This document shows positions 1-64,000 of a DNA stretch of 64,000 bases, in pieces (the stretch's first letter is position 1; each line of letters begins with the position of its first letter). The position numbers were made by a program, and so were the translations under genes. The notes under the pieces were generated by a model that had not been told where the DNA came from, ran no database searches, and saw only the letters and a program-made list of their open reading frames with translations. This DNA is from Bordetella genomosp. 5 (GTDB lineage Bacteria > Pseudomonadota > Gammaproteobacteria > Burkholderiales > Burkholderiaceae_B), in assembly GCF_002261475.1 (NCBI RefSeq), contig NZ_NEVN01000002.1, forward strand, positions 248,001-312,000. Direction: 5' to 3'.

Positions 1-2
1 TG

Positions 3-671
3 CTCGCCGGCATCAAGGCCTGCGTGCCGGTGATGATCGGCTATTTCCCGGTGGCGGTCGCATTCGGCATCGCCGGTGTGGGCACCGGGCTCGCGCCTTA
101 TCAGGTCGTGCTCATTTCGGTATTGGTGTATGCCGGCGCAAGCCAGTTTCTGCTGCTGGCGTCGATCAAGGCCGGCACCCCCTGGCCCTGGGTGGTGGCG
201 CTGTGTTCGCTGCTCAACGCGCGCCATCTGCTGTATGGCCCGCTGCTGTCGCGCTGGCTGCCGCCGGCGCTGTCCACCCGGCTGCGGCTCGCCTTTTTCC
301 TGACCGACGAAGTCTTCGCCACCGCGCTGCACAAGCTCGATGCGGTCGACACGCGGGCGCGTGCGCGCTGGATGGCGGGTCTGGGCGTGGCCGCCTGGCT
401 GACATGGATCGCCGGTACCGCCGTGGGCGTGTATGCCGGAGAAGGGCTGGAGCGCCAGTTTCCGATGCTGGCGCAAGTGATGCGCTTCGCCTTGCCCGCC
501 TTGTTCGTGGCGCTGGTGTGCCAGAGCGCGCGGCGCGAACTCTGGCTGCCGCTGGGGGCGGCTTTGGGCGTGGGCGCCGTGCTCGCCGGCGCCGGCTACG
601 GCACGCTCGCCATCCTGGCGGGCGCGCTGGCGGGTTGCCTGTGTTTTCGCCCGGCGCGAGGTGTGCAATGA
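3..671 (+). CDS. azlC: AzlC family branched-chain amino acid exporter subunit (5' truncated by window edge)
   Basis: Large subunit of an AzlCD/YgaZH-type inner-membrane exporter for branched-chain amino acids or analogues. The reading frame is open from base 3 and the recognisable AzlC core begins at once (FPVAVAFGIAG, then YAGASQFLLL and LLNARHLLYG), so the true start lies before the window. The GTG at 24 is probably internal. About six hydrophobic segments follow. The stop overlaps the ATG of the small subunit (ATGA at 668-671), which is typical translational coupling of azlC-azlD. A second, clearly divergent azlCD pair lies at 52700-53780. The substrate cannot be read from sequence. Confidence 0.88.
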   Translation, partial: LAGIKACVPVMIGYFPVAVAFGIAGVGTGLAPYQVVLISVLVYAGASQFLLLASIKAGTPWPWVVALCSLLNARHLLYGPLLSRWLPPALSTRLRLAFFLTDEVFATALHKLDAVDTRARARWMAGLGVAAWLTWIAGTAVGVYAGEGLERQFPMLAQVMRFALPALFVALVCQSARRELWLPLGAALGVGAVLAGAGYGTLAILAGALAGCLCFRPARGVQ

Positions 672-1006
672 GTAGTGGTCTGGAGTTCTGGGTCGCCGTG
701 CTGGCGATGGCCGTGATCACGTTCATGACCCGGGCGCTGCCCTTCATGCTGTCGTCGCGTCACTGGCTGCTCAAGCGCCTGTCGCAGGACGGCTCGCGCC
801 TGGCCGTGCTGGGCCCCGCGCTGCTGGCCGCGATCGCGGCGGCGGTCATCGTGCCCGATCTGTGGGGCGAGCAACAGGTGGCCCAGGTCGCGCCCTACGT
901 GGGCGGACTGATCGTAACCGCGCTCGCCGCGCGCATCACCGGCAACACTGGCCTCGCGGTGATCATCGGTCTGGCCGGATACGGCGGCCTGCTGGCCGTC
1001 ATGTGA
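668..1006 (+). CDS. azlD: AzlD family small transporter subunit
   Basis: 112-residue partner of the preceding AzlC protein. It has four hydrophobic segments and the family pattern TRALPFML near residue 20, followed by an LGPALLAAIAAAVIVPDL segment. The start was chosen at the ATG overlapping the azlC stop, although the frame stays open for a long way upstream. Length and order match AzlD proteins. It is likely required with AzlC to form the exporter in the inner membrane. Confidence 0.88.
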   Translation: MSSGLEFWVAVLAMAVITFMTRALPFMLSSRHWLLKRLSQDGSRLAVLGPALLAAIAAAVIVPDLWGEQQVAQVAPYVGGLIVTALAARITGNTGLAVIIGLAGYGGLLAVM

Positions 1007-1077
1007 AGGCCGTTGCTTCATACGCCTGCCGGGTCCGGCACGACATCGCACCAATCGCATCGAGGGAATAGCACGCC

Positions 1078-1794
1078 ATGAACATCATGATTATCGGCGC
1101 GAGCAAGGGGCTGGGCCGCGCGTTCGCGGAAGGCCTGGCTGACGCGGGGGACACCGTCATCGGCGTATCGCGCCGCCGCCCGGGCGCGCTGTCGCTGCCC
1201 GCCGGCGTCGCGCAGCAGTGGATCGAGGCCGACCTGAGCCGTCCGCTGGAGGCCGCGACACGCATTGCCGCCGAGGCGCCGGCCCAGATCGACGTGTTGA
1301 TTCACAACCTGGGCATCTGGGAGGCCGCGGCTTTCACCCCGGACTACGACTTTCTGAATGAGGCCGACGAGGCCCTGCTCGACCTGATCAATGTGAACGT
1401 CGGCGCCACCTTGCTGTTGCTCAAGCGCCTGGTGCCGCGCCTGATCGCGTCGGGGCAGCCGCGCCTGATCCTGACCGGCTCGACCTCCGGCCTGCGCCAC
1501 AGCGGCCGTCCGGAGGTGGCCTTCGGCGCGAGCAAGTTCGCGCTGGATGGCATCGCGGACGCCTTGCGCGAAGGCTTTCGCGGCGACGGGCTCGCGGTGA
1601 CGACGCTGCAGCTGGGTTATCTGAACACCGACGACGATCTGTCGGTGCCGCTGGTGGACGCCGCCGCGCGCGGGGAGGGCCAGCTTGTGCCGGTGCACGA
1701 CGTGGTGGCCGTGGTGCGCACCTTGATGCGGCTTTCGCCCGCGTCGTTCGTGCGCGAACTCGTCATGCCGGCGTTGCGTGACGAGCGGTACTGA
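1078..1794 (+). CDS. SDR-family protein with Phe in place of the catalytic Tyr
   Basis: 238-residue Rossmann-fold protein of the short-chain dehydrogenase/reductase superfamily. The nucleotide-binding glycine motif GASKGLG is at residues 7-13, an HNLGIW segment stands where NNAG normally lies, and the catalytic-Ser region reads TGSTSG. The usual YxxxK is FGASK: codon TTC encodes Phe where Tyr is expected, while the Lys is kept. It may therefore bind NAD(P) without ordinary oxidoreductase activity, or use another acid. An upstream GAGGGA about 10 bases before the ATG supports this start. It stands alone between azlD and a convergent DsbA-like gene. The substrate is unknown. Confidence 0.82.
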   Translation: MNIMIIGASKGLGRAFAEGLADAGDTVIGVSRRRPGALSLPAGVAQQWIEADLSRPLEAATRIAAEAPAQIDVLIHNLGIWEAAAFTPDYDFLNEADEALLDLINVNVGATLLLLKRLVPRLIASGQPRLILTGSTSGLRHSGRPEVAFGASKFALDGIADALREGFRGDGLAVTTLQLGYLNTDDDLSVPLVDAAARGEGQLVPVHDVVAVVRTLMRLSPASFVRELVMPALRDERY

Positions 1795-1815
1795 GCCCCG
1801 GCGGCCCGTCCGGGC

Positions 1816-2475
1816 TCAGTGCAGCGCGGCCGCCAGCGCTTCGCGCCAGGCGTCGGGCTGGCCCAGGTAGCGGCCCGGGTCCAGCACCTGCCATCCCGCC
1901 TGCGTTTGCAGCGCGAAGGTCGGAAAGCCGTTGGCGCCCAATTGGCGCAGCAGCGCGCGGCTGTCATCGAAATGGCCCGCGAGCGGCGCGCCGGCCAAGA
2001 TCTGCATGTCGCGCTCGAAGCGGGCCAGGTCCAGGCCGAGCTCGTCGGCGAGCTCGTGCAGCACGACCGGATCGGCCACGCGCCGGCCTTCCATATAGTG
2101 GGCGTGCTGGATGCGCGCCAACATGTCCAGCCCGTCGCCGTCTTGCGAGGCCGCGGCAAGCACGGCGGCACTGGGCGGCGCCGAGTCGAACACGGCGCCG
2201 GCGTCGCGCAGCAGTCCCTCGAAATAATCTTCGCCGAAGGGCTGGCCCGTGATCGCGGCGATGCGCTGATCGTGCTGCATCACGTAATGCCGCAGCGCCT
2301 CGGTGACGGGCTGACGGCGCGCGCCCGTCATCATGCCGCCGCCGTGGGTCAGGATGCGCAGCCCCGGCAGGTCGCGCACGGCGCGCACCAGCGGCGCGGC
2401 GCCGTAGCACCAGCCGCACAGGGGATCATGGATGTAATGCAGGACGGGAAGATGAGCGGCGTTCATGGGCTGCAT
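1816..2475 (-). CDS. DsbA/FrnE-like thioredoxin-fold protein
   Basis: 219-residue cytoplasmic-looking DsbA-family protein without a signal peptide. The active-site motif CGWC (in DPLCGWCYG, about residues 20-23) sits after the first beta strand, and the cis-Pro region is NGFPTFALQ near residue 185. Proteins of this type (FrnE/YwbO-like) are thiol-disulfide isomerases or glutathione-S-transferase-like enzymes. The physiological substrate is not deducible. A second ATG nine bases downstream (2466) is an equally possible start. It is convergent with the SDR gene, with 21 bases between the stops. Confidence 0.82.
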   Translation of the reverse strand: MQPMNAAHLPVLHYIHDPLCGWCYGAAPLVRAVRDLPGLRILTHGGGMMTGARRQPVTEALRHYVMQHDQRIAAITGQPFGEDYFEGLLRDAGAVFDSAPPSAAVLAAASQDGDGLDMLARIQHAHYMEGRRVADPVVLHELADELGLDLARFERDMQILAGAPLAGHFDDSRALLRQLGANGFPTFALQTQAGWQVLDPGRYLGQPDAWREALAAALH

Positions 2476-2590
2476 CTTAGGCCAGCCGGCGGCCCCGGCC
2501 TAGAGCCCGGCGCCGACAAGTGTGTTGCGCCAAACGGTCATATCGCGCCGGCGCGGCCCTCGTCGGGTCCGGCGCCGGCGGCTCCGGCGA

Positions 2591-4066
2591 TCAGCCGGAG
2601 ATCATGATGCCGATCCAGTACAGACCGGCGGCCAGCAGCATCGAGGCGGGGAGCGTCAGGATCCAGGCGAGCAGGATGTTGCGCACCGTGCTGCCTTGCA
2701 GGCCGCTGCCGTGGGCCACCATGGTGCCGGCCACCCCGGACGACAGCACGTGCGTGGTCGACACCGGCAGGCTGAACACGTTCGCCAGACCGATCGCGCC
2801 CACGGCGGTCACCTGCGCCGCCATGCCCTGCGCGTAGGTCATGCCCTGTTTGCCGATCTTCTCGCCCACCGTCAGCACGACGCGGCGCCAGCCGACCATC
2901 GTGCCCACGCCCAGCGCCACGGCCACCGCGATGATGACCCAGAGCGGCGCGTATTCGGTGGTGGCGGTCAGGTCGCCGCGCAGGCGCTGCAGGTCCGCGC
3001 GCTCGCGCGCCGGCAGGCCTTCGAGTGCCGCGACCTTCTTGGCGGTGTCGTCCAGGCAGAGCAGGTAGCGGCGCACGTCCACGCGCGTGGCCGGCGGCAT
3101 GTCCTTGTAGTGCGACACGCCGGTCAGGGCGTGCTGCAGCGCGTCGATCGTGGCCAGCGTCGACTTGGGATCGCAGCTGAAGTTGCTCGGCAGATCGGCG
3201 CGCCGGCCCGCGGCGGGCAGGGCCAGGTATTCGCCCAGCGTGGCCTCGTTACGGTGGTAGAACGCCGACAGGTGCGTGGCGGCATCGCGGGTACGGTCGA
3301 TCTGATACGTGGTGGCGTTCTCGTCGAGCACGAACTGCGCGGGCACGATGCCGATCAGGACCAGCATGATCAGCCCGATGCCTTTCTGGCCATCGTTGGA
3401 GCCGTGCACGAACGACACGCCCATGGCCGACAGCACCAGCACGAGGCGATTCCAGAAGGGCGGATGCTTTTTATTGTCGACCGCGCGGCGCTGGTCGGGC
3501 GTCTTGTGCATCTTCGAGAGCGGTAGCCATCGTTTCAACAGAAGCAGCACGCCGCCCGCCACGGCGAACCCCGCGATCGGTGATGCCACCAGCGACATGC
3601 CGATATCGATCGCCTTGCCCCAGTTCACGCCGGCGCCGATCGGCAGATCGGTCAGCAGGGCATTGGCCAGGCCCACGCCCAGGATCGATCCGATCAGCGT
3701 GTGCGAGCTCGAGGCGGGAATGCCGAAATACCAGGTGCCCAGGTTCCAGGCGATCGCGGCGGTCAACATGGCGAACACCATGGCCAGGCCACGTCCGGTG
3801 TCCACGTTGATCAGCAGCTCGACCGGCAACAGATGCACGATCGCATAGGCCACGCCCACGCCACCCAGCAACACGCCCAGGAAATTGAAGATCCCCGACA
3901 GCACCACCGCGAGGTGGGCCGGCATGGCCTTGGTGTAGATCACCGTCGCCACGGCGTTGGCCGTGTCGTGGAAACCGTTGATGAATTCGAATGCGAGAAC
4001 GAAGGTGAGCGCCAGGACGAGGCTCAGACCGACCCAGGGGTCGAGCCCGGCGAAGATGTCGAACAT
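2591..4066 (-). CDS. pitA: Low-affinity inorganic phosphate transporter PitA
   Basis: 491-residue PiT-family integral membrane protein that takes up phosphate, usually as a metal-phosphate complex with protons. The N-terminal signature INGFHDTANAV is at about residues 29-39 and the mirrored C-terminal-half signature is GSNDGQKGIGL. The SSSHTLIG and VSTTHVLSS repeats of the family are both present. The protein aligns along its full length with E. coli PitA by eye, including the large central soluble loop with Cys residues. No PhoU-like accessory gene is adjacent. The ATG is followed at once by the conserved start FDIFAGLDPW. Confidence 0.95.
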   Translation of the reverse strand: MFDIFAGLDPWVGLSLVLALTFVLAFEFINGFHDTANAVATVIYTKAMPAHLAVVLSGIFNFLGVLLGGVGVAYAIVHLLPVELLINVDTGRGLAMVFAMLTAAIAWNLGTWYFGIPASSSHTLIGSILGVGLANALLTDLPIGAGVNWGKAIDIGMSLVASPIAGFAVAGGVLLLLKRWLPLSKMHKTPDQRRAVDNKKHPPFWNRLVLVLSAMGVSFVHGSNDGQKGIGLIMLVLIGIVPAQFVLDENATTYQIDRTRDAATHLSAFYHRNEATLGEYLALPAAGRRADLPSNFSCDPKSTLATIDALQHALTGVSHYKDMPPATRVDVRRYLLCLDDTAKKVAALEGLPARERADLQRLRGDLTATTEYAPLWVIIAVAVALGVGTMVGWRRVVLTVGEKIGKQGMTYAQGMAAQVTAVGAIGLANVFSLPVSTTHVLSSGVAGTMVAHGSGLQGSTVRNILLAWILTLPASMLLAAGLYWIGIMISG

Positions 4067-4287
4067 GGGAATGGAGGGGGGAGGGGATGTGATGTGACGA
4101 AATTATTGCATGCTTGTTAAAGCGACTCACGGGCCGGATCGGCGCTGCCGGGGTGGCCGGGTGGGTTAGGATCGGGGTTTCCCTGCGCGGCCCGGACATC
4201 CGGCCGCCGGGCGACTGCAATTTGTTACAAAAACGTGGCGCGACGGTTCGGGACGACGATGTGCCGTCCGGCGCCTCCGACCGGGAT

Positions 4288-4926
4288 ATGTCCATGACGC
4301 AAGCCTCCTCCGTCCGTGCCCACCCCGACGAACTCATCGTCGGTCTGGTCTCCGTGTCCGACCGCGCCTCCACGGGCGTCTACGCCGACCAGGGCGTGCC
4401 TTCGCTGCGCGAATGGCTAGGCACGGCGCTGTCCTCGCCCTGGCGCGCCGTCGAACGCCTGGTGGCGGATGACGCCGCGCAGATCTCGGCGGCCCTCACC
4501 GAGCTGGTGGACCAGGAGCGTTGCGATCTGGTGCTGACCACGGGCGGCACCGGCCCCGCGCGGCGCGACGTGACGCCCGAGGCGACGCTGGCGGTGGCCA
4601 CGCGCGAAATGCCCGGCTTCGGCGAACAGATGCGTCAGATCAGCCTGCGCTTCGTGCCCACCGCGATCCTGTCGCGCCAGGTGGGTGTGCTGCGCGAGAT
4701 CGACGGTCATGCCGCGCTCATTCTCAATCTGCCCGGACAGCCCAAGGCCATCCGCGAAACGCTCGAGGGCCTGCGCGGTGACGACGGCGCCGTCGTGGCG
4801 AGCGGCATCTTCGCGGCCGTGCCGTATTGCATCGATCTCATCGGCGGTCCGTACATCGAGACGCGTGCCGAGATCGTGAAGGCGTTTCGCCCCAAATCGG
4901 CGCTGCGTCAGGCGCCGCAAGTGTGA
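4288..4926 (+). CDS. mog: Molybdopterin adenylyltransferase Mog
   Basis: 212-residue MogA/MoaB-fold protein that adenylylates molybdopterin before molybdenum insertion in Moco synthesis. GLVSVSDRASTGVY opens the fold, TTGGTGPARRDVTPEAT is the nucleotide/MPT-binding signature, and FRPKSA near the C-terminus matches E. coli Mog; similarity by eye is full-length. The frame is open upstream to 4114, but that extension is not Mog-like. ATG 4288 or 4294 are the sensible starts and neither has a strong ribosome-binding site. It is divergent from pitA, with 221 bases between them that contain no other gene. Confidence 0.93.
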   Translation: MSMTQASSVRAHPDELIVGLVSVSDRASTGVYADQGVPSLREWLGTALSSPWRAVERLVADDAAQISAALTELVDQERCDLVLTTGGTGPARRDVTPEATLAVATREMPGFGEQMRQISLRFVPTAILSRQVGVLREIDGHAALILNLPGQPKAIRETLEGLRGDDGAVVASGIFAAVPYCIDLIGGPYIETRAEIVKAFRPKSALRQAPQV

Positions 4927-5001
4927 TTGCCGGTGCCCGAGCGCCCCGAATGCGTGCGGTATAGTTGGCCGCGTCGTCTGCTGATTCATCGGAAAAACAA
5001 A

Positions 5002-5343
5002 ATGAAGGTTCTGTCTGCATTGCCCCTCGCCGCCGCCGTCCTGATGCTCTCCGCATGCGCGAGCGTGCAGGACGTCAACAAGAGCGAGCCCGTGTTCTAC
5101 GGCTCCACCGCGCGTCCCGCCCAGGAGTATCTGTCGTGCGTGGCATCCGCCTGGAAGGGGCAGGGCGTGGACTTCAAGCAGAATGAAATCAAGAACGGCG
5201 GTGAAGTCGTGGTCGAGGGCACGCTGGGCGTCGAGGCCGTGCTGAGCGCCACCACGTGGCGCGGCAAGACCGACGCAAAACTGAACACGCGCCGTCCGTC
5301 GCGCGCGGTCACGCTGTCCGACTCCGCCAATCTGTGCCTCTGA
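5002..5343 (+). CDS. Small lipoprotein of unknown function
   Basis: 113-residue protein with a lipoprotein signal: Lys2, a hydrophobic core, and the lipobox LSAC with Cys19 as the lipidated residue. Ser at +3 and no Asp at +2 suggest the outer membrane. The mature part is short and mixed alpha/beta, with two further Cys, and I recognise no domain. The stop codon overlaps the ATG of the M23 peptidase (TGATG at 5341-5345), so the two are probably co-translated and may act together in the envelope. Start chosen because the signal peptide begins there. Confidence 0.8.
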   Translation: MKVLSALPLAAAVLMLSACASVQDVNKSEPVFYGSTARPAQEYLSCVASAWKGQGVDFKQNEIKNGGEVVVEGTLGVEAVLSATTWRGKTDAKLNTRRPSRAVTLSDSANLCL

Positions 5344-6212
5344 TGCAGCGACGCGCTTTTCTGGCGGGTGTCGCGGCGCTGAGCCTCGCCGGCGCGATGC
5401 CGCTGCTGGCGCGCGCGCAGGGTGACGCCGCCGATTACATCTCGCGCAAGCTCAACTTCCCGGTACCCGGCGGCGTGGCGGTGCTGCGTCTGGGGGCGTC
5501 GGCGCAGGAGCCCGAAGCGCGCTATCTCAACAAGCGCGTGATGGTGCTGCCGCAGGCGGGCGGCACCTGGCTCGCCATCGTGGGCATCCCGCTGTCGGTC
5601 AAGCCCGGCACGGAACATCTCACGGTGGGTAGCGGCAGCGCGGCCCGTCGCGTGGCGTTTCAGGTGGGCGCCAAGACCTACACCGCGCAGCACATCACGC
5701 TCAAGAACAAGCGGCAGGTGAACCCCGATCCGGCCGATCTGCGCCGCATCGAGCGCGAGCTGGCCGAGCAGACCGAAGCCTATCGCGCGTTTCGCGCGGG
5801 CGTGGTCCCGAGCAACGTGGTGCTCGACGCGCCGGTGCAGGGGCGTCTGTCCAGCCCCTTCGGGCTGCGCCGCTTCTTCAATGGCGAAGAGCGCAACCCG
5901 CACTCGGGCCTGGACTTCGCGGTGCCGACCGGGACGCCCATCCGCGCGCCGGCCGCGGGCCGCGTGGTGCTGGTGGGCGACTACTTCTTCAACGGCAAGA
6001 CGGTTTTCGTCGACCACGGACAGGGCTTCATCAGCATGTTCTGCCACCTGTCGGCGATCGACGTCGCGGTGGGCGACGAGGTCGCGCGTGGCGGCGTCGT
6101 GGGCAAGGTGGGCGCCACCGGCCGCGCCACCGGGCCGCATCTGCACTGGAACGTCAGCCTCAACGACGCGCGCGTCGACCCGGCGATTTTCATCGGGGCG
6201 TTCAAGCCCTGA
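5343..6212 (+). CDS. M23 family metallopeptidase (LytM domain)
   Basis: 289-residue periplasmic peptidase, probably acting on peptidoglycan cross-links. A Tat-like N-terminus (QRRAFLAG) and Ala-rich stretch form the signal. The C-terminal half is a LytM domain: HSGLDF near residue 187 supplies the first His and Asp zinc ligands, and HLHW near residue 265 the others. Both halves of the zinc site are intact, so it is likely active rather than an EnvC/NlpD-type activator. It overlaps the upstream lipoprotein gene by TGATG and is followed immediately by a symmetric terminator. Confidence 0.9.
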   Translation: MQRRAFLAGVAALSLAGAMPLLARAQGDAADYISRKLNFPVPGGVAVLRLGASAQEPEARYLNKRVMVLPQAGGTWLAIVGIPLSVKPGTEHLTVGSGSAARRVAFQVGAKTYTAQHITLKNKRQVNPDPADLRRIERELAEQTEAYRAFRAGVVPSNVVLDAPVQGRLSSPFGLRRFFNGEERNPHSGLDFAVPTGTPIRAPAAGRVVLVGDYFFNGKTVFVDHGQGFISMFCHLSAIDVAVGDEVARGGVVGKVGATGRATGPHLHWNVSLNDARVDPAIFIGAFKP

Positions 6213-6218
6213 TCCGGT

Positions 6219-6266
6219 GTCGACCAATAAAAAACCATCCCTAGGGATGGTTTTTTATTGGTCGAC
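6219..6266. terminator. 48-bp perfect palindrome, bidirectional terminator
   Basis: Both halves (24 + 24 bases) are exactly complementary. From the outside inwards each arm carries GTCGACCAAT, an A/T run, and the core CCATCCCTAGGGATGG. A-runs before and T-runs after the core make it a rho-independent terminator on either strand. It sits between the convergent M23 peptidase and TonB-receptor genes. The same core and flanking runs recur at 16394-16421. Confidence 0.9.
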
Positions 6267-6293
6267 AGGAGGGCCGCGCGGGTCTTGAGCCGG

Positions 6294-8534
6294 TCAGAAG
6301 TCCATCGAAGCCGACAGCAGGAAGGTGCGCGGCGCGCCCATGCCCAGGCTGGTGAAGTGGGGCTTGGCCCAGTATCCCTTGTCGGTGACGTTGGTGACCG
6401 CCGCGCGCACGGTCAGCGGGCGGCCGTAGACCTTGGTGGCGTAGCGCGCACCCACGTCGAACACCGTACGTCCCGGAATGGAAACGTCGTTGGCCGCGTC
6501 GAGATATTGCTTGGACACCGACGTCGCGTTGGCGGTGAGCGTGACGCCGCGCACGGCCGGGACGTCCCATTCCACGCCCAGCTTCGCTTGCCATTTGGGC
6601 AGGCCGGTCGCCAGCTTGCCTTCGCTGCCGGGATTGGCCGCCTTGATCACTTCGGGGTCCGAGAATGCGACGCCGCCCATCAATCGCACGCCCTGCATCG
6701 GGGTGCCGAAGAAGCCCCATTCCACGCCGCGATTGCGCTGCTCGCCACCGAAGGAATACACATTGGTGACCAGATCGGTGTAGCTGCTGGGGCGATTGAT
6801 CTCGTAGACGCTCAGGGTGTGGGCGAACTCGCCCAGATCGAGCTTGATCCCGACTTCCTTTTGTTTGGTCTTGTACGGCGCAAAGACCTCACCGGCGTTG
6901 GCGGCGGTATTGGGGGCGATGGCGCCCTGGCTCAGACCTTCGATGTAATTGGCATACAGCGACACGCGCTCGGTCGCCTTGAACAGCACGGCGGCCGCGG
7001 GCGTGGTGGCATGGGTCTTGTACCGTTCGCCCATGCGCGCGCCGGTCGCGCCATTGAAACTGTCGCTCGTCACCTGCTGGCGGCGGGCGCCGAGCGTGAG
7101 CTGGATACGATCCTGCGCGAACGACATCGTGTCGGCCACGCCCACGCTCGACAGCTCGGTGACGGTGCGGCTGATGGCCGGGATATCACTGGGCAGCCGG
7201 GGTGCGGGGCCCCACACCGGGTTGTAGATGTTGGTCACCCAATCGCGGGCCAGCAGATTGCGAAAGCCATTCAGTCGATAGTCTTCCTTGTAGTAGGTGG
7301 CATTGACCGCGAACTGATGCTTGATCGGGCCGGTCTCCAGTTTTCCTTTCAGCCCGGCCTCGGCGGACTTGCGTTCGGTCCGGTCGGCCACGCCGCTGAA
7401 GTTGATGCGGAAATCCCCGGCGCTGTTGATGACCTGTCCCGCGCCCATGTTTGAATCGAACGCGGTCTTGCTCATGCCCGCCGTGGCATAGACCATGAAG
7501 TCCTCATTCAAATCGACTTCGCCACGCAGAATCGCGCCCTCGTCCGTCGAGTCGTAAAAGGCCCAGGGGGGATTCCACGACACGTCGGATTTCGGCGGCT
7601 TGGGCACCGCCAGGCCCGGCGCGAGCGTGAGACCGCGTGTCAGCCCATTGGCGTGGTCCTTGCTCTGATAGAAGTCGGCCGAGAGGCGCGTCTTTTCGCC
7701 GCGCCAATCCAAGCCCAACGAGGCCAGCGAAACACGCTTGTCCTGCGACTTCACCGCCGTTTCGCCGTCGCGGTATACGCCATTGAAGCGGATGCCGAAC
7801 TGCTGGCTGTCACCGAACCGGCGCCCCATGTCCAGGTGTCCGCCGAACTGCGAATTCGACATATAGGTACCGGTCACCCGCATCAGCGGATCGTCGCCCG
7901 CGCGCTTGGTCACCAGGTTGACGGCGCCGCCCGCCGAGCCTTTGGGCGGCATGCCGTTGAGCAGGGCCGACGGGCCCTTCAGCACTTCCACGCGTTCGAA
8001 CATCTCGGGAGAGTTGCGGTAGTACGCCGCCATGCCGGCCAGGCCGTTGACCATCACGTCGCCCACGTTGGAGGGCAGACCGCGGATGGAGTAGCTCTCG
8101 TTGCTTTCGCCGGGGATTCCGCTCACGAAGACGCTGGGGTCCGTCTTGGCGATCACTTCGCTGATGTCCTTGGCCTGCTGGTCCTCCATGAACTTCTCGG
8201 TATAGGTGATCGTGGAAAACGGCGTTTCCATGAAATCCTTTTCCCCCAGAAAGCCCATGCGGCCGCCGCTGGTCACTTGTCCGCCCGGGTAGTCGGGCAG
8301 CACGGTCTGCCCTTGCACCGTGACCGCCGGCAGGGTGCTCACGGCAGGCGCCGCGTTGTCCGTCGACTGCGCCAGCGCCGCCGGCGTGAGCAGAGACAGC
8401 GTGCCGGCGCTCAGTCCGTAGACCAGCGCGGCGCGCACGGCGTCAGGCAGGGGGCGCCGCGTCAGCGAGGCAGTGGTGAGGGGCGCGGGCGCGAGTGCGC
8501 GTGCAGGATCACGCAGCGGGTGTCGGTGAGTCAT
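6294..8534 (-). CDS. TonB-dependent siderophore receptor
   Basis: 746-residue outer-membrane receptor for a ferric siderophore. Signal peptide, then a TonB-box-like segment LPAVTVQG near residue 60, a plug domain (SYSIRGLPSN, VEVLKGPSALLNG) and a 22-strand barrel ending in the typical terminal Phe (SASMDF). I place the start at ATG 8534 because AAGGAA precedes it; the open frame continues 29 codons further without similarity. It is the last gene of the leftward iron operon, 86 bases after the binding protein. The likely ligand class (catecholate or mixed) is not determinable. Confidence 0.93.
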   Translation of the reverse strand: MTHRHPLRDPARALAPAPLTTASLTRRPLPDAVRAALVYGLSAGTLSLLTPAALAQSTDNAAPAVSTLPAVTVQGQTVLPDYPGGQVTSGGRMGFLGEKDFMETPFSTITYTEKFMEDQQAKDISEVIAKTDPSVFVSGIPGESNESYSIRGLPSNVGDVMVNGLAGMAAYYRNSPEMFERVEVLKGPSALLNGMPPKGSAGGAVNLVTKRAGDDPLMRVTGTYMSNSQFGGHLDMGRRFGDSQQFGIRFNGVYRDGETAVKSQDKRVSLASLGLDWRGEKTRLSADFYQSKDHANGLTRGLTLAPGLAVPKPPKSDVSWNPPWAFYDSTDEGAILRGEVDLNEDFMVYATAGMSKTAFDSNMGAGQVINSAGDFRINFSGVADRTERKSAEAGLKGKLETGPIKHQFAVNATYYKEDYRLNGFRNLLARDWVTNIYNPVWGPAPRLPSDIPAISRTVTELSSVGVADTMSFAQDRIQLTLGARRQQVTSDSFNGATGARMGERYKTHATTPAAAVLFKATERVSLYANYIEGLSQGAIAPNTAANAGEVFAPYKTKQKEVGIKLDLGEFAHTLSVYEINRPSSYTDLVTNVYSFGGEQRNRGVEWGFFGTPMQGVRLMGGVAFSDPEVIKAANPGSEGKLATGLPKWQAKLGVEWDVPAVRGVTLTANATSVSKQYLDAANDVSIPGRTVFDVGARYATKVYGRPLTVRAAVTNVTDKGYWAKPHFTSLGMGAPRTFLLSASMDF

Positions 8535-8620
8535 GAGGTTCCTTCGGCTTTGTGCGCCTGGGCCCGGCTGGGTCGGCGCGCTCGTACTTGAGTCAGATGA
8601 AAAACGAAATAGATCGCGCA

Positions 8621-9676
8621 TCAGGGTGCGTAGCCTTTGAGCACGTCGTCGATCACGCGCTTGATCGAGGCCGGGCTGGCGGCCGTCACATACCAGGCGT
8701 ACGGGTCGGCGAACACCACGCGGCCGTTCTTCCAGGCGTTGGTCTGGCGCAGCAGTGGGTTTCCGATGGACTCGGCCGTGAGCACGGGCCGGCGTTCCAT
8801 GACCGCCGTGCGATCCACGAGGTAGATCACGTCGGGATTGGTCTGCTGGATGAACTCGCTGGACACCGGGTGTCCATGCAATCCGCTCTGCGCGCCCGGG
8901 TTGGCGGGCTTTACACCCAGCGCGCCGAAGATGAAGCCGTAGCGCGAGTGTTCGCCGAATGCGCTGAAGGCGCCGTTGTTGTGAATGATGACCAGCGCCT
9001 TTTCCGGTCGGCCGGCGATGATGTCGCGAGCCGCCGCAACCTGCGCGTCGATCTCGGCCACCTTTTCACGCGCGGCCTCCTGCTTGCCGAAGATGTCGCC
9101 CAGCGTCGTCAGGTGATGCTTGATCAGCTCGATGTGATTGGACTGGCTGTCCCGGTAGTCCACGTCGAAATGAAGCGTCGGCGCGATCTCGGTCAAGGCC
9201 CTGTATTGATTGGCCTGCAGCGACGTGATCAGGATCAGGTCGGGCCTGGCCGCGTGGACACGCTCCAGATTGGGCTGCACGATCGCGCCCAGATCCAGCA
9301 CCTTGGGATCGTCCTTGTACCTGGCGAGAAAATCGGGCACGAAGTCCTTCGGCATGCCGACGACCGGTACGCCCAGCTGATCCAGGAAATCGACCTCGTT
9401 CATATCGAGCGCCGCGACGCGTTGGGGCCGCGTGGCGATCTCCGTGGTGCCGAGTGCGTGCCGCACCGTGATCGGCGCGCCGCTAGCCGCCGCGCCGGCC
9501 GCCGCGCTGGCCGCCGCGCTAGCCGCCGCGCTCTGCGGCGTTGCGCTCGGTGTGGCGCCCTGTGTGGTGGCCGGCTGTGCGGGCGGGGCGGGCGCGCGCT
9601 CGCAGCCCTGCAGGGCGAGTGCGGCGCCGAGCAGCACAGGTAGCGTCCAGCGTCCGGGCCGATGAGGGCGAATCAT
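8621..9676 (-). CDS. Siderophore ABC transporter substrate-binding lipoprotein (FatB/CeuE-like)
   Basis: 351-residue periplasmic binding protein of the FecB/CeuE class. Lipobox LQGC with Cys25, then an Ala/Ser-rich flexible linker to about residue 68 built from short repeated GCC-rich codons. The binding fold begins at ITVRHALG, with RVAALDMNEVDFLDQLGVPVVG as the first lobe and a two-lobe helical-backbone fold. AGGAGA lies about six bases before the ATG. Position between the permeases and the receptor matches the fatDCBA order of Vibrio. It probably delivers ferric siderophore to the two FecCD permeases. Confidence 0.9.
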   Translation of the reverse strand: MIRPHRPGRWTLPVLLGAALALQGCERAPAPPAQPATTQGATPSATPQSAAASAAASAAAGAAASGAPITVRHALGTTEIATRPQRVAALDMNEVDFLDQLGVPVVGMPKDFVPDFLARYKDDPKVLDLGAIVQPNLERVHAARPDLILITSLQANQYRALTEIAPTLHFDVDYRDSQSNHIELIKHHLTTLGDIFGKQEAAREKVAEIDAQVAAARDIIAGRPEKALVIIHNNGAFSAFGEHSRYGFIFGALGVKPANPGAQSGLHGHPVSSEFIQQTNPDVIYLVDRTAVMERRPVLTAESIGNPLLRQTNAWKNGRVVFADPYAWYVTAASPASIKRVIDDVLKGYAP

Positions 9677-9716
9677 GTCGTTCTCCTGATGAAAAGGGTT
9701 GCACAGGGCGCGTGTG

Positions 9717-10682
9717 TCATGGGTGGGACCCGCGATGCCGTGCCATGCGGGTGAGAAACCAGGCGCCGCACACCAGGTTCACCAGAATCCCGACGGTCGT
9801 CCGGTAGTTGAAGAGGTGTTCGACCGCGAGCTGCGCCACGATGAAGATCGCGATCGCAATCGCGCAGGCGGTGGACAAGGTGGCGCGGTGGCGGCCATCT
9901 CGAGCCAGCGCGTAGGCGAGGTTGGCCACGAAGATGCCCATGAAAGCGGTGGGGCCGAGCAGGCTGGTGGATACCGCGACCAGCATCGCGATCAGGGCGA
10001 GTTGCCACCGAACCGCGCGGCCATGGTCCACGCCCAGCGAGATCGCCTGCCCCCGGCCCAGCGACAGCACGTCGAGCGTGGGCAGGGTCCGGACCCCCGC
10101 CGCGCACACGGCCAGTACCACCAGCGCCGCCGGCAGCAATTGCGCGAGCTCGGCGCGATTGAATGAGGCCTGGCTCATGCCCAGCAACATGGAAAATTCG
10201 CCCGGGCTTGTCGTGAGCTGGACGAATTGGGTGAAGGTGCCGATCACCACCGTCAGCACCAGGCCCACCAGCAGCAGGAAATACACATTGGTTTGATCGC
10301 CGCGCAGCAGCCAGCGGTGGATGGCCCATGAGTAGCCGAGCATCGTCAGCGCCGACACGACGAAGTTGCCGGTGGCACTCAGCAGCGCCAGGCTCTGCGT
10401 ACCGAGCGCCAGGATCAGAAGCGCCTGCAGCATCAGGTAGATGGCCTCGTATCCCATGATGGCCGGCGTCAGGATGCGGTTGCCCGTGATGGTCTGAAAG
10501 GCGATCGATGACCACGCGACGCAGACGCCGCCGATGCCCATGGCGGCCAGGCGGATCAGGCGTTTCGGGATCACATAGCCGAAGTCCAGGCCCGACCGGA
10601 AGAACACGAAGATCAGGGCCAGCGCCGCAACGCTGGTCCAGAGCGCGGGCAGTCGCCAGCCGAAGCGCTGCGCACGTGTCAT
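9717..10682 (-). CDS. FecCD-type iron-siderophore permease, second subunit (FatC-like)
   Basis: 321-residue integral inner-membrane permease with about nine hydrophobic segments. The central NRILTPAIMGYEAIYLMLQ region replaces the NPLADP motif of vitamin B12-type permeases, as in FatC/CeuC proteins. GPTAFMGIFVANLAYAL is the conserved cytoplasmic coupling region. The ATG overlaps the stop of the upstream permease by ATGA (10679-10682), which sets the start; the open frame continues upstream only as a shadow. It should form a heterodimer with the 10679-11620 product. Confidence 0.9.
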   Translation of the reverse strand: MTRAQRFGWRLPALWTSVAALALIFVFFRSGLDFGYVIPKRLIRLAAMGIGGVCVAWSSIAFQTITGNRILTPAIMGYEAIYLMLQALLILALGTQSLALLSATGNFVVSALTMLGYSWAIHRWLLRGDQTNVYFLLLVGLVLTVVIGTFTQFVQLTTSPGEFSMLLGMSQASFNRAELAQLLPAALVVLAVCAAGVRTLPTLDVLSLGRGQAISLGVDHGRAVRWQLALIAMLVAVSTSLLGPTAFMGIFVANLAYALARDGRHRATLSTACAIAIAIFIVAQLAVEHLFNYRTTVGILVNLVCGAWFLTRMARHRGSHP

Positions 10683-11620
10683 CGCCGGTTCCTGAGGATG
10701 AGCGCGAGAAACAGGACGCCGCCGACTCCGCCGGCCGTCAAGCCGATGGGCACTTCGTAGGGGTGGATGAGGATGCGACCGAGGATGTCGCACACCAGCA
10801 GCAGCGACGCGCCGCCCAGCGCGACCATGGGCAAGGTGCGCCCGAGGTTGTCGCCATAGTGCAGCGCGATCAGATTCGGCACGACCAGGCCGACGAACGG
10901 AATCGCGCCGACCGTAATCACCGTGACGGACACCGTGACGGCGACCAGCAACAGGCCCAGCGCGACGGTGGCGGCGTAGTTCAGCCCCAGGCTGTGCGCC
11001 ACGTCTTCGCCCATGCCCAGCACCGTGAAGCGGTGCGCGTACAAATACGTGAGCACCACGATCGGCAGGATCAGGTAGACGACCTCGTAGTTGCCCTGCA
11101 CGATCTTCGAGAAGTCGCCGAGCAACCAGCCCTGCATGCTCTGAAGAATGTTGTTGCGGTAGGCGTAGAACTCGGCGAGCGCGCTGAGCACGCCGCCATA
11201 CATGAGCCCGATCACCGGCACGAGCACCGTGTTCTTGACCCGGATGCGCCGCACGATGGCCACGAACATGAGGCCGGCGGCAAAGCAGAACGCCAGCGCG
11301 CACACCATGCGAGCCGCCACGCCGGCGCCCGGGATGAGCGTGATCGATACCAGGATGCCGAGTTTCGCCGCATCCAGTCCGCCGGAAGTCGCGGGCTCGA
11401 CAAACTTGTTGCGCACGATGTGCTGCAGAATCACGCCGCAAACCGATAGCCCCACGCCCGTCAGCACCAGCGTGGCGAGTCGGGGCAGCCTGCTGGCGGT
11501 CAGCGTGAGCCAGGTGTCACCGGACAGGGTGGCCCATTGCGACCACGCCACCTCGCGCGCGCCCACGAAGAGCGACGCGCCACATAGCGCGGCGAAGAGG
11601 GCCAGCCAGCGTGCGGACAT
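10679..11620 (-). CDS. FecCD-type iron-siderophore permease, first subunit (FatD-like)
   Basis: 313-residue permease of the FecCD family. RLPRLATLVLTGVGLSVCGVI near residue 45 is the family N-terminal signature, NKFVEPATSGG the central motif, and GAIPFVGLVVPNLIALHYG the coupling helix that normally contacts an FecE-type ATPase. The start at 11620 overlaps the stop of the preceding ABC gene by ATGA. No FecE/FepC-type ATPase gene is present anywhere in the operon, so either an ATPase from another locus serves it or the adjacent fused ABC proteins do the energising. Confidence 0.9.
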   Translation of the reverse strand: MSARWLALFAALCGASLFVGAREVAWSQWATLSGDTWLTLTASRLPRLATLVLTGVGLSVCGVILQHIVRNKFVEPATSGGLDAAKLGILVSITLIPGAGVAARMVCALAFCFAAGLMFVAIVRRIRVKNTVLVPVIGLMYGGVLSALAEFYAYRNNILQSMQGWLLGDFSKIVQGNYEVVYLILPIVVLTYLYAHRFTVLGMGEDVAHSLGLNYAATVALGLLLVAVTVSVTVITVGAIPFVGLVVPNLIALHYGDNLGRTLPMVALGGASLLLVCDILGRILIHPYEVPIGLTAGGVGGVLFLALILRNRR

Positions 11621-13380
11621 CAGGAGCGAGCCCCTCGAGGCGTGACGACGCGCCAGCGCTTCGCCATGCGGCGCTGCTCGAGGAAATGCGCGTAGTGGCC
11701 CTGGCTTGTCGCCAGCTGCGCCAGGGTGCCTTGCTCGACGACCGCGCCGCGCTCCAGGACGACGATCTGATCGGCCATGGCGACGGTGGCGAGCTGATGC
11801 GCGATCACCACCAACGTGCGGCGGCCTCGCAGCCGCGCGAGTGCCTGGGCGATGACGGCCTGGCTTTCGGCGTCGAGCGCCGCGGTCGCCTCGTCCACGA
11901 GCAGGATCGGGGCGTTCTTGATCAAGGCGCGCGCGATCGCAACACGCTGGCGTTCCCCGGCCGAGAGACGTGCGCCGCCTTCTCCGACGGGCGTGTCCAG
12001 TCCTTGCGGCAATCGCAGCAATAGCGATTCGGCGCCCGCCTCGCACAGGGCCGCCACGATCTGCGCGTCGTCCGCGTCGGGCCTGCCGAGCCGGACGTTA
12101 TCGGCGATCGTGCCCGAGAAGAGAAAGCTCTCCTGAAATATCTGACTGATCTGCGCCGCCAGTTGCGGCTCGGTCATGTCGCGGACGTCGACCCCGCCCA
12201 CGAGCACGCTGCCCTGGTGCACGTCGAAGAAGCGTGCGATCAGGCGGACGAGGGTGGTCTTGCCCGATCCCGATTCGCCGATCAGCGCAGTCATGGTGCC
12301 CGGCGCGATGCGCAGGCTGACGTCGTGGAGCACGTCGGGGCCGTTGTCGTCGTAGCCAAAATGCACGTTGCGCAGCTCGATGCCCGCATCGTGCGGCACG
12401 CGAGGCGTCGCGGGCGCCGGCAACGGGGCGGCGGCGAGGATCGCCTGCACCTCGTCGAGCTGCCCGGTGGCGCCGCGCAGCACATCTCCGTAGCTCGCCA
12501 CTTCGAGCAGCGAGTCGATGAAGCGGGCGGCCAGCAACAGGGCAATCACGACACCGGCCGACTCGCCCGGCAGCCCGCCTTGCGGCGCCGCGCCCGCCCA
12601 CGCCACCACGGCGAACAGCATGACCGCAAAGACGGCCTGGACGCCCCACATCGTCAACACCGAGGATCCCGCCGAGAGCCAGATCAGCCGTCCGCCGGCC
12701 TGCTGTTGCCGTTCGAAGGTCTCGGTCAGCCAGCGCGTGCTGCCGCCCTCGCCGTTGAAGGCGCGCAGCAACGCCTGCGCCTGCGCGAACTCGACCACGC
12801 GTTGGCTGGCGTCCGCAAAGCGCTGCTGGTAGAGGCTGTCGGCGCGGCGTGCGAGCCGGCGCGTGAGTCCCATGAGCGCGGCGGTAAGCGGCAGGGCGGC
12901 CAGGCCGATCAGACCCAGCGGCGCGTGCAGCCAGAACAGGGCAGCCAGCAGGACCGCGGGTGTCACCACGCCACTGATCACTGGCGTCAGTACGTGAGCG
13001 GGAAGCTGGGCGATGCTCATCATGCCCTGCGTCATCACATGGCCGAGCCTGGCAGTGTTTTGCGGCGTAAACCATCCCGCGGGCAACCGCGCGACGTGGT
13101 CGCCGAGGCGATGACGCGCGTCCTGCAGCAGCGCCACGCCCACCCGTACACCGGCACGTTCCACCACGCCCCGGAGTGCCCAGCATGCCGCCATGCCGGC
13201 CAGCAGGACGGCAAGCCACATCCTCGCGGCGGACATGTCGCCCGTCAGCAGCGCGCCGACGACCGGCACCAGTGCCGTGAGGGCCAGACCGCACAGCAGT
13301 CCATAAACGACGGCAAGCGCGAGATATCGCCGCAGCACCGGCGACGTCTCGCCCAGCAACGCAAAAAGGGTCTTCAGCAT
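11620..13380 (-). CDS. Fused ABC half-transporter, second of a heterodimer (YbtQ/IrtB-like)
   Basis: 586-residue exporter-fold ABC protein: six transmembrane segments in residues 1-310, nucleotide-binding domain after that. Walker A is GESGSGKTT near residue 367, the signature is LSAGERQR (Ala replacing the usual second Gly) near 472, Walker B is ILLVDEATA, and the H-loop is IAHQLA. It overlaps the preceding ABC gene by seven bases. In Yersinia (YbtPQ) and mycobacteria (IrtAB) such pairs import ferric siderophores despite the exporter fold. Location inside a siderophore uptake operon favours that role, but siderophore export cannot be excluded. Confidence 0.85.
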   Translation of the reverse strand: MLKTLFALLGETSPVLRRYLALAVVYGLLCGLALTALVPVVGALLTGDMSAARMWLAVLLAGMAACWALRGVVERAGVRVGVALLQDARHRLGDHVARLPAGWFTPQNTARLGHVMTQGMMSIAQLPAHVLTPVISGVVTPAVLLAALFWLHAPLGLIGLAALPLTAALMGLTRRLARRADSLYQQRFADASQRVVEFAQAQALLRAFNGEGGSTRWLTETFERQQQAGGRLIWLSAGSSVLTMWGVQAVFAVMLFAVVAWAGAAPQGGLPGESAGVVIALLLAARFIDSLLEVASYGDVLRGATGQLDEVQAILAAAPLPAPATPRVPHDAGIELRNVHFGYDDNGPDVLHDVSLRIAPGTMTALIGESGSGKTTLVRLIARFFDVHQGSVLVGGVDVRDMTEPQLAAQISQIFQESFLFSGTIADNVRLGRPDADDAQIVAALCEAGAESLLLRLPQGLDTPVGEGGARLSAGERQRVAIARALIKNAPILLVDEATAALDAESQAVIAQALARLRGRRTLVVIAHQLATVAMADQIVVLERGAVVEQGTLAQLATSQGHYAHFLEQRRMAKRWRVVTPRGARS

Positions 13381-15173
13381 GGCGCTCCCTCCCGGGGCGT
13401 GGACGCCGCACTCTCAGCCCACAGGCGCGCGTAGCGTCCGGGGCGGGCCAGTAGCTCGGCGTGCGTGCCCTGTTCGACGATGGCCCCGCCTTCCATGACG
13501 AGGATGCGGTCCGCGTGCATCACCGTCTCGAGCCGGTGTGCGATGACAAGCACGGTGCGGTCTTGCGTGAAGCGGGCCAGCGCCTCCTGGACCAGCACTT
13601 CATTGACGGCGTCCATGCTGGCCGTGGGTTCGTCGAGTACCAGGACCGGCGGGTCGAGGAGCATGGCTCGGGCGATGTTCACGCGTTGGCGTTCGCCGCC
13701 CGAGAGCACGGCGTCCTCGCCGACGACGGAGTCATATCCCCGCGGCAGCGCGGCGATGCGCTCATGGATGTTCGCGGCGCGCGCGGCCGCTTCGATCTCG
13801 GACAGGCTTGCGCCGGCGCGGCCCAGCGCGATGTTCTCGCGCACACTGGCATGCAGCAGCCGCGACTCCTGCAACACGAAACCGATGCGCTGGTAGAGCT
13901 GCCTGCTGTCGACGTGGCGCAGGTCGGCGCCGCCCAGTGTGATGCGCCCCGCCGCGGGATCGAAGAAGCGCAGCAGCAGGCGTGCCACGGTCGACTTGCC
14001 CGCGCCCGATGCGCCGACGATGGCGGTCACGCTACCGGCGGCCAGCGTGAAGGTGACGTCGGACAGCGCGCGGTCATCGGAGCCGTAGCCGAAGCTCACC
14101 TGTTCGAAGCGGATCTCATGGCCGTCCGGCTGTTGCTGCCGCTCGGGGCTGACTGGTGCGATGACCGGCGTCTGAAGCATCGCCGACACACGCTGTGCTG
14201 CGCCGACGGCAGCGCCGAGGTCATGCAGCAGGGTGTGCAGCAACAGCAGCGGGGCGCAGATGCCAGGGGCGACCAGGGCGAAGGGCAGCACGTCCATCGG
14301 CGCGATCCATTCCAGACTCGCGAACAGCGTGCCGCCGGCCAGGACGAAGGCGAGCACTGTGACCGGAGCGATGAGGGCATGGGCGTGCGCCATCGCTGCA
14401 ACCAGCGGGCGGGTGAAGTCGGCAAACGCCTCGGCGAAGGCGTCGACGGCTTCCCGATAACTGGCGTGGGCGCGGCCCGTGGCGCCGAAGGCCTTGACCA
14501 CCGGGATGCCGCTCACGAACTCGACTGCCGTTGCGTTGATGCGTCCCAGCCGCGCCACGAACACGTTCATGTTGGCATTGCCGGCTTTCATTGCGTGGCG
14601 CAGGAACAGCAGAAAACCCGGAAAGGGCAGCAGGGCGACGACCGCCATGCGCCAATCCAGCGCGAACAGATAGACGACCGAGATCGCGATGGCGCCCACG
14701 GCACGCCCCACGGCCGTATAGAAATGCGCGGTCAGGCTGTGCAGGGTGCCGATGTCGTCCTGCAGCGCCTGTTTGATTTCGCCGGAAGCCCGGTCGGTGA
14801 ACCAACCCAGCGGCGCCTGGGCCAGGCGCTGGACGACGTCCAGGCGCAGGCGGTGGGTGAGGCGGTTGTCGGCAAGGTGCGCGATCAGCTCGGCTGCCGA
14901 CACCAGTGCCATCCCCAGGAACAGGCTCGCCACGCTGAAGCCGAGCGTTCGGGCGATGTCGTCAGGGGCGGACGAGGCGGTATCCGCCAGGGCCAGGGCG
15001 GCGGCATGCGCGATGCCGGCAAGCGGGGCCAAGGTCAGCATCGCGCCGAGGCCGGCCAGCACGCTGGCGACCGCCAGCAGCCTGCGGATCGGATGCAGAA
15101 TCTGACGGATCGGGCCGGGTGGGCGAGTGGACGGGCTCGCGGACGCGCCAGGATCGGAAACGCGGGAGTTCAT
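13374..15173 (-). CDS. Fused ABC half-transporter, first of a heterodimer (YbtP/IrtA-like)
   Basis: 599-residue exporter-fold ABC protein and first gene of the leftward iron operon. Transmembrane domain with six segments to about residue 330, then an ATPase domain: Walker A GASGAGKST near residue 388, signature LSGGERQR near 490, Walker B VLVLDEPTA and H-loop IAHRLE, all canonical. It lacks the N-terminal siderophore-reductase domain that mycobacterial IrtA carries. Its promoter region at 15276-15355 is shared with the divergent TetR gene. It is expected to pair with the next gene as a heterodimer. Confidence 0.85.
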   Translation of the reverse strand: MNSRVSDPGASASPSTRPPGPIRQILHPIRRLLAVASVLAGLGAMLTLAPLAGIAHAAALALADTASSAPDDIARTLGFSVASLFLGMALVSAAELIAHLADNRLTHRLRLDVVQRLAQAPLGWFTDRASGEIKQALQDDIGTLHSLTAHFYTAVGRAVGAIAISVVYLFALDWRMAVVALLPFPGFLLFLRHAMKAGNANMNVFVARLGRINATAVEFVSGIPVVKAFGATGRAHASYREAVDAFAEAFADFTRPLVAAMAHAHALIAPVTVLAFVLAGGTLFASLEWIAPMDVLPFALVAPGICAPLLLLHTLLHDLGAAVGAAQRVSAMLQTPVIAPVSPERQQQPDGHEIRFEQVSFGYGSDDRALSDVTFTLAAGSVTAIVGASGAGKSTVARLLLRFFDPAAGRITLGGADLRHVDSRQLYQRIGFVLQESRLLHASVRENIALGRAGASLSEIEAAARAANIHERIAALPRGYDSVVGEDAVLSGGERQRVNIARAMLLDPPVLVLDEPTASMDAVNEVLVQEALARFTQDRTVLVIAHRLETVMHADRILVMEGGAIVEQGTHAELLARPGRYARLWAESAASTPREGAPC

Positions 15174-15275
15174 GAAAAGCGCAGGAAATCAAACACTTGC
15201 CGCGTGGCGGCGGACCTTCTGCATGTCCGTGATGGCGCCGGAATCGGCCTGCTGCCGTTGCGTTTCCGTCACGGG

Positions 15276-15355
15276 GATGAGAATGAGTTGCAACACTATA
15301 AGCTAAATCTTGAAATAGTTGAAGCAAATAAACTAAATCGCGAAACAGGTTAAAG
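15276..15355. promoter_or_regulatory. Divergent promoter region of the iron operon with direct repeats and a Fur-like site
   Basis: An AT-rich island in a GC-rich context. For the leftward operon, TTCAAC (15318-15323, minus strand) and TATAGT (15295-15300) are spaced 17 bases. GATGAGAATGAGTTGCAAC at 15276-15294 lies where the transcript would start and resembles a degenerate Fur box. Two related direct repeats, AGCTAAATC.TGAAA (from 15301) and AACTAAATCGCGAAA (from 15331), are 30 bases apart, about three helical turns, and cover the -35 side; they are candidate sites for the TetR protein. All calls are by eye. Confidence 0.5.
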
Positions 15356-15390
15356 TCTCGGCTTTCGTATCGCGACTCACCGGCGTATCC

Positions 15391-16011
15391 ATGACTTCAT
15401 CAGAGCGGCCCGCCCCGCGCGGGCGCCCCCGGACCATCACGCACGAGCGCATTGCCGAGGCGGGCGTGCGAATCGGACTGCCGAACCTGTCCTACGCGCT
15501 GGTCGCGGCGGAGTTGGGCGTGAGTCATATGGCGCTCTACAAGCATGTCGCGAGCCTCGATGCCTTGAAATGCCTGGTCGCCGAGGAGATGTTTCGCCGC
15601 TGGGAAATTCCCCGGGCGCAGGCCGGGACCGGGCGCGCGGGCCTGAAGGCCTATCTCCAGGTGTTTGCCGCCGCGGTGCGCGACTTCGTCAGAGCGCACC
15701 CGGGCGTGACGCCGTTCACGATCCGGCGGCTGGCGGCGACGCCGGCCATGCTGGAGAAGATCGTGGCGCATCAACGCCATATCGCCGAGGCCTGTGAGCT
15801 ATCGATGGAGCAGGCGCGCTGGCTTCTCGCCACCATCGCCTTTCATGGCATGGCGGTGGCCGACACGGTGTATACGGTCGCCGGTCGCGCACCCGAGGTC
15901 GAGGCCGACCGGTCGGCGGAGGAAGCCGAAATGGAGGGAGAGCTGGAGCAGGGCATGCAGGCGCTGATTGCGGGGGCGCTGCTCATGTTGGACGAGGGCG
16001 CGCCCGGTTGA
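15391..16011 (+). CDS. TetR/AcrR family transcriptional regulator
   Basis: 206-residue regulator. The N-terminal helix-turn-helix occupies about residues 17-62 (ITHERIAEAGVRIGLPNLS, then VAAELGVSHMALYKHV), followed by an all-helical ligand-binding domain with the WLLATIAFHGMAVAD segment. Divergent transcription from the siderophore operon, across a short AT-rich region with direct repeats, suggests that it controls that operon and itself. The ligand is unknown; an iron or siderophore signal is inference only. Confidence 0.87.
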   Translation: MTSSERPAPRGRPRTITHERIAEAGVRIGLPNLSYALVAAELGVSHMALYKHVASLDALKCLVAEEMFRRWEIPRAQAGTGRAGLKAYLQVFAAAVRDFVRAHPGVTPFTIRRLAATPAMLEKIVAHQRHIAEACELSMEQARWLLATIAFHGMAVADTVYTVAGRAPEVEADRSAEEAEMEGELEQGMQALIAGALLMLDEGAPG

Positions 16012-16030
16012 ACGCCCGCCTGGGCCGCGC

Positions 16031-16393
16031 GTCCGGCTTGCCGCCCCCCGAGGGGGCTCTTTTTTGTCTTGGGGCGGCCCGGCGATGGGTGGACCCCCAC
16101 GCCGCGCCTTCGGCTTGCTGCCCCCCGAGGGGGCCGTTTTTGTCTTGGGGCGGCCCGGCGACAAAAAGTGCCCCCACGCTGCGCCTTCGGCTTGCTGCCC
16201 CCGAGGGGGCTTTTTTTGTCTTGGGACGGCCCGGCGACAAAAAGTGCCCCCACGCCGCGCCTTCGGCTTGCTGCCCCCCGAGGGGGCTCTTTTTTGTCTT
16301 GGGGCGGCCCGGCGACAAAAAAGGCCCCCACGCCGCGCCTTCGGCTTGCTGCCCCCCGAGGGGGCTTTTTTTGTCTTGGGGCGGCCCGGCGAC
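16031..16393. repeat. Five tandem copies of a hairpin-forming repeat, unit about 77-79 bp
   Basis: This 476-bp gap between tetR and minE has no gene. Each unit contains CTTCGGCTTGCTG, a CCCCCCGAGGGGGC hairpin, and a second hairpin whose arms are TTTTTGTC and GACAAAAA around the conserved loop TTGGG(G/A)CGGCCCGGC. The loop itself can pair GGG with CCC. Units 2-5 have complementary arms; in unit 1 the right arm is GATGGGTGG and no longer matches. A related array with different arms lies at 23107-23272. Open frames across it on both strands are spurious. Confidence 0.9.
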
Positions 16394-16421
16394 AAAAAAC
16401 CATCCCTAGGGATGGTTTTTT
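16394..16421. terminator. Palindromic terminator after the repeat array
   Basis: Perfect inverted repeat with core CCATCCCTAGGGATGG flanked by six A and six T, identical in its 28 bases to the centre of the palindrome at 6219-6266. It works in either direction between the convergent tetR and minE genes. Confidence 0.88.
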
Positions 16422-16487
16422 TGGGCAGAAGGCTCGCGGGATCGGGCGCCGCGCGCGGCGGCGCGGGCGATCCGCGGCGGCTTCGGA

Positions 16488-16766
16488 TCAGGCCTGGGCC
16501 TGGGCCTGCGCTTCGGCCTGCGGCATCTCGATCTTCACCTCCAGCACTTCCAGCGTGTCCTGGCGCTCGAGATGGACCTTGATGTCGTCCGGGTTGATCT
16601 TCACGTACTTGGAAATCACGGCGATGAGCTCCTGCTGCAATTGCGGCAGGTAGTCGGGCGAATCGCCGCGTCCGGAGCGTTCGTGGGCGAGGATGATCTG
16701 CAGGCGTTCTTTGGCAACGCTTGCCGTGGATTTCTTCTGGCCGAGCAGGAACGACAGGAACGACAT
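16488..16766 (-). CDS. minE: Cell division topological specificity factor MinE
   Basis: 92-residue MinE, which displaces MinC and stimulates the MinD ATPase to drive pole-to-pole oscillation. N-terminal amphipathic FLSFLLG targets the membrane, [13 protein letters not shown] is the anti-MinCD/MinD-contact helix, and the C-terminal dimerisation domain runs from about residue 35. The C-terminus ends in an EAQAQAQA tail not usual for the family. It starts three bases after the minD stop and is the last gene of minCDE. Confidence 0.96.
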
Positions 16767-16769
16767 TGA

Positions 16770-17585
16770 TTACTTTCCTCCGAACAGGCGTTTCAGCAGG
16801 CCGGGCTTTTCGTATTCGGTAAAGCGCAGCGAACGGTCTTCGCCCAGGTAGCGGGCGACCACGTCCTTGTAGGCCTCGGACACGTCGGTGTCTTTCAGGT
16901 GGATGGCGGGCAGGCCCTGGTTGGAGGCCTGCAGCACCGCTTCGGACTCGGGGATCACGCCGATCAGCTTGATCCGCAGAATGTCTTCGATGTCGCTGAG
17001 CGACAGCATCTCGCCGTCGTTCACGCGCTTGGGGTTGTAGCGCGTGAGCAGCAGATATTCTTTGACCGGATCATCACCCTGCACGGCCCGGCGCGACTTG
17101 GCGGCCAGGATGCCCAGGATGCGATCGGAGTCGCGCACGGACGAGACTTCGGGGTTGGTCACGACCAGCGCGTCGTCGGCGAAGTAGGCCGCCATCAGCG
17201 CGCCCGTTTCGATGCCGGCGGGCGAATCGCAGATGATGTAGTCGAAGCCCATGTCTTTCAGGTCGTTCATGACCTTCTCGACGCCTTCCTGCGTGAGCGC
17301 ATCCTTGTCGCGCGTTTGCGAGGCGGGCAGGACGAACAGATTCTCGAGCTGCTTGTCCTTGATGAGGGCCTGCTTGAGCGAGGCTTCGCCTTGAATCACG
17401 TTGACGAAGTCGTACACCACGCGACGCTCGCAACCCATGATCAGGTCGAGGTTGCGCAGGCCGACGTCGAAGTCGATGACCGCGGTCTTGTGGCCTCGCA
17501 TCGCCAGGCCAGAGGAAAAGCTGGCACTCGTGGTGGTCTTGCCCACGCCGCCTTTGCCGGAGGTCACCACAACAATACGTGTCAT
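16770..17585 (-). CDS. minD: Septum site-determining ATPase MinD
   Basis: 271-residue ParA/MinD ATPase. The deviant Walker A motif GKGGVGKTT begins near residue 10, Walker B is AVIDFDVGLRNLD, and the C-terminal amphipathic membrane helix is KPGLLKRLFGGK. Start at ATG 17585 because MTRIVVVTSGKGG is the conserved N-terminus; a longer open frame of 16 codons is not. It is separated from minC by 176 bases, unusually wide for this operon, which leaves room for an internal promoter. Confidence 0.97.
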   Translation of the reverse strand: MTRIVVVTSGKGGVGKTTTSASFSSGLAMRGHKTAVIDFDVGLRNLDLIMGCERRVVYDFVNVIQGEASLKQALIKDKQLENLFVLPASQTRDKDALTQEGVEKVMNDLKDMGFDYIICDSPAGIETGALMAAYFADDALVVTNPEVSSVRDSDRILGILAAKSRRAVQGDDPVKEYLLLTRYNPKRVNDGEMLSLSDIEDILRIKLIGVIPESEAVLQASNQGLPAIHLKDTDVSEAYKDVVARYLGEDRSLRFTEYEKPGLLKRLFGGK

Positions 17586-17761
17586 GACGATCAAACCCTT
17601 TATGTTCGAATAAATCGCGTTATCGTAAAGCAAAAAGCCCCTAATGGCTTCTTACATGTGTGTAGCAAAGGCCTGGAAAACCGGGGCCGGCAACGCGTTC
17701 GCCGATTCACGGCGCGACGCCGCGCGCACACCTGGCGAGCGCGATGCGCGGTACCTCGGAT

Positions 17762-18691
17762 TCAACCTTTCAGTGCCTCGATATGCAGCGTGTCGCCGGC
17801 CAGGCGCACCAGCGCCGGCTGATTGTGCAGGGCGCGATCGAGCTTGTCTTCGACCACGCGATACACGCCCGCCACGGCCAGCAACTCCGCATCGAGCTGC
17901 GTCGTGAAGATGCGTGCCGAGGTGTCGCCACGCGCGCCAGCCATGGCCTTGCCGCGCAGCGGACCATAAACGTGCACGTTGCCATCGGCGATCACTTCGG
18001 CGCCCTGACTCACCATGCCGATCACGACCACGTCGGTGCCGCGCGCGTAGACGCGCTGGCCGGAACGCAGCGGCCGCGTGATGACCAGGGCCGAGCTGCT
18101 TTGCGGGCCGGCCGAGGTAAGACGGCCGGACTCGGCGGTGGCGCCTGCCGCGCGCGCGGGCGGCGCGGCATCGGAAGACGCGGCCGGGGCGGCCTCGTCG
18201 GCATCGACCGCTGCGTCGGCGGGCGCGTCGACCGGATCCACGCCGTTCGCGCCGGTGCCCACATCGGGCTGCGCGGTCGGGCCGTCGGGCGCGACGTCGA
18301 GCGCGGCAGCCGGCACCGACGGCACCGGCGTGGCGACGTCGTTGGGCGGCGCGGTGTCGATCGCGGGCGGAACGCGCGGCCCCGGCGTGGAGAGCTCCAC
18401 GGGTGTCAGGCCGATGGCACGCGCGGCGGCGAGGTTGGCCTCGGTGGCCACCACGCCGATCGCCGGCAGGTTGTGGTCACGCAGCGCCTGCACCAGTTCG
18501 GGCCAATCGATGGGCGCGTCGACGCGGCTGGCGTCGATCACCACGGGTTCGTTCTCGAAGAAGCTGCCGGCGTCGGCCATCCGTTTGTCGAGCGCCGCGC
18601 GCAGCGCAGCGAGGTCGGCGTTGTGAAGCACCACGCGGATGGCGTAGAGCGTGGCGCTTTTGAAATCCAGTGCTAGGGGTTCGCTGTTCAT
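17762..18691 (-). CDS. minC: Septum inhibitor MinC with an extended linker
   Basis: 309-residue MinC, longer than the usual 230. The N-terminal FtsZ-antagonist domain covers about residues 1-110 ([27 protein letters not shown]). The C-terminal beta-helix domain, which binds MinD and dimerises, starts near 205 ([36 protein letters not shown]). Between them lies an Ala/Pro/Asp-rich low-complexity linker of roughly 85-90 residues. Start at ATG 18691; a 20-codon upstream extension is not family-like. First gene of minCDE. Confidence 0.94.
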
Positions 18692-18817
18692 GGGTCGAGT
18701 GTGAGACGGGGCGCGCGCCAGGACAGGGTGCGCACGGAGCCGGCTCTGCAATGTCGGGCATGATAACCCGCGGCGGGACGGCCCGAAACGTAGAAAGGAC
18801 GCGGCGCCGCCCTGCGT

Positions 18818-19567
18818 TCAGGGCAAGGGTTCGGGCGCGGGCGGCGTGCCACCGAGCGCCTTCGTGAGCGCCCGCGCGGCGGCCAGCACATCGTCGGCCT
18901 GCGCGCGGATCAGGCGCGGCGTGGGCATGGTGAGGGTGACCGCGCCGGCGAGCGTGCCATCGGCGCCGAACACCGGCGCGGAGATGCCCGAGAGCTCGGG
19001 CATGCGGTCGCCTTCGAGCACGATCACCTGCTCGGCGCGGATCCGCCGTGCGACCTCGTCGTCCGCGCGCGCGTCGGGGCTGGCGTAGGCGCTCAGAACC
19101 CGGCCCCCGGCGCCCCGGGTGAGCGGCAACAGGTCGCCGGCGCGAATGTGGTCGCGCACGGGGTGCGGCGAATCCACGCGATACAGACAGAGCCGGTGTC
19201 CGCCCTGCGCCACGTGATAGGCCGCGCTCTCGCCGGTGCGGGCGACCAGCGCCCGCAGCGCGGGCACCACCACATCCTGCAAGGCGAAAGACGCCGCGTA
19301 CACGCCGTGCAGCCGGGCGACTTCGGCACCGAGCGCGTAGTGCCCGGCGGGCGTGCGTCGCACCCAGCCCGCGTGCTCGAGCGAGGCGAGCAACCGCAGC
19401 ACTGTGCTCTTGTACAGCTGCGTGCGCGCGGCGAGCTCGGTGAGGGCGAGCTCGCCGTCGCCGGCCCGAAAGGCACCGAGTACCGACAACGCGCGATCCA
19501 CGGCGGCGGCGCCGCCCGGTGCGGCATGTTGATCGGCGAGCGAGGGTTGGATGGCTTTACGAGGCAT
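18818..19567 (-). CDS. IclR family transcriptional regulator
   Basis: 249-residue IclR-type regulator. Winged-helix DNA-binding domain at about residues 20-80 (LTELAARTQLYKSTVLRLLASLEHAGWV), then the ligand-binding domain (RVDSPHPVRDHIRAGDLLPLTRGAGGRVL). It is divergent from the HMG-CoA-lyase-like operon, and a symmetric operator-like sequence lies in between (19658-19674). It therefore probably regulates that operon in response to an acyl-CoA or carboxylic-acid metabolite; the ligand is unknown. Same orientation as minC, 126 bases upstream of it. Confidence 0.88.
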   Translation of the reverse strand: MPRKAIQPSLADQHAAPGGAAAVDRALSVLGAFRAGDGELALTELAARTQLYKSTVLRLLASLEHAGWVRRTPAGHYALGAEVARLHGVYAASFALQDVVVPALRALVARTGESAAYHVAQGGHRLCLYRVDSPHPVRDHIRAGDLLPLTRGAGGRVLSAYASPDARADDEVARRIRAEQVIVLEGDRMPELSGISAPVFGADGTLAGAVTLTMPTPRLIRAQADDVLAAARALTKALGGTPPAPEPLP

Positions 19568-19621
19568 GAGATCAGGCGTGCGGACGCCCCCTTGCAGGGC
19601 GCCCCTTGCAGGCGCCCCCGA

Positions 19622-19684
19622 TTGACATCGGGGGCCGGGTCGGCGAATAATAAATTAATAGAACGTCGTTCTATCTTATAGAAC
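19622..19684 (+). promoter_or_regulatory. Promoter and IclR-type operator of the CoA-lyase operon
   Basis: TTGACA at 19622-19627 and AATAAT at 19646-19651, spacer 18, form a good sigma-70 promoter. The palindrome ATAGAACGTCGTTCTAT (19658-19674) covers the expected start of transcription, and a third ATAGAAC half-site begins at 19678, exactly 20 bases after the first. TTGACA lies in the loop of a hairpin, CCCCCGAT/ATCGGGGG (19615-19634). AAGGAG at 19688-19693 precedes the ATG at 19701. Binding by the divergent IclR protein is inference. Confidence 0.7.
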
Positions 19685-19700
19685 AACAAGGAGACCGTCA

Positions 19701-20627
19701 ATGCCTTCCGTCCTGGTGAGCGAAGTCGGGCCGCGCGATGGCCTGCAAAGCATCGCCGCCGTCATGCCCACGCATGCCAAGCGCCGCTGGATCGCAGCGC
19801 TGGCGCGCGCCGGCCTGCGCGAAATCGAAGTGGCCTCGTTCGTGCCGCCCCGGCTGATGCCGCAGATGGCCGACGCCGCCGAGGTGGTGCAAGACGCGCT
19901 GGCTTTGCCCGATCTGCACGTGGCGGTGCTCGCCCCGAATCTGCAGGGCGCGCGTGCGGCGTTGCAGGCGGGCGCGCACAAGATCACGCTGCCCGTGTCG
20001 GTGAGCGAGGCGCACTCGCTGGCCAACGTGCGCAAGACCCACGCGCAGATGATCGAGACGGTGCGCGAGGTGGTCGCGCTGCGCGACGAGGACTGGCCCG
20101 AGGCGCGCATCGAAGCCGGGCTGTCCACGGCCTTCGGCTGCACCCTGGCGGGCGCGGTCAGCGATGCGCAGACGCTGGCCCTGGCGCAGACCATGGCCGA
20201 CTGCGGCGTGGACGAGGTCGGGTTGTCGGATACCACCGGCTACGCCAATCCGGCGCAGGTTCGGCGCCTGTTCAGCGCGTTGCAGCGCGAGCTCGGCGAG
20301 CGCGCGGGCGGGGCGCATTTTCACAACACGCGCGGGCAGGGGCTCGCCAATGTGGTGGCGGCGCTCGAGGCCGGCGTGCGCACGTTCGATGCGAGCCAGG
20401 GCGGATTGGGCGGCTGCCCGCATGCGCCCGGCGCGACCGGCAACATCGTGACCGAAGACCTGGTGTTTCTGCTCGAGGCGATGGGTCTGGATACCGGCAT
20501 CGACGTCGCCGCGCTGCTCGAGGCGCGCGCGATCCTGCGGGCCGCCTTGCCGGACGAGCCGCTCTACGGTCACCTGCCCGATGCCGGGCTGCCCAAGGAT
20601 TTTGTCTACGCACGGGAGGCCGCATGA
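19701..20627 (+). CDS. Hydroxymethylglutaryl-CoA lyase family enzyme
   Basis: 308-residue TIM-barrel lyase of the HMG-CoA lyase/homocitrate-synthase superfamily. VGPRDGLQ at residues 9-16 carries the catalytic Arg-Asp, HFHNTRGQGLAN supplies the metal-binding His pair, and GGCPHAPGATGNIVTEDL is the flexible loop with the catalytic Cys. HMG-CoA lyase cleaves HMG-CoA to acetoacetate and acetyl-CoA; because it is linked to a CoA transferase rather than leucine-degradation genes, the natural substrate may be another 3-hydroxy-3-methyl acyl-CoA. Its stop overlaps the next start by ATGA. Confidence 0.9.
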   Translation: MPSVLVSEVGPRDGLQSIAAVMPTHAKRRWIAALARAGLREIEVASFVPPRLMPQMADAAEVVQDALALPDLHVAVLAPNLQGARAALQAGAHKITLPVSVSEAHSLANVRKTHAQMIETVREVVALRDEDWPEARIEAGLSTAFGCTLAGAVSDAQTLALAQTMADCGVDEVGLSDTTGYANPAQVRRLFSALQRELGERAGGAHFHNTRGQGLANVVAALEAGVRTFDASQGGLGGCPHAPGATGNIVTEDLVFLLEAMGLDTGIDVAALLEARAILRAALPDEPLYGHLPDAGLPKDFVYAREAA

Positions 20628-21874
20628 GTCGCGCCGACCAAGCCCATACGGCGCAGGCAGACACCGCCGCGCAAGACGCGCCCCCGTTGCCGCTGGCCGG
20701 CATCCGCGTCATCGAATTCACGCACATGGTGATGGGCCCGACCTGCGGCATGGTGCTGGCGGACCTGGGCGCCGAAGTCATCAAGATCGAGCCGGTGCAG
20801 GGCGACAACACGCGCCGGCTGAAGGGCTCGGGCGCCGGATTCTTCGCGATGTTCAACCGCAACAAGAAGAGCATTCCGGTAGACCTGCACGATCCGCGCG
20901 GACGCGAACTGGTGCTGCGGCTGATCGCCACGGCCGACATCGTGAGCGAGAACTTCAAGCCGGGCGCGATGGCGCGCCTGGGACTGGATTACGAGAGCCT
21001 GCAAACGCTCAATCCCGGACTGATCTACGTGTCGCATAAGGGCTTTCTGCCGGGCCCCTACGAGCATCGCACCGCGCTCGACGAGGTGGTGCAGATGATG
21101 GGCGGGCTGGCCTACATGACCGGTCCGGAAGGCCGGCCGCTGCGCGCGGGCGCGGCGGTCAACGACATCATGGGTGGCATGTTCGGCGCGCTGGGCGCGA
21201 TGGCCGCGCTCATCGAACGGCGCAGCACCGGCCGGGGCCAGCAGGTGCAGAGTGCGCTGTTCGAGAACAACGTATTTCTCGTGGGCCATCACATGATGCA
21301 GTACGCCGTGACGGGCCAGGCCGCCGCCCCCATGCCCAGCCGCATCTCGGCCTGGGCGGTGTACGACGTGTTCACGGTGGCCGAGGGTGGGCAGATCTTC
21401 CTGGCGGTGGTGTCGGACACGCAGTGGCGGATCTTCTGCGAGGCCTTCGGTTTCGTGGATCTGGCGGACGACACCCGTTTGGCCACCAACAATGCCCGCG
21501 TCGACGCGCGGCCCTGGCTCATGCCGATCCTGCGCGAAAGGCTGGCCGGCATGAGCGCCGCGTCGCTCGCGCAGCGCTTCGAGCAGCACGGGCTGCCGTA
21601 TGCGCCGATCGCGCGTCCGCAGGACCTCTTCGACGATCCGCACCTGGCCGGCACCGGTGGCCTGGCCGAGATCGCGATTCCCGACGGCGCGCGCGCCGGA
21701 GAGGCCACGCGTGTGCCGCTGCTGCCCATCACACTGGGTGGACGCCGGCCGGGCGTGCGTGCCGGGCCGCCCGCGCTGGGTGCCTGCGGGGCGGCGGTGC
21801 TCGACGAGGCTGGCATCGATGCCGAGGCGCGCGCCGCGTTGATCGAGGCGGGCGTCCTGGGGCCGGTGACCTGA
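20624..21874 (+). CDS. CaiB/BaiF (class III) CoA transferase
   Basis: 416-residue family III CoA transferase. GIRVIEFTHMVMGPTCGMVLADLGAEVIKIE-type N-terminus, the catalytic Asp in TALDEVVQMMGG near residue 153, and the NNARVDARPWL and PYAPIARPQDLFDDPHL segments are all present. It overlaps the lyase gene by four bases, so the two very likely act in sequence: activation of an organic acid by CoA transfer, then C-C cleavage. The acid is unknown; itaconate/citramalate-like or methyl-branched acids are possible. Confidence 0.92.
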   Translation: MSRADQAHTAQADTAAQDAPPLPLAGIRVIEFTHMVMGPTCGMVLADLGAEVIKIEPVQGDNTRRLKGSGAGFFAMFNRNKKSIPVDLHDPRGRELVLRLIATADIVSENFKPGAMARLGLDYESLQTLNPGLIYVSHKGFLPGPYEHRTALDEVVQMMGGLAYMTGPEGRPLRAGAAVNDIMGGMFGALGAMAALIERRSTGRGQQVQSALFENNVFLVGHHMMQYAVTGQAAAPMPSRISAWAVYDVFTVAEGGQIFLAVVSDTQWRIFCEAFGFVDLADDTRLATNNARVDARPWLMPILRERLAGMSAASLAQRFEQHGLPYAPIARPQDLFDDPHLAGTGGLAEIAIPDGARAGEATRVPLLPITLGGRRPGVRAGPPALGACGAAVLDEAGIDAEARAALIEAGVLGPVT

Positions 21875-22024
21875 CCCGGGCCGCGCCGGGCGTCGGATCG
21901 ACGCCCGGCGCGGCCCCTGTTTCAAGGAGCGGCCTCATCGGCCGGTGGTAGCGGATGTCGAAGGCGCGTGCGGACGGTGGCGTTCCGGCGGTCGGCGGCA
22001 ACATAACAACACGGAGACAACACC

Positions 22025-23104
22025 ATGACATGCATCATCTCGGGCACCGGGCCGCAGAACGCCGGGCGGCGTACTGCTGGGCGGCATGCCGCTGGGCGGC
22101 AGTCCGCTCGCCTGCTCACGCGGTTTGCGCAGCGACTGATGGCCTGCGCCGCGCTTGCCGCCGCGCTTGCCGCCGCGCTCGCCGCGCCGGCTCAGGCCGC
22201 CTGGCCGGAGCGCCCCATCAACCTCATCGTGCCGATGCCGCCGGGCGGCGGGACCGACACCATCAGCCGCCTCGTCGCCGAGCGCGTGGGCGCGAGCGGC
22301 GCGGGCTGGTCGATGGTCGTGCAGAACAAACCGGGCGCCACCGGCAACATCGGCATGGAGTTCGTGGCGCGATCCGCGCCCGACGGCTACACCGTCGGCA
22401 TGGGGCAGGCGGCCAATCTGGCGATCAACCCGGCCATCTATCCCCGCATGCCGTTCGACCCGGCGCGCGACTTCACCCTCATCGGTCTGGTGGCCGCGCA
22501 GCCGGTGGTGCTGGTGGTGCGGGCGGATTCGCCGTACCGCAGCCTGAAGGACCTGCTCGACGACGCGCGCAAGCGCGGGCCGGGCGCGCTCAAGCTCGCC
22601 TCGGCCGGTAACGGCACGATCGGCCACATGGCCGGCATGATGCTGGCCCGGCGCGCCGAGGTCGAGTTTCTGCACGTGCCCTACAAGGGGGCAGGGCCCG
22701 CGGTCACCGATCTGGTGGGCGGTCAGACCGATCTCTATTTCATTACGCCGCAGACCGCCTTCGCGCTGTTCAAGGCCGAGAAGCTGCGCGCGCTCGCCGT
22801 CACGTCGACCGCGCGGCTCGATGCGCTGCCCGACGTCCCGACCGTGGCGGAATCGGGTTTCGCCGGCTTCGAGGCCTCGGCCTGGACCGGCCTCGTCGGC
22901 CCGGCCGGCATGCCGGCCTCCGCCGTCAGTGCGATCAACGCGCAACTGCAGACCGCGCTGGCGCAGCCCGAGATGAAGCGGCGCCTGGCCGACGAGGGCA
23001 GCCAGCCGCTGGGCGGCACGCCGCAGGCGTTCCGCAGTTATCTCGAGAGCGAGACGACGAAGTGGGGCGAGGTGGTGAAGGCGGCCGGCATCCGCCTGGA
23101 CTAG
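22025..23104 (+). CDS. Bug family tripartite tricarboxylate transporter substrate-binding protein
   Basis: 359-residue periplasmic binding protein. GGAGA precedes the ATG; a long basic N-region is followed by an Ala-rich signal core (ALAAALAAALAAPAQA), with an internal ATG at 22139 as an alternative start. Mature protein begins AWPERPINLIVPMPPGGGTD, the Bug ligand-pocket signature, and includes PYKGAGPAVTDLVGGQ. No TctA/TctB membrane genes are near, which is usual for Bug proteins in this group. Co-orientation with the lyase and transferase suggests it binds the acid they degrade. Confidence 0.92.
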   Translation: MTCIISGTGPQNAGRRTAGRHAAGRQSARLLTRFAQRLMACAALAAALAAALAAPAQAAWPERPINLIVPMPPGGGTDTISRLVAERVGASGAGWSMVVQNKPGATGNIGMEFVARSAPDGYTVGMGQAANLAINPAIYPRMPFDPARDFTLIGLVAAQPVVLVVRADSPYRSLKDLLDDARKRGPGALKLASAGNGTIGHMAGMMLARRAEVEFLHVPYKGAGPAVTDLVGGQTDLYFITPQTAFALFKAEKLRALAVTSTARLDALPDVPTVAESGFAGFEASAWTGLVGPAGMPASAVSAINAQLQTALAQPEMKRRLADEGSQPLGGTPQAFRSYLESETTKWGEVVKAAGIRLD

Positions 23105-23106
23105 AC

Positions 23107-23272
23107 AAGCCCCCACGCCGCGCGTGCTTCGCCCGCTTGCTGCCCCCCGAGGGGGCGCGCCCACCTTGGGACGGCCCGGCGGTGGGCGTAAAGGGGCGCG
23201 CCCACCTTGAGACGGCTCGGCGGTGGGCGTAAAGGGGCGCGCCCACCTTGAGACGGCTCGGCGGTGGGCGTA
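23107..23272. repeat. Second array of the hairpin repeat, three units with GC-rich arms
   Basis: Begins with the same lead-in as the 16-kb array (GCCCCCACGCCGCGC, GCTTGCTG, CCCCCCGAGGGGGC). Three hairpins follow with arms CGCCCACC and GGTGGGCG. The loop is TTGGGACGGCCCGGC in the first unit and TTGAGACGGCTCGGC in the other two, so the inner pair GGG/CCC changes to GAG/CTC and stays complementary. It lies between the convergent Bug and glnS genes and carries no gene. Confidence 0.9.
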
Positions 23273-23302
23273 AAAAAACGCGGACCGAGGTCCGCGTTTT
23301 TT
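23273..23302. terminator. Bidirectional terminator between Bug gene and glnS
   Basis: Hairpin CGCGGACC-GA-GGTCCGCG flanked by six A on the left and six T on the right, immediately after the repeat array and 20 bases before the glnS stop on the other strand. Confidence 0.93.
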
Positions 23303-23321
23303 CATCCCGGTCAGGCGGCGC

Positions 23322-25085
23322 TCAGCCCGCGGCCCAGGAGTCTTTCAGCGTGACGATGCGGTTCAGGACCGGGGCGCCGGGGCGCGAGTCCTTGGCGTCG
23401 ACGGTGAAGTAACCCAGCCGCTCGAATTGCCAGGTCGCGCCGGGTTCGGTCGCGATGTTGGGTTCGAGCCAGGCCTGGACGGTCTGCTTGGAGTTGGGGT
23501 TCAGGGCGGCCAGGAAGTCCTTGTCGCCGGCATCGGGATGCGGATCGGCGAACAGGCGGTCGTAGAGCTGGACCTGTGCCGGCACGGCGTGCGCCGCGCT
23601 GACCCAGGTGATGTTGCCCTTGACCTTGACGCTGTCGGCACCCGGCGTGCCGCTCTTTGTGTCGGGCAGATACTCGGCCTGCACCTCGACCACTTCGCCG
23701 GCGTCGTTCTTGGTGAAGCCGGTGCAGCGGACCACGTAGCCGTACTTCAGGCGCACGGTGTTGCCGGGGAACAGGCGGAAGTACTTCTTGGGCGGCTCCT
23801 CGCGGAAGTCGTCGCGTTCGATCCAGAGCTCGCGCGAGAACGGGAACTCGCGCACGCCCGCTTCCGGATCGTGCGGGTTGCGCGGCGCCGTGCACGATTC
23901 CGTCTGCCCCTCGGGGTAATTGGTGATGACGAGCTTGATCGGATCGAGCACTGCCACCGAGCGCGGCGTGCCGGGATCGAGGTCGTCGCGCACGGCCTGC
24001 TCGAGCAGGCTGTAGTCGATGCGCGAGTCCGACTTCGACACCGCGGTGCGGTCGCAGAACAGGCGGATCGACGAGGCCGTGTAGCCGCGGCGGCGCAGGC
24101 CGAACAGCGTGGGCATGCGCGGATCGTCCCAGCCATCGACGTGGCCGTCGCGCACCAGCTGCAGCAGCTTGCGCTTGCTGGTGACGATGTAGGTCAGGTT
24201 CAGGCGCGCGAATTCGTATTGGCGCGGCAGCGGCTGGGCCAGCTTGCCCAGCTCGGCCAGGCGCGCCAGGATCCAGTCGTAGAACGGACGCTGGTCTTCG
24301 AACTCCAGCGTGCAGATGCTGTGGGTGATGCCTTCGAGCGCATCCTCGACCGGGTGGGCCCAGCTATACATCGGGTAGATGCACCACTGATTGCCGGTGC
24401 GATGGTGTGTGGCGTGGCGCACGCGATACATGACCGGATCGCGCAGATTGATGTTGGGCGAGCCCATGTCGATCTTGGCGCGCAGCACCAGGCTGCCGTC
24501 GGGATGCTTGCCGTCGCGCATCTCGCGCAGCAGGGCGATCGATTCGGCCGGCGCGCGGTCACGCCAGGGCGAGTTGGTGCCCGGTTCGGTCAGGGTGCCG
24601 CGCTGGGCGCGGATCTCGTCGGCGCTCTGGGCATCGACGTAGGCGTGGCCGGCCTCGACCAGCGCTTCGGCAAACTCGTACATGTAGCCGAAGTAGTCGC
24701 TGGCGAAATACAGATTGTCGCGGCCATCGGCCTTCCAGTCGAAGCCGAGCCAGTGCACGGCCTCTTCGATGGCATCGACGTACTCCTGATCTTCCTTTTC
24801 GGGATTGGTGTCGTCGAAGCGCAGGTGGCAGACGCCGCCGTACTCCTTGGCCAGACCGAAGTTCACGCAGATGCTCTTGGCGTGACCGATGTGCAGGTAG
24901 CCATTGGGCTCGGGCGGGAAGCGGGTGCGGATACGGGCAGGGTCGGGTTCGCCCGCCGTCTGCACGCTGGCCGGGCCGGGCCGGCCGGCCCAGCGCTTGC
25001 CCTGGAAGCGGTTCGATTCCAGGTCTTCGTCGATGATGTTGCGCAGATAATTGCTGGCGGCAGGCGGCGTCGGGGCGTGGGTCAT
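23322..25085 (-). CDS. glnS: Glutaminyl-tRNA synthetase
   Basis: 587-residue class I aminoacyl-tRNA synthetase charging tRNA-Gln. The HIGH motif is in PNGYLHIGHAKS near residue 60, the KMSKS equivalent is VTSKRKL, and WDDPRMPTLFGLRRRGYT is GlnRS-specific. The C-terminal beta-barrel anticodon-binding domains follow from about residue 370. About 30 residues longer than E. coli GlnS, mainly at the N-terminus. Stands alone, divergent from the cyd-like pair with 116 bases between. Confidence 0.97.
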   Translation of the reverse strand: MTHAPTPPAASNYLRNIIDEDLESNRFQGKRWAGRPGPASVQTAGEPDPARIRTRFPPEPNGYLHIGHAKSICVNFGLAKEYGGVCHLRFDDTNPEKEDQEYVDAIEEAVHWLGFDWKADGRDNLYFASDYFGYMYEFAEALVEAGHAYVDAQSADEIRAQRGTLTEPGTNSPWRDRAPAESIALLREMRDGKHPDGSLVLRAKIDMGSPNINLRDPVMYRVRHATHHRTGNQWCIYPMYSWAHPVEDALEGITHSICTLEFEDQRPFYDWILARLAELGKLAQPLPRQYEFARLNLTYIVTSKRKLLQLVRDGHVDGWDDPRMPTLFGLRRRGYTASSIRLFCDRTAVSKSDSRIDYSLLEQAVRDDLDPGTPRSVAVLDPIKLVITNYPEGQTESCTAPRNPHDPEAGVREFPFSRELWIERDDFREEPPKKYFRLFPGNTVRLKYGYVVRCTGFTKNDAGEVVEVQAEYLPDTKSGTPGADSVKVKGNITWVSAAHAVPAQVQLYDRLFADPHPDAGDKDFLAALNPNSKQTVQAWLEPNIATEPGATWQFERLGYFTVDAKDSRPGAPVLNRIVTLKDSWAAG

Positions 25086-25201
25086 TCTGAAAGAATAGGA
25101 AAAAGCGGCGACAAAGCGTCAATTTTGCCACGTTCGGGCGGCGATGCCGTTGCAATCACGCCTCCCACGGGGGCGGAACAGGCTCTACACTACCGCCCAT
25201 C

Positions 25202-26542
25202 ATGAATATCGCCCCTCTCCTGCTGGCCCGAACCCAGTTCATGACCAGCCTGAGCTTCCTGGCCCTGTTCCTGGCCATTTCCCTGGCATTGGCCTGGTTT
25301 CTACTCTTTTTCAAGCTCCGGGCGCGCGTCAGCGGCCTCGCCGGCTGGACCGCCGCCTATCGGCTCTGGGTGCGGATATTCGCGCTGTCCTTCGTGCTCG
25401 CACTGGCGTTCGCCGTGCCGGTGCTGGTCCAGCTGGGCAGTCTCTGGCCCGGCCTGATGGACAAAATCGGCAATGTGGCCGGACCCCTGGTCGGCTTCGG
25501 CGTGCTGTCGGTCTTCGTGCTGAAGTCGTGTTTCCTGGGCGTCATGCTGTTCGGCCAGCGCCGGGTCTCCGATCTGGCGCACACCTTCGCCGTGTTCATG
25601 GTCGCCATCGGGCAGCTCGTGGCGCTGGGCTGGGTGCTGGCGCTGCAATCCTGGATGCAGACCCCCGACGGCGCGGCCCTGATCGACGGGCGTTATCAGG
25701 TCTACGACTGGCTCGAGGTGATCTTCAACCCCTCGTTCGGCTGGCGCATGGGCGCCACTGCGGTGGGCGCCGCGCTGGCGGCCGCCTTCCTGATGCTCGG
25801 CGTGCACGCCCTCCAGGCCCTGCGCCGGCCGCTCGACGACGGCGAGCGCAACGCGTTCAAGGCGGCCGTCGTGGTCGCGCTCGTGGCCTCGATCCTGCAA
25901 CTGCCGGTGGCGCTGGGCCTGCGCGACCTGACCGTGCGGCACCAGCCGGCCAAGGCGGCCGCGCTGGCCGGCTACTGGCACAGCGGCGGCAAGCCCGAAA
26001 TCACGATCTGGGGCTGGCCCGACGCGCAAAGCCAGTCGACCGCCGGTGCCTGGACCCTGCAGAACACCGGCGCGCGCTGGCTGGCGCGCGATCCCAATGG
26101 CATCTACATCGGGCTCGACAAATACTCCGGCATGCAGCCGCCCGTGGCGATGGTGTTCTGGTCGCTGCGCCTGGCCATCGTGCTGGGCGTCCTCATGGTG
26201 ATCGCCGCGCTCGTGAGCTTCATCGGCACGGCCCGGCGCGGCTTCGATCCCGCCGTCATGCCGCGCTGGTGGCTGCGCTTCCAGAGCGGCATGATGTTCG
26301 CCGGCGGTCTGGCCGTCATGGCGTCGTGGTGGGTCAGCCAGCTCGGCCTGCAGCCCTATATGGTCAACCGCACCATCACGCAGTCCGAGGTCCTGAGTCC
26401 GGCCACACCGGCCACGCTGGGCTATGGCGTGGCGGCGTGGGGGCTGCTCTATCTGATTTTGCTGGGCGCCTTTGTCGGCATGCTGTTTCATGCGGCGCGC
26501 TACGGCGTCGTGCCGGTGCGCAAGACGGGAGGTACGCCATGA
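25202..26542 (+). CDS. CydA-like protein (cytochrome bd subunit I family) lacking heme ligands
   Basis: 446-residue membrane protein aligning by eye along its whole length with cytochrome bd subunit I: LARTQF at residues 9-14, WMQTPDG, the short Q-loop region ending TIWGWPD, and the last helices. Against E. coli CydA the heme ligands are all replaced: His19 by Leu20, His186 by Ala, Met393 by Ala and Glu445 by Phe. The proton-path Glu99 and Glu107 appear as Phe and Lys, and Q-loop Glu257 as Ala, while Lys252 and His126 positions are kept. The protein may not be a terminal oxidase. No clear ribosome-binding site. Overlaps the cydB-like gene by ATGA. Confidence 0.85.
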   Translation: MNIAPLLLARTQFMTSLSFLALFLAISLALAWFLLFFKLRARVSGLAGWTAAYRLWVRIFALSFVLALAFAVPVLVQLGSLWPGLMDKIGNVAGPLVGFGVLSVFVLKSCFLGVMLFGQRRVSDLAHTFAVFMVAIGQLVALGWVLALQSWMQTPDGAALIDGRYQVYDWLEVIFNPSFGWRMGATAVGAALAAAFLMLGVHALQALRRPLDDGERNAFKAAVVVALVASILQLPVALGLRDLTVRHQPAKAAALAGYWHSGGKPEITIWGWPDAQSQSTAGAWTLQNTGARWLARDPNGIYIGLDKYSGMQPPVAMVFWSLRLAIVLGVLMVIAALVSFIGTARRGFDPAVMPRWWLRFQSGMMFAGGLAVMASWWVSQLGLQPYMVNRTITQSEVLSPATPATLGYGVAAWGLLYLILLGAFVGMLFHAARYGVVPVRKTGGTP

Positions 26543-27597
26543 TCGCCACCTTGGCCGCGTCGCTGGGCCTGGCCCCCGACGATCCGATGTTCTGGATGCC
26601 GATGGTGTTCATGGCATTGCTGTTGCTGCTGATCGCCGCCGGTATCGTGTTCGACGGCTTCGATCTGGGCGTGGGCATCCTGCTGCAGATCGCGCCGGCC
26701 GACGAGCGCGGCCGCATGATGGGCCTGTTGTCGCCCTGGCGCGATGCCAACGAGTTCTGGCCTTTGCTGGGCATGGGGCTGTTCGCCTCCGCGTTCCCGT
26801 TTGCCTGGGGCACCATCACCGGCAAGCTGGTCGGGCCGCTGATCGTGCTGACCTTGGGCATCGTGCTGCGCAGCGTGGCGTTCGAGTTCCGCATCCGCGC
26901 CCGTCACGAGCACAAGCCGCGCTGGATCTTCGGCTTCTGGATCGGATCGCTCCTGACCGCGATCGGGCAGGGGATGGTGCTCGGCCGTATCGCCACCGAC
27001 TACCAGAGCGACGCCGGCTATGGCTGGTTCTCGCTGTTCGTGGGGTTGTGCGCCGTGGCCGCGTATGCGCTGTTGGGTGCCTGCTGGCTCGTGATGCGGG
27101 TCGACGGCGATCTGCAGCGCCGTGCCGCCAACTGGGCGCGCCACTCGATCCGCTGGACGGCCGCGGGCATGGTGGCCATCGCGGTCACGCTCGGCCTGGC
27201 CAATGCCGGCATCTTCTTCAAGTGGAGCAACGCCGCGCATCTGGGCGCGGCCGCGGCGGTCTGGGCCTGCATGCTGCTCTGCTTCGTCTGCGCCGAGGTG
27301 TTCCTGGCGCGCGTGCGGACCAAGCCCGACAGCTTCAGCTGGATGCCGTTCGTGCTGTGCGTGGTGCTCTATGTGCTGATGCTGCTGGGGCTGGCGTACA
27401 GCTTCTTCCCGTATCTGATCCTCGACGACATGACCATCTGGGACGGCAGCGGCGCGCTGGGGTCCATGCGCCTGGTGCTGGCCGGCGTGGTGGTCGGTGT
27501 GCCGGTGGTGCTGATCTTCAATCTGCTTGCCTATCGCTCGGTGTTCGGCAAGGAGCGCCGCCCGGTGGCGCTGCTGCCGCCGCCTTCCGCCTCCTGA
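26539..27597 (+). CDS. CydB-like protein (cytochrome bd subunit II family)
   Basis: 352-residue protein with about eight to nine transmembrane segments. FDGFDLGVGIL near residue 37 and PWRDANEFWP near residue 70 correspond to the DGFDMGVG and WDGNQVW motifs of E. coli CydB, and DDMTIWDGSGALGSM to its periplasmic C-terminal loop. Start fixed by the ATGA overlap with the cydA-like stop. No CydX-like small ORF follows and no cydDC genes are in the window. With its partner it forms a two-subunit complex of unknown redox role. Confidence 0.87.
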   Translation: MIATLAASLGLAPDDPMFWMPMVFMALLLLLIAAGIVFDGFDLGVGILLQIAPADERGRMMGLLSPWRDANEFWPLLGMGLFASAFPFAWGTITGKLVGPLIVLTLGIVLRSVAFEFRIRARHEHKPRWIFGFWIGSLLTAIGQGMVLGRIATDYQSDAGYGWFSLFVGLCAVAAYALLGACWLVMRVDGDLQRRAANWARHSIRWTAAGMVAIAVTLGLANAGIFFKWSNAAHLGAAAAVWACMLLCFVCAEVFLARVRTKPDSFSWMPFVLCVVLYVLMLLGLAYSFFPYLILDDMTIWDGSGALGSMRLVLAGVVVGVPVVLIFNLLAYRSVFGKERRPVALLPPPSAS

Positions 27598-27633
27598 CGG
27601 GCGCGGCGGGACGGGATTCGCCGCAACACGAAA

Positions 27634-27657
27634 CAGGCCGCCCCTCGGGGCGGCCTG
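27634..27657. terminator. Hairpin between convergent cydB-like and histidine kinase genes
   Basis: CAGGCCGCCCC-TC-GGGGCGGCCTG, 11-bp perfect stem. A short T-rich stretch follows only on the minus strand, so it fits best as the end of the two-component operon, with possible action both ways. Confidence 0.6.
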
Positions 27658-27680
27658 CGTCATTTCGAGAAGGCGTTGGA

Positions 27681-29198
27681 TCAGGCTTGGGCGAGGGGCA
27701 GGCGGATGCGTACCAGCAGGCCGCCGCCCGTGTGATCGCCGAGCTCCAGTGTGCCGCCGTGGGCCCGCGCGATCGCGTCGGCCAGCGCCAGCCCCAGGCC
27801 CACATTGCCGGTGCGCGTGCGCGCGTCGTCGAGACGGGCGAAGGGCCGCAAGGCCTCGCTGCGGCGTTCCGGGCTGATGCCCGTGCCATGATCGCCCACT
27901 TCGAGCACGGCGTGGCTGCCGTCCTGGCTCAGGCTGACGTCGATGGGCGCGGCGCCGTGATGCAGCGCATTGCCGATCAGATTGTCGAGCAGGCGGCCCA
28001 GCGCCACCGCATCGCCCTGGATGTGCAGATTGGCGTCTTCGGGCGTGCGCAGGGTGACGGCGGTGTTGGTGCTCTGCCATGCGCCCACGCGGTCATGGAT
28101 CCAGTCGTTCAGGTCCAGCGGCGCGTAGCGGTAGGCGGCCGGATCGGTGCCCCGCACGAAGCCGATGAATTGATCGACCATGTGCTGCATGTCCTGCAGG
28201 TCTTTGCGCAGGCCTTCCTTGAGCACGGAGTCGTCGGCCATCTCGATGCGCAGCCACATGCGCGAGAGCGGCCCCTTCAGATCGTGCGGCAGGCCGGAGA
28301 GCAGGGTGCGGCGCACGGAGTCGGATTCGGCCAGCGCGTCGAGCATGGCATTGAAGCGCTCGCCCAGCGCGCGCGTCTCGTGCGGACCCGACGGCTCCAC
28401 GCGCTGCGGCTGCCCGGCGGCGAGCTGGTCGGCGGCCTGCGCCAGCCGCGTGAGCGGACGCGTGATGTGCCACGAGAAGCCCGCCGCCAGCAACAGCACC
28501 AGCCCCAGGCCGCCCAGCCAGAACGCCACCAGCGGCGACGAGACGGGCGGGTCCAGGCGCTCCAGCGGAATCACCAGCCATTCGCGCAGCAGCGGCGCGT
28601 CTTCGCTCGCCGGATTGGGCGCGAGCGAGATATAGATTTCGGCGCGCGGACCGCGCGAGAGCGCCACGCGCGTGCCGTCGTTCAGGCGGATGTTGAGCTC
28701 GCGCACCAGCCCGCGCAGATCGCGGCGCACGTCGTCGGGCTCGCCGTGAGGGTAGCGCGCGCGGCGCTGCGCCTCCATCTTGCGATAGGCCTCCATGCGC
28801 TGTTCGCGGTCGGCCGGGTCTTCGAACTCGTCTTCGCGCGGCTGCGGCGGGGGCGGCGGCGGCATGGCGTTGGGCATGAACCGATCGGCCGGCGGCAGAT
28901 TGAGGCGCTGCAGGCGCGCCTCGGCGGGCAGCATGCGCGACCACAGACGCCATTGGTTCTGCGAGGCGGCACGGACGAAGTCAGCGCGGTCTTCGGCCGG
29001 CACCTGGGCCAGGGCCGCGCGCAGCGTGCGGATCGTGGTGGCGATGTAGCCGATCGCCACCTCTTCCATGAACTTCTGGCGGAAGTACGACACGGTGCCC
29101 AGCGTGGCGGCCTGCGCCAGCAGTACCGAGCCCAGCACGAGCAGGATGAGCCTGACGCGCAGCGAGTGCGGCATCAGTCGGCCGAAAGGCAGCTTCAT
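27681..29198 (-). CDS. Sensor histidine kinase of an OmpR-class two-component system
   Basis: 505-residue inner-membrane kinase. First transmembrane helix at about residues 15-37, a periplasmic domain of roughly 190 residues with a PPPPPP run near residue 115 and an Arg/Glu-rich stretch, a second helix near 225-245, then HAMP, H-box and ATPase domains. The H-box reads LPHDLKGPLSR rather than SHELRTPL. N-box LDNLIGNALHHG, G1 VGDHGTGI and G2 NVGLGLALADAI are intact. It overlaps the regulator gene by four bases. RisS/EnvZ-like in architecture; the signal is unknown. Confidence 0.9.
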   Translation of the reverse strand: MKLPFGRLMPHSLRVRLILLVLGSVLLAQAATLGTVSYFRQKFMEEVAIGYIATTIRTLRAALAQVPAEDRADFVRAASQNQWRLWSRMLPAEARLQRLNLPPADRFMPNAMPPPPPPQPREDEFEDPADREQRMEAYRKMEAQRRARYPHGEPDDVRRDLRGLVRELNIRLNDGTRVALSRGPRAEIYISLAPNPASEDAPLLREWLVIPLERLDPPVSSPLVAFWLGGLGLVLLLAAGFSWHITRPLTRLAQAADQLAAGQPQRVEPSGPHETRALGERFNAMLDALAESDSVRRTLLSGLPHDLKGPLSRMWLRIEMADDSVLKEGLRKDLQDMQHMVDQFIGFVRGTDPAAYRYAPLDLNDWIHDRVGAWQSTNTAVTLRTPEDANLHIQGDAVALGRLLDNLIGNALHHGAAPIDVSLSQDGSHAVLEVGDHGTGISPERRSEALRPFARLDDARTRTGNVGLGLALADAIARAHGGTLELGDHTGGGLLVRIRLPLAQA

Positions 29199-29896
29199 GG
29201 CGCGAAGCGGTAGCCGATGCCCCAGACGGTCTGGATCCAGCGGGGTTGTTTGGGATCTTCTTCGATGGCGCGCCGCAGCCGCAGGATCGCGATGTCGATG
29301 GCGCGGTCATTGCGCTCGCCGCTGTCGTCGTCGCGCGCCAGGGCCAGCAGACGCTCGCGCGACAGCGGCTTGCCCGCGTTGCGCACCAGCGCTTCGAGCA
29401 GGTTGATCTCGCCGCCGGTGAGCTTGACCACGACGCCTTCGCGCATCAACTGGCGCGTGGTCGGATCGAACACGAAGGGGCCGAAGGACACCGGCGCGTC
29501 TTTCGTGAGCGCGGAGGGGCCGCGCTTGCGTCGCAGCACGGCCTCGATGCGGGCGAGCAGCTCGCGCGGATCGAAGGGCTTGCCGAGGTAGTCGTCTGCG
29601 CCGGCCTCGAGACCGATGATGCGGTCCACGGCCTCGTCGCGCGCGGTCAGCAGGATGACGGGCAGGTCCTCGCCCTGTTCGCGCAGGCGGCGACAGGCAT
29701 CGGCGCCATCGCCACCGGGAAGCATGCGGTCGAGCACCAGGAGATCGGGCGCATAGCGCGTGATGCGGGCGGCCAGATCGCTGGCATCGGGCGCGAGCAG
29801 CGTGTCGTAGCCGTGGCGATTGAGGTAATCGGCCAGCAATTGGCGCAGGGCGGGGTCATCGTCGACCACCAACAGCTTGGTATGCGGATTTTCCAT
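29195..29896 (-). CDS. OmpR-family response regulator
   Basis: 233-residue regulator: receiver domain with DDD at about residues 11-13, phosphoacceptor Asp in LVLDRMLPG near 56, Thr in LLTARDE and Lys in GKPFDP; C-terminal winged-helix domain ending QTVWGIGYRFAP. ATG 29896 is chosen because MENPHTKLLVVDDD is the natural receiver start; the open frame extends 12 codons further. First gene of the pair with the downstream kinase, stop overlapping its ATG. Possibly the RisA-type regulator of this family, but targets cannot be read from the window. Confidence 0.92.
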   Translation of the reverse strand: MENPHTKLLVVDDDPALRQLLADYLNRHGYDTLLAPDASDLAARITRYAPDLLVLDRMLPGGDGADACRRLREQGEDLPVILLTARDEAVDRIIGLEAGADDYLGKPFDPRELLARIEAVLRRKRGPSALTKDAPVSFGPFVFDPTTRQLMREGVVVKLTGGEINLLEALVRNAGKPLSRERLLALARDDDSGERNDRAIDIAILRLRRAIEEDPKQPRWIQTVWGIGYRFAP

Positions 29897-30113
29897 GGGT
29901 GCCAGTGTGGTGCCCGGGCTGTTTGCGGGCAAGGGGCAAGAAATCGATTGAAAAATATAACCGTTGCAACTCGCCCGCGCTGGCGGCGGGCGCCTGAGCT
30001 TAGAATAGCCGGCTCGCGCCGCGGCCCCCGCGATCCTGGCGAGACCTCCCGTGGTGTTTTTTTAAGATCGTTTACAGATGTGCCGTCCCGGACTTTTTAA
30101 ACTGGTTCGCGTT

Positions 30114-31556
30114 ATGGTTGCTCGCGAACGTGTAGACAAGCGGGTGTCGCGCACCATTCTGGGAACGGTCCTCGCCGCGAATATGGCGTTGGCCGCCTGC
30201 GCCTCCACTGACGCCCCGCCCGATGCTTCCCCCCCGGCAACGCCCTCGGCCACCGCCACGCAGACTCCGTCCGCGCCGGCCGCTGCGGCGCAGCCGCGTC
30301 AGACCGTTCGTACGGCGGCCGCCAACGACATTGCCCGCTACGGCATCGGCGTGCTGTCACCCGTGCAGCCGCAGCGCGTGACCCCGCCGTCCGAGATCGA
30401 CGCCTATGCGCTCCCGCCGGAGGCCGACCCGTGCGCCGGGCTGGTGTCGACGGCCGAAGCCGGCCTGCCCGAAGACCCGCACACCGGTCCCGCGCCGGGC
30501 GAGGGGCTCCAGCCCCAGACCACCCCGCCGCTCGGCCTCGACGCGGGGGCGGCGGCGCCCGACGCCGGCGTGGCCGCCAATCCCGACGTGCTGTGCGCCT
30601 CGCCCTATCCCGACTACCCGGTGAGCCAGAGCAGCGCCGCCTACTCCTTCGATCTGGAGGCCGCGGAACTGGTCGCGTCGCGGCCGGTGGGCGGCACGGG
30701 CATCGCCCCGCAGCGCCGCCGCTGGTTCTCCGCCGTCAGTTCGGTGCCCACCACGTCTTATACCGGTCAAAATTGGCGCTACACGCCCTCGGTCGGCGCG
30801 GGGCCGTCGGTCGGCGTGGGTAATGTCACCAGCCTGGCGCCCTCCTGGGGCAACAGCGCGCCCATCGGAGGCATCCAGTTTTCCGAGCGCGCCACCGGGT
30901 CCGCGCTCAAGCCCGGCGAGTTCGGCTATGCCTCGTCGCTGGGCCGTCTGAACCTGATGGATCCGGCCGCCACCTCCGGCGCGGTGGACTACGGCGCCTC
31001 GGCGGGCAGCAGCATGGTGCGCTACGGCCTGACCACCGATCTGACCGTCGAGGGCCAGCTGCAGACGGCGCCGCAACTCACCACCCGCGGCTTCGGCACG
31101 ACATACCGTGCGGGCGACATCGGCACCTTCCAGGCCGGCGCCACGCAGAGCACGTTCGACGCGGTCAACGCCTGGCGTTACCGGTTCGGCTACTCGGTCA
31201 ACATGGCCGACGCCGTCACCCTCGGCGTGAGCGGCGAAGACATCGGCGCCGGCTACAACGACCTCTCGTCCTATAACAACGGCGGCTCCAACGCCCGGCA
31301 ACTGCGCAGCACCTTCTCGGCCGGCGTGCCGATCTCGGGGTGGGGCACGCTGAGCGGCACCTACTCGTCGGGCGTCACGGCCAGCAGCGACCCCAATGAG
31401 CGCCGGGTGGGTCTGGAGCAGAGCATGATGCTCGCGCCCAAGGTGCGCTTCGCCCTCGGGGCAGATCGCGATCTGGTCTCGGGCGACTACGAATGGCGGG
31501 CCCGCCTGTCCATGCCCGTCGACGCCTTCATGCGCGGCCGCTGGCTGGGGTTCTGA
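30114..31556 (+). CDS. Predicted lipoprotein with a Pro/Ala-rich region and beta-rich C-terminus, function unknown
   Basis: 480-residue secreted protein. Basic N-terminus, hydrophobic core and lipobox LAAC with Cys29. Residues 30-75 are Pro/Ala/Thr-rich, residues 100-190 hold several Cys (PEADPCAG, VLCASPYPDYP) and Pro, and from about 270 there are alternating hydrophobic strands rich in Gly/Ser/Thr (RYGLTTDLTVEGQLQ, YRFGYSVNMADAVTLGVSG) ending in WLGF, reminiscent of usher or other outer-membrane barrels. An in-frame ATG at 30078 adds 12 residues. It stands alone upstream of recQ. I assign no function. Confidence 0.75.
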   Translation: MVARERVDKRVSRTILGTVLAANMALAACASTDAPPDASPPATPSATATQTPSAPAAAAQPRQTVRTAAANDIARYGIGVLSPVQPQRVTPPSEIDAYALPPEADPCAGLVSTAEAGLPEDPHTGPAPGEGLQPQTTPPLGLDAGAAAPDAGVAANPDVLCASPYPDYPVSQSSAAYSFDLEAAELVASRPVGGTGIAPQRRRWFSAVSSVPTTSYTGQNWRYTPSVGAGPSVGVGNVTSLAPSWGNSAPIGGIQFSERATGSALKPGEFGYASSLGRLNLMDPAATSGAVDYGASAGSSMVRYGLTTDLTVEGQLQTAPQLTTRGFGTTYRAGDIGTFQAGATQSTFDAVNAWRYRFGYSVNMADAVTLGVSGEDIGAGYNDLSSYNNGGSNARQLRSTFSAGVPISGWGTLSGTYSSGVTASSDPNERRVGLEQSMMLAPKVRFALGADRDLVSGDYEWRARLSMPVDAFMRGRWLGF

Positions 31557-31645
31557 CCCGGGGATGGCAACGGATTCACGGGCCGGATCGGCGTGCGGCC
31601 AAATGGGGTCTAAAATCCCGGTCATGATGCATTTGGCTGCTACCC

Positions 31646-33475
31646 ATGTCTGAATCGCGCGCTCTGGGCGTGCTCGAGCGCGTTTTCGGTTACGAATCCT
31701 TCCGCGGTGACCAACAAGCGATCGTCCAGCACGTCATCGACGGCGGCGATGCGCTGGTCCTCATGCCGACCGGCGGCGGCAAGTCGCTCTGTTATCAGGT
31801 GCCCGCGCTGGTGCGCGAAGGCACCGGTATCGTGGTGTCCCCGCTCATCGCGTTGATGCAGGACCAGGTCGACGCGCTCACCGAGCTCGGCGTACGCGCG
31901 GCCTACCTCAACTCCACGCAAGACTGGCGCATCACCCGCGAGGTCGAGCAGGAGTTCCTCAATGGCCAGCTCGATCTGCTGTACGTGGCGCCCGAGCGGC
32001 TGCTCACCGACCGCTGCCTGCAATTGCTCGAGCGCGGCCACATTTCGCTGTTCGCCATCGACGAAGCCCACTGCGTATCGCAATGGGGGCACGATTTCCG
32101 GCCTGAGTACCTCGGCCTGTCGATGCTGCACGAGCGCTGGCCCGACGTGCCGCGCATCGCGCTCACGGCCACCGCCACCGCGGCCACGCGCAGCGAGATC
32201 GCGCAGCGTCTCGCCCTCGACGACGCGCGTCATTTCGTCTCGAGCTTCGATCGTCCCAACATCCGCTACCGCATCGTCGAAAAGAACGAGGTGCGCCGGC
32301 AATTGCTCGATCTGATCCAGAGCGAGCACGAGGGCGATGCCGGCGTGGTGTATTGCCTGTCGCGCGCCCGTGTCGAAGAGACGGCCGAGTTCCTGTGCAA
32401 CAACGGCATCAACGCGCTGCCGTATCACGCCGGGCTGAGCGCCCAGGTGCGCGCGCAGAATCAATCGCGATTCCTGCGCGAGGATGGCATCGTCATGGTC
32501 GCCACGATCGCGTTCGGCATGGGCATCGACAAGCCCGACGTGCGTTTCGTCGCGCACATCGACCTACCGAAATCGGTCGAGGGCTACTACCAGGAAACCG
32601 GCCGTGCCGGCCGTGACGGCCTGCCGGCATCGGCCTGGCTGGCCTATGGTCTGCAAGACGTCGTGCAGCAGCGGCGCATGATCGACGAGTCGCCGGGCGA
32701 CGAGGTGTATCGCCGCCGCCTGGGCCAGCAGCTCGACGCCATGCTGGGGCTGTGCGAAACCGTCGAATGCCGCCGGGTGCGCCTCCTGGCTTACTTCGGG
32801 CAGACCATCACGGCCTGCGGCAATTGCGACGTCTGCCTCGATCCTCCGGAAGCCTGGGACGGCACCGTGGCCGCCCAGAAGGTGCTGTCGGCCGTGTACC
32901 GGCTGGGCCGCGAACGCGGCCAGCGCTACGGCGCGGGTCACATCATCGACATCCTGCGCGGCAAGAGCACCGACCGCACCCGTCAGAACGACCACGAATC
33001 GCTCAGCGTCTTCGGCATCGGCGCCGATCTGTCCGAGACGGCCTGGCGCGGCGTGCTGCGTCAGCTGCTCGCGCAGGGCCTGCTCACGGTCGATACCGAC
33101 GGCTACGGCACGCTCGCCCTCACCGAAGAAAGCCGGGTGGTGCTCAAAGGAGAGCGCCAGCTGATGCTGCGGCGCGAGCCCGAGAAGAAGGCGCGCTCGG
33201 GTCGCGGTGGCGGCACGCGCACCAAGGCGCCGGTGATCGATCTGCCGGCCGAAGCGCTGCCCGTGTTCGAGGCGCTGCGCGCCTGGCGCGGCGAGGTCGC
33301 CAAGAGCCACGGCGTGCCCGCCTATGTCATCTTCCACGATGCCACGCTGCGCGAGATCGCGCTGGCCCAGCCGGGGTCGATCGACGAGCTCGGGCACATC
33401 AGCGGGGTCGGGGCGCGCAAGCTCGAAGCCTACGGCGAAGAGATCCTGCGCACGGTGTCCAGTCCGCGGCTGTAG
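31646..33475 (+). CDS. recQ: ATP-dependent DNA helicase RecQ
   Basis: 609-residue superfamily 2 helicase of recombination and fork repair. Motif I TGGGKS near residue 50, motif II DEAH with the RecQ-specific aromatic loop CVSQWGHDF, motif [12 protein letters not shown]. The RecQ C-terminal zinc-binding region has its Cys set ([16 protein letters not shown]) and a winged helix, and an HRDC domain ends the protein (VFEALRAWR). Length and order are typical. It is convergent with ruvB and followed by a strong terminator. Confidence 0.96.
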
Positions 33476-33490
33476 GCGCGGCGAGCGGCC

Positions 33491-33523
33491 ATGCAAAAGG
33501 GACCCCGCGGGTCCCTTTTGCAT
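33491..33523. terminator. Bidirectional terminator between recQ and ruvB
   Basis: 15-bp perfect stem with arms ATGCAAAAGGGACCC and GGGTCCCTTTTGCAT and loop CGC. A- and T-runs sit inside the stem. It is placed symmetrically between the stops of the convergent genes. Confidence 0.88.
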
Positions 33524-33533
33524 TTATCCGGCG

Positions 33534-34604
33534 CTACTTGAACAGCTCGCCGCTGCCGCCCTGCACGCCGCTGGGCGGCGTGAGGCCGAGGTGGCGCCAG
33601 GTGGTCTGGGTGGCCATGCGGCCGCGCGGCGTGCGCTGCAGATAGCCGTGCTGGATCAGGTAAGGCTCGATCACGTCTTCGATGGTGTCGCGCTCTTCGC
33701 CGATGGCGGCGGCCAAGCTGTCGACACCCACCGGCCCGCCGTCGAACTTGTGCACGATGGCCTCGAGCAGCTTGCGGTCCATCAGATCCAGGCCCTGCGG
33801 ATCGACCTCGAGCATGGCGAGCGCCAGGCCGGCCGACTCGGCGTCGATGCGCCCGCCCGCCTTGACTTCTGCGTAGTCGCGCACCCGGCGCAACAGCCGG
33901 TTGGCGATACGCGGCGTACCGCGCGAGCGGCGCGCCACTTCGCGCGCGCCCTCGGGCGTGATCTCGGCGTTGAGCAGGCCCGCGCTGCGCGTGACGATGT
34001 GGGTCAGGTCTTCGGTGTTGTAGAACTCCAGCCGCGACACGATGCCGAAGCGATCGCGCAGCGGATTGGTCAGCATGCCGGCCCGGGTGGTCGCGCCCAC
34101 CAGCGTGAACGGTTGCAGGTCGAGCTTGACGCTGCGCGCGGCGGGGCCTTCGCCGATCAGGATGTCGATCTGGAAGTCTTCGAGTGCCGGATAGAGGATT
34201 TCTTCGACCACGGGCGAGAGCCGGTGGATCTCGTCGATGAACAGCACGTCGTTCTTTTCGAGATTGGTCAGCAGCGCGGCCAGATCGCCCGGGCGCTCGA
34301 GCACCGGGCCCGAGGTCTGGCGCAGTTGCACGCCCATCTCGTGCGCGATGATGTGGGCCAGCGTGGTCTTGCCCAGGCCCGGCGGGCCGAACAGCAGCAC
34401 GTGGTCGAGGGATTCGCCCCGCTTGCGCGCCGCCGCGATGAAGATCTCGAGCTGTTCGCGCGCCCGCCGCTGGCCCACGTACTCCTGGAGCGCCTTCGGG
34501 CGCAACGCGCGCTCGATCGACTCCTCGTTGGGCGACGTGGGCTGGGGCGTGACCAGACGCGGGGCGTCGGGACGGGTGGAAAGCGAATCGGACTGTATGG
34601 CCAT
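33534..34604 (-). CDS. ruvB: Holliday junction branch migration helicase RuvB
   Basis: 356-residue AAA+ motor of the RuvABC complex. Walker [10 protein letters not shown] near residue 75, Walker [11 protein letters not shown], sensor [18 protein letters not shown], and a C-terminal winged helix ending [20 protein letters not shown] 34604 gives the usual length; the open frame extends 63 codons into non-homologous sequence. It is separated from ruvA-ruvC by an oppositely oriented gene and a tandem repeat, so ruvB is transcribed on its own here. Confidence 0.97.
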
Positions 34605-34758
34605 GGCGATCAGGAAAGCGGGGCGGGCCCGAGCTGGCATCGTACACCCGGGTGGGGCGCGGGGCCGGCAAACCGCCATTTTCGCATGGGGCGCGGGTTG
34701 CGGCTCGCGCCCGGGCAGGGCAGAATCAAATCCACTCCTGACGAACGAGGGCAGCACG

Positions 34759-35688
34759 ATGCGTATCCTTGTCATCGGCGGTACCGGTTTCATCGGCCGT
34801 CATCTGGTTGCCCGCCTGGCCGCGGCCGAGCATGCGGTGCTGGTGCCGACACGCGCGCTGGCACGCGGCCGCGATCTGCAGGTGTTGCCGTCCGTCACGC
34901 TGGTGCAGGCCGACATCCACGACGATGCCGTGCTCGACAACCTGCTGCGCCAGACCGACGTGGTGATCAATCTGGTCGGCCTTCTGCATGGCAACCGGGG
35001 CCGTCCCTATGGCTCCGACTTCGCCCGCGCGCACGTGCTGCTGCCCGAGCGCATCGCGCAGGCCTGCCGGCGCAACGGCGTGCACCGGATGCTGCATATC
35101 AGCGCGCTCGGTGCCGACCCCGCGGGCGCCAGCATGTATCTGCGCTCCAAGGGCGACGGCGAGGCCGCCATCATAGGCACCTTCGCGGATGCCCACGAAA
35201 GCGCCTGGACCATCTTCCGCCCCTCGGTCGTGTTCGGTCCCGACGACAACTTCACCAATATGTTCGCGCGGCTGGCGCGCTGGTTTCCGGTGCTGCCGAT
35301 CGCGGGCACCGATGCCCGCATGCAGCCCGTGTTCGTCGGCGATGTCGCCGATGCGATGGTGGCGGCGCTCAACAACAATCACACGCGCGGCAAGGTCTAC
35401 GAGCTGGGCGGCCCGCAGGAATACACGCTGGGCGAGCTCGTCCGGCTGTGTGCCCACTGGAGCGGCCATCCGAGGCCCGTCATCAGCCTGCCGATGTCGG
35501 TCGGGCGCTTGCAGGCGGGCATGCTCGGCCTGTTGCCCGGCGAGCCGCTGATGTCGGGCGATAACCTCGATTCGCTGTCGGTGCCGAGCGTGCTGAGCGG
35601 CCCGCTGGCGCCCGAACTCAAGCTGGTGCCCACCGCGCTCGATGCACTGGCGCCGTCCTATCTCGGACCCACGCCGACGCGCCGCTAA
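34759..35688 (+). CDS. NAD(P)-binding epimerase-like protein (complex I NDUFA9 family)
   Basis: 309-residue extended/atypical [13 protein letters not shown] at residues 7-16 is the nucleotide-binding motif; the usual YxxxK is represented by [32 protein letters not shown] is characteristic of the NDUFA9-like branch, whose members bind NAD(P) and lipids or quinones and often lack known activity. It lies divergent from ruvB. Its TAA stop falls inside the first unit of a 27-bp tandem repeat, so the C-terminal PTRR residues abut repeat sequence. Confidence 0.85.
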
Positions 35689-35804
35689 CGCGCGTCGCTG
35701 ACCGCGCGTCGCTAACGCGCGTCGCTGACCGCGCGTCGCTAACGCGCGTCGCTGACCGCGCGTCGCTAACGCGCGTCGCTGACCGCGCGCCACTGACCGC
35801 GCGT
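35683..35804. repeat. 27-bp tandem repeat, four copies plus a half unit
   Basis: Each unit is CGCTAACGCGCGT followed by CGCTGACCGCGCGT. Units begin at 35683, 35710, 35737 and 35764, with one base change at the end of the fourth and a diverged half unit to 35804. The first three are identical. It spans the stop codon of the epimerase-like gene and fills the gap to ruvA. Confidence 0.95.
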
Positions 35805-35840
35805 CGCCCGGGCAGCTCCGGGCCGCCCGGCCAAATGCGC

Positions 35841-36413
35841 TCAGCGCACCAGCGACTTGAGCGCCAGGCGGATGCCGTCCGACACGCTGACGCCCTCGGG
35901 CAGCGCCTTGAGCGCGGCCTGCGATTCCTTGTCGGAGTAGCCGAGCGCGAGCAGGGCATTGAGAATGTCGGCCTGGCCTTCCTGGATCGGGTGGGCGCTT
36001 GCGCCGATGTCCGCGCCCAGCTTGCCACGCATTTCGAGCAGCAGGCGCTCGGCGGTTTTCTTGCCGATGCCGGGCACGCGGATCAGGCGTCCGGCTTCCT
36101 GCAGCGTGATGGCCTGCGCCAGATCGGCCACCGACAGCCCGGACAGCACCGACAGCGCGGTGCGCGCGCCGATGCCGCTCACCTTCACGAGCTCACGGAA
36201 CGCGGCGCGTTCGGCGGCGGTGGCAAAGCCATACAGCAGGTGCGCGTCTTCACGCACCACCAGATGGGTGTAGAGGGTGACGCGCGCGCCGTTTTCGGGC
36301 AGCGCGTAGAGCGTGCTCATGGGCACGTCGATGTCATAGCCCAGGCCGTTCACGTCCACGCAGACGACGGGGGGCGATTTCTCGATCAGGGTTCCGGTGA
36401 TGCGTCCGATCAT
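35841..36413 (-). CDS. ruvA: Holliday junction DNA-binding protein RuvA
   Basis: 190-residue RuvA, which tetramerises on the four-way junction and loads RuvB. N-terminal OB fold ([23 protein letters not shown]-type start), helix-hairpin-helix motifs ([16 protein letters not shown] and [13 protein letters not shown]), and the C-terminal domain III that contacts RuvB ([16 protein letters not shown]). Preceded by ruvC with 67 bases between. Slightly shorter than E. coli RuvA, mainly in the linker. Confidence 0.96.
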
Positions 36414-36480
36414 GGCGATGGCAGAGGGGAATAGGGCGCTTGCGCCGATGGCGCGATTCTATACGCTCGGCGGCGGCGGA

Positions 36481-37029
36481 TCAGCCGAGCAGCCGGCCGT
36501 TGCGAATGCGCGGACGGCCGCTGGCGTTGAGCACGCCCGACAACGCGGCCACGCGGTCCTGGAGCGGTCCGACGTGGGCATGGCAGATCGCGCAGGCGAG
36601 CGCATCGGCCGAGTCGGGGGCGGGCGTGCCGTCGAGCTTGAGCAGATGCTGCACCATCATCTGCACCTGTTCCTTGGCGGCGCGGCCGGTGCCGACCACC
36701 GACTTCTTGATCTGCAGCGCCGTGTACTCGTGCACGTCGAGCGCGCTGTCGGCGAGCGCGCACAGCGCGGCGCCGCGGGCCTGGCCCAGCAGGAGCGTCG
36801 ACGCCGGATTGGTATTCAGGAAGACGATTTCGAGCGCGGCCACATCGGGCCGCGTCTCGCGGGCCACCTCGCGCAGGTTGTCGAGGATGACCTTCAGCCG
36901 CTCGGGCAGCGGCAGGGCCGGCGGCACGACGATCGTGCCGCTGGCCACATACCGCAGGCGCATGCCTTCGGCATCGATCACACCGAAGCCGGTGCGGCGC
37001 AGGCCGGGATCGATGCCGAGGATACGCAT
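36481..37029 (-). CDS. ruvC: Crossover junction endodeoxyribonuclease RuvC
   Basis: 182-residue RNase H-fold resolvase. Catalytic residues are visible as Asp in LGIDPGL at residue 6-8, Glu in AALEIVF, and the acidic pair in [13 protein letters not shown]. Loop [15 protein letters not shown] is conserved. The ATG overlaps the purH stop by ATGA, so it is transcribed with purH, an arrangement common in Burkholderiales. Cuts Holliday junctions moved by RuvAB. Confidence 0.96.
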
Positions 37030-38618
37030 CAGTGGCGGAAGTGGCGGGTGCCGGTCAGCACCATGGCGATGCCGTGTTCGTCGGCCGCCGCGATCACTTC
37101 GTCGTCACGCACGCTGCCGCCCGGCTGGATCACGCAGGTTGCGCCGGCGGCCACCACCACGTCCAGGCCGTCGCGGAACGGGAAGAACGCATCCGACGCC
37201 ACGGCCGAACCGGCCAGCGTCAGGCCCGCGTTCTCGGCCTTGATCGAGGCGATGCGGGCCGAGTCGATGCGGCTCATCTGGCCCGCGCCCACGCCCAGCG
37301 TCATGCCGTTGCCGACGAACACGATGGCGTTGGACTTGACGTACTTGGCGACCTTCCAGGCGAACGCCAGGTCGTTCATTTCCTGTTCGGTCGGCTGGCG
37401 CTTGGACACCACCTTCAGCGCATCGCGCGGCACGTTGTAGGCGTCGGGGGTCTGGACGAGCCAGCCACCGCCCACGCGCTTGACGTCGAAGGCGTTCTGG
37501 CCGGTGCCGGCCGGGACTTCCAGCACGCGCACGTTTTTCTTGGCGGCCAGGATGGCCAGCGCGGCGCCGTCATAGGCGGGCGCCAGCAGCACTTCGAGGA
37601 ACTGACCGCTCACGGCTTCGGCCGTCGCGGCGTCGACCGGACGGTTGAAGGCGATGATGCCGCCGAACGCCGAGGTCGGGTCGGTCTTGAAGGCCTGACG
37701 ATAGGCGTTCAGCGTGCCGTCCGCCACGGCCACGCCGCAGGGGTTGGCGTGCTTGACGATCACGCAGGCGGGCGTGTCGAAGCTGCGCACGCATTCCCAC
37801 GCGGCGTCGGCGTCCGCGATGTTGTTATACGAAAGTTCTTTGCCCTGCAGCTGGCGGTAGTTGCCCAGCAGGCCGGCCGAGCGCTGCGCGTCGACATAGA
37901 ACGCGGCCGACTGGTGGGGGTTTTCGCCATAGCGCAGCGCCTGCTCCTGCTTGACCTGCAGGGTCAGCGTGGCGGGCCATTCGTTGCGGGCCGGCACGGC
38001 GTCCTGGGCCGGCGCGGCGTCGGCCAGGCTGGTCAGGTAGGCGGCGATCGCGCCGTCGTACGACGCGGTGTGGGCATAGACCTTGGCGGCCAGTTCCAGG
38101 CGCAGCGCATACGAGGTCGAGCCGCCCTTGTCCATTTCGCCCAGCACGCGCGAGTAGTCGACCGGGTCGATCACGACCGTGACGCCACCGGCTTCGGTGC
38201 CGTGGTTTTTCGCGGCGGCGCGCAGCATGGCCGGGCCACCGATATCGATGTTCTCGACGGCATCGGCGAAGGTGCAGTCGGGCTTGGCCACGGTTTCGCG
38301 GAACGGATACAGGTTCACGACCAGCATGTCGATGCGGTCGATGCCGTGTTCGGCGATGGTGTCCAGATGCTCGGCGCTGTCGCGGCGGGCCAGCAGGCCG
38401 CCGTGGATCTTCGGATGCAGCGTCTTGACGCGACCGTCCAGGATTTCGGGCGAACCGGTGTGAGCGGCGACCTCGGTGACGGTCAGGCCCGCTTCCGACA
38501 GCAGGCGGGCGGTGCCGCCGGTGGAGAGCAGGCGCACGCCGCGAGCGGCCAGGGCACGGGCGAATTCGACGATGCCGGTCTTGTCGGACACCGAAAGCAG
38601 GGCGGTTTCGATTTTCAT
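37029..38618 (-). CDS. purH: Bifunctional AICAR formyltransferase/IMP cyclohydrolase PurH
   Basis: 529-residue enzyme for the last two steps of IMP synthesis. The N-terminal methylglyoxal-synthase-like cyclohydrolase domain covers about residues 1-200 ([39 protein letters not shown]). The formyltransferase domain follows ([34 protein letters not shown]). ATG 38618 gives the conserved start [13 protein letters not shown]; the open frame extends further without homology. Lies between fis and ruvC. Confidence 0.97.
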
Positions 38619-38685
38619 AGCGGTGGGAGATGTTGCGTCCGGGTGGGGCCAGGCCCAGGCCACGGGCGGGGGATCGAGGAAATCG

Positions 38686-38925
38686 TCAGGGCTGGATGTT
38701 ATGGGCCAGCAGCTTTTTGCGCAGGGTATTGCGGGTGATGCCCAGCATTTCGGAAGCGCGCGACTGGTTGCCGCCGGAGCGCTCCAACGCCACTTCGAGA
38801 ACGGGGCGCTCGACGCAGCGCATCACCATGTCCCACATGTCGTGGGGTTCGGAGTCACCCAGATCTTCGAAATAGCGCTCCAGGCTGGCGCGCACGCATT
38901 CTTCCAGGACATCTTTCTTGCTCAT
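38686..38925 (-). CDS. fis: Fis family nucleoid-associated regulator
   Basis: 79-residue protein ending in the Fis-type helix-turn-helix ([22 protein letters not shown]). The N-terminal part [20 protein letters not shown] is shorter than in enteric Fis, as in other beta-proteobacteria. Located 37 bases after dusB, reproducing the widespread dusB-fis operon, and 67 bases before purH. It would bend DNA and modulate transcription. Confidence 0.94.
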
Positions 38926-38962
38926 CGGAGTACAGATATTTTTATGTTGGGGGTACTGGCGG

Positions 38963-39988
38963 TTATGCCGCCAGCAGGGGTTGCGCGTTGTCGGTGCCGG
39001 GGTGCGGGCCGTCGCGCATCATGGTGTCGAACCAGTCGGCCACCGCCTGCCACTGGCCGCGGGTGTCTTCGATCAGGTTCATGCGGGCGCAGAATGCCGG
39101 CCCGCCGGGGAGGTCTTCCAGATACCAGCCGATATGCTTGCGCGCCGAGCGTACGCCCGTGTGCTCGCCATAGAAGCGGTAGTGATCGTCGAGGTGTTCA
39201 AGCAGCAGGTTGCGCATTTCGTCCCAGGAGGGCGGGACGAGCATGGCGCCTGTGCGCAGGAAATGATCGATCTCGCGGAAGATCCAGGGCCGGCCCTGGG
39301 CGGCACGGCCTATCATCACCGCGTCGGCGCCAGTGTAATCCAGGACGGCCCGGGCCTTCTGCGGCGTCGTGATGTCGCCGTTGGCAATCAGCGGGATCCG
39401 GATCTCGTCGCGCACGGCGCGCATGGTGTCGTATTCCGCCTCGCCGGTATAGAGATCGGCGCGCGTGCGGCCGTGCAGCGTCAGCGCGGCGATACCGCTG
39501 TCTTCGGCGATACGGGCCACGCGCAGGGCGTTCTTGTGCTCGCGGTCCCAGCCGGTGCGCGTCTTGAGCGTGACCGGGATCCCGAGCGGCGCACAGGCCT
39601 CGACCACCGCATCCAGGATGCGCTTGATCAGGTCTTCGTGGCGCAACAGCGCCGAGCCCGATGCCAGGTTGCAGACCTTCTTGGCCGGGCAACCCATATT
39701 GATATCGATGATGCGGGCGCCCTTGTTCACGTTGAACACGGCGGCCTCGGCCATCATGGCCGGATCCGCGCCCGCGATCTGCACCGAAATCGGATCGATC
39801 TCGCCATCGTGATTGAGACGGCGGGAGGTCTTCACGCTGTCCCACAGGCGGGGGTTGCTGGCGGCCATTTCGGACACGGCATAACCCGCGCCCAGCTTCT
39901 TGCAAAGCTGGCGGAACGGACGATCCGTCACCCCGGCCATGGGGGCGACGAGCACGTTGTTGGGAAGGGTCCAGGGGCCGATGCGCAT
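38963..39988 (-). CDS. dusB: tRNA-dihydrouridine synthase B
   Basis: About 341-residue FMN-dependent enzyme that reduces uridines in the tRNA D-loop. APMAGVTDRPFRQL near residue 17, the catalytic Cys in NMGCPAKKV near 100, the FMN/substrate-binding LHGRTR, and GRAAQGRPWIF near 235 are typical. ATG 39988 is preferred; a GTG two codons upstream (39994) is possible. First gene of the dusB-fis-purH-ruvC-ruvA series. Confidence 0.95.
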   Translation of the reverse strand: MRIGPWTLPNNVLVAPMAGVTDRPFRQLCKKLGAGYAVSEMAASNPRLWDSVKTSRRLNHDGEIDPISVQIAGADPAMMAEAAVFNVNKGARIIDINMGCPAKKVCNLASGSALLRHEDLIKRILDAVVEACAPLGIPVTLKTRTGWDREHKNALRVARIAEDSGIAALTLHGRTRADLYTGEAEYDTMRAVRDEIRIPLIANGDITTPQKARAVLDYTGADAVMIGRAAQGRPWIFREIDHFLRTGAMLVPPSWDEMRNLLLEHLDDHYRFYGEHTGVRSARKHIGWYLEDLPGGPAFCARMNLIEDTRGQWQAVADWFDTMMRDGPHPGTDNAQPLLAA

Positions 39989-40016
39989 GGTCACATTTTA
40001 ACCGCTTCGGCATGGC

Positions 40017-40102
40017 ACCCCGTTTTCGCCTCGATGCACCGGGCAAAAACGGGCAGGCCGGCGGGCGCGCCCGCCCGGCGCGCCGCGATAAAAAAACGGG
40101 GT
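40017..40102 (-). terminator. Inverted-repeat region after the UbiH-type gene, possible terminator
   Basis: GCGGGCGCGCCCGC is a perfect palindrome inside a longer GC stem (about 40057-40084), followed on the minus strand by CCCGTTTTTG. Outer arms ACCCCGTTTT (40017-40026) and AAAACGGGGT (40093-40102) could close a second, larger stem. It occupies the gap between the hydroxylase and dusB. Confidence 0.5.
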
Positions 40103-40106
40103 TGCA

Positions 40107-41273
40107 TCAGGTGCGCAGGCCCTGCAGCAGGTGGCGCGCCAGGGGGGCGCGCACCGCCGGAACGAGGTCGAGCGTGAGCAGCGCCAGGCCGCAGGCATGC
40201 TCGACGGGCGCCAGGCCCGTCGCGAACACCCGCGGCATCAGGTCGGTCAGGCTGGCCGTGAGCAGGCGATCCGCGCCGCGGTCGCGCGCGAAGCCGGCCA
40301 GGAGCGGCGACGGATTTGGGGTGGGGTCCTGCATCCAGGCGGCGAGCGCCTGGGCCAATTGCGCGGCGTCGCGCAGACCCAGGTTGAGCCCCTGTCCAGC
40401 CACCGGGTGCAGCGTCTGGGCGGCATTGCCGATGGTGGCGGTGCGGCCCTGCGCCTGGGCCCGGCGGGCCTTGAGCTCGAGCGGGAAAACATGCCGGGGT
40501 GCCTGGCTGTGCAGGCGGCCGAGCCGGCCGCCGAACGCGGTGCTCAGGGCCTGCGAGAAGCGCTCGTCGTCGAGCTGCACCAGTTCGGCCGCGCGCTCGG
40601 GCGCACAGCACCAGACGACCGAGTAGGTGTCGGGCGTTTGCGGATGGGGCAGCATGGCCAGCGGACCTTCGCGCGTGAAGCGCTCCCAGGCCCAACCGGG
40701 CCGCGGCAGCGAGGCGCGGGCGGTGGTGAGCACGGCATGCTGGCCGTAGCTGCGATGGACGTCGGCGCCCGCGGCGCCGTCGCATTGCACCGCGACGCGC
40801 GCGGCAAGCGCCACGTCGCCCTGCAGGACCTGCACCGCATCGGTGAGTGTGTCGCCGATCCGGGCCGGCGGGCCGGGCAGCACCGTGACGCCGCTGGCGG
40901 CCACGCGCTCGGAGAGGCGCTCGTGCAGCGGTCCGTAGGCCACGACACTGCCCAGCTGAGGCACGCCGAAGTCGGCATGGTCGATCAGGGCCCGTCCCAG
41001 GCGGCCGCGCTGCGACACGTGGATATGACGGATGTCGGCGGTCCGGGTCGGCCACGCGTCGAGCGACTCGAGCAGCACGCGGCTGCCGCGGTTCAGCGCC
41101 AGCACGCGCGGGTCGGCCAGCGGCGGCAGGCCGGCCGCTCCCCCGGCGCCGGCGGGCGCGGAGAGCAGCGCGATACGCGCGGGATCGCGCGCGGTGCGCG
41201 CCAGCAGCAGGGCGAGCGCCTGGCCCACTGGCCCGGCCCCCAGGATCGCGATGTCGAACACGGACGAAGTCAT
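40107..41273 (-). CDS. UbiH/UbiF-family FAD-dependent monooxygenase (ubiquinone biosynthesis)
   Basis: 388-residue flavoprotein hydroxylase. FAD-binding GAGPVGQALALLLAR begins at residue 11, the second FAD motif is GNAAQTLHPVAGQGLNLGLRDA near residue 285, and the middle HxD-type segment (LIDHADFGVPQLG) is weakly conserved. Such enzymes hydroxylate the ubiquinone ring. Near pepP, as in the pepP-ubiH cluster of other proteobacteria, but a TM2-protein gene on the other strand intervenes. Which ring position it modifies cannot be settled by eye. Confidence 0.88.
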   Translation of the reverse strand: MTSSVFDIAILGAGPVGQALALLLARTARDPARIALLSAPAGAGGAAGLPPLADPRVLALNRGSRVLLESLDAWPTRTADIRHIHVSQRGRLGRALIDHADFGVPQLGSVVAYGPLHERLSERVAASGVTVLPGPPARIGDTLTDAVQVLQGDVALAARVAVQCDGAAGADVHRSYGQHAVLTTARASLPRPGWAWERFTREGPLAMLPHPQTPDTYSVVWCCAPERAAELVQLDDERFSQALSTAFGGRLGRLHSQAPRHVFPLELKARRAQAQGRTATIGNAAQTLHPVAGQGLNLGLRDAAQLAQALAAWMQDPTPNPSPLLAGFARDRGADRLLTASLTDLMPRVFATGLAPVEHACGLALLTLDLVPAVRAPLARHLLQGLRT

Positions 41274-41371
41274 TCAGGGATTTTACCCTCCGGGCCGCGA
41301 GCCTTCTCGCTCGTCATCTCCCGTAGAATCGGCAACGCCCCCTGACCCTCTCGCTCCCAGGATTCCTCGAC

Positions 41372-41857
41372 ATGACGTCTTCGTCCCGCCGCTCGACTTC
41401 GGCCGCCACGATCATGCCGGACGCTGCCGCGGGCACGTCAGCACGGCCGCGGCGCAAGGTCGTCGCCGGTCTGCTGGGATGTCTGCTGGGCTGGGCCGGC
41501 GCGCACTGGTGGTATCTCGGGCGCCGTCATGCCTGGCTCGTCACCGCCTTCTCGTTGCTGTGCCTCGCGCTCGCGACGCGCTACCCCGTCTGGTGGGACA
41601 ACCCGGCGTTTTTCCTGGTGTTCATTCCGATGATCGACGGCTTCATCGAAGGCGTCGTGTTCTGTCTGATGCCCGACGAAAAATTCGACCAGCGCTACAA
41701 CCCCGGCCTCGGCAGCGTCTCGCGCAGCGGCTGGCCCGAAGTGCTCACCGCGATCTTCGGCGGCCTGCTCGGGGCCATCTGCAGCATGTTCGCGATCGCG
41801 ATGGTGGTGGTCTACACCTGGGTCGCGATGGGCTGGCTCGACGGCTACGTGCTGTAG
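41372..41857 (+). CDS. TM2 domain-containing membrane protein
   Basis: 161-residue protein. After a Ser/Ala-rich N-terminus, a TM2 domain (GLLGCLLGWAGAHWWYLGR, then LVTAFSLLCLALA) covers about residues 30-70, followed by WWDNPAFFLVFIPMIDGFIEG and a last membrane segment near 130-155. The TM2 fold is of unknown function; bacterial members are often near envelope genes. It is divergent from the UbiH-type gene and convergent with pepP, separating genes that are normally neighbours. Confidence 0.82.
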   Translation: MTSSSRRSTSAATIMPDAAAGTSARPRRKVVAGLLGCLLGWAGAHWWYLGRRHAWLVTAFSLLCLALATRYPVWWDNPAFFLVFIPMIDGFIEGVVFCLMPDEKFDQRYNPGLGSVSRSGWPEVLTAIFGGLLGAICSMFAIAMVVVYTWVAMGWLDGYVL

Positions 41858-41889
41858 CCGCCGCTTCGGCGCGGCGATGCCGCTCGCGC

Positions 41890-43248
41890 CTATTCGCGCA
41901 TCAGCGCTTCGATCTCGCGGGCATTGACCGGCACCGCGCGCGTGATCAGCTCGCAGCCGGTGTCGGTCACGAGCGCATCGTCTTCGGTGCGGATGCCGAT
42001 ATCCCAGAACCGCGCCGGCACGTCGTCGGCCGCCCGCACATACAGGCCCGGCTCGATGGTGAGCATCATGCCTGCCTCCAGCGTGCGCCAGGGCCGCTCG
42101 CCCGCCGCGGCCCGCGCCGCGGGGCTGCCGCGGTAATCGCCCACGTCGTGCACATCGAGGCCCAGCCAATGCCCCGTGCGATGCATGTAGAAGCGGCTAT
42201 AGGCGCTCGACTCGATCGCGCCGTCCAGCGATCCCTGCAGCAGGCCTTCGTCGATCAGGCCCTGCGTCAGTACCCGTACCGCCGCCAGATGGGCATCGTT
42301 CCAGGAGGCGCCCGGCCGCGTGGCGGCCGCCGCCGCGTCCTGGGCCGCGACGGTCAGGTCGTACAGCGCGCGTTGCGGGCCGCTGTATTTGCCGTTGACC
42401 GGAAAGGTGCGCGTGATGTCCGACGCATAGCAATCGAGTTCGCAGCCGGCATCGATGAGCACCAGGTCGCCGTCGCGCAGCACCGCATCGCCGGCGGGGT
42501 AATGCAGCACGCAGGCGTTGGCGCCGCCGGCGACGATGCTGCTGTAGGCGACGGCCTGCGCCCCCTGACGGCGGAATTCGTAGAGCAGCTCGGCTTCGAG
42601 CTCGTATTCGTGCATGCCGGGACGCACCGCGCGCATGGCGCGGGCATGGGCATGGGCCGAGATGCGGGCGGCCTGCCGCATGGTGGCGATTTCGCTCGCG
42701 TCTTTCACCAGCCGCATCTCGGCGAGCAGGCCGCTCAGGTCACGCAGCTGCTCGGGCGCGCGCGCGCCGGCGCGGGTGCGCTCGCGGGCCTGCGCCAGCC
42801 AGCCGCGCGCCTTCGGGGCGACGAGATCATCCGCCAGGCCCAGCCACAGCGTGGGCTGATCCATCAGCCAGGCGGGCAGCAGTTCGTCCAGGCTCTCCAC
42901 CGAATAGGCGTCGTCCATCTGAAAATGCGTGGCCGCCGCCTGCGGGCCGAAACGTTTGCCTTCCCAGATTTCGTGTTCGGCATGACGCGCGCGGCAGAAG
43001 AGCAGGGCGCGGTCGTCGGCGCCCGCGATGAGAACCAGCCAGGCGTCGGGCTCGACGAAGCCCGTGAGGTAGTAGAAATCGCTGTCGGGCCGAAACGGAT
43101 ACTCGCTGTCGCGGTTGCGCGTGGGCGGTTTGCCCGCGGCCAGCACGGCCACGCCGCCCCCCTGGCCCCGCATCCAGTCCAGCACGCGGCGGCGGCGCTC
43201 GGCGAAGGGGGCGAGATCGGCAACAGGCAGGCTCATGACAGGCATCAT
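41890..43248 (-). CDS. pepP: Xaa-Pro aminopeptidase
   Basis: 452-residue M24B metallopeptidase releasing an N-terminal residue preceding Pro. N-terminal aminopeptidase-P domain (PFRPDSDFYYLTGF), then the pita-bread catalytic domain with metal ligands visible as Asp in LVLIDAGCELDCYASDIT, His in HRTGHWLGLDVHD, and Glu in MLTIEPGLY and GIRTEDD. ATG at 43248, 43245 or 43236 are all possible starts. About the length of E. coli PepP. Confidence 0.94.
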   Translation of the reverse strand: MMPVMSLPVADLAPFAERRRRVLDWMRGQGGGVAVLAAGKPPTRNRDSEYPFRPDSDFYYLTGFVEPDAWLVLIAGADDRALLFCRARHAEHEIWEGKRFGPQAAATHFQMDDAYSVESLDELLPAWLMDQPTLWLGLADDLVAPKARGWLAQARERTRAGARAPEQLRDLSGLLAEMRLVKDASEIATMRQAARISAHAHARAMRAVRPGMHEYELEAELLYEFRRQGAQAVAYSSIVAGGANACVLHYPAGDAVLRDGDLVLIDAGCELDCYASDITRTFPVNGKYSGPQRALYDLTVAAQDAAAAATRPGASWNDAHLAAVRVLTQGLIDEGLLQGSLDGAIESSAYSRFYMHRTGHWLGLDVHDVGDYRGSPAARAAAGERPWRTLEAGMMLTIEPGLYVRAADDVPARFWDIGIRTEDDALVTDTGCELITRAVPVNAREIEALMRE

Positions 43249-43270
43249 CCGTTCGGGGGTGGCCTAGAGC

Positions 43271-43299
43271 TTAACGTACCGCGCCCACGCTGCTACAAT
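43271..43299 (+). promoter_or_regulatory. Sigma-70-type promoter of the riboswitch-controlled exchanger
   Basis: TTAACG (43271-43276) and TACAAT (43294-43299) with a 17-base spacer, placing the transcript start near 43306, directly before the riboswitch. Confidence 0.6.
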
Positions 43300-43307
43300 C
43301 CCGCCAC

Positions 43308-43400
43308 TGTCATTGGGGAGTAGCCATCCTTTGAGCCCCAAGGGAGTCAGCGTCAACAAGCTTGGTGGTCCTACCCCATGGCGCTGACGGCATCCGTCCA
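43308..43400 (+). ncRNA. yybP-ykoY manganese riboswitch
   Basis: The conserved segment GGGGAGTAGCC (from 43315) and the paired downstream CTACCCC (43371-43377) together with the CGTCAACA element (43351-43358) match the yybP-ykoY family. The stem GTCAGCG (43346-43352) / CGCTGAC (43382-43388) closes the second leg. The family senses Mn2+ and usually controls MntP, TerC-like or CaCA-type exporters; here the next gene is a CaCA-family exchanger whose start is about 135 bases downstream. Boundaries are approximate. Confidence 0.85.
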
Positions 43401-43534
43401 TCCTGTTGCGCCTCGCGCGCCATCGGGATTCGCGACGGACCAGCCAGGCGAGACCTTTGGCCGCGATGCGTTCACCCAGCCGGGCGAGCCGCGTCGTCGC
43501 GCCATTGGTTTCCGCTCGTCCGGCTGTTGTCATC

Positions 43535-44545
43535 ATGTTGTTGTCCATTGTTCTGTTCCTGCTGTCCGCGGCAGTGATCTACTTTGCCTGTGAGTTCTTC
43601 GTCAACGGCGTCGAATGGCTGGGCCATCATTTCAAGCTGGGCGCGACGGCCACCGGCACCGTGCTCGCGGCGTTCGGCACGGCGTTGCCCGAAAGCGCCG
43701 TCACCTTCATGGCCGTGGTGTTCGGCACCACGCCCGAGCAGAAAGACATCGGCGTGGGCGCGGCCATGGGCGGCCCGCTCGTGCTCGCCACCCTGGCCTA
43801 CGCGGTGGTCGGTCTGGCCCTGCTGCGCGGCAAGTCGGCGGCTGGCACGGCCCGCCAGCGCACCGGCATCAATGCCGACCAGCGCCGTCTGGCGCGCGAC
43901 CAGGCCTGGTTCATGGGCATCTTCATCTTCAAGGTCGCGCTCGGCGTGCTCGCCTTCGCCTGGAAGCCCTGGCTCGGCATTCTGTTTCTCGGGGTCTACG
44001 CGCTCTACGTGAAGCGCGAGCTCTCCCACGATGACGAGTGCATCGAAGCCGAGACGCTCGAGCCGCTGAAGCTGCGTCCGCGCGACCCGAACCCCTCGCT
44101 CTTCTGGGCCTGTACGCAGTCGGTGCTGGCGCTGGTCGTGATCGCGCTGGCATCGCATGTGTTCGTGCGGCAGATCGAGGTGCTGAGCGTGGCCATGGGG
44201 CTGTCCTCGCACGTGGCCGCCCTGCTGCTGGCACCCGTCGCCACCGAGCTGCCCGAGATCATGAATGCCCTGATCTGGGTGCGGCAGGGCAAAGAGCGCC
44301 TGGCGCTCGCCAACATCTCCGGCGCGATGATGATTCAGGCCACGATCCCGAGCGCGCTGGGGATCTTCCTGACGCCCTGGCTGCTCGACGGCCCGCTGCT
44401 GGCCGCCGGCATGCTCACCATGGTCTCGATCATGATGCTCTGGATGCGATTCCGCACCGCCACCATGACGGTGCCCGCCCTGTCGTCCGTGGCCGGGCTG
44501 TATGCGCTGTTCGCCGTCTACCTGGGCTGGCACTTCGCGGCCTGA
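43535..44545 (+). CDS. CaCA-family cation exchanger, probably manganese-responsive
   Basis: 336-residue inner-membrane antiporter of the Ca2+/cation exchanger superfamily. Two internal alpha-repeats are visible: GTALPESAVTFMAVVFG near residue 45 and ATELPEIMNALIWVRQG near 235, each with the LPE acidic residue. About ten membrane segments with a cytoplasmic loop carrying HDDECIEAE. ATG 43535 was chosen because the first hydrophobic helix begins there; the upstream frame overlaps the riboswitch. Control by a manganese riboswitch points to Mn2+ (or Ca2+) efflux. Confidence 0.85.
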   Translation: MLLSIVLFLLSAAVIYFACEFFVNGVEWLGHHFKLGATATGTVLAAFGTALPESAVTFMAVVFGTTPEQKDIGVGAAMGGPLVLATLAYAVVGLALLRGKSAAGTARQRTGINADQRRLARDQAWFMGIFIFKVALGVLAFAWKPWLGILFLGVYALYVKRELSHDDECIEAETLEPLKLRPRDPNPSLFWACTQSVLALVVIALASHVFVRQIEVLSVAMGLSSHVAALLLAPVATELPEIMNALIWVRQGKERLALANISGAMMIQATIPSALGIFLTPWLLDGPLLAAGMLTMVSIMMLWMRFRTATMTVPALSSVAGLYALFAVYLGWHFAA

Positions 44546-44623
44546 CGCCTGTGTTCGCGCCGCTCTCCCGCGTGGCGGGCGGGTGGCGCGCAACGCCTTC
44601 TCCCGATTCTTTCGAATCAGGCA

Positions 44624-44652
44624 TTGCCACTCAGTGAAAACCCGCATAAAAT
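44624..44652 (+). promoter_or_regulatory. Strong sigma-70-type promoter
   Basis: TTGCCA (44624-44629) and TAAAAT (44647-44652), each five of six matches to consensus, spaced 17 bases. It lies about 440 bases before the next annotated ORF, so the transcript should carry a long leader. A DnaA-box-like TTATCCACA (44660-44668) sits at the expected start of transcription. Confidence 0.72.
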
Positions 44653-45098
44653 GAACGGGTTATCCACAACAGGAGTTGTTCTGTGAATTCCGATTCCGGC
44701 GACAGTAGTAGTCGATCTTGTATCGACCGCACTGCCTGACGAGCGTATTTCCGCAGAATTTCTTCTGCCGCGCCTGTCAGCAGTGTTGAACAGGTTGCGG
44801 CGTTTCTCCAGCGTCACCCAGGATTCCAGGGCTTTTTACCGGCAGGTCCGCCGGTAGTCCACGAACCCTCCAGGGCGGCACACCACCCGGCATTTCGCCC
44901 GGGCTGGCACTGGAAAATCTCCCAGCTTCATACCGCCAGAACCGATATCGATGCCGGCTTGCGCCTTGCGCGCGAGCATCCGGGCACGATTCCGTACGTC
45001 TTGCACCTCGCGGTGCGTGGCCCGGGTTCGTTTGCGCCGGAAGCGGCTTCGTGTTCCTTGGTTCACCGACCAAAACCTCAAGCTGCAAGGAGGTCGTC
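44653..45098 (+). promoter_or_regulatory. Long structured 5' leader of the ACT-like protein gene
   Basis: No conventional gene is seen in this stretch. It holds a short upstream ORF (44683-44739) and several hairpins: GTCGAT/ATCGAC (44711-44727), GCAGAA/TTCTGC (44753-44768), TACCGGC/GCCGGTA with a 6-base loop (44837-44856) and GCACC/GGTGC (45003-45016). A strong AAGGAGG lies at 45087-45093, before ATG 45099. The layout suggests attenuation or riboswitch-type control, but no known riboswitch class was recognised. Confidence 0.55.
44683..44739 (+). CDS. Possible 18-residue leader peptide
   Basis: GTG start with AGGAG seven bases upstream, 18 codons to TGA, product MNSDSGDSSSRSCIDRTA, rich in Ser. 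The last codons overlap the first hairpin of the leader, as expected if ribosome progress affects folding. No sequence-family evidence supports it; ribosome-binding site and position are the only grounds. Confidence 0.4.
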   Translation: MNSDSGDSSSRSCIDRTA

Positions 45099-45431
45099 AT
45101 GCGTTTCTTCGACTTGTTTCTGCGTCGTGCCGGTGTAGACCGCGCGTCCGTCCAAGCCCAGCGTCGTGGTACGCGACTCACCGTCGTCTGCCCACGCGAT
45201 GCAGTAGGCGCACTGCGCAAGCAGATCTGCCTCGACTTTTCGGCCGCCGGCCTGTCCGTCGCGCGTTTTCACGTCGACAGCGGCAGGCACAGTGACCTGG
45301 CATCCGCCTGTGTCACCGTGAATTGCCCGCCCGAGTTGCGCGCCGAACTCATGTCTCAGGCCAAGCGCCTGAGCGCGCACCCGTCCGTGCGCGATGTGCG
45401 CTTCTCCGCGCGCCAGCCGGCCAACGCCTGA
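45099..45431 (+). CDS. Small soluble protein resembling the MgtC C-terminal (ACT-like) domain
   Basis: 110-residue protein with no membrane segment. The pattern LTVVCPRDAVGALRKQI, an alternating strand ASACVTVNCP, and a terminal LSAHPSVRDVRFSAR recalls the ferredoxin-like ACT domain at the C-terminus of MgtC/SapB proteins, but the membrane part is absent and is not encoded upstream. AAGGAGG (45087-45093) gives a very strong ribosome-binding site. It stands alone, between a long leader and a strong terminator. Similarity is by eye and modest. Confidence 0.65.
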   Translation: MRFFDLFLRRAGVDRASVQAQRRGTRLTVVCPRDAVGALRKQICLDFSAAGLSVARFHVDSGRHSDLASACVTVNCPPELRAELMSQAKRLSAHPSVRDVRFSARQPANA

Positions 45432-45465
45432 GCGGCTCGCCCTCGAGCCTGAGCCGCCACACCCG

Positions 45466-45502
45466 CCCCCGGCGATCGTCATGATCGCCGGGGGTTTTTT
45501 TT
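45466..45502 (+). terminator. Rho-independent terminator of the ACT-like gene
   Basis: 12-bp perfect stem CCCCCGGCGATC/GATCGCCGGGGG with loop GTCAT, followed by eight T. The rest of the 344-base gap up to the porin gene (to 45775) shows nothing else I can support. Confidence 0.95.
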
Positions 45503-45775
45503 GGCTAAAGACAAGGCGCCCTCGCGCCGACAGCGTTTTACTGCGGTACGCATGGGCCACGACGCACGCGCGTGTGGGATGATGCCGAGCCTGTTGTGGG
45601 GCCTTGCTGATTCGGTGATCGGGCTGCCCGCTGTGCCGGGCGGCTGGTGATAATGGTTCGCCGTTTTCAACCTTGCCGCGGGCAGTGCTCTGCGCCTCCG
45701 CACGCGCGCCGCGTCGCCCGGCCCGCGATGCGCAACGTCGAACACGGCTCCTCACTGACGCGCTTCGGGTGCTAC

Positions 45776-46918
45776 ATGGTCAAGCCTCTTTCTTCCTGCC
45801 ACCTCGCCGCGAGCCGGCTGATGCGCGCGGTCTCGCGCGCCAGCGCCGCGCTTTGCGCCCTGCTGGCGCTGTCCGCGCACGCCGAGACCGGCGAGGGCGG
45901 CACCACGCTCACCCTCTATGGCGTCGTCGACGCGGGCATCGCTTCGACTCGGACCACCGGCTTGGGCTCGAGCACGGGCGTGCTCGGTGGTGGTCTCAGC
46001 GATAACCTCTGGGGCTTGCGCGGCAGCGAGGATCTGGGTGGTGGCGCGGCGGCCGTCTTCGGTCTGGAGAGTGGCTACGATCTGGCCACCGGGCAATCGA
46101 ACGAGCCCGGCCGGCTGTTCGATTACGACGCCTGGGTCGGACTGCGGCGCGACGGCGTGGGCGAGTTGCGGCTGGGGCGCCAGCGCACCATCGCCATGAG
46201 CTACGGCAGCGCGCTCGAGGTGGCGTCATGGCGTCAGATGGGGATGGGCGCGCTGTTGCGCGCTTCCGATAATTTCCGCCGCGACAATCTCGTCAATATC
46301 ACCAGCGCCGACCTCGGGGGCTGGCAGGCGGGCGTGGGCTACGCCTTCGATACGGCCGGCCCCGATGGTCCCGCCGACCGTGGCCGGGGCCATGCGCTGT
46401 CGGCCGGCGTGAAGTACGAATCCGATCCGTGGCTTGCCGTCCTGACCTGGGACCGGCTGACCCTGCCATCCGGCTCCCCGGCGCACGGCGCCACGCCCAC
46501 GGCGTGGCAGGCCGGCGTGGCGCGAGACTTCGACGGACTGCGCGTGTCGCTTGCCTGGTCACGGCAGCGCGACGGGTTCACCGGCCAGAACGGCGGCGGC
46601 GTCGACGGCCTCGGCCCGCTGGCCTTCATCGACGGCGGTCGTGCCGACACCTGGCTGGTGGGCGCCGAGTATGAGCTGCGTGCGCACGACAGCGTACTGA
46701 TGCAATTTTCGATGGCGCGGCCGACCTGGCATTGGGACGACGGCTCGCGCGCGGAGCGGGTGCGCCTGCTCACGCTCGGCTACCGCCATGCGCTGTCGCC
46801 GCGCACGACGCTCTACAGCTTTGTCGGCCGCCTGTGGCAGGGCACGCTCGACGAGCCGTTCGTGCAGGGGGCCGGTCACACGACCCGCTACATGGCGGGC
46901 CTGAATCACACCTTCTGA
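45776..46918 (+). CDS. Gram-negative porin (Burkholderiales OmpC-like)
   Basis: 380-residue outer-membrane porin. Signal peptide ends near SAHA, followed by TLYGVVDAGIASTRT, the standard first strand of beta-proteobacterial trimeric porins, then SDNLWGLRGSEDLGGGAAAVFGLESG and RQRTIAMSYG. The barrel ends in the terminal Phe of AGLNHTF. ATG 45776 (MVKPLSS) gives a signal of about 40 residues; a later ATG at MRAVSR is possible. Allows diffusion of small solutes. Confidence 0.93.
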   Translation: MVKPLSSCHLAASRLMRAVSRASAALCALLALSAHAETGEGGTTLTLYGVVDAGIASTRTTGLGSSTGVLGGGLSDNLWGLRGSEDLGGGAAAVFGLESGYDLATGQSNEPGRLFDYDAWVGLRRDGVGELRLGRQRTIAMSYGSALEVASWRQMGMGALLRASDNFRRDNLVNITSADLGGWQAGVGYAFDTAGPDGPADRGRGHALSAGVKYESDPWLAVLTWDRLTLPSGSPAHGATPTAWQAGVARDFDGLRVSLAWSRQRDGFTGQNGGGVDGLGPLAFIDGGRADTWLVGAEYELRAHDSVLMQFSMARPTWHWDDGSRAERVRLLTLGYRHALSPRTTLYSFVGRLWQGTLDEPFVQGAGHTTRYMAGLNHTF

Positions 46919-47116
46919 GTTCCCGGCGGGCCTGCCCCGACGCGTTGCGCGGTGCTGTCCGGGGCGCCGGCCGCGTGCTCCGCCGACCGCCCGCCTTGAT
47001 CTGCCCCAAGCCCGCGCATCGCCGCAGGGCGGGGCCCCGGAAATCCTCCACTACAATCGACGCGAGGGGGCGAGCTCCCCCCACCGCCCGGATGGCGCAC
47101 GAGAGGCCGTCCGCCC

Positions 47117-48037
47117 GTGGCCCGCGTTCCCTTCATCAGGGGACTGCTTCGTCGGATCTCACGCATGGATGTGCTTGGCTGGCTCGTTCCCTGGGAGTTT
47201 TCGCCCACGCTGGTCGCGGCGTTCGTGGTCTGCATCGCGCTGTTCGTGCGCGGGACCCGCGTGCACCATGTGACGGCGGCGCGCCAGGCCCTGTTCTGGG
47301 CGGGCGTGGTCATTCTCTATCTCTCCATGCACACCCGGCTCGACTACTACGCCGAGCGCATGTTCTTCATCCATCGCGCCCAGCATCTGGTGCTGCATCA
47401 TCTCGGGCCCTTGCTCGTGATGGCTGCGTTTCCGGGATCGGTCATGCGCGCCGGTCTGCCGCTGACCTGGCGTCACCGCCTGCGCACGTGGTGCACGACC
47501 GCGCCCGGCCGGTTCACCGTGGGCCTGCTCACGCATCGCATCTTCGTGCCGGCGCTCTTCGTCGCGCTGGTCCTGATCTGGCTGATCCCGTCGGTGCAGT
47601 TCTATTCCATGCTCGACTGGCGCCTGTACCGCTTGATGAACTGGTCGGTGGTCCTCAGCGGCTTCATGTACTGGAACCTGATCCTCGACCGCCGGCCGTC
47701 CCCGCCCGCGGCGATGACGCCTGGCGGACGCGTGCTGTCGCCGGTGCTGACCATGGCGCCGCAGATGGTGGCGGGCGCCGTGATTGCGTTCACCGAGCGC
47801 GATCTCTATCCCTTGTTCGAGCTGTGCGGCCGCGCCATCGCCATGTCGGCACAGACGGACCAGACCATCGGCGGCCTCACGATGTGGATCCCGGCGGCGC
47901 TCGTGGAAGTCATCGGCCTGCTGGTCGCCCTGGGCACGCTGATGCGCCTGTCGGCGCGAGGGCGCCTGCGCCGCGTGGATCGCGAGGCGCGGGCACGCGC
48001 GCGCGTGGCCGCTCGATCGGAGCGGCCTGCGGGCTGA
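47117..48037 (+). CDS. CtaG-like (caa3-type) membrane protein for cytochrome oxidase assembly
   Basis: 306-residue protein with about seven membrane helices. FFIHRAQHLVLHHLGPLLV carries the conserved His cluster of the Caa3_CtaG family near residue 95, and LMNWSVVLSGFMYWNLILD another core segment. Members help CuA or copper-centre assembly of heme-copper oxidases. GTG 47117 has a GAGAGG upstream; ATG 47165 (MDVLGWLVPWEFSP) is an alternative closer to the family start. No cytochrome oxidase genes are adjacent. Confidence 0.8.
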   Translation: MARVPFIRGLLRRISRMDVLGWLVPWEFSPTLVAAFVVCIALFVRGTRVHHVTAARQALFWAGVVILYLSMHTRLDYYAERMFFIHRAQHLVLHHLGPLLVMAAFPGSVMRAGLPLTWRHRLRTWCTTAPGRFTVGLLTHRIFVPALFVALVLIWLIPSVQFYSMLDWRLYRLMNWSVVLSGFMYWNLILDRRPSPPAAMTPGGRVLSPVLTMAPQMVAGAVIAFTERDLYPLFELCGRAIAMSAQTDQTIGGLTMWIPAALVEVIGLLVALGTLMRLSARGRLRRVDREARARARVAARSERPAG

Positions 48038-48136
48038 GTCAAATGAAAAAGCGGTTCGCGCGCTGAGCCGCGAGTGGGAGCGCTGCGCGGCCTGAGCCGC
48101 GTGTGGAGGCGGGCGCGGTGGCCGCGCCCGGCCGGG

Positions 48137-48976
48137 TTATTCCGGAATCAGGCCGTGGTACTTGCGGCCCAGCGCCACGGTGGCCTGGAACATGCCGGCC
48201 TTGCTGCCGCAATCGTAGCGCTGGCCTTCGTAACGGTAGGCATAGACCGCACGCTCGCGCATCAGCGAGGCGATGCCGTCGGTGAGCTGGATCTCGCCGC
48301 CCGCGCCCGCCTGGGTGGCGCGCAGGTGATCGAAGATGCGGGCTTCGAGCACGTAGCGGCCGACCACGGCCAGCGTCGAGGGCGCGTCTTCGGGCTTGGG
48401 CTTTTCGACGATATGAGACACACGCTCGGTGCGCGGCTCGACGGCGCTGGCCGCCACGATGCCGTACTTGCCGGTGTCGGCGCGCGGCACTTCCTGCACA
48501 CCCAGCACGCTCGCGTCATGCTTGATGGCGCAGTCGATCAACTGACCCAGCACCGGCCGATCAGCATCGATCAGATCGTCGGCCAGCAGCACGGCAAAAG
48601 GTTCGTCGCCGACGGCGGGCGCGGCGGTCAGCACGGCATGACCGAGACCCAGCGGAGCCGACTGACGGATATAGATGCAGTTCACATGCGCGGGCAGGAT
48701 GTCGCGCACGAGCTCAAGCAGGTCGTTCTTGCTCTTCTTTTCGAGCTCGGCCTCGAGCTCGGGGGCGGCATCGAAGTGGTCTTCGATGGCGCGCTTGTTG
48801 CGGCCGGTGACGAAGATGAGATCGGTGACCCCGGCGGCCACGGCTTCTTCGACGGCATACTGAATCAGCGGTTTGTCGACGACCGGCAGCATTTCCTTGG
48901 GCATGGCCTTGGTGGCCGGCAGAAACCGCGTTCCCATGCCTGCGACGGGAAAAACGGCCTTGCGTACTGCGATCAT
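48137..48976 (-). CDS. galU: UTP-glucose-1-phosphate uridylyltransferase
   Basis: 279-residue nucleotidyltransferase making UDP-glucose for envelope polysaccharides and trehalose. The activation motif [19 protein letters not shown] begins near residue 13, LLADDLI is the metal-binding region, and [12 protein letters not shown] the substrate region. Start ATG 48976; the long open frame upstream belongs to the opposite strand of bepA. Divergent from the M48 gene with 78 bases between. Confidence 0.96.
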
Positions 48977-49054
48977 GTGAAGTTCCCCAAAAAAAAACTG
49001 TTCCAGCGTAGACGGGCGGCGCAAACTTTTTGCCCATCTGGCTATCATAGAGCA

Positions 49055-50569
49055 ATGAACCGCTTCAACACGACACCGACGTGCAAGTGGGCCCGCCAGG
49101 CGCTGGCGGCGGCCTTGAGCCTCACCCTGCTGTTGCCGGCGCTGCCCTCGCGCGCGCAGCCGGTCGGCCTGCCTTCGATGGGCGCGGCCTCCGCGTCCGA
49201 TCTTTCTCCCATGCTTGAGCGCGAGCTCGGCGCGGCCATTATGGCGCAGGGTCGGCGCGACCCGACTTACGTCAACGATCCCGAACTGCGTCAGTACCTC
49301 ACCACGATGGCACGCAAGCTGGCGGCGTTCGCGCCCGGCGGCGTGCCCGATGTCGAGGTGTTCGGCGTGCGGGATCCCGAGATCAACGCGTTCGCCATGC
49401 CCGGCGGCTATATCGGCGTGAACACCGGCCTCATCGTTTCGTCGGCGAGCGAGTCGGAGCTGGCCTCGGTGCTGGCGCACGAAATCGGACACGTGTCGCA
49501 ACGCCACATCGCGCGCGGCATGACGCAGCAGAGCCAGAGCGGCATGATGATGATGGCCACGCTGGCCGGCGCCTTGCTCGCCGCGCTGGCGGGCGGCGGC
49601 GGCGATCTCGCCATGGGCGTGGCCGCCTTCGGGCAGGCCGCCGCGATCAATCGCCAGCTGGGTTTCTCGCGCGATGCCGAACGCGAGGCCGACCGCACCG
49701 GCCTGCAGATGCTGTCCCGTGCCGGCTATGACCCGGATGGCATGGCCAAGATGTTCGGCCGCCTGATGAATGCATCGCGCCTGAACGAAGGCATGGGCGG
49801 CGGCGCGTGGGCCAGCACCCACCCGCTGTCGATCGAGCGGATGTCGGATGTGCAGAACCGCATCCGCGACCTCAAAACCTCGCGCTACGTCGACAGCGAC
49901 GATTTCTGGTTCATCCGCGCCAAGATGCGCGTGGTGCAGGGCCGGGACGCGGTCAGCCTGCGTACGGCGCAGCAGCAGTTGCAGGACGAATCGCGCGCCC
50001 TGACCGGGATTCGCCAATCGGCCGCCTTCTATGGTCTCTCGCTCTACGCGCTGCAGCGCGGCGACCTGGCGGCGGCCGAGAGCGCGCATGCGCAGGCCAC
50101 GACCGGCGGTCTCAACACGCCCGAGCTGGCCAAGCTGGGCATCGACATCGCGATGGCGCGCAAAGACACGGCGCGGGCGCTCGAGCTGTCGCAGGCGGCC
50201 ATCAAGCGCTGGCCCGATCGGCGCGCCCTCGGCATGGCCTATGCGCAGGCGCTGCAGGGCGCCGGCCGCAACGCCGATGCGCAGGCCTATCTGCGTGAGC
50301 GCATCCGCGAATGGGGCGATGACGAGCCGACCTTCTATCAGCTGCTGGCGCAGAGCGAAGAGCGCACCGGCAACGCGGTGGCGGCGCGACGCGGCATGGC
50401 GCGCTTCTATGTGGCCACCGGTGCCTACGCAGCCGCCGAGTCGCAGTTGCAGCAGGCTCGCGGTCTGTCGCGCGACTTCTACGAGCAGTCGCAGATCGAT
50501 GTGCAGATCAAAGAGGTGCAGCAGAAGCTGGCCGACGAGCGCTCGCTGTTGCAGCGCTTCAAGGGCTGA
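49055..50569 (+). CDS. BepA-like M48 metalloprotease with TPR repeats
   Basis: 504-residue periplasmic protease/chaperone for outer-membrane protein assembly (BepA/YfgC family). Signal peptide ends near PSRA. The zinc motif HEIGH is near residue 144 with the third ligand in [25 protein letters not shown] precedes it as in the family, and a helical TPR region occupies the C-terminal 200 residues ([18 protein letters not shown]). Located next to galU, divergent. Likely acts on LptD or misassembled barrel proteins. Confidence 0.9.
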
Positions 50570-50593
50570 GCCGACGCCTCATCCGGCGTCAAA

Positions 50594-50624
50594 CACGAAG
50601 GGCCGCGGATCGCGGCCCTTCGTG
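50594..50624. terminator. Hairpin between convergent bepA-like and YheT-like genes
   Basis: 14-bp perfect stem CACGAAGGGCCGCG/CGCGGCCCTTCGTG with loop GAT; no T-run on either side, so strength is uncertain. Confidence 0.6.
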
Positions 50625-50653
50625 CGTCTGCGATAGGGTCGCGCCGGCCGGGC

Positions 50654-51754
50654 TTACTTGCCCGTTTCGAAGAAGCGGCCCAGTCGTTGCGGCAGCCAAT
50701 ACAGGTGGCCGGGGAACGGCCCGGTCGGGAAGCCCGCATGACCGCCTTCGGCCGGCTGGTGCAGCAACACGGTCGGCGAGCATTCGGCCGGCGTGGGCAG
50801 GGCGTCTTCGGGCAGGAATGGGTCGTTGCGCGCGTTGAGTACCAGCGTGGGCACCTGGATCTTGGGCAGCCACGGCTTGCTCGAGGCGCGCGTCCAGTAG
50901 TCGAGCGCGTTGCGATACCCGTGCATGGGCGCGGTGTAGGCATCGTCGAAGTCGCGCAGGTCGCGCGCGTGGGCGATGCGCATCACGTCGATGGCGCCGG
51001 GGAAGCGCTTGGCCTTTTCGAGCACCTTGCGCTTCATGGTGCGCAGGAAGTAGGGCGTGTAGATGCGCCGGGCGATGAGGCCCGAGCACAGCGCCTTGCC
51101 GCCGGCGACCAGATCGAGCGGCACCGACACGCCGGCGCAGCCCGCGAGCCAGTTGGTTTCTTCGGCGTGCTCGCCCAGATACTTGAGCAGGGCATTGCCG
51201 CCCAGCGACACGCCCACGGCGTGCCAGCGGGCATGGGGAATACGCGCGCGCGCCGTGGCCAGCATGAAGCCGACCTCTGCGGAGTCGCCGGAGTAATAGG
51301 CGCGGGCCAGGCGGTTGGGCGTGCCGGAGCAGCCGCGGAAGTGCGCGACCGCCACGATCCAGCCGCGCGCACGGAAGTAATGCGCGATCGATTGGGCGTA
51401 GCGGCTGGTGCTGCCGCCTTCGAGCCCGTGAAACAGCAGCAGGGCGGGCGTGTCGGCCGTGCGGGGCAGCGAGCCCCAGTCGGCCGTCGTCATCCAGCGC
51501 GCGGCGGCCGTCTTGATGTTCGAGAGCGGGGTAATGGCATCGATCGGGCTGCCGTCGGCCACCTTGTGCGGGGACAGGCCGGGGCCGGTCCAGTCGATGT
51601 CGACGAAGTCGGTGTCGGGCGTATCGACCCGCTCGCGCACGAACGCGATGCGGTGATATTGCGCGAACGTCGAGGCATAGACCGTCTGGCTATGCCGGTC
51701 GGGCAGCCAGGGCGGTACCGGGCAGGGCGTCAGATCGATGCGGGAAGCGGCCAA
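50654..51754 (-). CDS. YheT-family alpha/beta hydrolase
   Basis: 366-residue hydrolase. FHGLEGGSTSRYAQSI is the oxyanion region, GVSLGGN near residue 184 carries the nucleophile Ser, LNARNDPFLP the Asp and EGGHAGFPTGPF the His, so the triad looks complete. The AHFRGCSGTPN segment is typical of YheT/ABHD1-3 proteins, which include short-chain ester and phospholipid hydrolases. The substrate is unknown. It is followed leftwards by bepA's convergent end and preceded by the NTF2-like gene 13 bases upstream. Confidence 0.9.
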   Translation of the reverse strand: MAASRIDLTPCPVPPWLPDRHSQTVYASTFAQYHRIAFVRERVDTPDTDFVDIDWTGPGLSPHKVADGSPIDAITPLSNIKTAAARWMTTADWGSLPRTADTPALLLFHGLEGGSTSRYAQSIAHYFRARGWIVAVAHFRGCSGTPNRLARAYYSGDSAEVGFMLATARARIPHARWHAVGVSLGGNALLKYLGEHAEETNWLAGCAGVSVPLDLVAGGKALCSGLIARRIYTPYFLRTMKRKVLEKAKRFPGAIDVMRIAHARDLRDFDDAYTAPMHGYRNALDYWTRASSKPWLPKIQVPTLVLNARNDPFLPEDALPTPAECSPTVLLHQPAEGGHAGFPTGPFPGHLYWLPQRLGRFFETGK

Positions 51755-51767
51755 CGGGGTCTACGCC

Positions 51768-52190
51768 TCAATGCAATCGGTCGGGAACGTCGTGCAGATC
51801 GAGCACGCCGGCTTCCGCCGGTGCCGGCGAGGCGTGGTGCATCACCATGCGCCAGCCCGTGGGTCCCTTGTGATAGACGTTGGTGGCGTAGCAGTTCACG
51901 AACTGCGTGCCCTCGCGCGTGCTCGCGCTGACCTGTTCGACCAGCACGTGCACGGCGCACATCATGCTCTGCACCACGACCGGCCGCAGCGGCCGGATGT
52001 GGAGCGGACCATTGGCAAGGACCTGTTGCCAGGACTCGTGCACCGCGGTGTGACCCACGATGCGCAGACCGCCAGGATGAATGCAGACGATTTCTTCGTC
52101 GTCGGCCCATATCTGCATCAGCCGATCGGTATCGGCCTGCTCCAGGGCTTCGTAGAAGGCGTGTTCCGCTTCATCGGGAGTGGCGAACAT
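51768..52190 (-). CDS. NTF2/SnoaL-like fold protein
   Basis: 140-residue single-domain protein with the cone-shaped NTF2-like pattern: helix EAEHAFYEALEQADTDRLMQIWADDEE, CIHPGG, and strands ending WRMVMHHASPAP. This SnoaL_3/DUF4440-like family has varied or unknown functions. It is 13 bases upstream of the YheT-like gene on the same strand and 39 bases downstream of the zinc-finger gene, so the three may form one transcription unit. Confidence 0.82.
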   Translation of the reverse strand: MFATPDEAEHAFYEALEQADTDRLMQIWADDEEIVCIHPGGLRIVGHTAVHESWQQVLANGPLHIRPLRPVVVQSMMCAVHVLVEQVSASTREGTQFVNCYATNVYHKGPTGWRMVMHHASPAPAEAGVLDLHDVPDRLH

Positions 52191-52229
52191 GGCGGCTGCG
52201 TAACCTCGTGTTGGATGCGAAATCGTAAA

Positions 52230-52442
52230 TCAATGACCGTGCACGACCGTGCCGGGCTTGAGCTTGTACTCGGCGCCACAGTAGGGGCAGCGTGCCGAAC
52301 CGGTATGCGTGACGTCGAGGAAGACGCGCGGGTGCATGCTCCAGAGCGGAGCCTTGGGGCCCGGACAGTGGACGGGCAGGTCTTCCGCGCCGAGTTCGAT
52401 GACTTCTTGATGAGGGGCGCCGGCCGGAGCAGCAGCAGTCAT
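52230..52442 (-). CDS. Small CHCC zinc-finger protein (NDUFS6-like)
   Basis: 70-residue protein. His in MHPRVFLDV and the pair in CPYCG, with a Cys in the HCPG segment, give the C-H-C-C zinc set of zf-CHCC proteins; the family name refers to complex I subunit NDUFS6. AGGAA lies before ATG 52442. First of three leftward genes. The bacterial role is unknown, though the family is often near branched-chain aminotransferase and heptosyltransferase genes. Confidence 0.87.
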   Translation of the reverse strand: MTAAAPAGAPHQEVIELGAEDLPVHCPGPKAPLWSMHPRVFLDVTHTGSARCPYCGAEYKLKPGTVVHGH

Positions 52443-52699
52443 GGCAATTCCTGGGGTGATACGGGTTGGACGGCGAAGAGGGCGGTCGGGCGCGATTTGC
52501 CGTCGTCCTGGTGTCCCCCTCTCCAGAGGCCGGTATTGTATCAAGGGCGGGGTTACAATGACCGCCTCCCGCGCCATGTGGCCGGGACGGTGTCATGAGG
52601 GCGCGGGGCGCCTTCCGTCCGCGCTCCGGACACACCGGCACGCCTGTCGCTTCCCACTGGATTCCATGTCGTTCCGTCCGCATCGCCAGGGGCCCGTCC

Positions 52700-53449
52700 G
52701 TGGCCGCTGAACCCGAGTCAACACTCCTCGACGACGCGCGCGCCATCCGCGCCGAGCGCATCGAAGCATTCAAAAGCGGCGTGCACGCGATCGTGCCCGC
52801 CCTCATCGCCACGGGGACGTGGGGCATGGTCACCGGCGTGGCCATGGTCAAATCCGGCCTGACGGAGTCGATGGCGCTGGCCATGACGCTGCTGCTCTAC
52901 GCCGGCTCCGCCCAGCTCACCTCCCTGCCGCTGATCGCCTCGGGCGCACCGCTCTGGCTGATTTTCGCGGCCGGCTTCGTGGTGAACCTGCGCTTCGTGA
53001 TTTTCGGCGCGGCGCTGCAACCGTATTTTCGCCATCTGCCCTGGCCCAAGCGCCTGGGCCTGGGCTATTTCACGACCGACATGGGCTTCGTGCTGTTCAT
53101 GCCCCGCTACGGCGACGCGGCCCAGCGCGGCACGCGCGAGCAGCTGTGGTTTTTCGTCGGCACGATCGCGCCGAGCTGGTTCGTCTGGCAGTCGTCGTCG
53201 ATCATCGGCATCTTCCTGGGCTCGATGGTGCCCGCCACCTGGTCGCTCGACTTCGCGGCGGTCCTGGCGCTGCTGGCGATCACGATTCCGCTGGCCAACT
53301 CCAAGCCCATGCTGGTGTCGATGCTCGCCGCCGGCGTGACCGCCTGGGTCGGTCAGACCCTGCCGTTGCGCCTGGGCCTCGCCGTGGCCGTGGTGGCCGG
53401 CATCGTGGCCGGCATGTGGGCCGAGCGCTACTTCAAGGGAAAAGCCTGA
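52700..53449 (+). CDS. azlC: AzlC family transporter subunit (second copy)
   Basis: 249-residue membrane protein. GVHAIVPALIATGTWGMVTGVAMVKSG opens the AzlC fold, then LLYAGSAQLTSLPLIASG and NLRFVIFGAALQPYF. A GTG start at 52700 fits; no ATG in frame is nearer. Divergent from the zinc-finger gene, with 257 bases between that contain a TACAAT (52554-52559) but no convincing -35. Clearly different in sequence from the azlC at the left end, so not a recent duplication. Confidence 0.85.
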   Translation: MAAEPESTLLDDARAIRAERIEAFKSGVHAIVPALIATGTWGMVTGVAMVKSGLTESMALAMTLLLYAGSAQLTSLPLIASGAPLWLIFAAGFVVNLRFVIFGAALQPYFRHLPWPKRLGLGYFTTDMGFVLFMPRYGDAAQRGTREQLWFFVGTIAPSWFVWQSSSIIGIFLGSMVPATWSLDFAAVLALLAITIPLANSKPMLVSMLAAGVTAWVGQTLPLRLGLAVAVVAGIVAGMWAERYFKGKA

Positions 53450-53450
53450 C

Positions 53451-53780
53451 ATGTGGCCTTCGGAGCTCTATGTATACAGCGCCATCCTGCTGCTCACGCT
53501 CTGCAGCGTGCTGACGCGGGCCGGCTTTATGTTGTTTGGCGACTACATTCCGTTGCCCGACGGCGTGCGGCGCGCGCTGCGTTACGCCCCCGCCGCGGCG
53601 CTCACGGCGATCGTCGTGCCCGACATGCTGCCCTGGAAGGCGGGCCTCGGGCCGGTGTTCGACTACAAGCTGGTGGCAGGCATCATCGGGGTGATCGTGT
53701 TCCTGCGCACCCGCAGCGCGGTGGCCGTGATCGTCTCCGGCATGCTGGTCCTGTGGGGCCTGCGCTGGGCGGCGGGGTAG
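53451..53780 (+). CDS. azlD: AzlD family small transporter subunit (second copy)
   Basis: 109-residue partner of the preceding AzlC. RAGFMLFGDYIPLPDGVRRAL contains the conserved Arg-Ala-x-F and Pro, followed by APAAALTAIVVPDML and a last hydrophobic helix. It starts one base after the azlC stop, indicating coupled translation. Confidence 0.87.
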   Translation: MWPSELYVYSAILLLTLCSVLTRAGFMLFGDYIPLPDGVRRALRYAPAAALTAIVVPDMLPWKAGLGPVFDYKLVAGIIGVIVFLRTRSAVAVIVSGMLVLWGLRWAAG

Positions 53781-53939
53781 GCCCGGGCGGCACCGCCGCG
53801 GCGGCGTCGCCGCCGATATCCGGCCCCCGATCGGGCAGAACGGCCCGGCTGCGCTAAAATAAAAGTTATCCACAGCAATCCGGGCACGACCGCATGCCGT
53901 TTTGTTCTTTTTTCGTGGCCCCGGAATCTGCCCAACCTG

Positions 53940-55436
53940 ATGACTGACTCTATCTCTTCCGCAGCGCCTGCCGCTGAAACGCCTACGCGCACCTTCGATG
54001 AATTCGGCCTGCATCCGCTTCTGCTGAAGTCCATCGCCGAGACTGGTTATACGACACCCACGCCGATCCAGGCGCAGTCGATCCCGGTCGTGGTCGAGGG
54101 CCGCGACGTCATGGGCGCCGCCCAGACCGGCACCGGCAAGACCGCCGCGTTCACGCTGCCCATCCTGCATCGCCTGATGCCGCTGGCCAACAGCAGCGCG
54201 TCGCCCGCACGCCATCCGGTGCGCGCACTGATTCTCACGCCGACCCGCGAACTCGCGGACCAGGTGTTCGAGAACGTCAAGCGCTACAGCAAGCAGACGC
54301 CGCTGCGCAGCGCGGTGGTGTTCGGCGGGGTGGATATCGGTCCGCAAAAAGAAGCACTGCGTCAGGGCTGCGAGGTGCTGGTCGCCACGCCGGGCCGCCT
54401 GCTCGATCACGTCGAACAGAAAAACGTGAACCTGAGCCAGGTCGGCATCCTGGTGCTGGACGAAGCCGACCGCATGCTCGACATGGGCTTTTTGCCCGAC
54501 CTCGAACGCATCATCCGTCTGCTGCCGGCACAGCGCCAGGGCCTGCTGTTCTCGGCCACCTTCAGCAACGAAATCCGCAAGCTCGGTCGCTCGTATCTCA
54601 ACCACCCGGTCGAGATCGAAGTGGCGGGCCGCAACGCCACGGCCGACACCGTGACGCAGATCGCCTATCAGATGACCGGCGAGGCCAAGCGCGCCGCCGT
54701 GGTGCATCTGGTGAAGTCGCGCGGCCTGAATCAGGTCATCGTGTTCTCGAACACCAAGATCGGCACGGCGCGCCTGGCGCGCCAGCTCGAGCGCGACGGC
54801 GTCAAGGCCGAATCGATCCACGGCGACAAGACCCAGGCCGACCGCATGAAGGCCCTCGAGGCGTTCAAGGCGGGCGAACTCGAAGTGCTGGTCGCCACCG
54901 ACGTGGCCGCGCGCGGCCTGGACGTGGCCGGCGTGCCGTGCGTCATCAATTATGACCTGCCCTACAACGCCGAAGACTACGTCCACCGTATCGGCCGCAC
55001 GGGTCGCGCGGGCGCGAGCGGCGAGGCCATCGCCCTGTTCACGCCCGACGAAGAGCGCTATCTGCTCGACATCGAAAAGCTCATCAAGCGCAAGGTGCCG
55101 CGTGGTTCGCTCGAGATTCCGGGCGAGTTGCTGGCGCACAGCCATGGCCGCGGCGGTGAGCGCACCGAACGCGGCGATCGCGCGGAGCGCGGTGACCGCG
55201 GCGATCGAGGCGATCGTGGCGAGCGTGGCCGTGAGCGCTCGGCAGGCCGGGGCGACCGTCCCGAGCGCGAGCGCCGTTCGAGCGCGCCGCGCCAGCATGT
55301 CGACGAATTTTTCCTCAAGCCCTACGAGCCCTCGTCGTCGGCCCCGCCGACGGCGCCCGCCGAAGACAGCCCGCGCAACGGCGTCGCGCCCAAGCGTCAG
55401 CTGGCGGTCCTGCTGGGTGGCAGCCGCAAGCCCTGA
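53940..55436 (+). CDS. rhlE: DEAD-box RNA helicase RhlE-like
   Basis: 498-residue RNA helicase for ribosome assembly and mRNA turnover. Q-motif (TPIQAQSI), motif I AQTGTGKTAAF near residue 60, motif II VLDEADRMLDMGF, motif III SATF and motif VI HRIGRTGRAG are intact. After about residue 400 the tail is a basic/acidic repeat of RGDR and RGERGRERS type, then low complexity. Codons encoding the tail are GGCGATCG-like repeats. It stands alone. Confidence 0.93.
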   Translation: MTDSISSAAPAAETPTRTFDEFGLHPLLLKSIAETGYTTPTPIQAQSIPVVVEGRDVMGAAQTGTGKTAAFTLPILHRLMPLANSSASPARHPVRALILTPTRELADQVFENVKRYSKQTPLRSAVVFGGVDIGPQKEALRQGCEVLVATPGRLLDHVEQKNVNLSQVGILVLDEADRMLDMGFLPDLERIIRLLPAQRQGLLFSATFSNEIRKLGRSYLNHPVEIEVAGRNATADTVTQIAYQMTGEAKRAAVVHLVKSRGLNQVIVFSNTKIGTARLARQLERDGVKAESIHGDKTQADRMKALEAFKAGELEVLVATDVAARGLDVAGVPCVINYDLPYNAEDYVHRIGRTGRAGASGEAIALFTPDEERYLLDIEKLIKRKVPRGSLEIPGELLAHSHGRGGERTERGDRAERGDRGDRGDRGERGRERSAGRGDRPERERRSSAPRQHVDEFFLKPYEPSSSAPPTAPAEDSPRNGVAPKRQLAVLLGGSRKP

Positions 55437-55460
55437 TCCGGGCCTCGGCGCAAAAAATCA

Positions 55461-55489
55461 CGCCCCCACGGCAGCGATGCCTGGGGGCG
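55461..55489 (-). terminator. Terminator of the thioredoxin-like gene
   Basis: Stem CGCCCCCA/TGGGGGCG with an inner GGCA/TGCC stem; on the minus strand it is followed by TGATTTTTTG. Between the convergent rhlE and thioredoxin-like genes. Confidence 0.75.
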
Positions 55490-55509
55490 TTGTCATTGGG
55501 GCGGGGGTG

Positions 55510-55902
55510 TCAGGCGGTGGCCGTGCCGCCGAGCAGGGCCTCGACGTCGGGCAGGCCGGTGCTCTGGCCGGGCGCATGGGTGTCGAGGCTGGACAGCAGG
55601 CGCTCGAGATGGCCGATGTGCGGCAGCATGGTGCCGTAGAAGAGCGTGCGGCCGTCCTCGCGCACGAGCAGCGTGGGGAAGTTTTCCACGTCTTCGTCGC
55701 CGAGAAGATCGGGGTGATCTTCGATGTCCACCCACACGAAGGTATGGCCCGGAAACTGCGCCGCGAGCGCGTCGAGCTTGGGCCGGTATTGGGTGCAGGT
55801 GTCGCACCATGCCGCGCAGAAGCACGCGACCAGCCGGCTGTCGGGCCGGGCGAGGGCGGCGCGCAGCGCCTGCGTATCGGTGCCGGGTTCGTAGAGGGGC
55901 AT
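55510..55902 (-). CDS. Thioredoxin-like protein with a CDTC active site
   Basis: 130-residue thioredoxin fold without signal peptide. The active-site motif is AAWCDTCTQYRP (residues about 30-41) in place of the usual WCGPC, with the cis-Pro in NFPTLLV. The Asp-Thr pair between the cysteines should alter redox potential and substrate choice. ATG 55902 gives MPLYEPGTDT; a 40-codon extension upstream is not conserved-looking. Divergent from the EI24 membrane protein. Confidence 0.85.
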   Translation of the reverse strand: MPLYEPGTDTQALRAALARPDSRLVACFCAAWCDTCTQYRPKLDALAAQFPGHTFVWVDIEDHPDLLGDEDVENFPTLLVREDGRTLFYGTMLPHIGHLERLLSSLDTHAPGQSTGLPDVEALLGGTATA

Positions 55903-56006
55903 ATCGGGGTTCCGCTGTGTTTGACTATGATACCCGGCGCGTCTATCTTGCGTCTTGCCACCCGCGCCGCAGGCCGGGCGACACACGTTTCGACTCTGGA
56001 TGCTCC

Positions 56007-56828
56007 ATGCCGTTTTCTTCATCCGCTCCCGCGCAGCGCTCGCCCGTCACCGAAGGCGCGCGCATCGCGCAGGCCTTCAAGTGCGCGCTGGTCTCGCAGT
56101 GCCATCCGAACATGCTGTTCGCGGTGCTGCTGCCGTTCCTCATCGCACTCGTCGGCGCCAACCTGCTGCTGTGGCTGTTCTGGTCGCCCCTGACCGACTG
56201 GCTGCGCCTGGAGGCCGGGCAGTGGGAGACCGTCAACGATGTCGACGCCTGGCTCGTGAGCGTGGGGCTGTTCTCGCTCAAGATCTGGCTGGTGCCGGTT
56301 ATCGCCGCGGCCATTCTGCTGCCGGTCTCCGGCATCCTCGGTCTGGTGATCGCGGCCATTTTCGTGATGCCGCTGGTGCTGCGCCATGTGGACAAGCGCG
56401 AGTACACCGGACTCGCGCGGTTGGGCACGAACGCCACGGCGGTCAGCGTCTGGAATGCCATCTGGGTCGGCGTGGTGTTCGCGATCGGCTGGCTGTTCAC
56501 CCTGCCGTTCTGGCTGATTCCGCCCATGGCGCTGATCCTGTCGGTGTTCTGGTGGGCGTTCGCGTTCTCGCGCATGCTGCGCGTCGACGCCCTCGTGGAA
56601 CACGCCACGCCCACCGAGCGGCGGCTGCTGATCAAGCAGCGTAACGGCGGCTTCTGGATCATCGGTTTCATTCTGGCGCTGATCAACCTGATTCCGCCGG
56701 CCTGGATCATCCTGCCGGTGTATTCGGCGCTGGTCTACGCGCACTACGGGCTGCAGGCGCTGAAAGAACTGCGCGCCGCCGAGCCTGCGGTGGCCGCCGC
56801 CGACGATCTGACGCGCCTGCCGCCCTGA
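56007..56828 (+). CDS. EI24/CysZ-like integral membrane protein
   Basis: 273-residue protein with about six membrane helices. FKCALVSQCHPNMLFAVLLPF, then LPVSGILGLVIAAIFVMPLVLRHV, and FWWAFAFSRMLRVDALVEHAT near residue 195 are typical of the EI24 domain family, which in bacteria includes the sulfate channel CysZ. The function of this subgroup is unknown. ATG 56007 chosen at the start of the hydrophilic N-terminus. Followed 108 bases later by a CinA-domain gene, perhaps co-transcribed. Confidence 0.8.
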   Translation: MPFSSSAPAQRSPVTEGARIAQAFKCALVSQCHPNMLFAVLLPFLIALVGANLLLWLFWSPLTDWLRLEAGQWETVNDVDAWLVSVGLFSLKIWLVPVIAAAILLPVSGILGLVIAAIFVMPLVLRHVDKREYTGLARLGTNATAVSVWNAIWVGVVFAIGWLFTLPFWLIPPMALILSVFWWAFAFSRMLRVDALVEHATPTERRLLIKQRNGGFWIIGFILALINLIPPAWIILPVYSALVYAHYGLQALKELRAAEPAVAAADDLTRLPP

Positions 56829-56936
56829 TCGGGGCGGACGGCCGGTCCCTGCCAGGCCGGCCTCCGCTCACGCACGATCATCGCCGCGCGACACCGCCCC
56901 TCCGATTCCGCTTTTCGTTCTTCAGGACCTTGCGCC

Positions 56937-57749
56937 ATGACCGCAGCCGTAACCCCGCGCCGTATCGGCCTCATCATCGTCGGTGACGAAATCCTGTCCG
57001 GCCGTCGTCAGGACAAGCATTTCGGCAAAATCGTCGAAATGCTGGCCACGCGCGGCATGCAACTTTCGTGGGCCGAGTTTCACTCCGACGATCGCGCCGC
57101 ATTGACGGCGGCGTACCGGCGCAGCTTCGCGACCGGCGACGTGGTGTTTTCGTGTGGCGGCATCGGCGGGACGCCCGACGACCATACCCGGCAGGCCGTG
57201 GCCGCGGCGCTGGGCGTCGAGATGGCCCTGCATCCCGAGGCCGAAGAGGCGATCGCGCTGCGCACGGCCGAAATGGCCGCCAAGGGGCAGGGCACCGCCG
57301 ACATGAGCACCCCCGAAAACCAGCAGCGGTTGCAGATGGGCGTGTTTCCGGTCGGGTGCGAGGTCGTGCCCAATCCGTATAACCGGATTCCGGGCTTTTT
57401 CATCCAGGATCACACATTCGTGCCGGGCTTCCCGGTCATGGCGTGGCCCATGCTCGAATGGACCCTGGACACGCGCTATCGCGATCTGCAGCACATCACC
57501 CGCCATGCCGAGCACTCGTTCCTGGTGTTCAGCATGCCCGAGTCCCGCATCACGCCCACCATGGTCGAGATCGAGCGGCGCTGGCCCGGCGTGCGTGCCT
57601 TCAGCCTGCCCAGCGTGGGCGAGAGCGGCGCGGCTCCGCACATCGAACTGGGTGTGAAGGGCGATCCCGAGGCCTGCGCCGAGGCGCTCGCTTTCCTGCG
57701 GGCCGACGTGCTGCGCCTGGGCGGGCAGCTGGCGCCGCCGGCGCGCTGA
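56937..57749 (+). CDS. CinA-N/MoCF domain protein
   Basis: 270-residue protein with the molybdopterin-binding fold: IGLIIVGDEILSGRRQDKH at residues 10-28, VVFSCGGIGGTPDDHTRQAVA near 75, and GVFPVGCEVVPNPYNRIPGF. It lacks the C-terminal amidase half of full CinA. Stand-alone CinA-N proteins may hydrolyse nucleotide-linked metabolites; the exact reaction is unknown. It is not near other molybdenum cofactor genes here, and differs from mog at the left end. Confidence 0.88.
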   Translation: MTAAVTPRRIGLIIVGDEILSGRRQDKHFGKIVEMLATRGMQLSWAEFHSDDRAALTAAYRRSFATGDVVFSCGGIGGTPDDHTRQAVAAALGVEMALHPEAEEAIALRTAEMAAKGQGTADMSTPENQQRLQMGVFPVGCEVVPNPYNRIPGFFIQDHTFVPGFPVMAWPMLEWTLDTRYRDLQHITRHAEHSFLVFSMPESRITPTMVEIERRWPGVRAFSLPSVGESGAAPHIELGVKGDPEACAEALAFLRADVLRLGGQLAPPAR

Positions 57750-57857
57750 TCGGTATCGGCCGGGTCGATCACGAGCGTTTTTGGCGGCACGGCGTTCAGG
57801 CGGTATTCAGCCTGGCGGCGTGCTCTGCCGCTTTGCGCCGCCGCGCACAAAAAGCGG

Positions 57858-57918
57858 TTGCCAAATCCCTGTCAGAATTTCACAATACGATAAGCCTGCC
57901 TTGTTGCGCTGCGACAAG
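57858..57918 (+). promoter_or_regulatory. Promoter and palindromic operator before the second IclR gene
   Basis: TTGCCA (57858-57863) and CACAAT (57881-57886), spacer 17, form a plausible promoter. CTTGTTGCGCTGCGACAAG (57900-57918) is a near-perfect palindrome with arms CTTGT.GC/GC.ACAAG lying just after the expected start of transcription, so it is a candidate autoregulatory operator. Confidence 0.5.
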
Positions 57919-57992
57919 GCCGAGCCAGCCAGCGCCATGAGGGCGCTCGCCGGCGGGTTCCGCCGCCATCCTTTTCGCTCTTACGTCCGCCT

Positions 57993-58844
57993 ATGTCACG
58001 CCTGCCCAGAGTCGCCGCGTCCCTGCCGGGCTCCGACCAGGAGTCCGCCGCTCATGCGCCCATCGCCATCCAGGTGATCGAGCGCGCCATGAGCCTGCTC
58101 GATGCCCTGGCCGCGCAGCCCGAGCCGGTCACGCTCAAGCAGCTGTCGGCCACCACGGGGCTGCATGCCTCCACCGCGCATCGCATCCTCAACGACCTGG
58201 TCGTGGGGCGTTACGTCGAGCGCGTGGACAACGGCGTGTATCAGCTGGGCATGCGCCTGCTGGAGCTCGGTTCGCTGGTGAAGGGACGGCTCAACGTGCG
58301 CGAGGCCGCCATCGGGGCGATGCGCAATCTGCACCGCCAGACGGGGCAGACGATCAATCTGTCGGTGCAGCAGGGCGACGAGATCGTGTATATCGATCGG
58401 GCCTGGAGCGAGCGCTCCGGCATGCAGGTGGTGCGTGCCATCGGCGGCCGGGCGCCCCTGCATCTCACCTCCACCGGCAAGCTGTTTCTCTCGACCTGTG
58501 ACGGCCGCCAGGTGCGGGCCTACGCGACCCGTACGGGGCTGGCCGGACACACCCGCAACAGCTTGACCGAGCTCGAACGCCTCGAACGCGAGCTCGCGCT
58601 GGTGCGACGCCATGGCTACGCCCGCGACAACGAAGAGCTCGAGCTGGGCGTGCGGTGCATCGCCGCGGGCATCCACGACGATACCGGCAAGCTGGTCGCG
58701 GGCCTGTCCATCTCCGCGCCTGCCGAACGCCTGCAGGACGAATGGATCCGGCTGCTGGTCGATACCGCCGCCCAGATTTCCGAGGCGCTGGGCCATGAGC
58801 CGCTCGCACCGGGCGGCCACGAGCCGCTCGCCGAGGCGCGCTGA
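57993..58844 (+). CDS. IclR family transcriptional regulator
   Basis: 283-residue regulator. Winged helix at about residues 28-90 (LKQLSATTGLHASTAHRILNDLVVGRYV), ligand-binding domain with RSGMQVVRAIGGRAPLHLTSTGKLFL and GVRCIAAGI. An N-terminal extension of about 25 residues precedes the DNA-binding domain. Convergent with a Bug gene, which it may or may not control. The C-terminus repeats GHEPLA three times over, a short low-complexity end. Confidence 0.9.
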   Translation: MSRLPRVAASLPGSDQESAAHAPIAIQVIERAMSLLDALAAQPEPVTLKQLSATTGLHASTAHRILNDLVVGRYVERVDNGVYQLGMRLLELGSLVKGRLNVREAAIGAMRNLHRQTGQTINLSVQQGDEIVYIDRAWSERSGMQVVRAIGGRAPLHLTSTGKLFLSTCDGRQVRAYATRTGLAGHTRNSLTELERLERELALVRRHGYARDNEELELGVRCIAAGIHDDTGKLVAGLSISAPAERLQDEWIRLLVDTAAQISEALGHEPLAPGGHEPLAEAR

Positions 58845-58920
58845 GGCGCTGAGGCGCCGCGGCGGGGATCCGATCCCGTCGGGCCGCACCGATCTCGTCC
58901 CGGCTGCACAAAACGCAGGC

Positions 58921-58952
58921 AAAAAAAAACTGGTCCGAGGACCAGTTTTTTT
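58921..58952. terminator. Bidirectional terminator between IclR and Bug genes
   Basis: CTGGTCC-GA-GGACCAG stem with A-run before and T-run after, symmetric between the convergent stops. Confidence 0.93.
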
Positions 58953-58962
58953 CATTGCGGGT

Positions 58963-59940
58963 TTACTGCTTTTCGACGCCGGCCTTCTTGAACAGGCCTT
59001 CCCACTGGGGCACCTGTTGCTTGACCTTGGCGGTCAGGCCTTCGGGATTGGCTTCGGCGGTGAGCACGGTGGCGCCCAGCTGCTTCATGCGCTCCTGGAA
59101 CTTCGGATCGGCCAGGCCGGCCTGCAGGCTCTTGACGAGCTTGTCGACCACGGGCTTGGGCGTGCCCTTCGGAACCCACATGCCGTGCCAGATACCGACT
59201 TCGAAGCCCTTGTAGCCGGACTCGTCCATCGTGGGCAGGTTCGGCAGCGTCGGCACGCGCTTCAGGCTGGTGACGGCGTAGGCCTTCACGGCGCCGGCGC
59301 TGATCTGCTGCGTGGTGTTGGTGGTCTGGTCGCACAGCAGGTCGACCTGCTTGCCCAGCAGATCGTTCATGGCCGGGGCGGTGCCCTTGTACGGGATCGT
59401 GAGCAGGTTCACGCCCAGCGCTTCGATCAGCATGGTGCCGCACAGATGGCTGGCGGCGCCGATGCCGGCGTTGGCCAGCGAGATTTTGTCGCTGTTCTTT
59501 TTGACGTAGTCGGCCAACTCCTTGATGTTGTTGGGCGGCAGGTCGCTGCGCGCGACGATGGTCATGGGCACGTCCACGACCAGGCCGATGGGCTCGAAGC
59601 TGGTGTAGGGATCGTAGCCGGGGTTTTTGTAGAGCGACGGGGCCGTGGAGAAGCCCGCGTGCATCAGCAGGATCTGGTAGCCGTCGGGCTGGGCGCGCGC
59701 CACTTGCGTGGTGCCGATGGTGCCGCCGGCACCGCCCTTGTTTTCGACCACGACGGTCTGACCCAGCGTGCCGCGCATGGCTTCCGCGAGCGAACGGGCG
59801 ACGTTGTCCGTCGGGCCGCCGGCGGCGAAGGGCACAACCATGTTGACGGGACGCTCAGGGTACTCGGCGACCGCGGAAGCGGCCGCGGTGAGCGCGCCGG
59901 CCGCGAACAGGGCCGACAGCAAGCGTGAAGGACGGATCAT
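58963..59940 (-). CDS. Bug family tricarboxylate-type substrate-binding protein (second)
   Basis: 325-residue periplasmic binding protein with signal peptide ending near ASAVA. Mature start EYPERPVNMVVPFAAGGPTDNVA is the Bug signature; ENKGGAGGTIGTTQVARAQPDGY and PYKGTAPAMNDLLG are the other pocket segments. Two Cys at SHLCGTM and LLCDQT may form a disulfide. No TctAB genes nearby. A TATATA-rich stretch lies in the 59.96-kb region upstream on this strand. The ligand is unknown. Confidence 0.93.
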   Translation of the reverse strand: MIRPSRLLSALFAAGALTAAASAVAEYPERPVNMVVPFAAGGPTDNVARSLAEAMRGTLGQTVVVENKGGAGGTIGTTQVARAQPDGYQILLMHAGFSTAPSLYKNPGYDPYTSFEPIGLVVDVPMTIVARSDLPPNNIKELADYVKKNSDKISLANAGIGAASHLCGTMLIEALGVNLLTIPYKGTAPAMNDLLGKQVDLLCDQTTNTTQQISAGAVKAYAVTSLKRVPTLPNLPTMDESGYKGFEVGIWHGMWVPKGTPKPVVDKLVKSLQAGLADPKFQERMKQLGATVLTAEANPEGLTAKVKQQVPQWEGLFKKAGVEKQ

Positions 59941-60222
59941 GAAGTCTCCAATGCAGGGGGGATTTTGGCTGCGAGGGTTTATATAGTTATGGCCGGCCTG
60001 TGATGGTTTTTATTGGCGGCTCGACGTGGGCCAAGTGTAAGGAACTCACCCTGTTCCGTCACCTCGGGGAATTCCCGAGCAAGTCGGGGACGGTTCCCCC
60101 GGTGGTCTTTTGGCCCGCGCGTGGGGCGCGCCGGGGAGGCGTGCGGGCTGTGCCGGGAATGTGTCCGAGACGTGCAGGCGCGCGTGCCCGAGGGCGCCAG
60201 TTGACCGTTTTGTGTCACTTGT

Positions 60223-60290
60223 TGCGGCGCACAAACTTTTACTTGACACGAAAAATCAAGTGTCTAGAATATCGATTGTGCAATGCAGCA
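60223..60290 (+). promoter_or_regulatory. Phasin promoter with two PhaR-type boxes
   Basis: TTGACA (60243-60248) and TAGAAT (60265-60270), spacer 16. TGCGGCGCACAA (60223-60234) lies just upstream of -35 and TGCAATGCAGCA (60279-60290) over the start of transcription. Both fit the 12-base PhaR consensus TGCRNYGCASMA remembered from Ralstonia eutropha phaP1, and at the same two positions. ACTTGA/TCAAGT inverted repeats overlap the spacer. The rest of 59941-60403 holds no other supported feature. Confidence 0.75.
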
Positions 60291-60403
60291 AACGCGCCTG
60301 CGGTGGCAGTACTTCCCGGACGCGCACGATGAACCGAAGTTCTTTCGGTCTTAGATCATCCTTATTCGCCGGTCCAAACCGGCACCCGTGAAGGAGAGAC
60401 ATG

Positions 60404-60982
60404 ATGAGCGCCATTCCCCAACAAGTGCTGGCCCGCCAGCAAGCCACCCTGCAATCCCTGGTCGCCGCCCAATCGGCGATGTTCAGCGGCTTCGAAAAGC
60501 TGGTCGACCTGAACCTGAAGGTCGTTCGCGCCACTCTGGACGAAGCCGCCCAGAAGTCGCAACAGGCCGTCGAGCTGAAGGATCCGCAGGACGCCACCGC
60601 GTTTGCCAGCACCCTGGTTCAGCCGGGCGCCGAAAAGGCCCTGGCCTACGGCAAGCACGTGTATGACATCGTGGCCGGCGTGCAAGCCGACCTGACCAAG
60701 CTCGCCGAGGCGCACATCGCCGAAGGGCAGCAGCAACTGACCGAAGCCGTCGAGCAATTCTCCAAGAATGCGCCCACCGGCTCCGAGAGCGCCGTTGCCC
60801 TGATGAAGTCGTCGCTGGCCACCGCCAATAGCGCCTACGACTCGCTGAGCAAGGCCGCCAAGCAAGCCGCCGAAGTGGCCGAGTCGAACCTGAACGCCGC
60901 CGCCAACGCGACGTTCAAGGCCGCGACCGACGCCGCCGACGCCGCCACCAAGGTGGCCGGCCGCAGCCGCCGCGCCGCCTAA
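60404..60982 (+). CDS. phaP: Phasin family protein
   Basis: 192-residue, almost entirely helical protein coating polyhydroxyalkanoate granules. LARQQATLQSLVAAQSAMFSG and FEKLVDLNLKVVRATLDEAAQ are the phasin_2 signature, and an Ala/Lys-rich tail ends RSRRAA. AAGGAG at 60391-60396 is seven bases from ATG 60404 but only four from ATG 60401, so the later start is favoured. PhaR-type boxes in the promoter fit control by granule state. Convergent with pyrD. Confidence 0.93.
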   Translation: MSAIPQQVLARQQATLQSLVAAQSAMFSGFEKLVDLNLKVVRATLDEAAQKSQQAVELKDPQDATAFASTLVQPGAEKALAYGKHVYDIVAGVQADLTKLAEAHIAEGQQQLTEAVEQFSKNAPTGSESAVALMKSSLATANSAYDSLSKAAKQAAEVAESNLNAAANATFKAATDAADAATKVAGRSRRAA

Positions 60983-61115
60983 GGCAGCCTGGCAGCCGGT
61001 CCGACCGGCCTTCGCCCTGGGGTCTCCCGGGCGTGCGAAGGCCCGGTCCCCGGGGAGGTTGCGACCGACCCGGAGTCTGTAGTACCGTTGAGTGACAGAG
61101 CAGAGCTGGAATTAG

Positions 61116-61140
61116 GGCCACCTTCGGGTGGCCTTTTTTT
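61116..61140 (+). terminator. Terminator of phaP
   Basis: GGCCACC-TTCG-GGTGGCC stem followed by seven T. It lies about 130 bases after the phaP stop; the sequence between is GC-rich and carries no gene. Confidence 0.93.
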
Positions 61141-61170
61141 ATGCTTCGTCTGAACGAAACGGCACAATGA

Positions 61171-61195
61171 AAAACAGCACCCCAGGGGTGCTGTT
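61171..61195 (-). terminator. Terminator of the aat-bpt-pyrD cluster
   Basis: AACAGCACCCC/GGGGTGCTGTT, 11-bp stem with one-base loop; on the minus strand it ends in a T-run (CTGTTTTTC). Lies just after pyrD. Confidence 0.85.
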
Positions 61196-61219
61196 CGTTT
61201 GGCGGCACGGCGTCGGGGC

Positions 61220-62263
61220 TCAGCGCCTGGCCAGCGCGCCGACACACTCGCCGACGAGGGCCGGACCCCGATAGATCAGGCCGGTGTAGAGCTGCACCGC
61301 GTCGGCGCCCGCCGCGAGTTTTTCGCGGGCCTGCTCGCCCGACAGGATGCCGCCCACGCCGATGATGGACATCGCCGTGCCGATCCGCTCGCGCAGGCGC
61401 GCGATCACGGCCAGCGACAGCTCGTGCACCGGGGCGCCCGACAGGCCGCCCGCTTCGTCGGCATGCGGCTGACCGGCGACCTTGTCGCGGGCTAGCGTGG
61501 TGTTGGTGGCGATCACGCCGTCCACGCCGTGCGCCAGCAGGGCGTCGGCAATCACGTCGATCTGCTCCTGGGTCAGGTCGGGGGCGATCTTGACGGCCAG
61601 GGGCACCTGCCGCTGGTGCTGCTGGGCGAGTTCGGCGCGCTTGTCGCGCAACAGCGCCAGCAGTTGCGACAGCTCGTCGCCGCCCTGCAACGCCCGCAGA
61701 TTCTTGGTGTTCGGCGACGAAATGTTGACCGTGATGTAGTCGGCGTGCGGATACACGCCCGCGAGCCCGATCAGGTAGTCGTCGGCGGCGCGCTCGATCG
61801 GCGTGTCGGCGTTCTTGCCGATGTTCAGGCCCAGGATGCCGCCGTGCTGGCGGAAGCTGCTCTTCTGCACGTTGGCCAGGAAGGCGTCGAGCCCCTGGTT
61901 GTTGAAGCCCAGGCGGTTGATCAGCGCATTGGCGCGCGGCAGACGGAACATGCGCGGCTTCGGGTTGCCCGGCTGGGCCCGCGGCGTGACCGTGCCCACC
62001 TCGACGAAGCCGAACCCCAGATTGCCCAGCGCATCGATATAGGCGCCGTTTTTGTCGAGACCGGCGGCCAGGCCCACGGGATTGCGCAGCCGCAGTCCCA
62101 TCAGCGTGGTGGGCGATTCGGGCCGCGCGTGCAGCAGCTTGCGCGTGGCGCCGCAATCGTAGGCGCGCTGCAGGCCGGCAAGGGTGACCTCGTGGGCGGT
62201 TTCCGCATCCATGGCGAACAACGCCGTGCGGGCCAGGGGGTAGGCGTGAAAGAGGATAGACAT
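61220..62263 (-). CDS. pyrD: Dihydroorotate dehydrogenase (quinone), class 2
   Basis: 347-residue membrane-associated flavoenzyme for UMP synthesis. N-terminal helices for quinone access, then [13 protein letters not shown], the FMN-binding [22 protein letters not shown] with the catalytic Ser, and [29 protein letters not shown] 62263 gives the class-2 start [16 protein letters not shown]; upstream frame is not homologous. Last gene of the leftward aat-bpt-pyrD cluster. Confidence 0.96.
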
Positions 62264-62320
62264 GAGGCGCAATTGTAGTGTGTCGGCGCCACGGCGGCGC
62301 ACCTCCGGCAGCGCCGGGGA

Positions 62321-63061
62321 TCAGGCGCCCGCGATTTCGGCGATGTCGTCCTGCCAGACGCCATCGACCAGCATCTGCAGCGGCCGGAATCCCGCCTTAT
62401 AGGCCATTTTCTGGCTCGCGCCGATCCAGTAGCCGAGATAGAGCCAGGGCAGCTCGAGCGTGCGGCATTGTTCGATCTGCCACATGACGCTGTAGGTGCC
62501 CAGGCTGCCGCGCAGGGCCGGATCATAGAAGGTGTAGACCGACGACAGGCCGTCGTCGAGGACATCGATGATGGACACCATGGCCAGGTGCCCCGATGGC
62601 GTGCGGAACTCGACCAGACGCGTGTTGACACGTGTGGTGAGCAGGAACTGCGCGTACTGCGTGCGGCTGTCTTCGTCCATGCCGCCGCCGGGGTGGCGGC
62701 CCTGCTGATAACGGGTGTAGAGCTCGTAGTGTTCGGGCGACCACGCCAGCTCGGCCACCAGCGGGCGCAGCGTATCGTGCGCACGCCAGGCGCGCCGCTG
62801 GCTGCGGCTGGGCATGAAGCGCGCGGCATCCACGCGCACCGGGATACAGGCGCGGCAGCTGTCGCAATGGGGCCGATAGGTGAAGAGGCCGCTGCGGCGA
62901 AAGCCCTGTTCGACCAGATGCGAGTACGTGCCGGCGTTGATCAGGTGGCCGGGGGCGGCGACCTGCGAGCGCGCCTGGCGGCCGGGCAGATAGCTGCACG
63001 GATAGGGCGCCGTGGCGTAGAACTGCAGCGTGGAGAAGGGTAGTTCTTTGAGCTGGCTCAT
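62321..63061 (-). CDS. bpt: Aspartate/glutamate leucyltransferase Bpt
   Basis: 246-residue ATE1-related aminoacyl-tRNA-protein transferase that adds Leu to N-terminal Asp or Glu for ClpAP-linked degradation. [12 protein letters not shown], the Cys cluster in [15 protein letters not shown] near residue 65, and [20 protein letters not shown] near residue 215 are all typical. 57 bases upstream of pyrD and 152 downstream of aat. Confidence 0.94.
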
Positions 63062-63213
63062 CGGGACTGCCGAAAAGGTCCGAATTTGCCGGGACCGGTT
63101 CGGAACATATTAACGCCGATCCGGGGGCGCTGACATCGTTCGCCGGACGGGCGACACACACCGCAGGGGGCAGCGCCGCCGTGCCGTCGCGGGCGCGTGA
63201 GAGCGGCGCCGAC

Positions 63214-63963
63214 TCAGGCGGGCGGTGGCAGCGGGTGGAGGCGGCCGGCGGCGTCGAGCCAGCCGGGATGCCAGTCGGGCGCCGCTTCGCGCACCACGGT
63301 GCGCACATGGCGCAGAAACGCGGCCCGGGGAATCGGCGCGGCGCCCAGGCTGCCCAGGTGCGAGGTCTGCTGCTGGCAATCGATCCAGGCCACGCCCTGC
63401 GCGCGCAGAAAGCCCACCAGGTAGGCCAGCGCGATCTTCGAGGCGTCGGTGACGCGGGCGAACATCGATTCGCCGAAAAACATCTTGCCCAGGCTCACGC
63501 CGTACAGGCCGCCGGCCAGCCTGCCATCGATCCAGGTCTCGATACTGTGGGCCTGGCCCGCGGCGTGCCAGGCGATGTAGGCATTGCGCACTTCCTGGGT
63601 GATCCAGGTGCCGTGCTGGGTCTTGCGCGCCTGCGAGCAGGCCAGGATCACGTCGGCGAATGCGGTGTCGACGCGCACCTGCACACTGGCATGCGGGTGC
63701 TCGTCGCGCGCGAGCTTGCGCAGAAGTTTGCGCAGGCTGTGCGAGGGCGCGAAGTCGGTGCAGGGCAGCACCATGCGCGGATCCGGGCTCCACCAGAGCA
63801 CGGGCTCACCCTCGGCATACCAGGGAAAAATGCCGTTGGAATACGCCTGGCGCAGCCGCGTGACGGTGAGTTCGCCGCCCGCCGCCAGCAAGCCGTCGGG
63901 TTCGCTGAGCGCCGTCTCGGGCGGCGGGAAGGGCGTGTCGGCGGCGAGCCAGGGCAGCTTCAA
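63214..63963 (-). CDS. aat: Leucyl/phenylalanyl-tRNA-protein transferase Aat
   Basis: 249-residue transferase that adds Leu or Phe to N-terminal Lys or Arg, generating primary destabilising residues. [21 protein letters not shown] near residue 25, [18 protein letters not shown], and the [16 protein letters not shown] core near residue 165 match the family. With bpt it supplies both branches of the bacterial Leu/N-degron pathway. ATG 63963; the last 37 bases of the window upstream contain no further start. Confidence 0.95.
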
Positions 63964-64000
63964 GGTATCAGCGATGCGATTCGAGGGTGTAGTGGTGCGT

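What the first reader, a model, noticed from the sequence alone, without database searches (positions are those of the whole stretch)
25202..27597. CydA-like/CydB-like pair in which CydA has lost all canonical heme ligands
Hand alignment with E. coli CydA places Leu20, Ala, Ala and Phe at the His19, His186, Met393 and Glu445 heme-ligand positions, and Phe, Lys and Ala at Glu99, Glu107 and Glu257. The fold landmarks (RTQF, WMQTPDG, Q-loop, conserved Arg before the Met393 position) remain, and the cydB-like gene keeps its DGFDLGVG and WRDAN motifs. The pair is translationally coupled. This suggests a heme-poor or heme-free membrane complex derived from cytochrome bd with another role. What it does is unknown to me.
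Basis: partly seen in the sequence, partly recalled or inferred. Interest (0 to 1): 0.75.

Follow-up and report, generated by a model that had tools for sequence, protein, structure and literature searches.

The report
Heme-ligand-free cytochrome bd lookalike
A two-gene unit that databases call an oxygen-consuming respiratory enzyme has lost every amino acid known to hold its hemes, yet related bacteria keep the gene pair intact, so it most likely does a different, still unknown job.

Summary
Window 25202-26542 and 26539-27597 encode a CydA/CydB pair with a confident CydA fold. The four CydA heme-ligand positions read Leu20, Ala185, Ala325 and Gln380; Glu99, Glu107 and Glu257 read Gly, Lys and Ala. 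The pair belongs to an Alcaligenaceae clade (100/100) inherited beside glnS (99 of 101 loci, against 0 of 83 canonical loci). In 274 distinct members His186, Glu99 and Glu257 are never kept and Glu107 is always Lys or Arg; 188 lack all four ligands. A side branch keeps His19 and Glu/Asp445, so b558 and the quinol site probably went first. Both genes are under purifying selection. Three genomes, 99% complete, hold a fully ligand-less CydA, no canonical CydA, and no CydC over its cut-off. Most proton-wire residues are changed. Best reading: a non-oxidase, probably heme-free membrane complex; its job is not shown. By gene-length arithmetic it is probably Bordetella bronchiseptica 'cydAB3', called a bd oxidase in print.

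The parts
25202..26542 (+). cydA-like gene (CydA*), 446 aa, CydA fold without heme ligands
26539..27597 (+). cydB-like gene (CydB*), 352 aa, ATGA overlap with cydA*
   Evidence: translation; PF02322 195 bits; AF2 pLDDT 87.5; 4-base overlap in 95 of 101 clade loci
25259..25261 (+). Leu20 codon at E. coli His19 (heme d ligand)
   Evidence: His kept in 57 of 274 clade members; 11 of these 57 were placed in a tree, all in the side group
25499..25501 (+). Gly100 codon at Glu99
   Evidence: Glu in 0 of 274
25523..25525 (+). Lys108 codon at Glu107 (proposed terminal proton donor in E. coli)
   Evidence: Lys 272, Arg 2 of 274
25754..25756 (+). Ala185 codon at His186 (heme b558 ligand)
   Evidence: His in 0 of 274
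25967..25969 (+). Ala256 codon at Glu257 (Q-loop)
   Evidence: Glu in 0 of 274
26168..26170 (+). Arg323 codon at Arg391 (kept)
   Evidence: Arg in 272 of 274, other 2 gapped
26174..26176 (+). Ala325 codon at Met393 (heme b558 ligand)
   Evidence: Met in 19 of 274
26339..26341 (+). Gln380 codon at Glu445 (heme b595 ligand)
   Evidence: Glu 31, Asp 31 of 274
23322..25085 (-). glnS, divergent neighbour marking the inherited locus
   Evidence: ORF, named from its sequence and from tblastn; glnS in the held flank of 99 of 101 clade loci and 0 of 83 canonical loci
27633..27658 (.). terminator-like hairpin between cydB* and the convergent sensor-kinase gene
   Evidence: consensus scan, reported on the - strand; weak, 3 sites in the region against 1.4 (sd 1.3) in shuffles

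Best explanation
The pair encodes a CydA*-CydB* membrane heterodimer descended from a canonical CIO-like cytochrome bd. It no longer binds heme b558, b595 or d, and does not oxidise quinol, reduce O2 or deliver protons to a heme. Shown: the ligand, Q-loop glutamate and proton-donor residues are gone; the fold, charged residues that line the proton wire at the A/B interface in E. coli, and the gene pair are retained under selection. Inferred: no heme is bound. Inferred: the former proton wire has become a static salt-bridge network (CydA Arg54/Arg58/Lys108 with CydB Arg68/Asp69/Glu116/Arg120). More speculative (about 0.35): the empty heme track is filled by side chains and by a quinone or lipid, as ubiquinone-8 fills the same track in E. 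coli CydB, so that the pair works as a non-catalytic binding, regulatory or scaffold complex in the membrane.
For: Ligand loss in two alignments and across the clade. In 37 columns that are at least 90% conserved in canonical CydA and kept in under 30% of the clade, replacements are mostly small or aliphatic and summed volume barely changes. Fold intact. Clade separated from canonical rows at 100/100. dN/dS medians 0.12 (A*) and 0.059 (B*) over 25 pairs. About 119 of 200 family genomes carry one copy by score (my count). G006, G042 and G128 (each 99% complete) have a fully ligand-less CydA and no other PF01654 match. CydC passes its cut-off in 6 of 6 tested genomes with a canonical CydA and 0 of 4 without. 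CydB* Asp58 kept 95%, Asp105->Glu 100%, Lys109->Arg 100%, Trp57->Arg 97% (38 non-redundant sequences). Ubiquinone-8 in CydB in place of hemes: PMC6853902, passages. Residue roles: PMC13189123 and PMC8324918, passages.
Against: No spectrum or activity was measured. Lys108, Cys110, His127 and His430 are highly conserved and could in principle ligate something. The side branch keeps His19 plus Glu/Asp445, so the clade's ancestor probably still bound heme, and function might be shared. cydA* is under weaker constraint than canonical cydA in the same species pair (dN/dS 0.229 against 0.042). CydB Asp58 and CydA Arg391 and Lys252 are kept, so part of the old proton and quinol apparatus remains. The proposed binding or regulatory role rests on analogy only; no partner or phenotype is known.
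Confidence: 0.7

Rival explanations
1. The complex still binds one or more hemes through other side chains (Lys108, Cys110, His127 or His430) and acts in gas sensing or peroxide chemistry without quinol oxidation.
For: A side branch keeps His19 and Glu/Asp445 (57 and 62 of 274), so a reduced-heme form probably existed. Lys or Arg is at position 108 in 274 of 274 and Cys110 is 92% conserved in 78 non-redundant members, near the former heme d site.
Against: In the window's branch His19, Glu445 and many other canonical columns are also lost. His127 is shared with canonical CydA and is not among the ligands named in the passages read. CydC is not over its cut-off in the canonical-free genomes.
Confidence: 0.14
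2. It is a partner or regulator of another terminal oxidase: CydA* or CydB* enters a hetero-complex with a canonical bd or another oxidase.
For: Of 20 family genomes that I chose, 16 carry another PF01654 match, two of them only as fragments. CydB* and the interface charges are well kept.
Against: G006, G042 and G128 have no other PF01654 match, so a bd partner cannot be obligatory. Heme-copper partners were not tested.
Confidence: 0.15
3. It is a decaying cytochrome bd operon.
For: cydA* has the highest dN/dS of six genes compared in one species pair (0.229). One family genome, G138, shows an in-frame TAG in the match. PMC11257404 (sections read) reports cydB3 disrupted in 7 of 14 B. pertussis strains and low cyd3 transcripts.
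Against: dN/dS of cydA* is 0.05-0.23 in 25 pairs; no stop inside any of the 31 matches of 60% identity or more listed, nor in any clade locus extracted; ATGA overlap in 95 of 101 loci; kept in about 119 of 200 family genomes.
Confidence: 0.06
4. It is a heme-free quinone-handling anchor that works like the NrfD/ActC-type subunits of alternative complex III (family names recalled).
Against: No iron-sulfur or cytochrome gene is among the common neighbour clusters, which read as glnS, minC, minD, a sensor kinase pair, recQ, ruvB and a ClC-like gene (names from sequence, no profile run). The bd Q-loop Glu257 is lost. Aligned identity is 8-11%.
Confidence: 0.05

Closest known systems
CIO-type cytochrome bd (CydAB/CioAB, short Q-loop; PF01654/PF02322)
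   Same: Fold, two-gene order, short Q-loop, CydB partner. Nearest canonical relatives in the tree are in the same family (L106, L113; 41 and 39% identity).
   Different: All four CydA heme ligands, Glu99, Glu107, Glu257 and Arg448 are lost in the window; Glu107 has become Lys.
Bordetella bronchiseptica cydAB3 (BB4012-4011; PMC11257404)
   Same: Published deletion length (2373 bp from 41 nt upstream of cydA3 to nt 994 of cydB3) implies a cydA3 of about 1341-1342 nt with a 4-base overlap, as here. All 15 genus genomes held have a match at 49% identity or more (the G202 match is a fragment whose residues were not read).
   Different: In print it is called a high-affinity bd oxidase. Its sequence was not found here, so orthology is by arithmetic and not by alignment.
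CydB of cytochrome bd
   Same: Heme-free subunit of the same fold whose heme track holds ubiquinone-8 in E. coli (PMC6853902, passages).
   Different: CydA* is a CydA by sequence and tree. Its loss of heme would be a second, independent one.
CydAA' of archaea (Murali et al. 2021, recalled; paper not held)
   Same: A bd-superfamily variant with an altered subunit I (recalled).
   Different: There a second CydA-type subunit replaces CydB (recalled). Here the partner is CydB and the CydA itself is ligand-less.

Membership tests
Cytochrome bd oxygen reductase, CydA subunit | CydA fold and profile | tested here: met
Cytochrome bd oxygen reductase, CydA subunit | Heme b558 ligands His186 and Met393 | tested here: not met
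   Ala185 and Ala325; His186 in 0 of 274, Met393 in 19 of 274 clade members
Cytochrome bd oxygen reductase, CydA subunit | Heme d and b595 ligands His19 and Glu445 | tested here: not met
   Leu20 and Gln380; a side branch of the clade keeps them
Cytochrome bd oxygen reductase, CydA subunit | Glu99 and Glu107 at the oxygen site and proton path | tested here: not met
   Gly100 and Lys108; Glu in 0 of 274 at both
Cytochrome bd oxygen reductase, CydA subunit | Q-loop residues Lys252 and Glu257 | tested here: not met
   Lys kept, Glu257 is Ala256; Glu in 0 of 274
Cytochrome bd oxygen reductase, CydA subunit | CydB partner encoded with it | tested here: met
   PF02322 195 bits; ATGA overlap in 95 of 101 loci
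Cytochrome bd oxygen reductase, CydA subunit | Heme content and quinol:O2 activity | not testable with these tools
   needs the purified complex
CIO subtype of bd oxidase | Short Q-loop and placement with short-Q-loop sequences | tested here: met
   446 aa with the E. coli long Q-loop stretch gapped; nearest canonical rows L106/L113. Function as an oxidase fails the rows above
Pseudogene | Loss of purifying selection and of reading frame | tested here: not met
   constraint on cydA* is nevertheless relaxed relative to canonical cydA

The most novel reading that the evidence does not exclude
A whole vertically inherited branch of the cytochrome bd superfamily, spread through Alcaligenaceae including Bordetella and Achromobacter, has turned the oxidase into a cofactor-free membrane heterodimer with a new, non-respiratory function. 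The loss was stepwise: heme b558, the quinol site and the proton donor first, then b595 and d.
Probability: 0.6. Interest if true: 0.75.

Novelty: new variant of a known kind. Interest (0 to 1): 0.62.

Why it matters
If true, genome annotations and respiratory-chain models in Bordetella and Achromobacter count an oxidase that cannot be one, including, probably, 'cydAB3' in a published study of Bordetella respiration. It would also give a natural series from oxidase to ligand-less protein on one fold, with intermediates, which makes the roles of the separate hemes and of the proton path testable. It would be a second heme-free use of the CydA/CydB fold after CydB itself.

Tried and rejected
Alignment error: rejected, since phmmer and MAFFT agree and the sequence landmarks around the ligand positions are kept.

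Pseudogene: rejected as main reading, although cydA* is less constrained than cydA1, cydB*, glnS and the neighbouring two-component genes in the same species pair, and one family genome (G138) shows an in-frame TAG.

Obligatory partner of a canonical bd: rejected, as three 99%-complete genomes hold only the fully ligand-less form. The fourth, G194, keeps His19 and Glu445.

Functional link to the neighbouring two-component system: not supported. The kinase cluster is near 30 and the regulator cluster near 36 of the 71 loci looked at (clustering may split families), while glnS, minC and minD are the commonest neighbours. Synteny shows vertical inheritance rather than a pathway.

Loss outside the family: none found. 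The 49 outside-family loci and five all keep Glu107. One of the 49, L205, reads Pro at His186, probably a one-residue register shift. Those searches listed only matches with E up to 1e-70 in sampled genomes, so distant ligand-less forms could be missed.

The classical Bordetella ortholog was not found among the 120 listed proteins. The superfamily paper of 2021 is not held. In searches for print on a ligand-less CydA no title or abstract start describes one; that covers open-licence papers only, and I read no full text beyond the passages and sections named. NCBIfam gave only sub-cut-off matches to bd-I/bd-II models, which says little about a CIO-like protein. The promoter scan found none. The fold comparisons gave ranges only, so ligand positions were not checked residue by residue in three dimensions, and the heterodimer was not modelled.

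Full report
Observation. The pair is at the stated coordinates: 446 aa and 352 aa, overlapping by ATGA. Pfam gives PF01654 at 324 bits and PF02322 at 195 bits. The NCBIfam bd-I/bd-II models match below their cut-offs. The protein aligns over most of its length to solved CydA chains. At E. coli positions 19, 186, 393 and 445 it has Leu20, Ala185, Ala325 and Gln380; at 99, 107, 257 and 448 it has Gly100, Lys108, Ala256 and Leu383; Lys251 and Arg323 are kept. That these E. coli residues are the ligands is taken from passages of PMC8324918.

The window and its genus. The window lies in a 5.2 Mb genome whose nearest named match is Bordetella genomosp. 1 (87% identity), so it is a Bordetella by inference. 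In that genome PF01654 finds one other CydA, canonical by tree, with a CydC over its cut-off 3 kb further on. All 15 genomes held for the genus match CydA*, two of them by fragments.

Conservation of the loss. Of 295 distinct CydA-type sequences, 84 keep all four ligands, 186 keep none and 25 are mixed. At the Glu107 column 210 have Lys or Arg and the other 85 have Glu. After adding four loci (two of them partial) and 60 proteins found with a side-branch query, 274 members have Lys (272) or Arg (2) at 107 and never His186, Glu99 or Glu257; His19 is kept in 57, Met393 in 19, Glu or Asp at 445 in 62; 188 have none of the four. These counts depend on which sequences were fetched and are rich in close relatives; both protein searches listed only their best 120 hits. 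In 49 loci outside the family and five more, all keep Glu107; 48 of the 49 keep all ten positions read.

Tree. With 79 rows the 53 clade rows are separated from 26 canonical rows at 100/100 with a stem of 0.77. With 49 rows the fully ligand-less rows form one group at 99/95, and the ten rows that keep His19 and/or residue 445 form a weak group at 82/44. Two rows of the side group have themselves lost His19 (L109, P0180). The simplest history: the clade's ancestor had already lost b558, the quinol site and Glu99/Glu107 but still had His19 and Glu445; the window's branch lost these later. The order of loss is an inference from this tree; Met393 in 19 members means that it was lost more than once or regained.

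Selection and locus. dN/dS medians are 0.12 for cydA* (0.05-0.23) and 0.059 for cydB* (0.02-0.14) over 25 pairs: the window's pair with L034 and 24 drawn at random from 462 pairs with 80-97% identity. In one species pair the values are cydA* 0.229, cydB* 0.062, glnS 0.078, kinase 0.155, regulator 0.073 and canonical cydA 0.042. So in that pair CydB* is as constrained as a tRNA synthetase, and CydA* is freer than a working CydA but far from neutral; in two more distant comparisons cydA* reaches 0.28 and 0.30. The 4-base overlap is kept in 95 of 101 loci. glnS lies in the held flank of 99 of 101 clade loci (the other two are short pieces) and of 0 of 83 canonical loci, many of which have only 1.5 kb of flank. 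In 71 loci with longer flanks the divergent neighbour is glnS in 64, with minC- and minD-like genes beyond it in 51 and 43. By profile score about 119 of 200 family genomes carry one clade member; this is my count of the listed places. It leaves out places read as canonical, two of which (in G171 and G053) score as high as the weakest clade places, and residues were read only for the loci fetched.

Independence from canonical bd. Of 20 chosen genomes searched with PF01654, G006, G042, G128 and G194 have only the clade CydA; completeness is 99, 99, 99 and 97%. Three of these are fully ligand-less; G194 keeps His19 and Glu445. CydC passes its cut-off in 6 of 6 tested genomes with a canonical CydA and in 0 of these 4. 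[quoted passage not shown] its need for bd heme assembly is recalled. This fits a complex that needs no bd assembly, though CydC may simply have gone with the canonical oxidase.

Link to published work. PMC11257404 (sections 6, 7, 8, 10 and 18 and passages) lists cydAB3 of B. bronchiseptica as a high-affinity bd oxidase by homology. It reports that a strain with only cyd3 could not be made, that the single deletion grows like wild type, that cyd3 transcripts are low, and that the locus is intact in half of 14 B. pertussis strains. The deletion length fits a 1341-1342 nt cydA3 with the 4-base overlap. The main text holds no occurrence of 'ligand'. The inability of cyd3 to support growth is what a non-oxidase would give, but the authors' explanation, low transcription, could give it equally well. 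Orthology was not shown by sequence here.

Verdict. The pair fails the membership test for cytochrome bd as an enzyme while belonging to the CydA/CydB families by descent and fold.

Noticed in passing
L080, L095, L110, L208; P0095, P0106, P0107, P0114 and most of P0121-P0180: A side branch of the clade, including a Jezberella protein (P0176, itself without His19), mostly keeps His19 and Glu/Asp at 445 without the b558 ligand His186: a predicted reduced-heme bd-like protein.
   Followed up: partly
L106 and L113: Canonical CIO-like CydA copies (41 and 39% identical) in genomes that also carry the ligand-less pair; they are the nearest canonical relatives in the tree.
   Followed up: partly
window 27681-29932: Sensor kinase and response regulator genes converge on the pair; related genes are near the pair in part of the loci only.
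   Followed up: partly
L102, L121, L124 and seven other loci, first gene downstream: A ClC-type chloride-channel-like gene (my reading of the sequence, no profile run) directly follows the pair in 10 of 71 loci.
   Followed up: no
G006, G042, G128, G194: Family genomes without canonical CydA and without CydC over the cut-off that still keep the clade member.
   Followed up: yes
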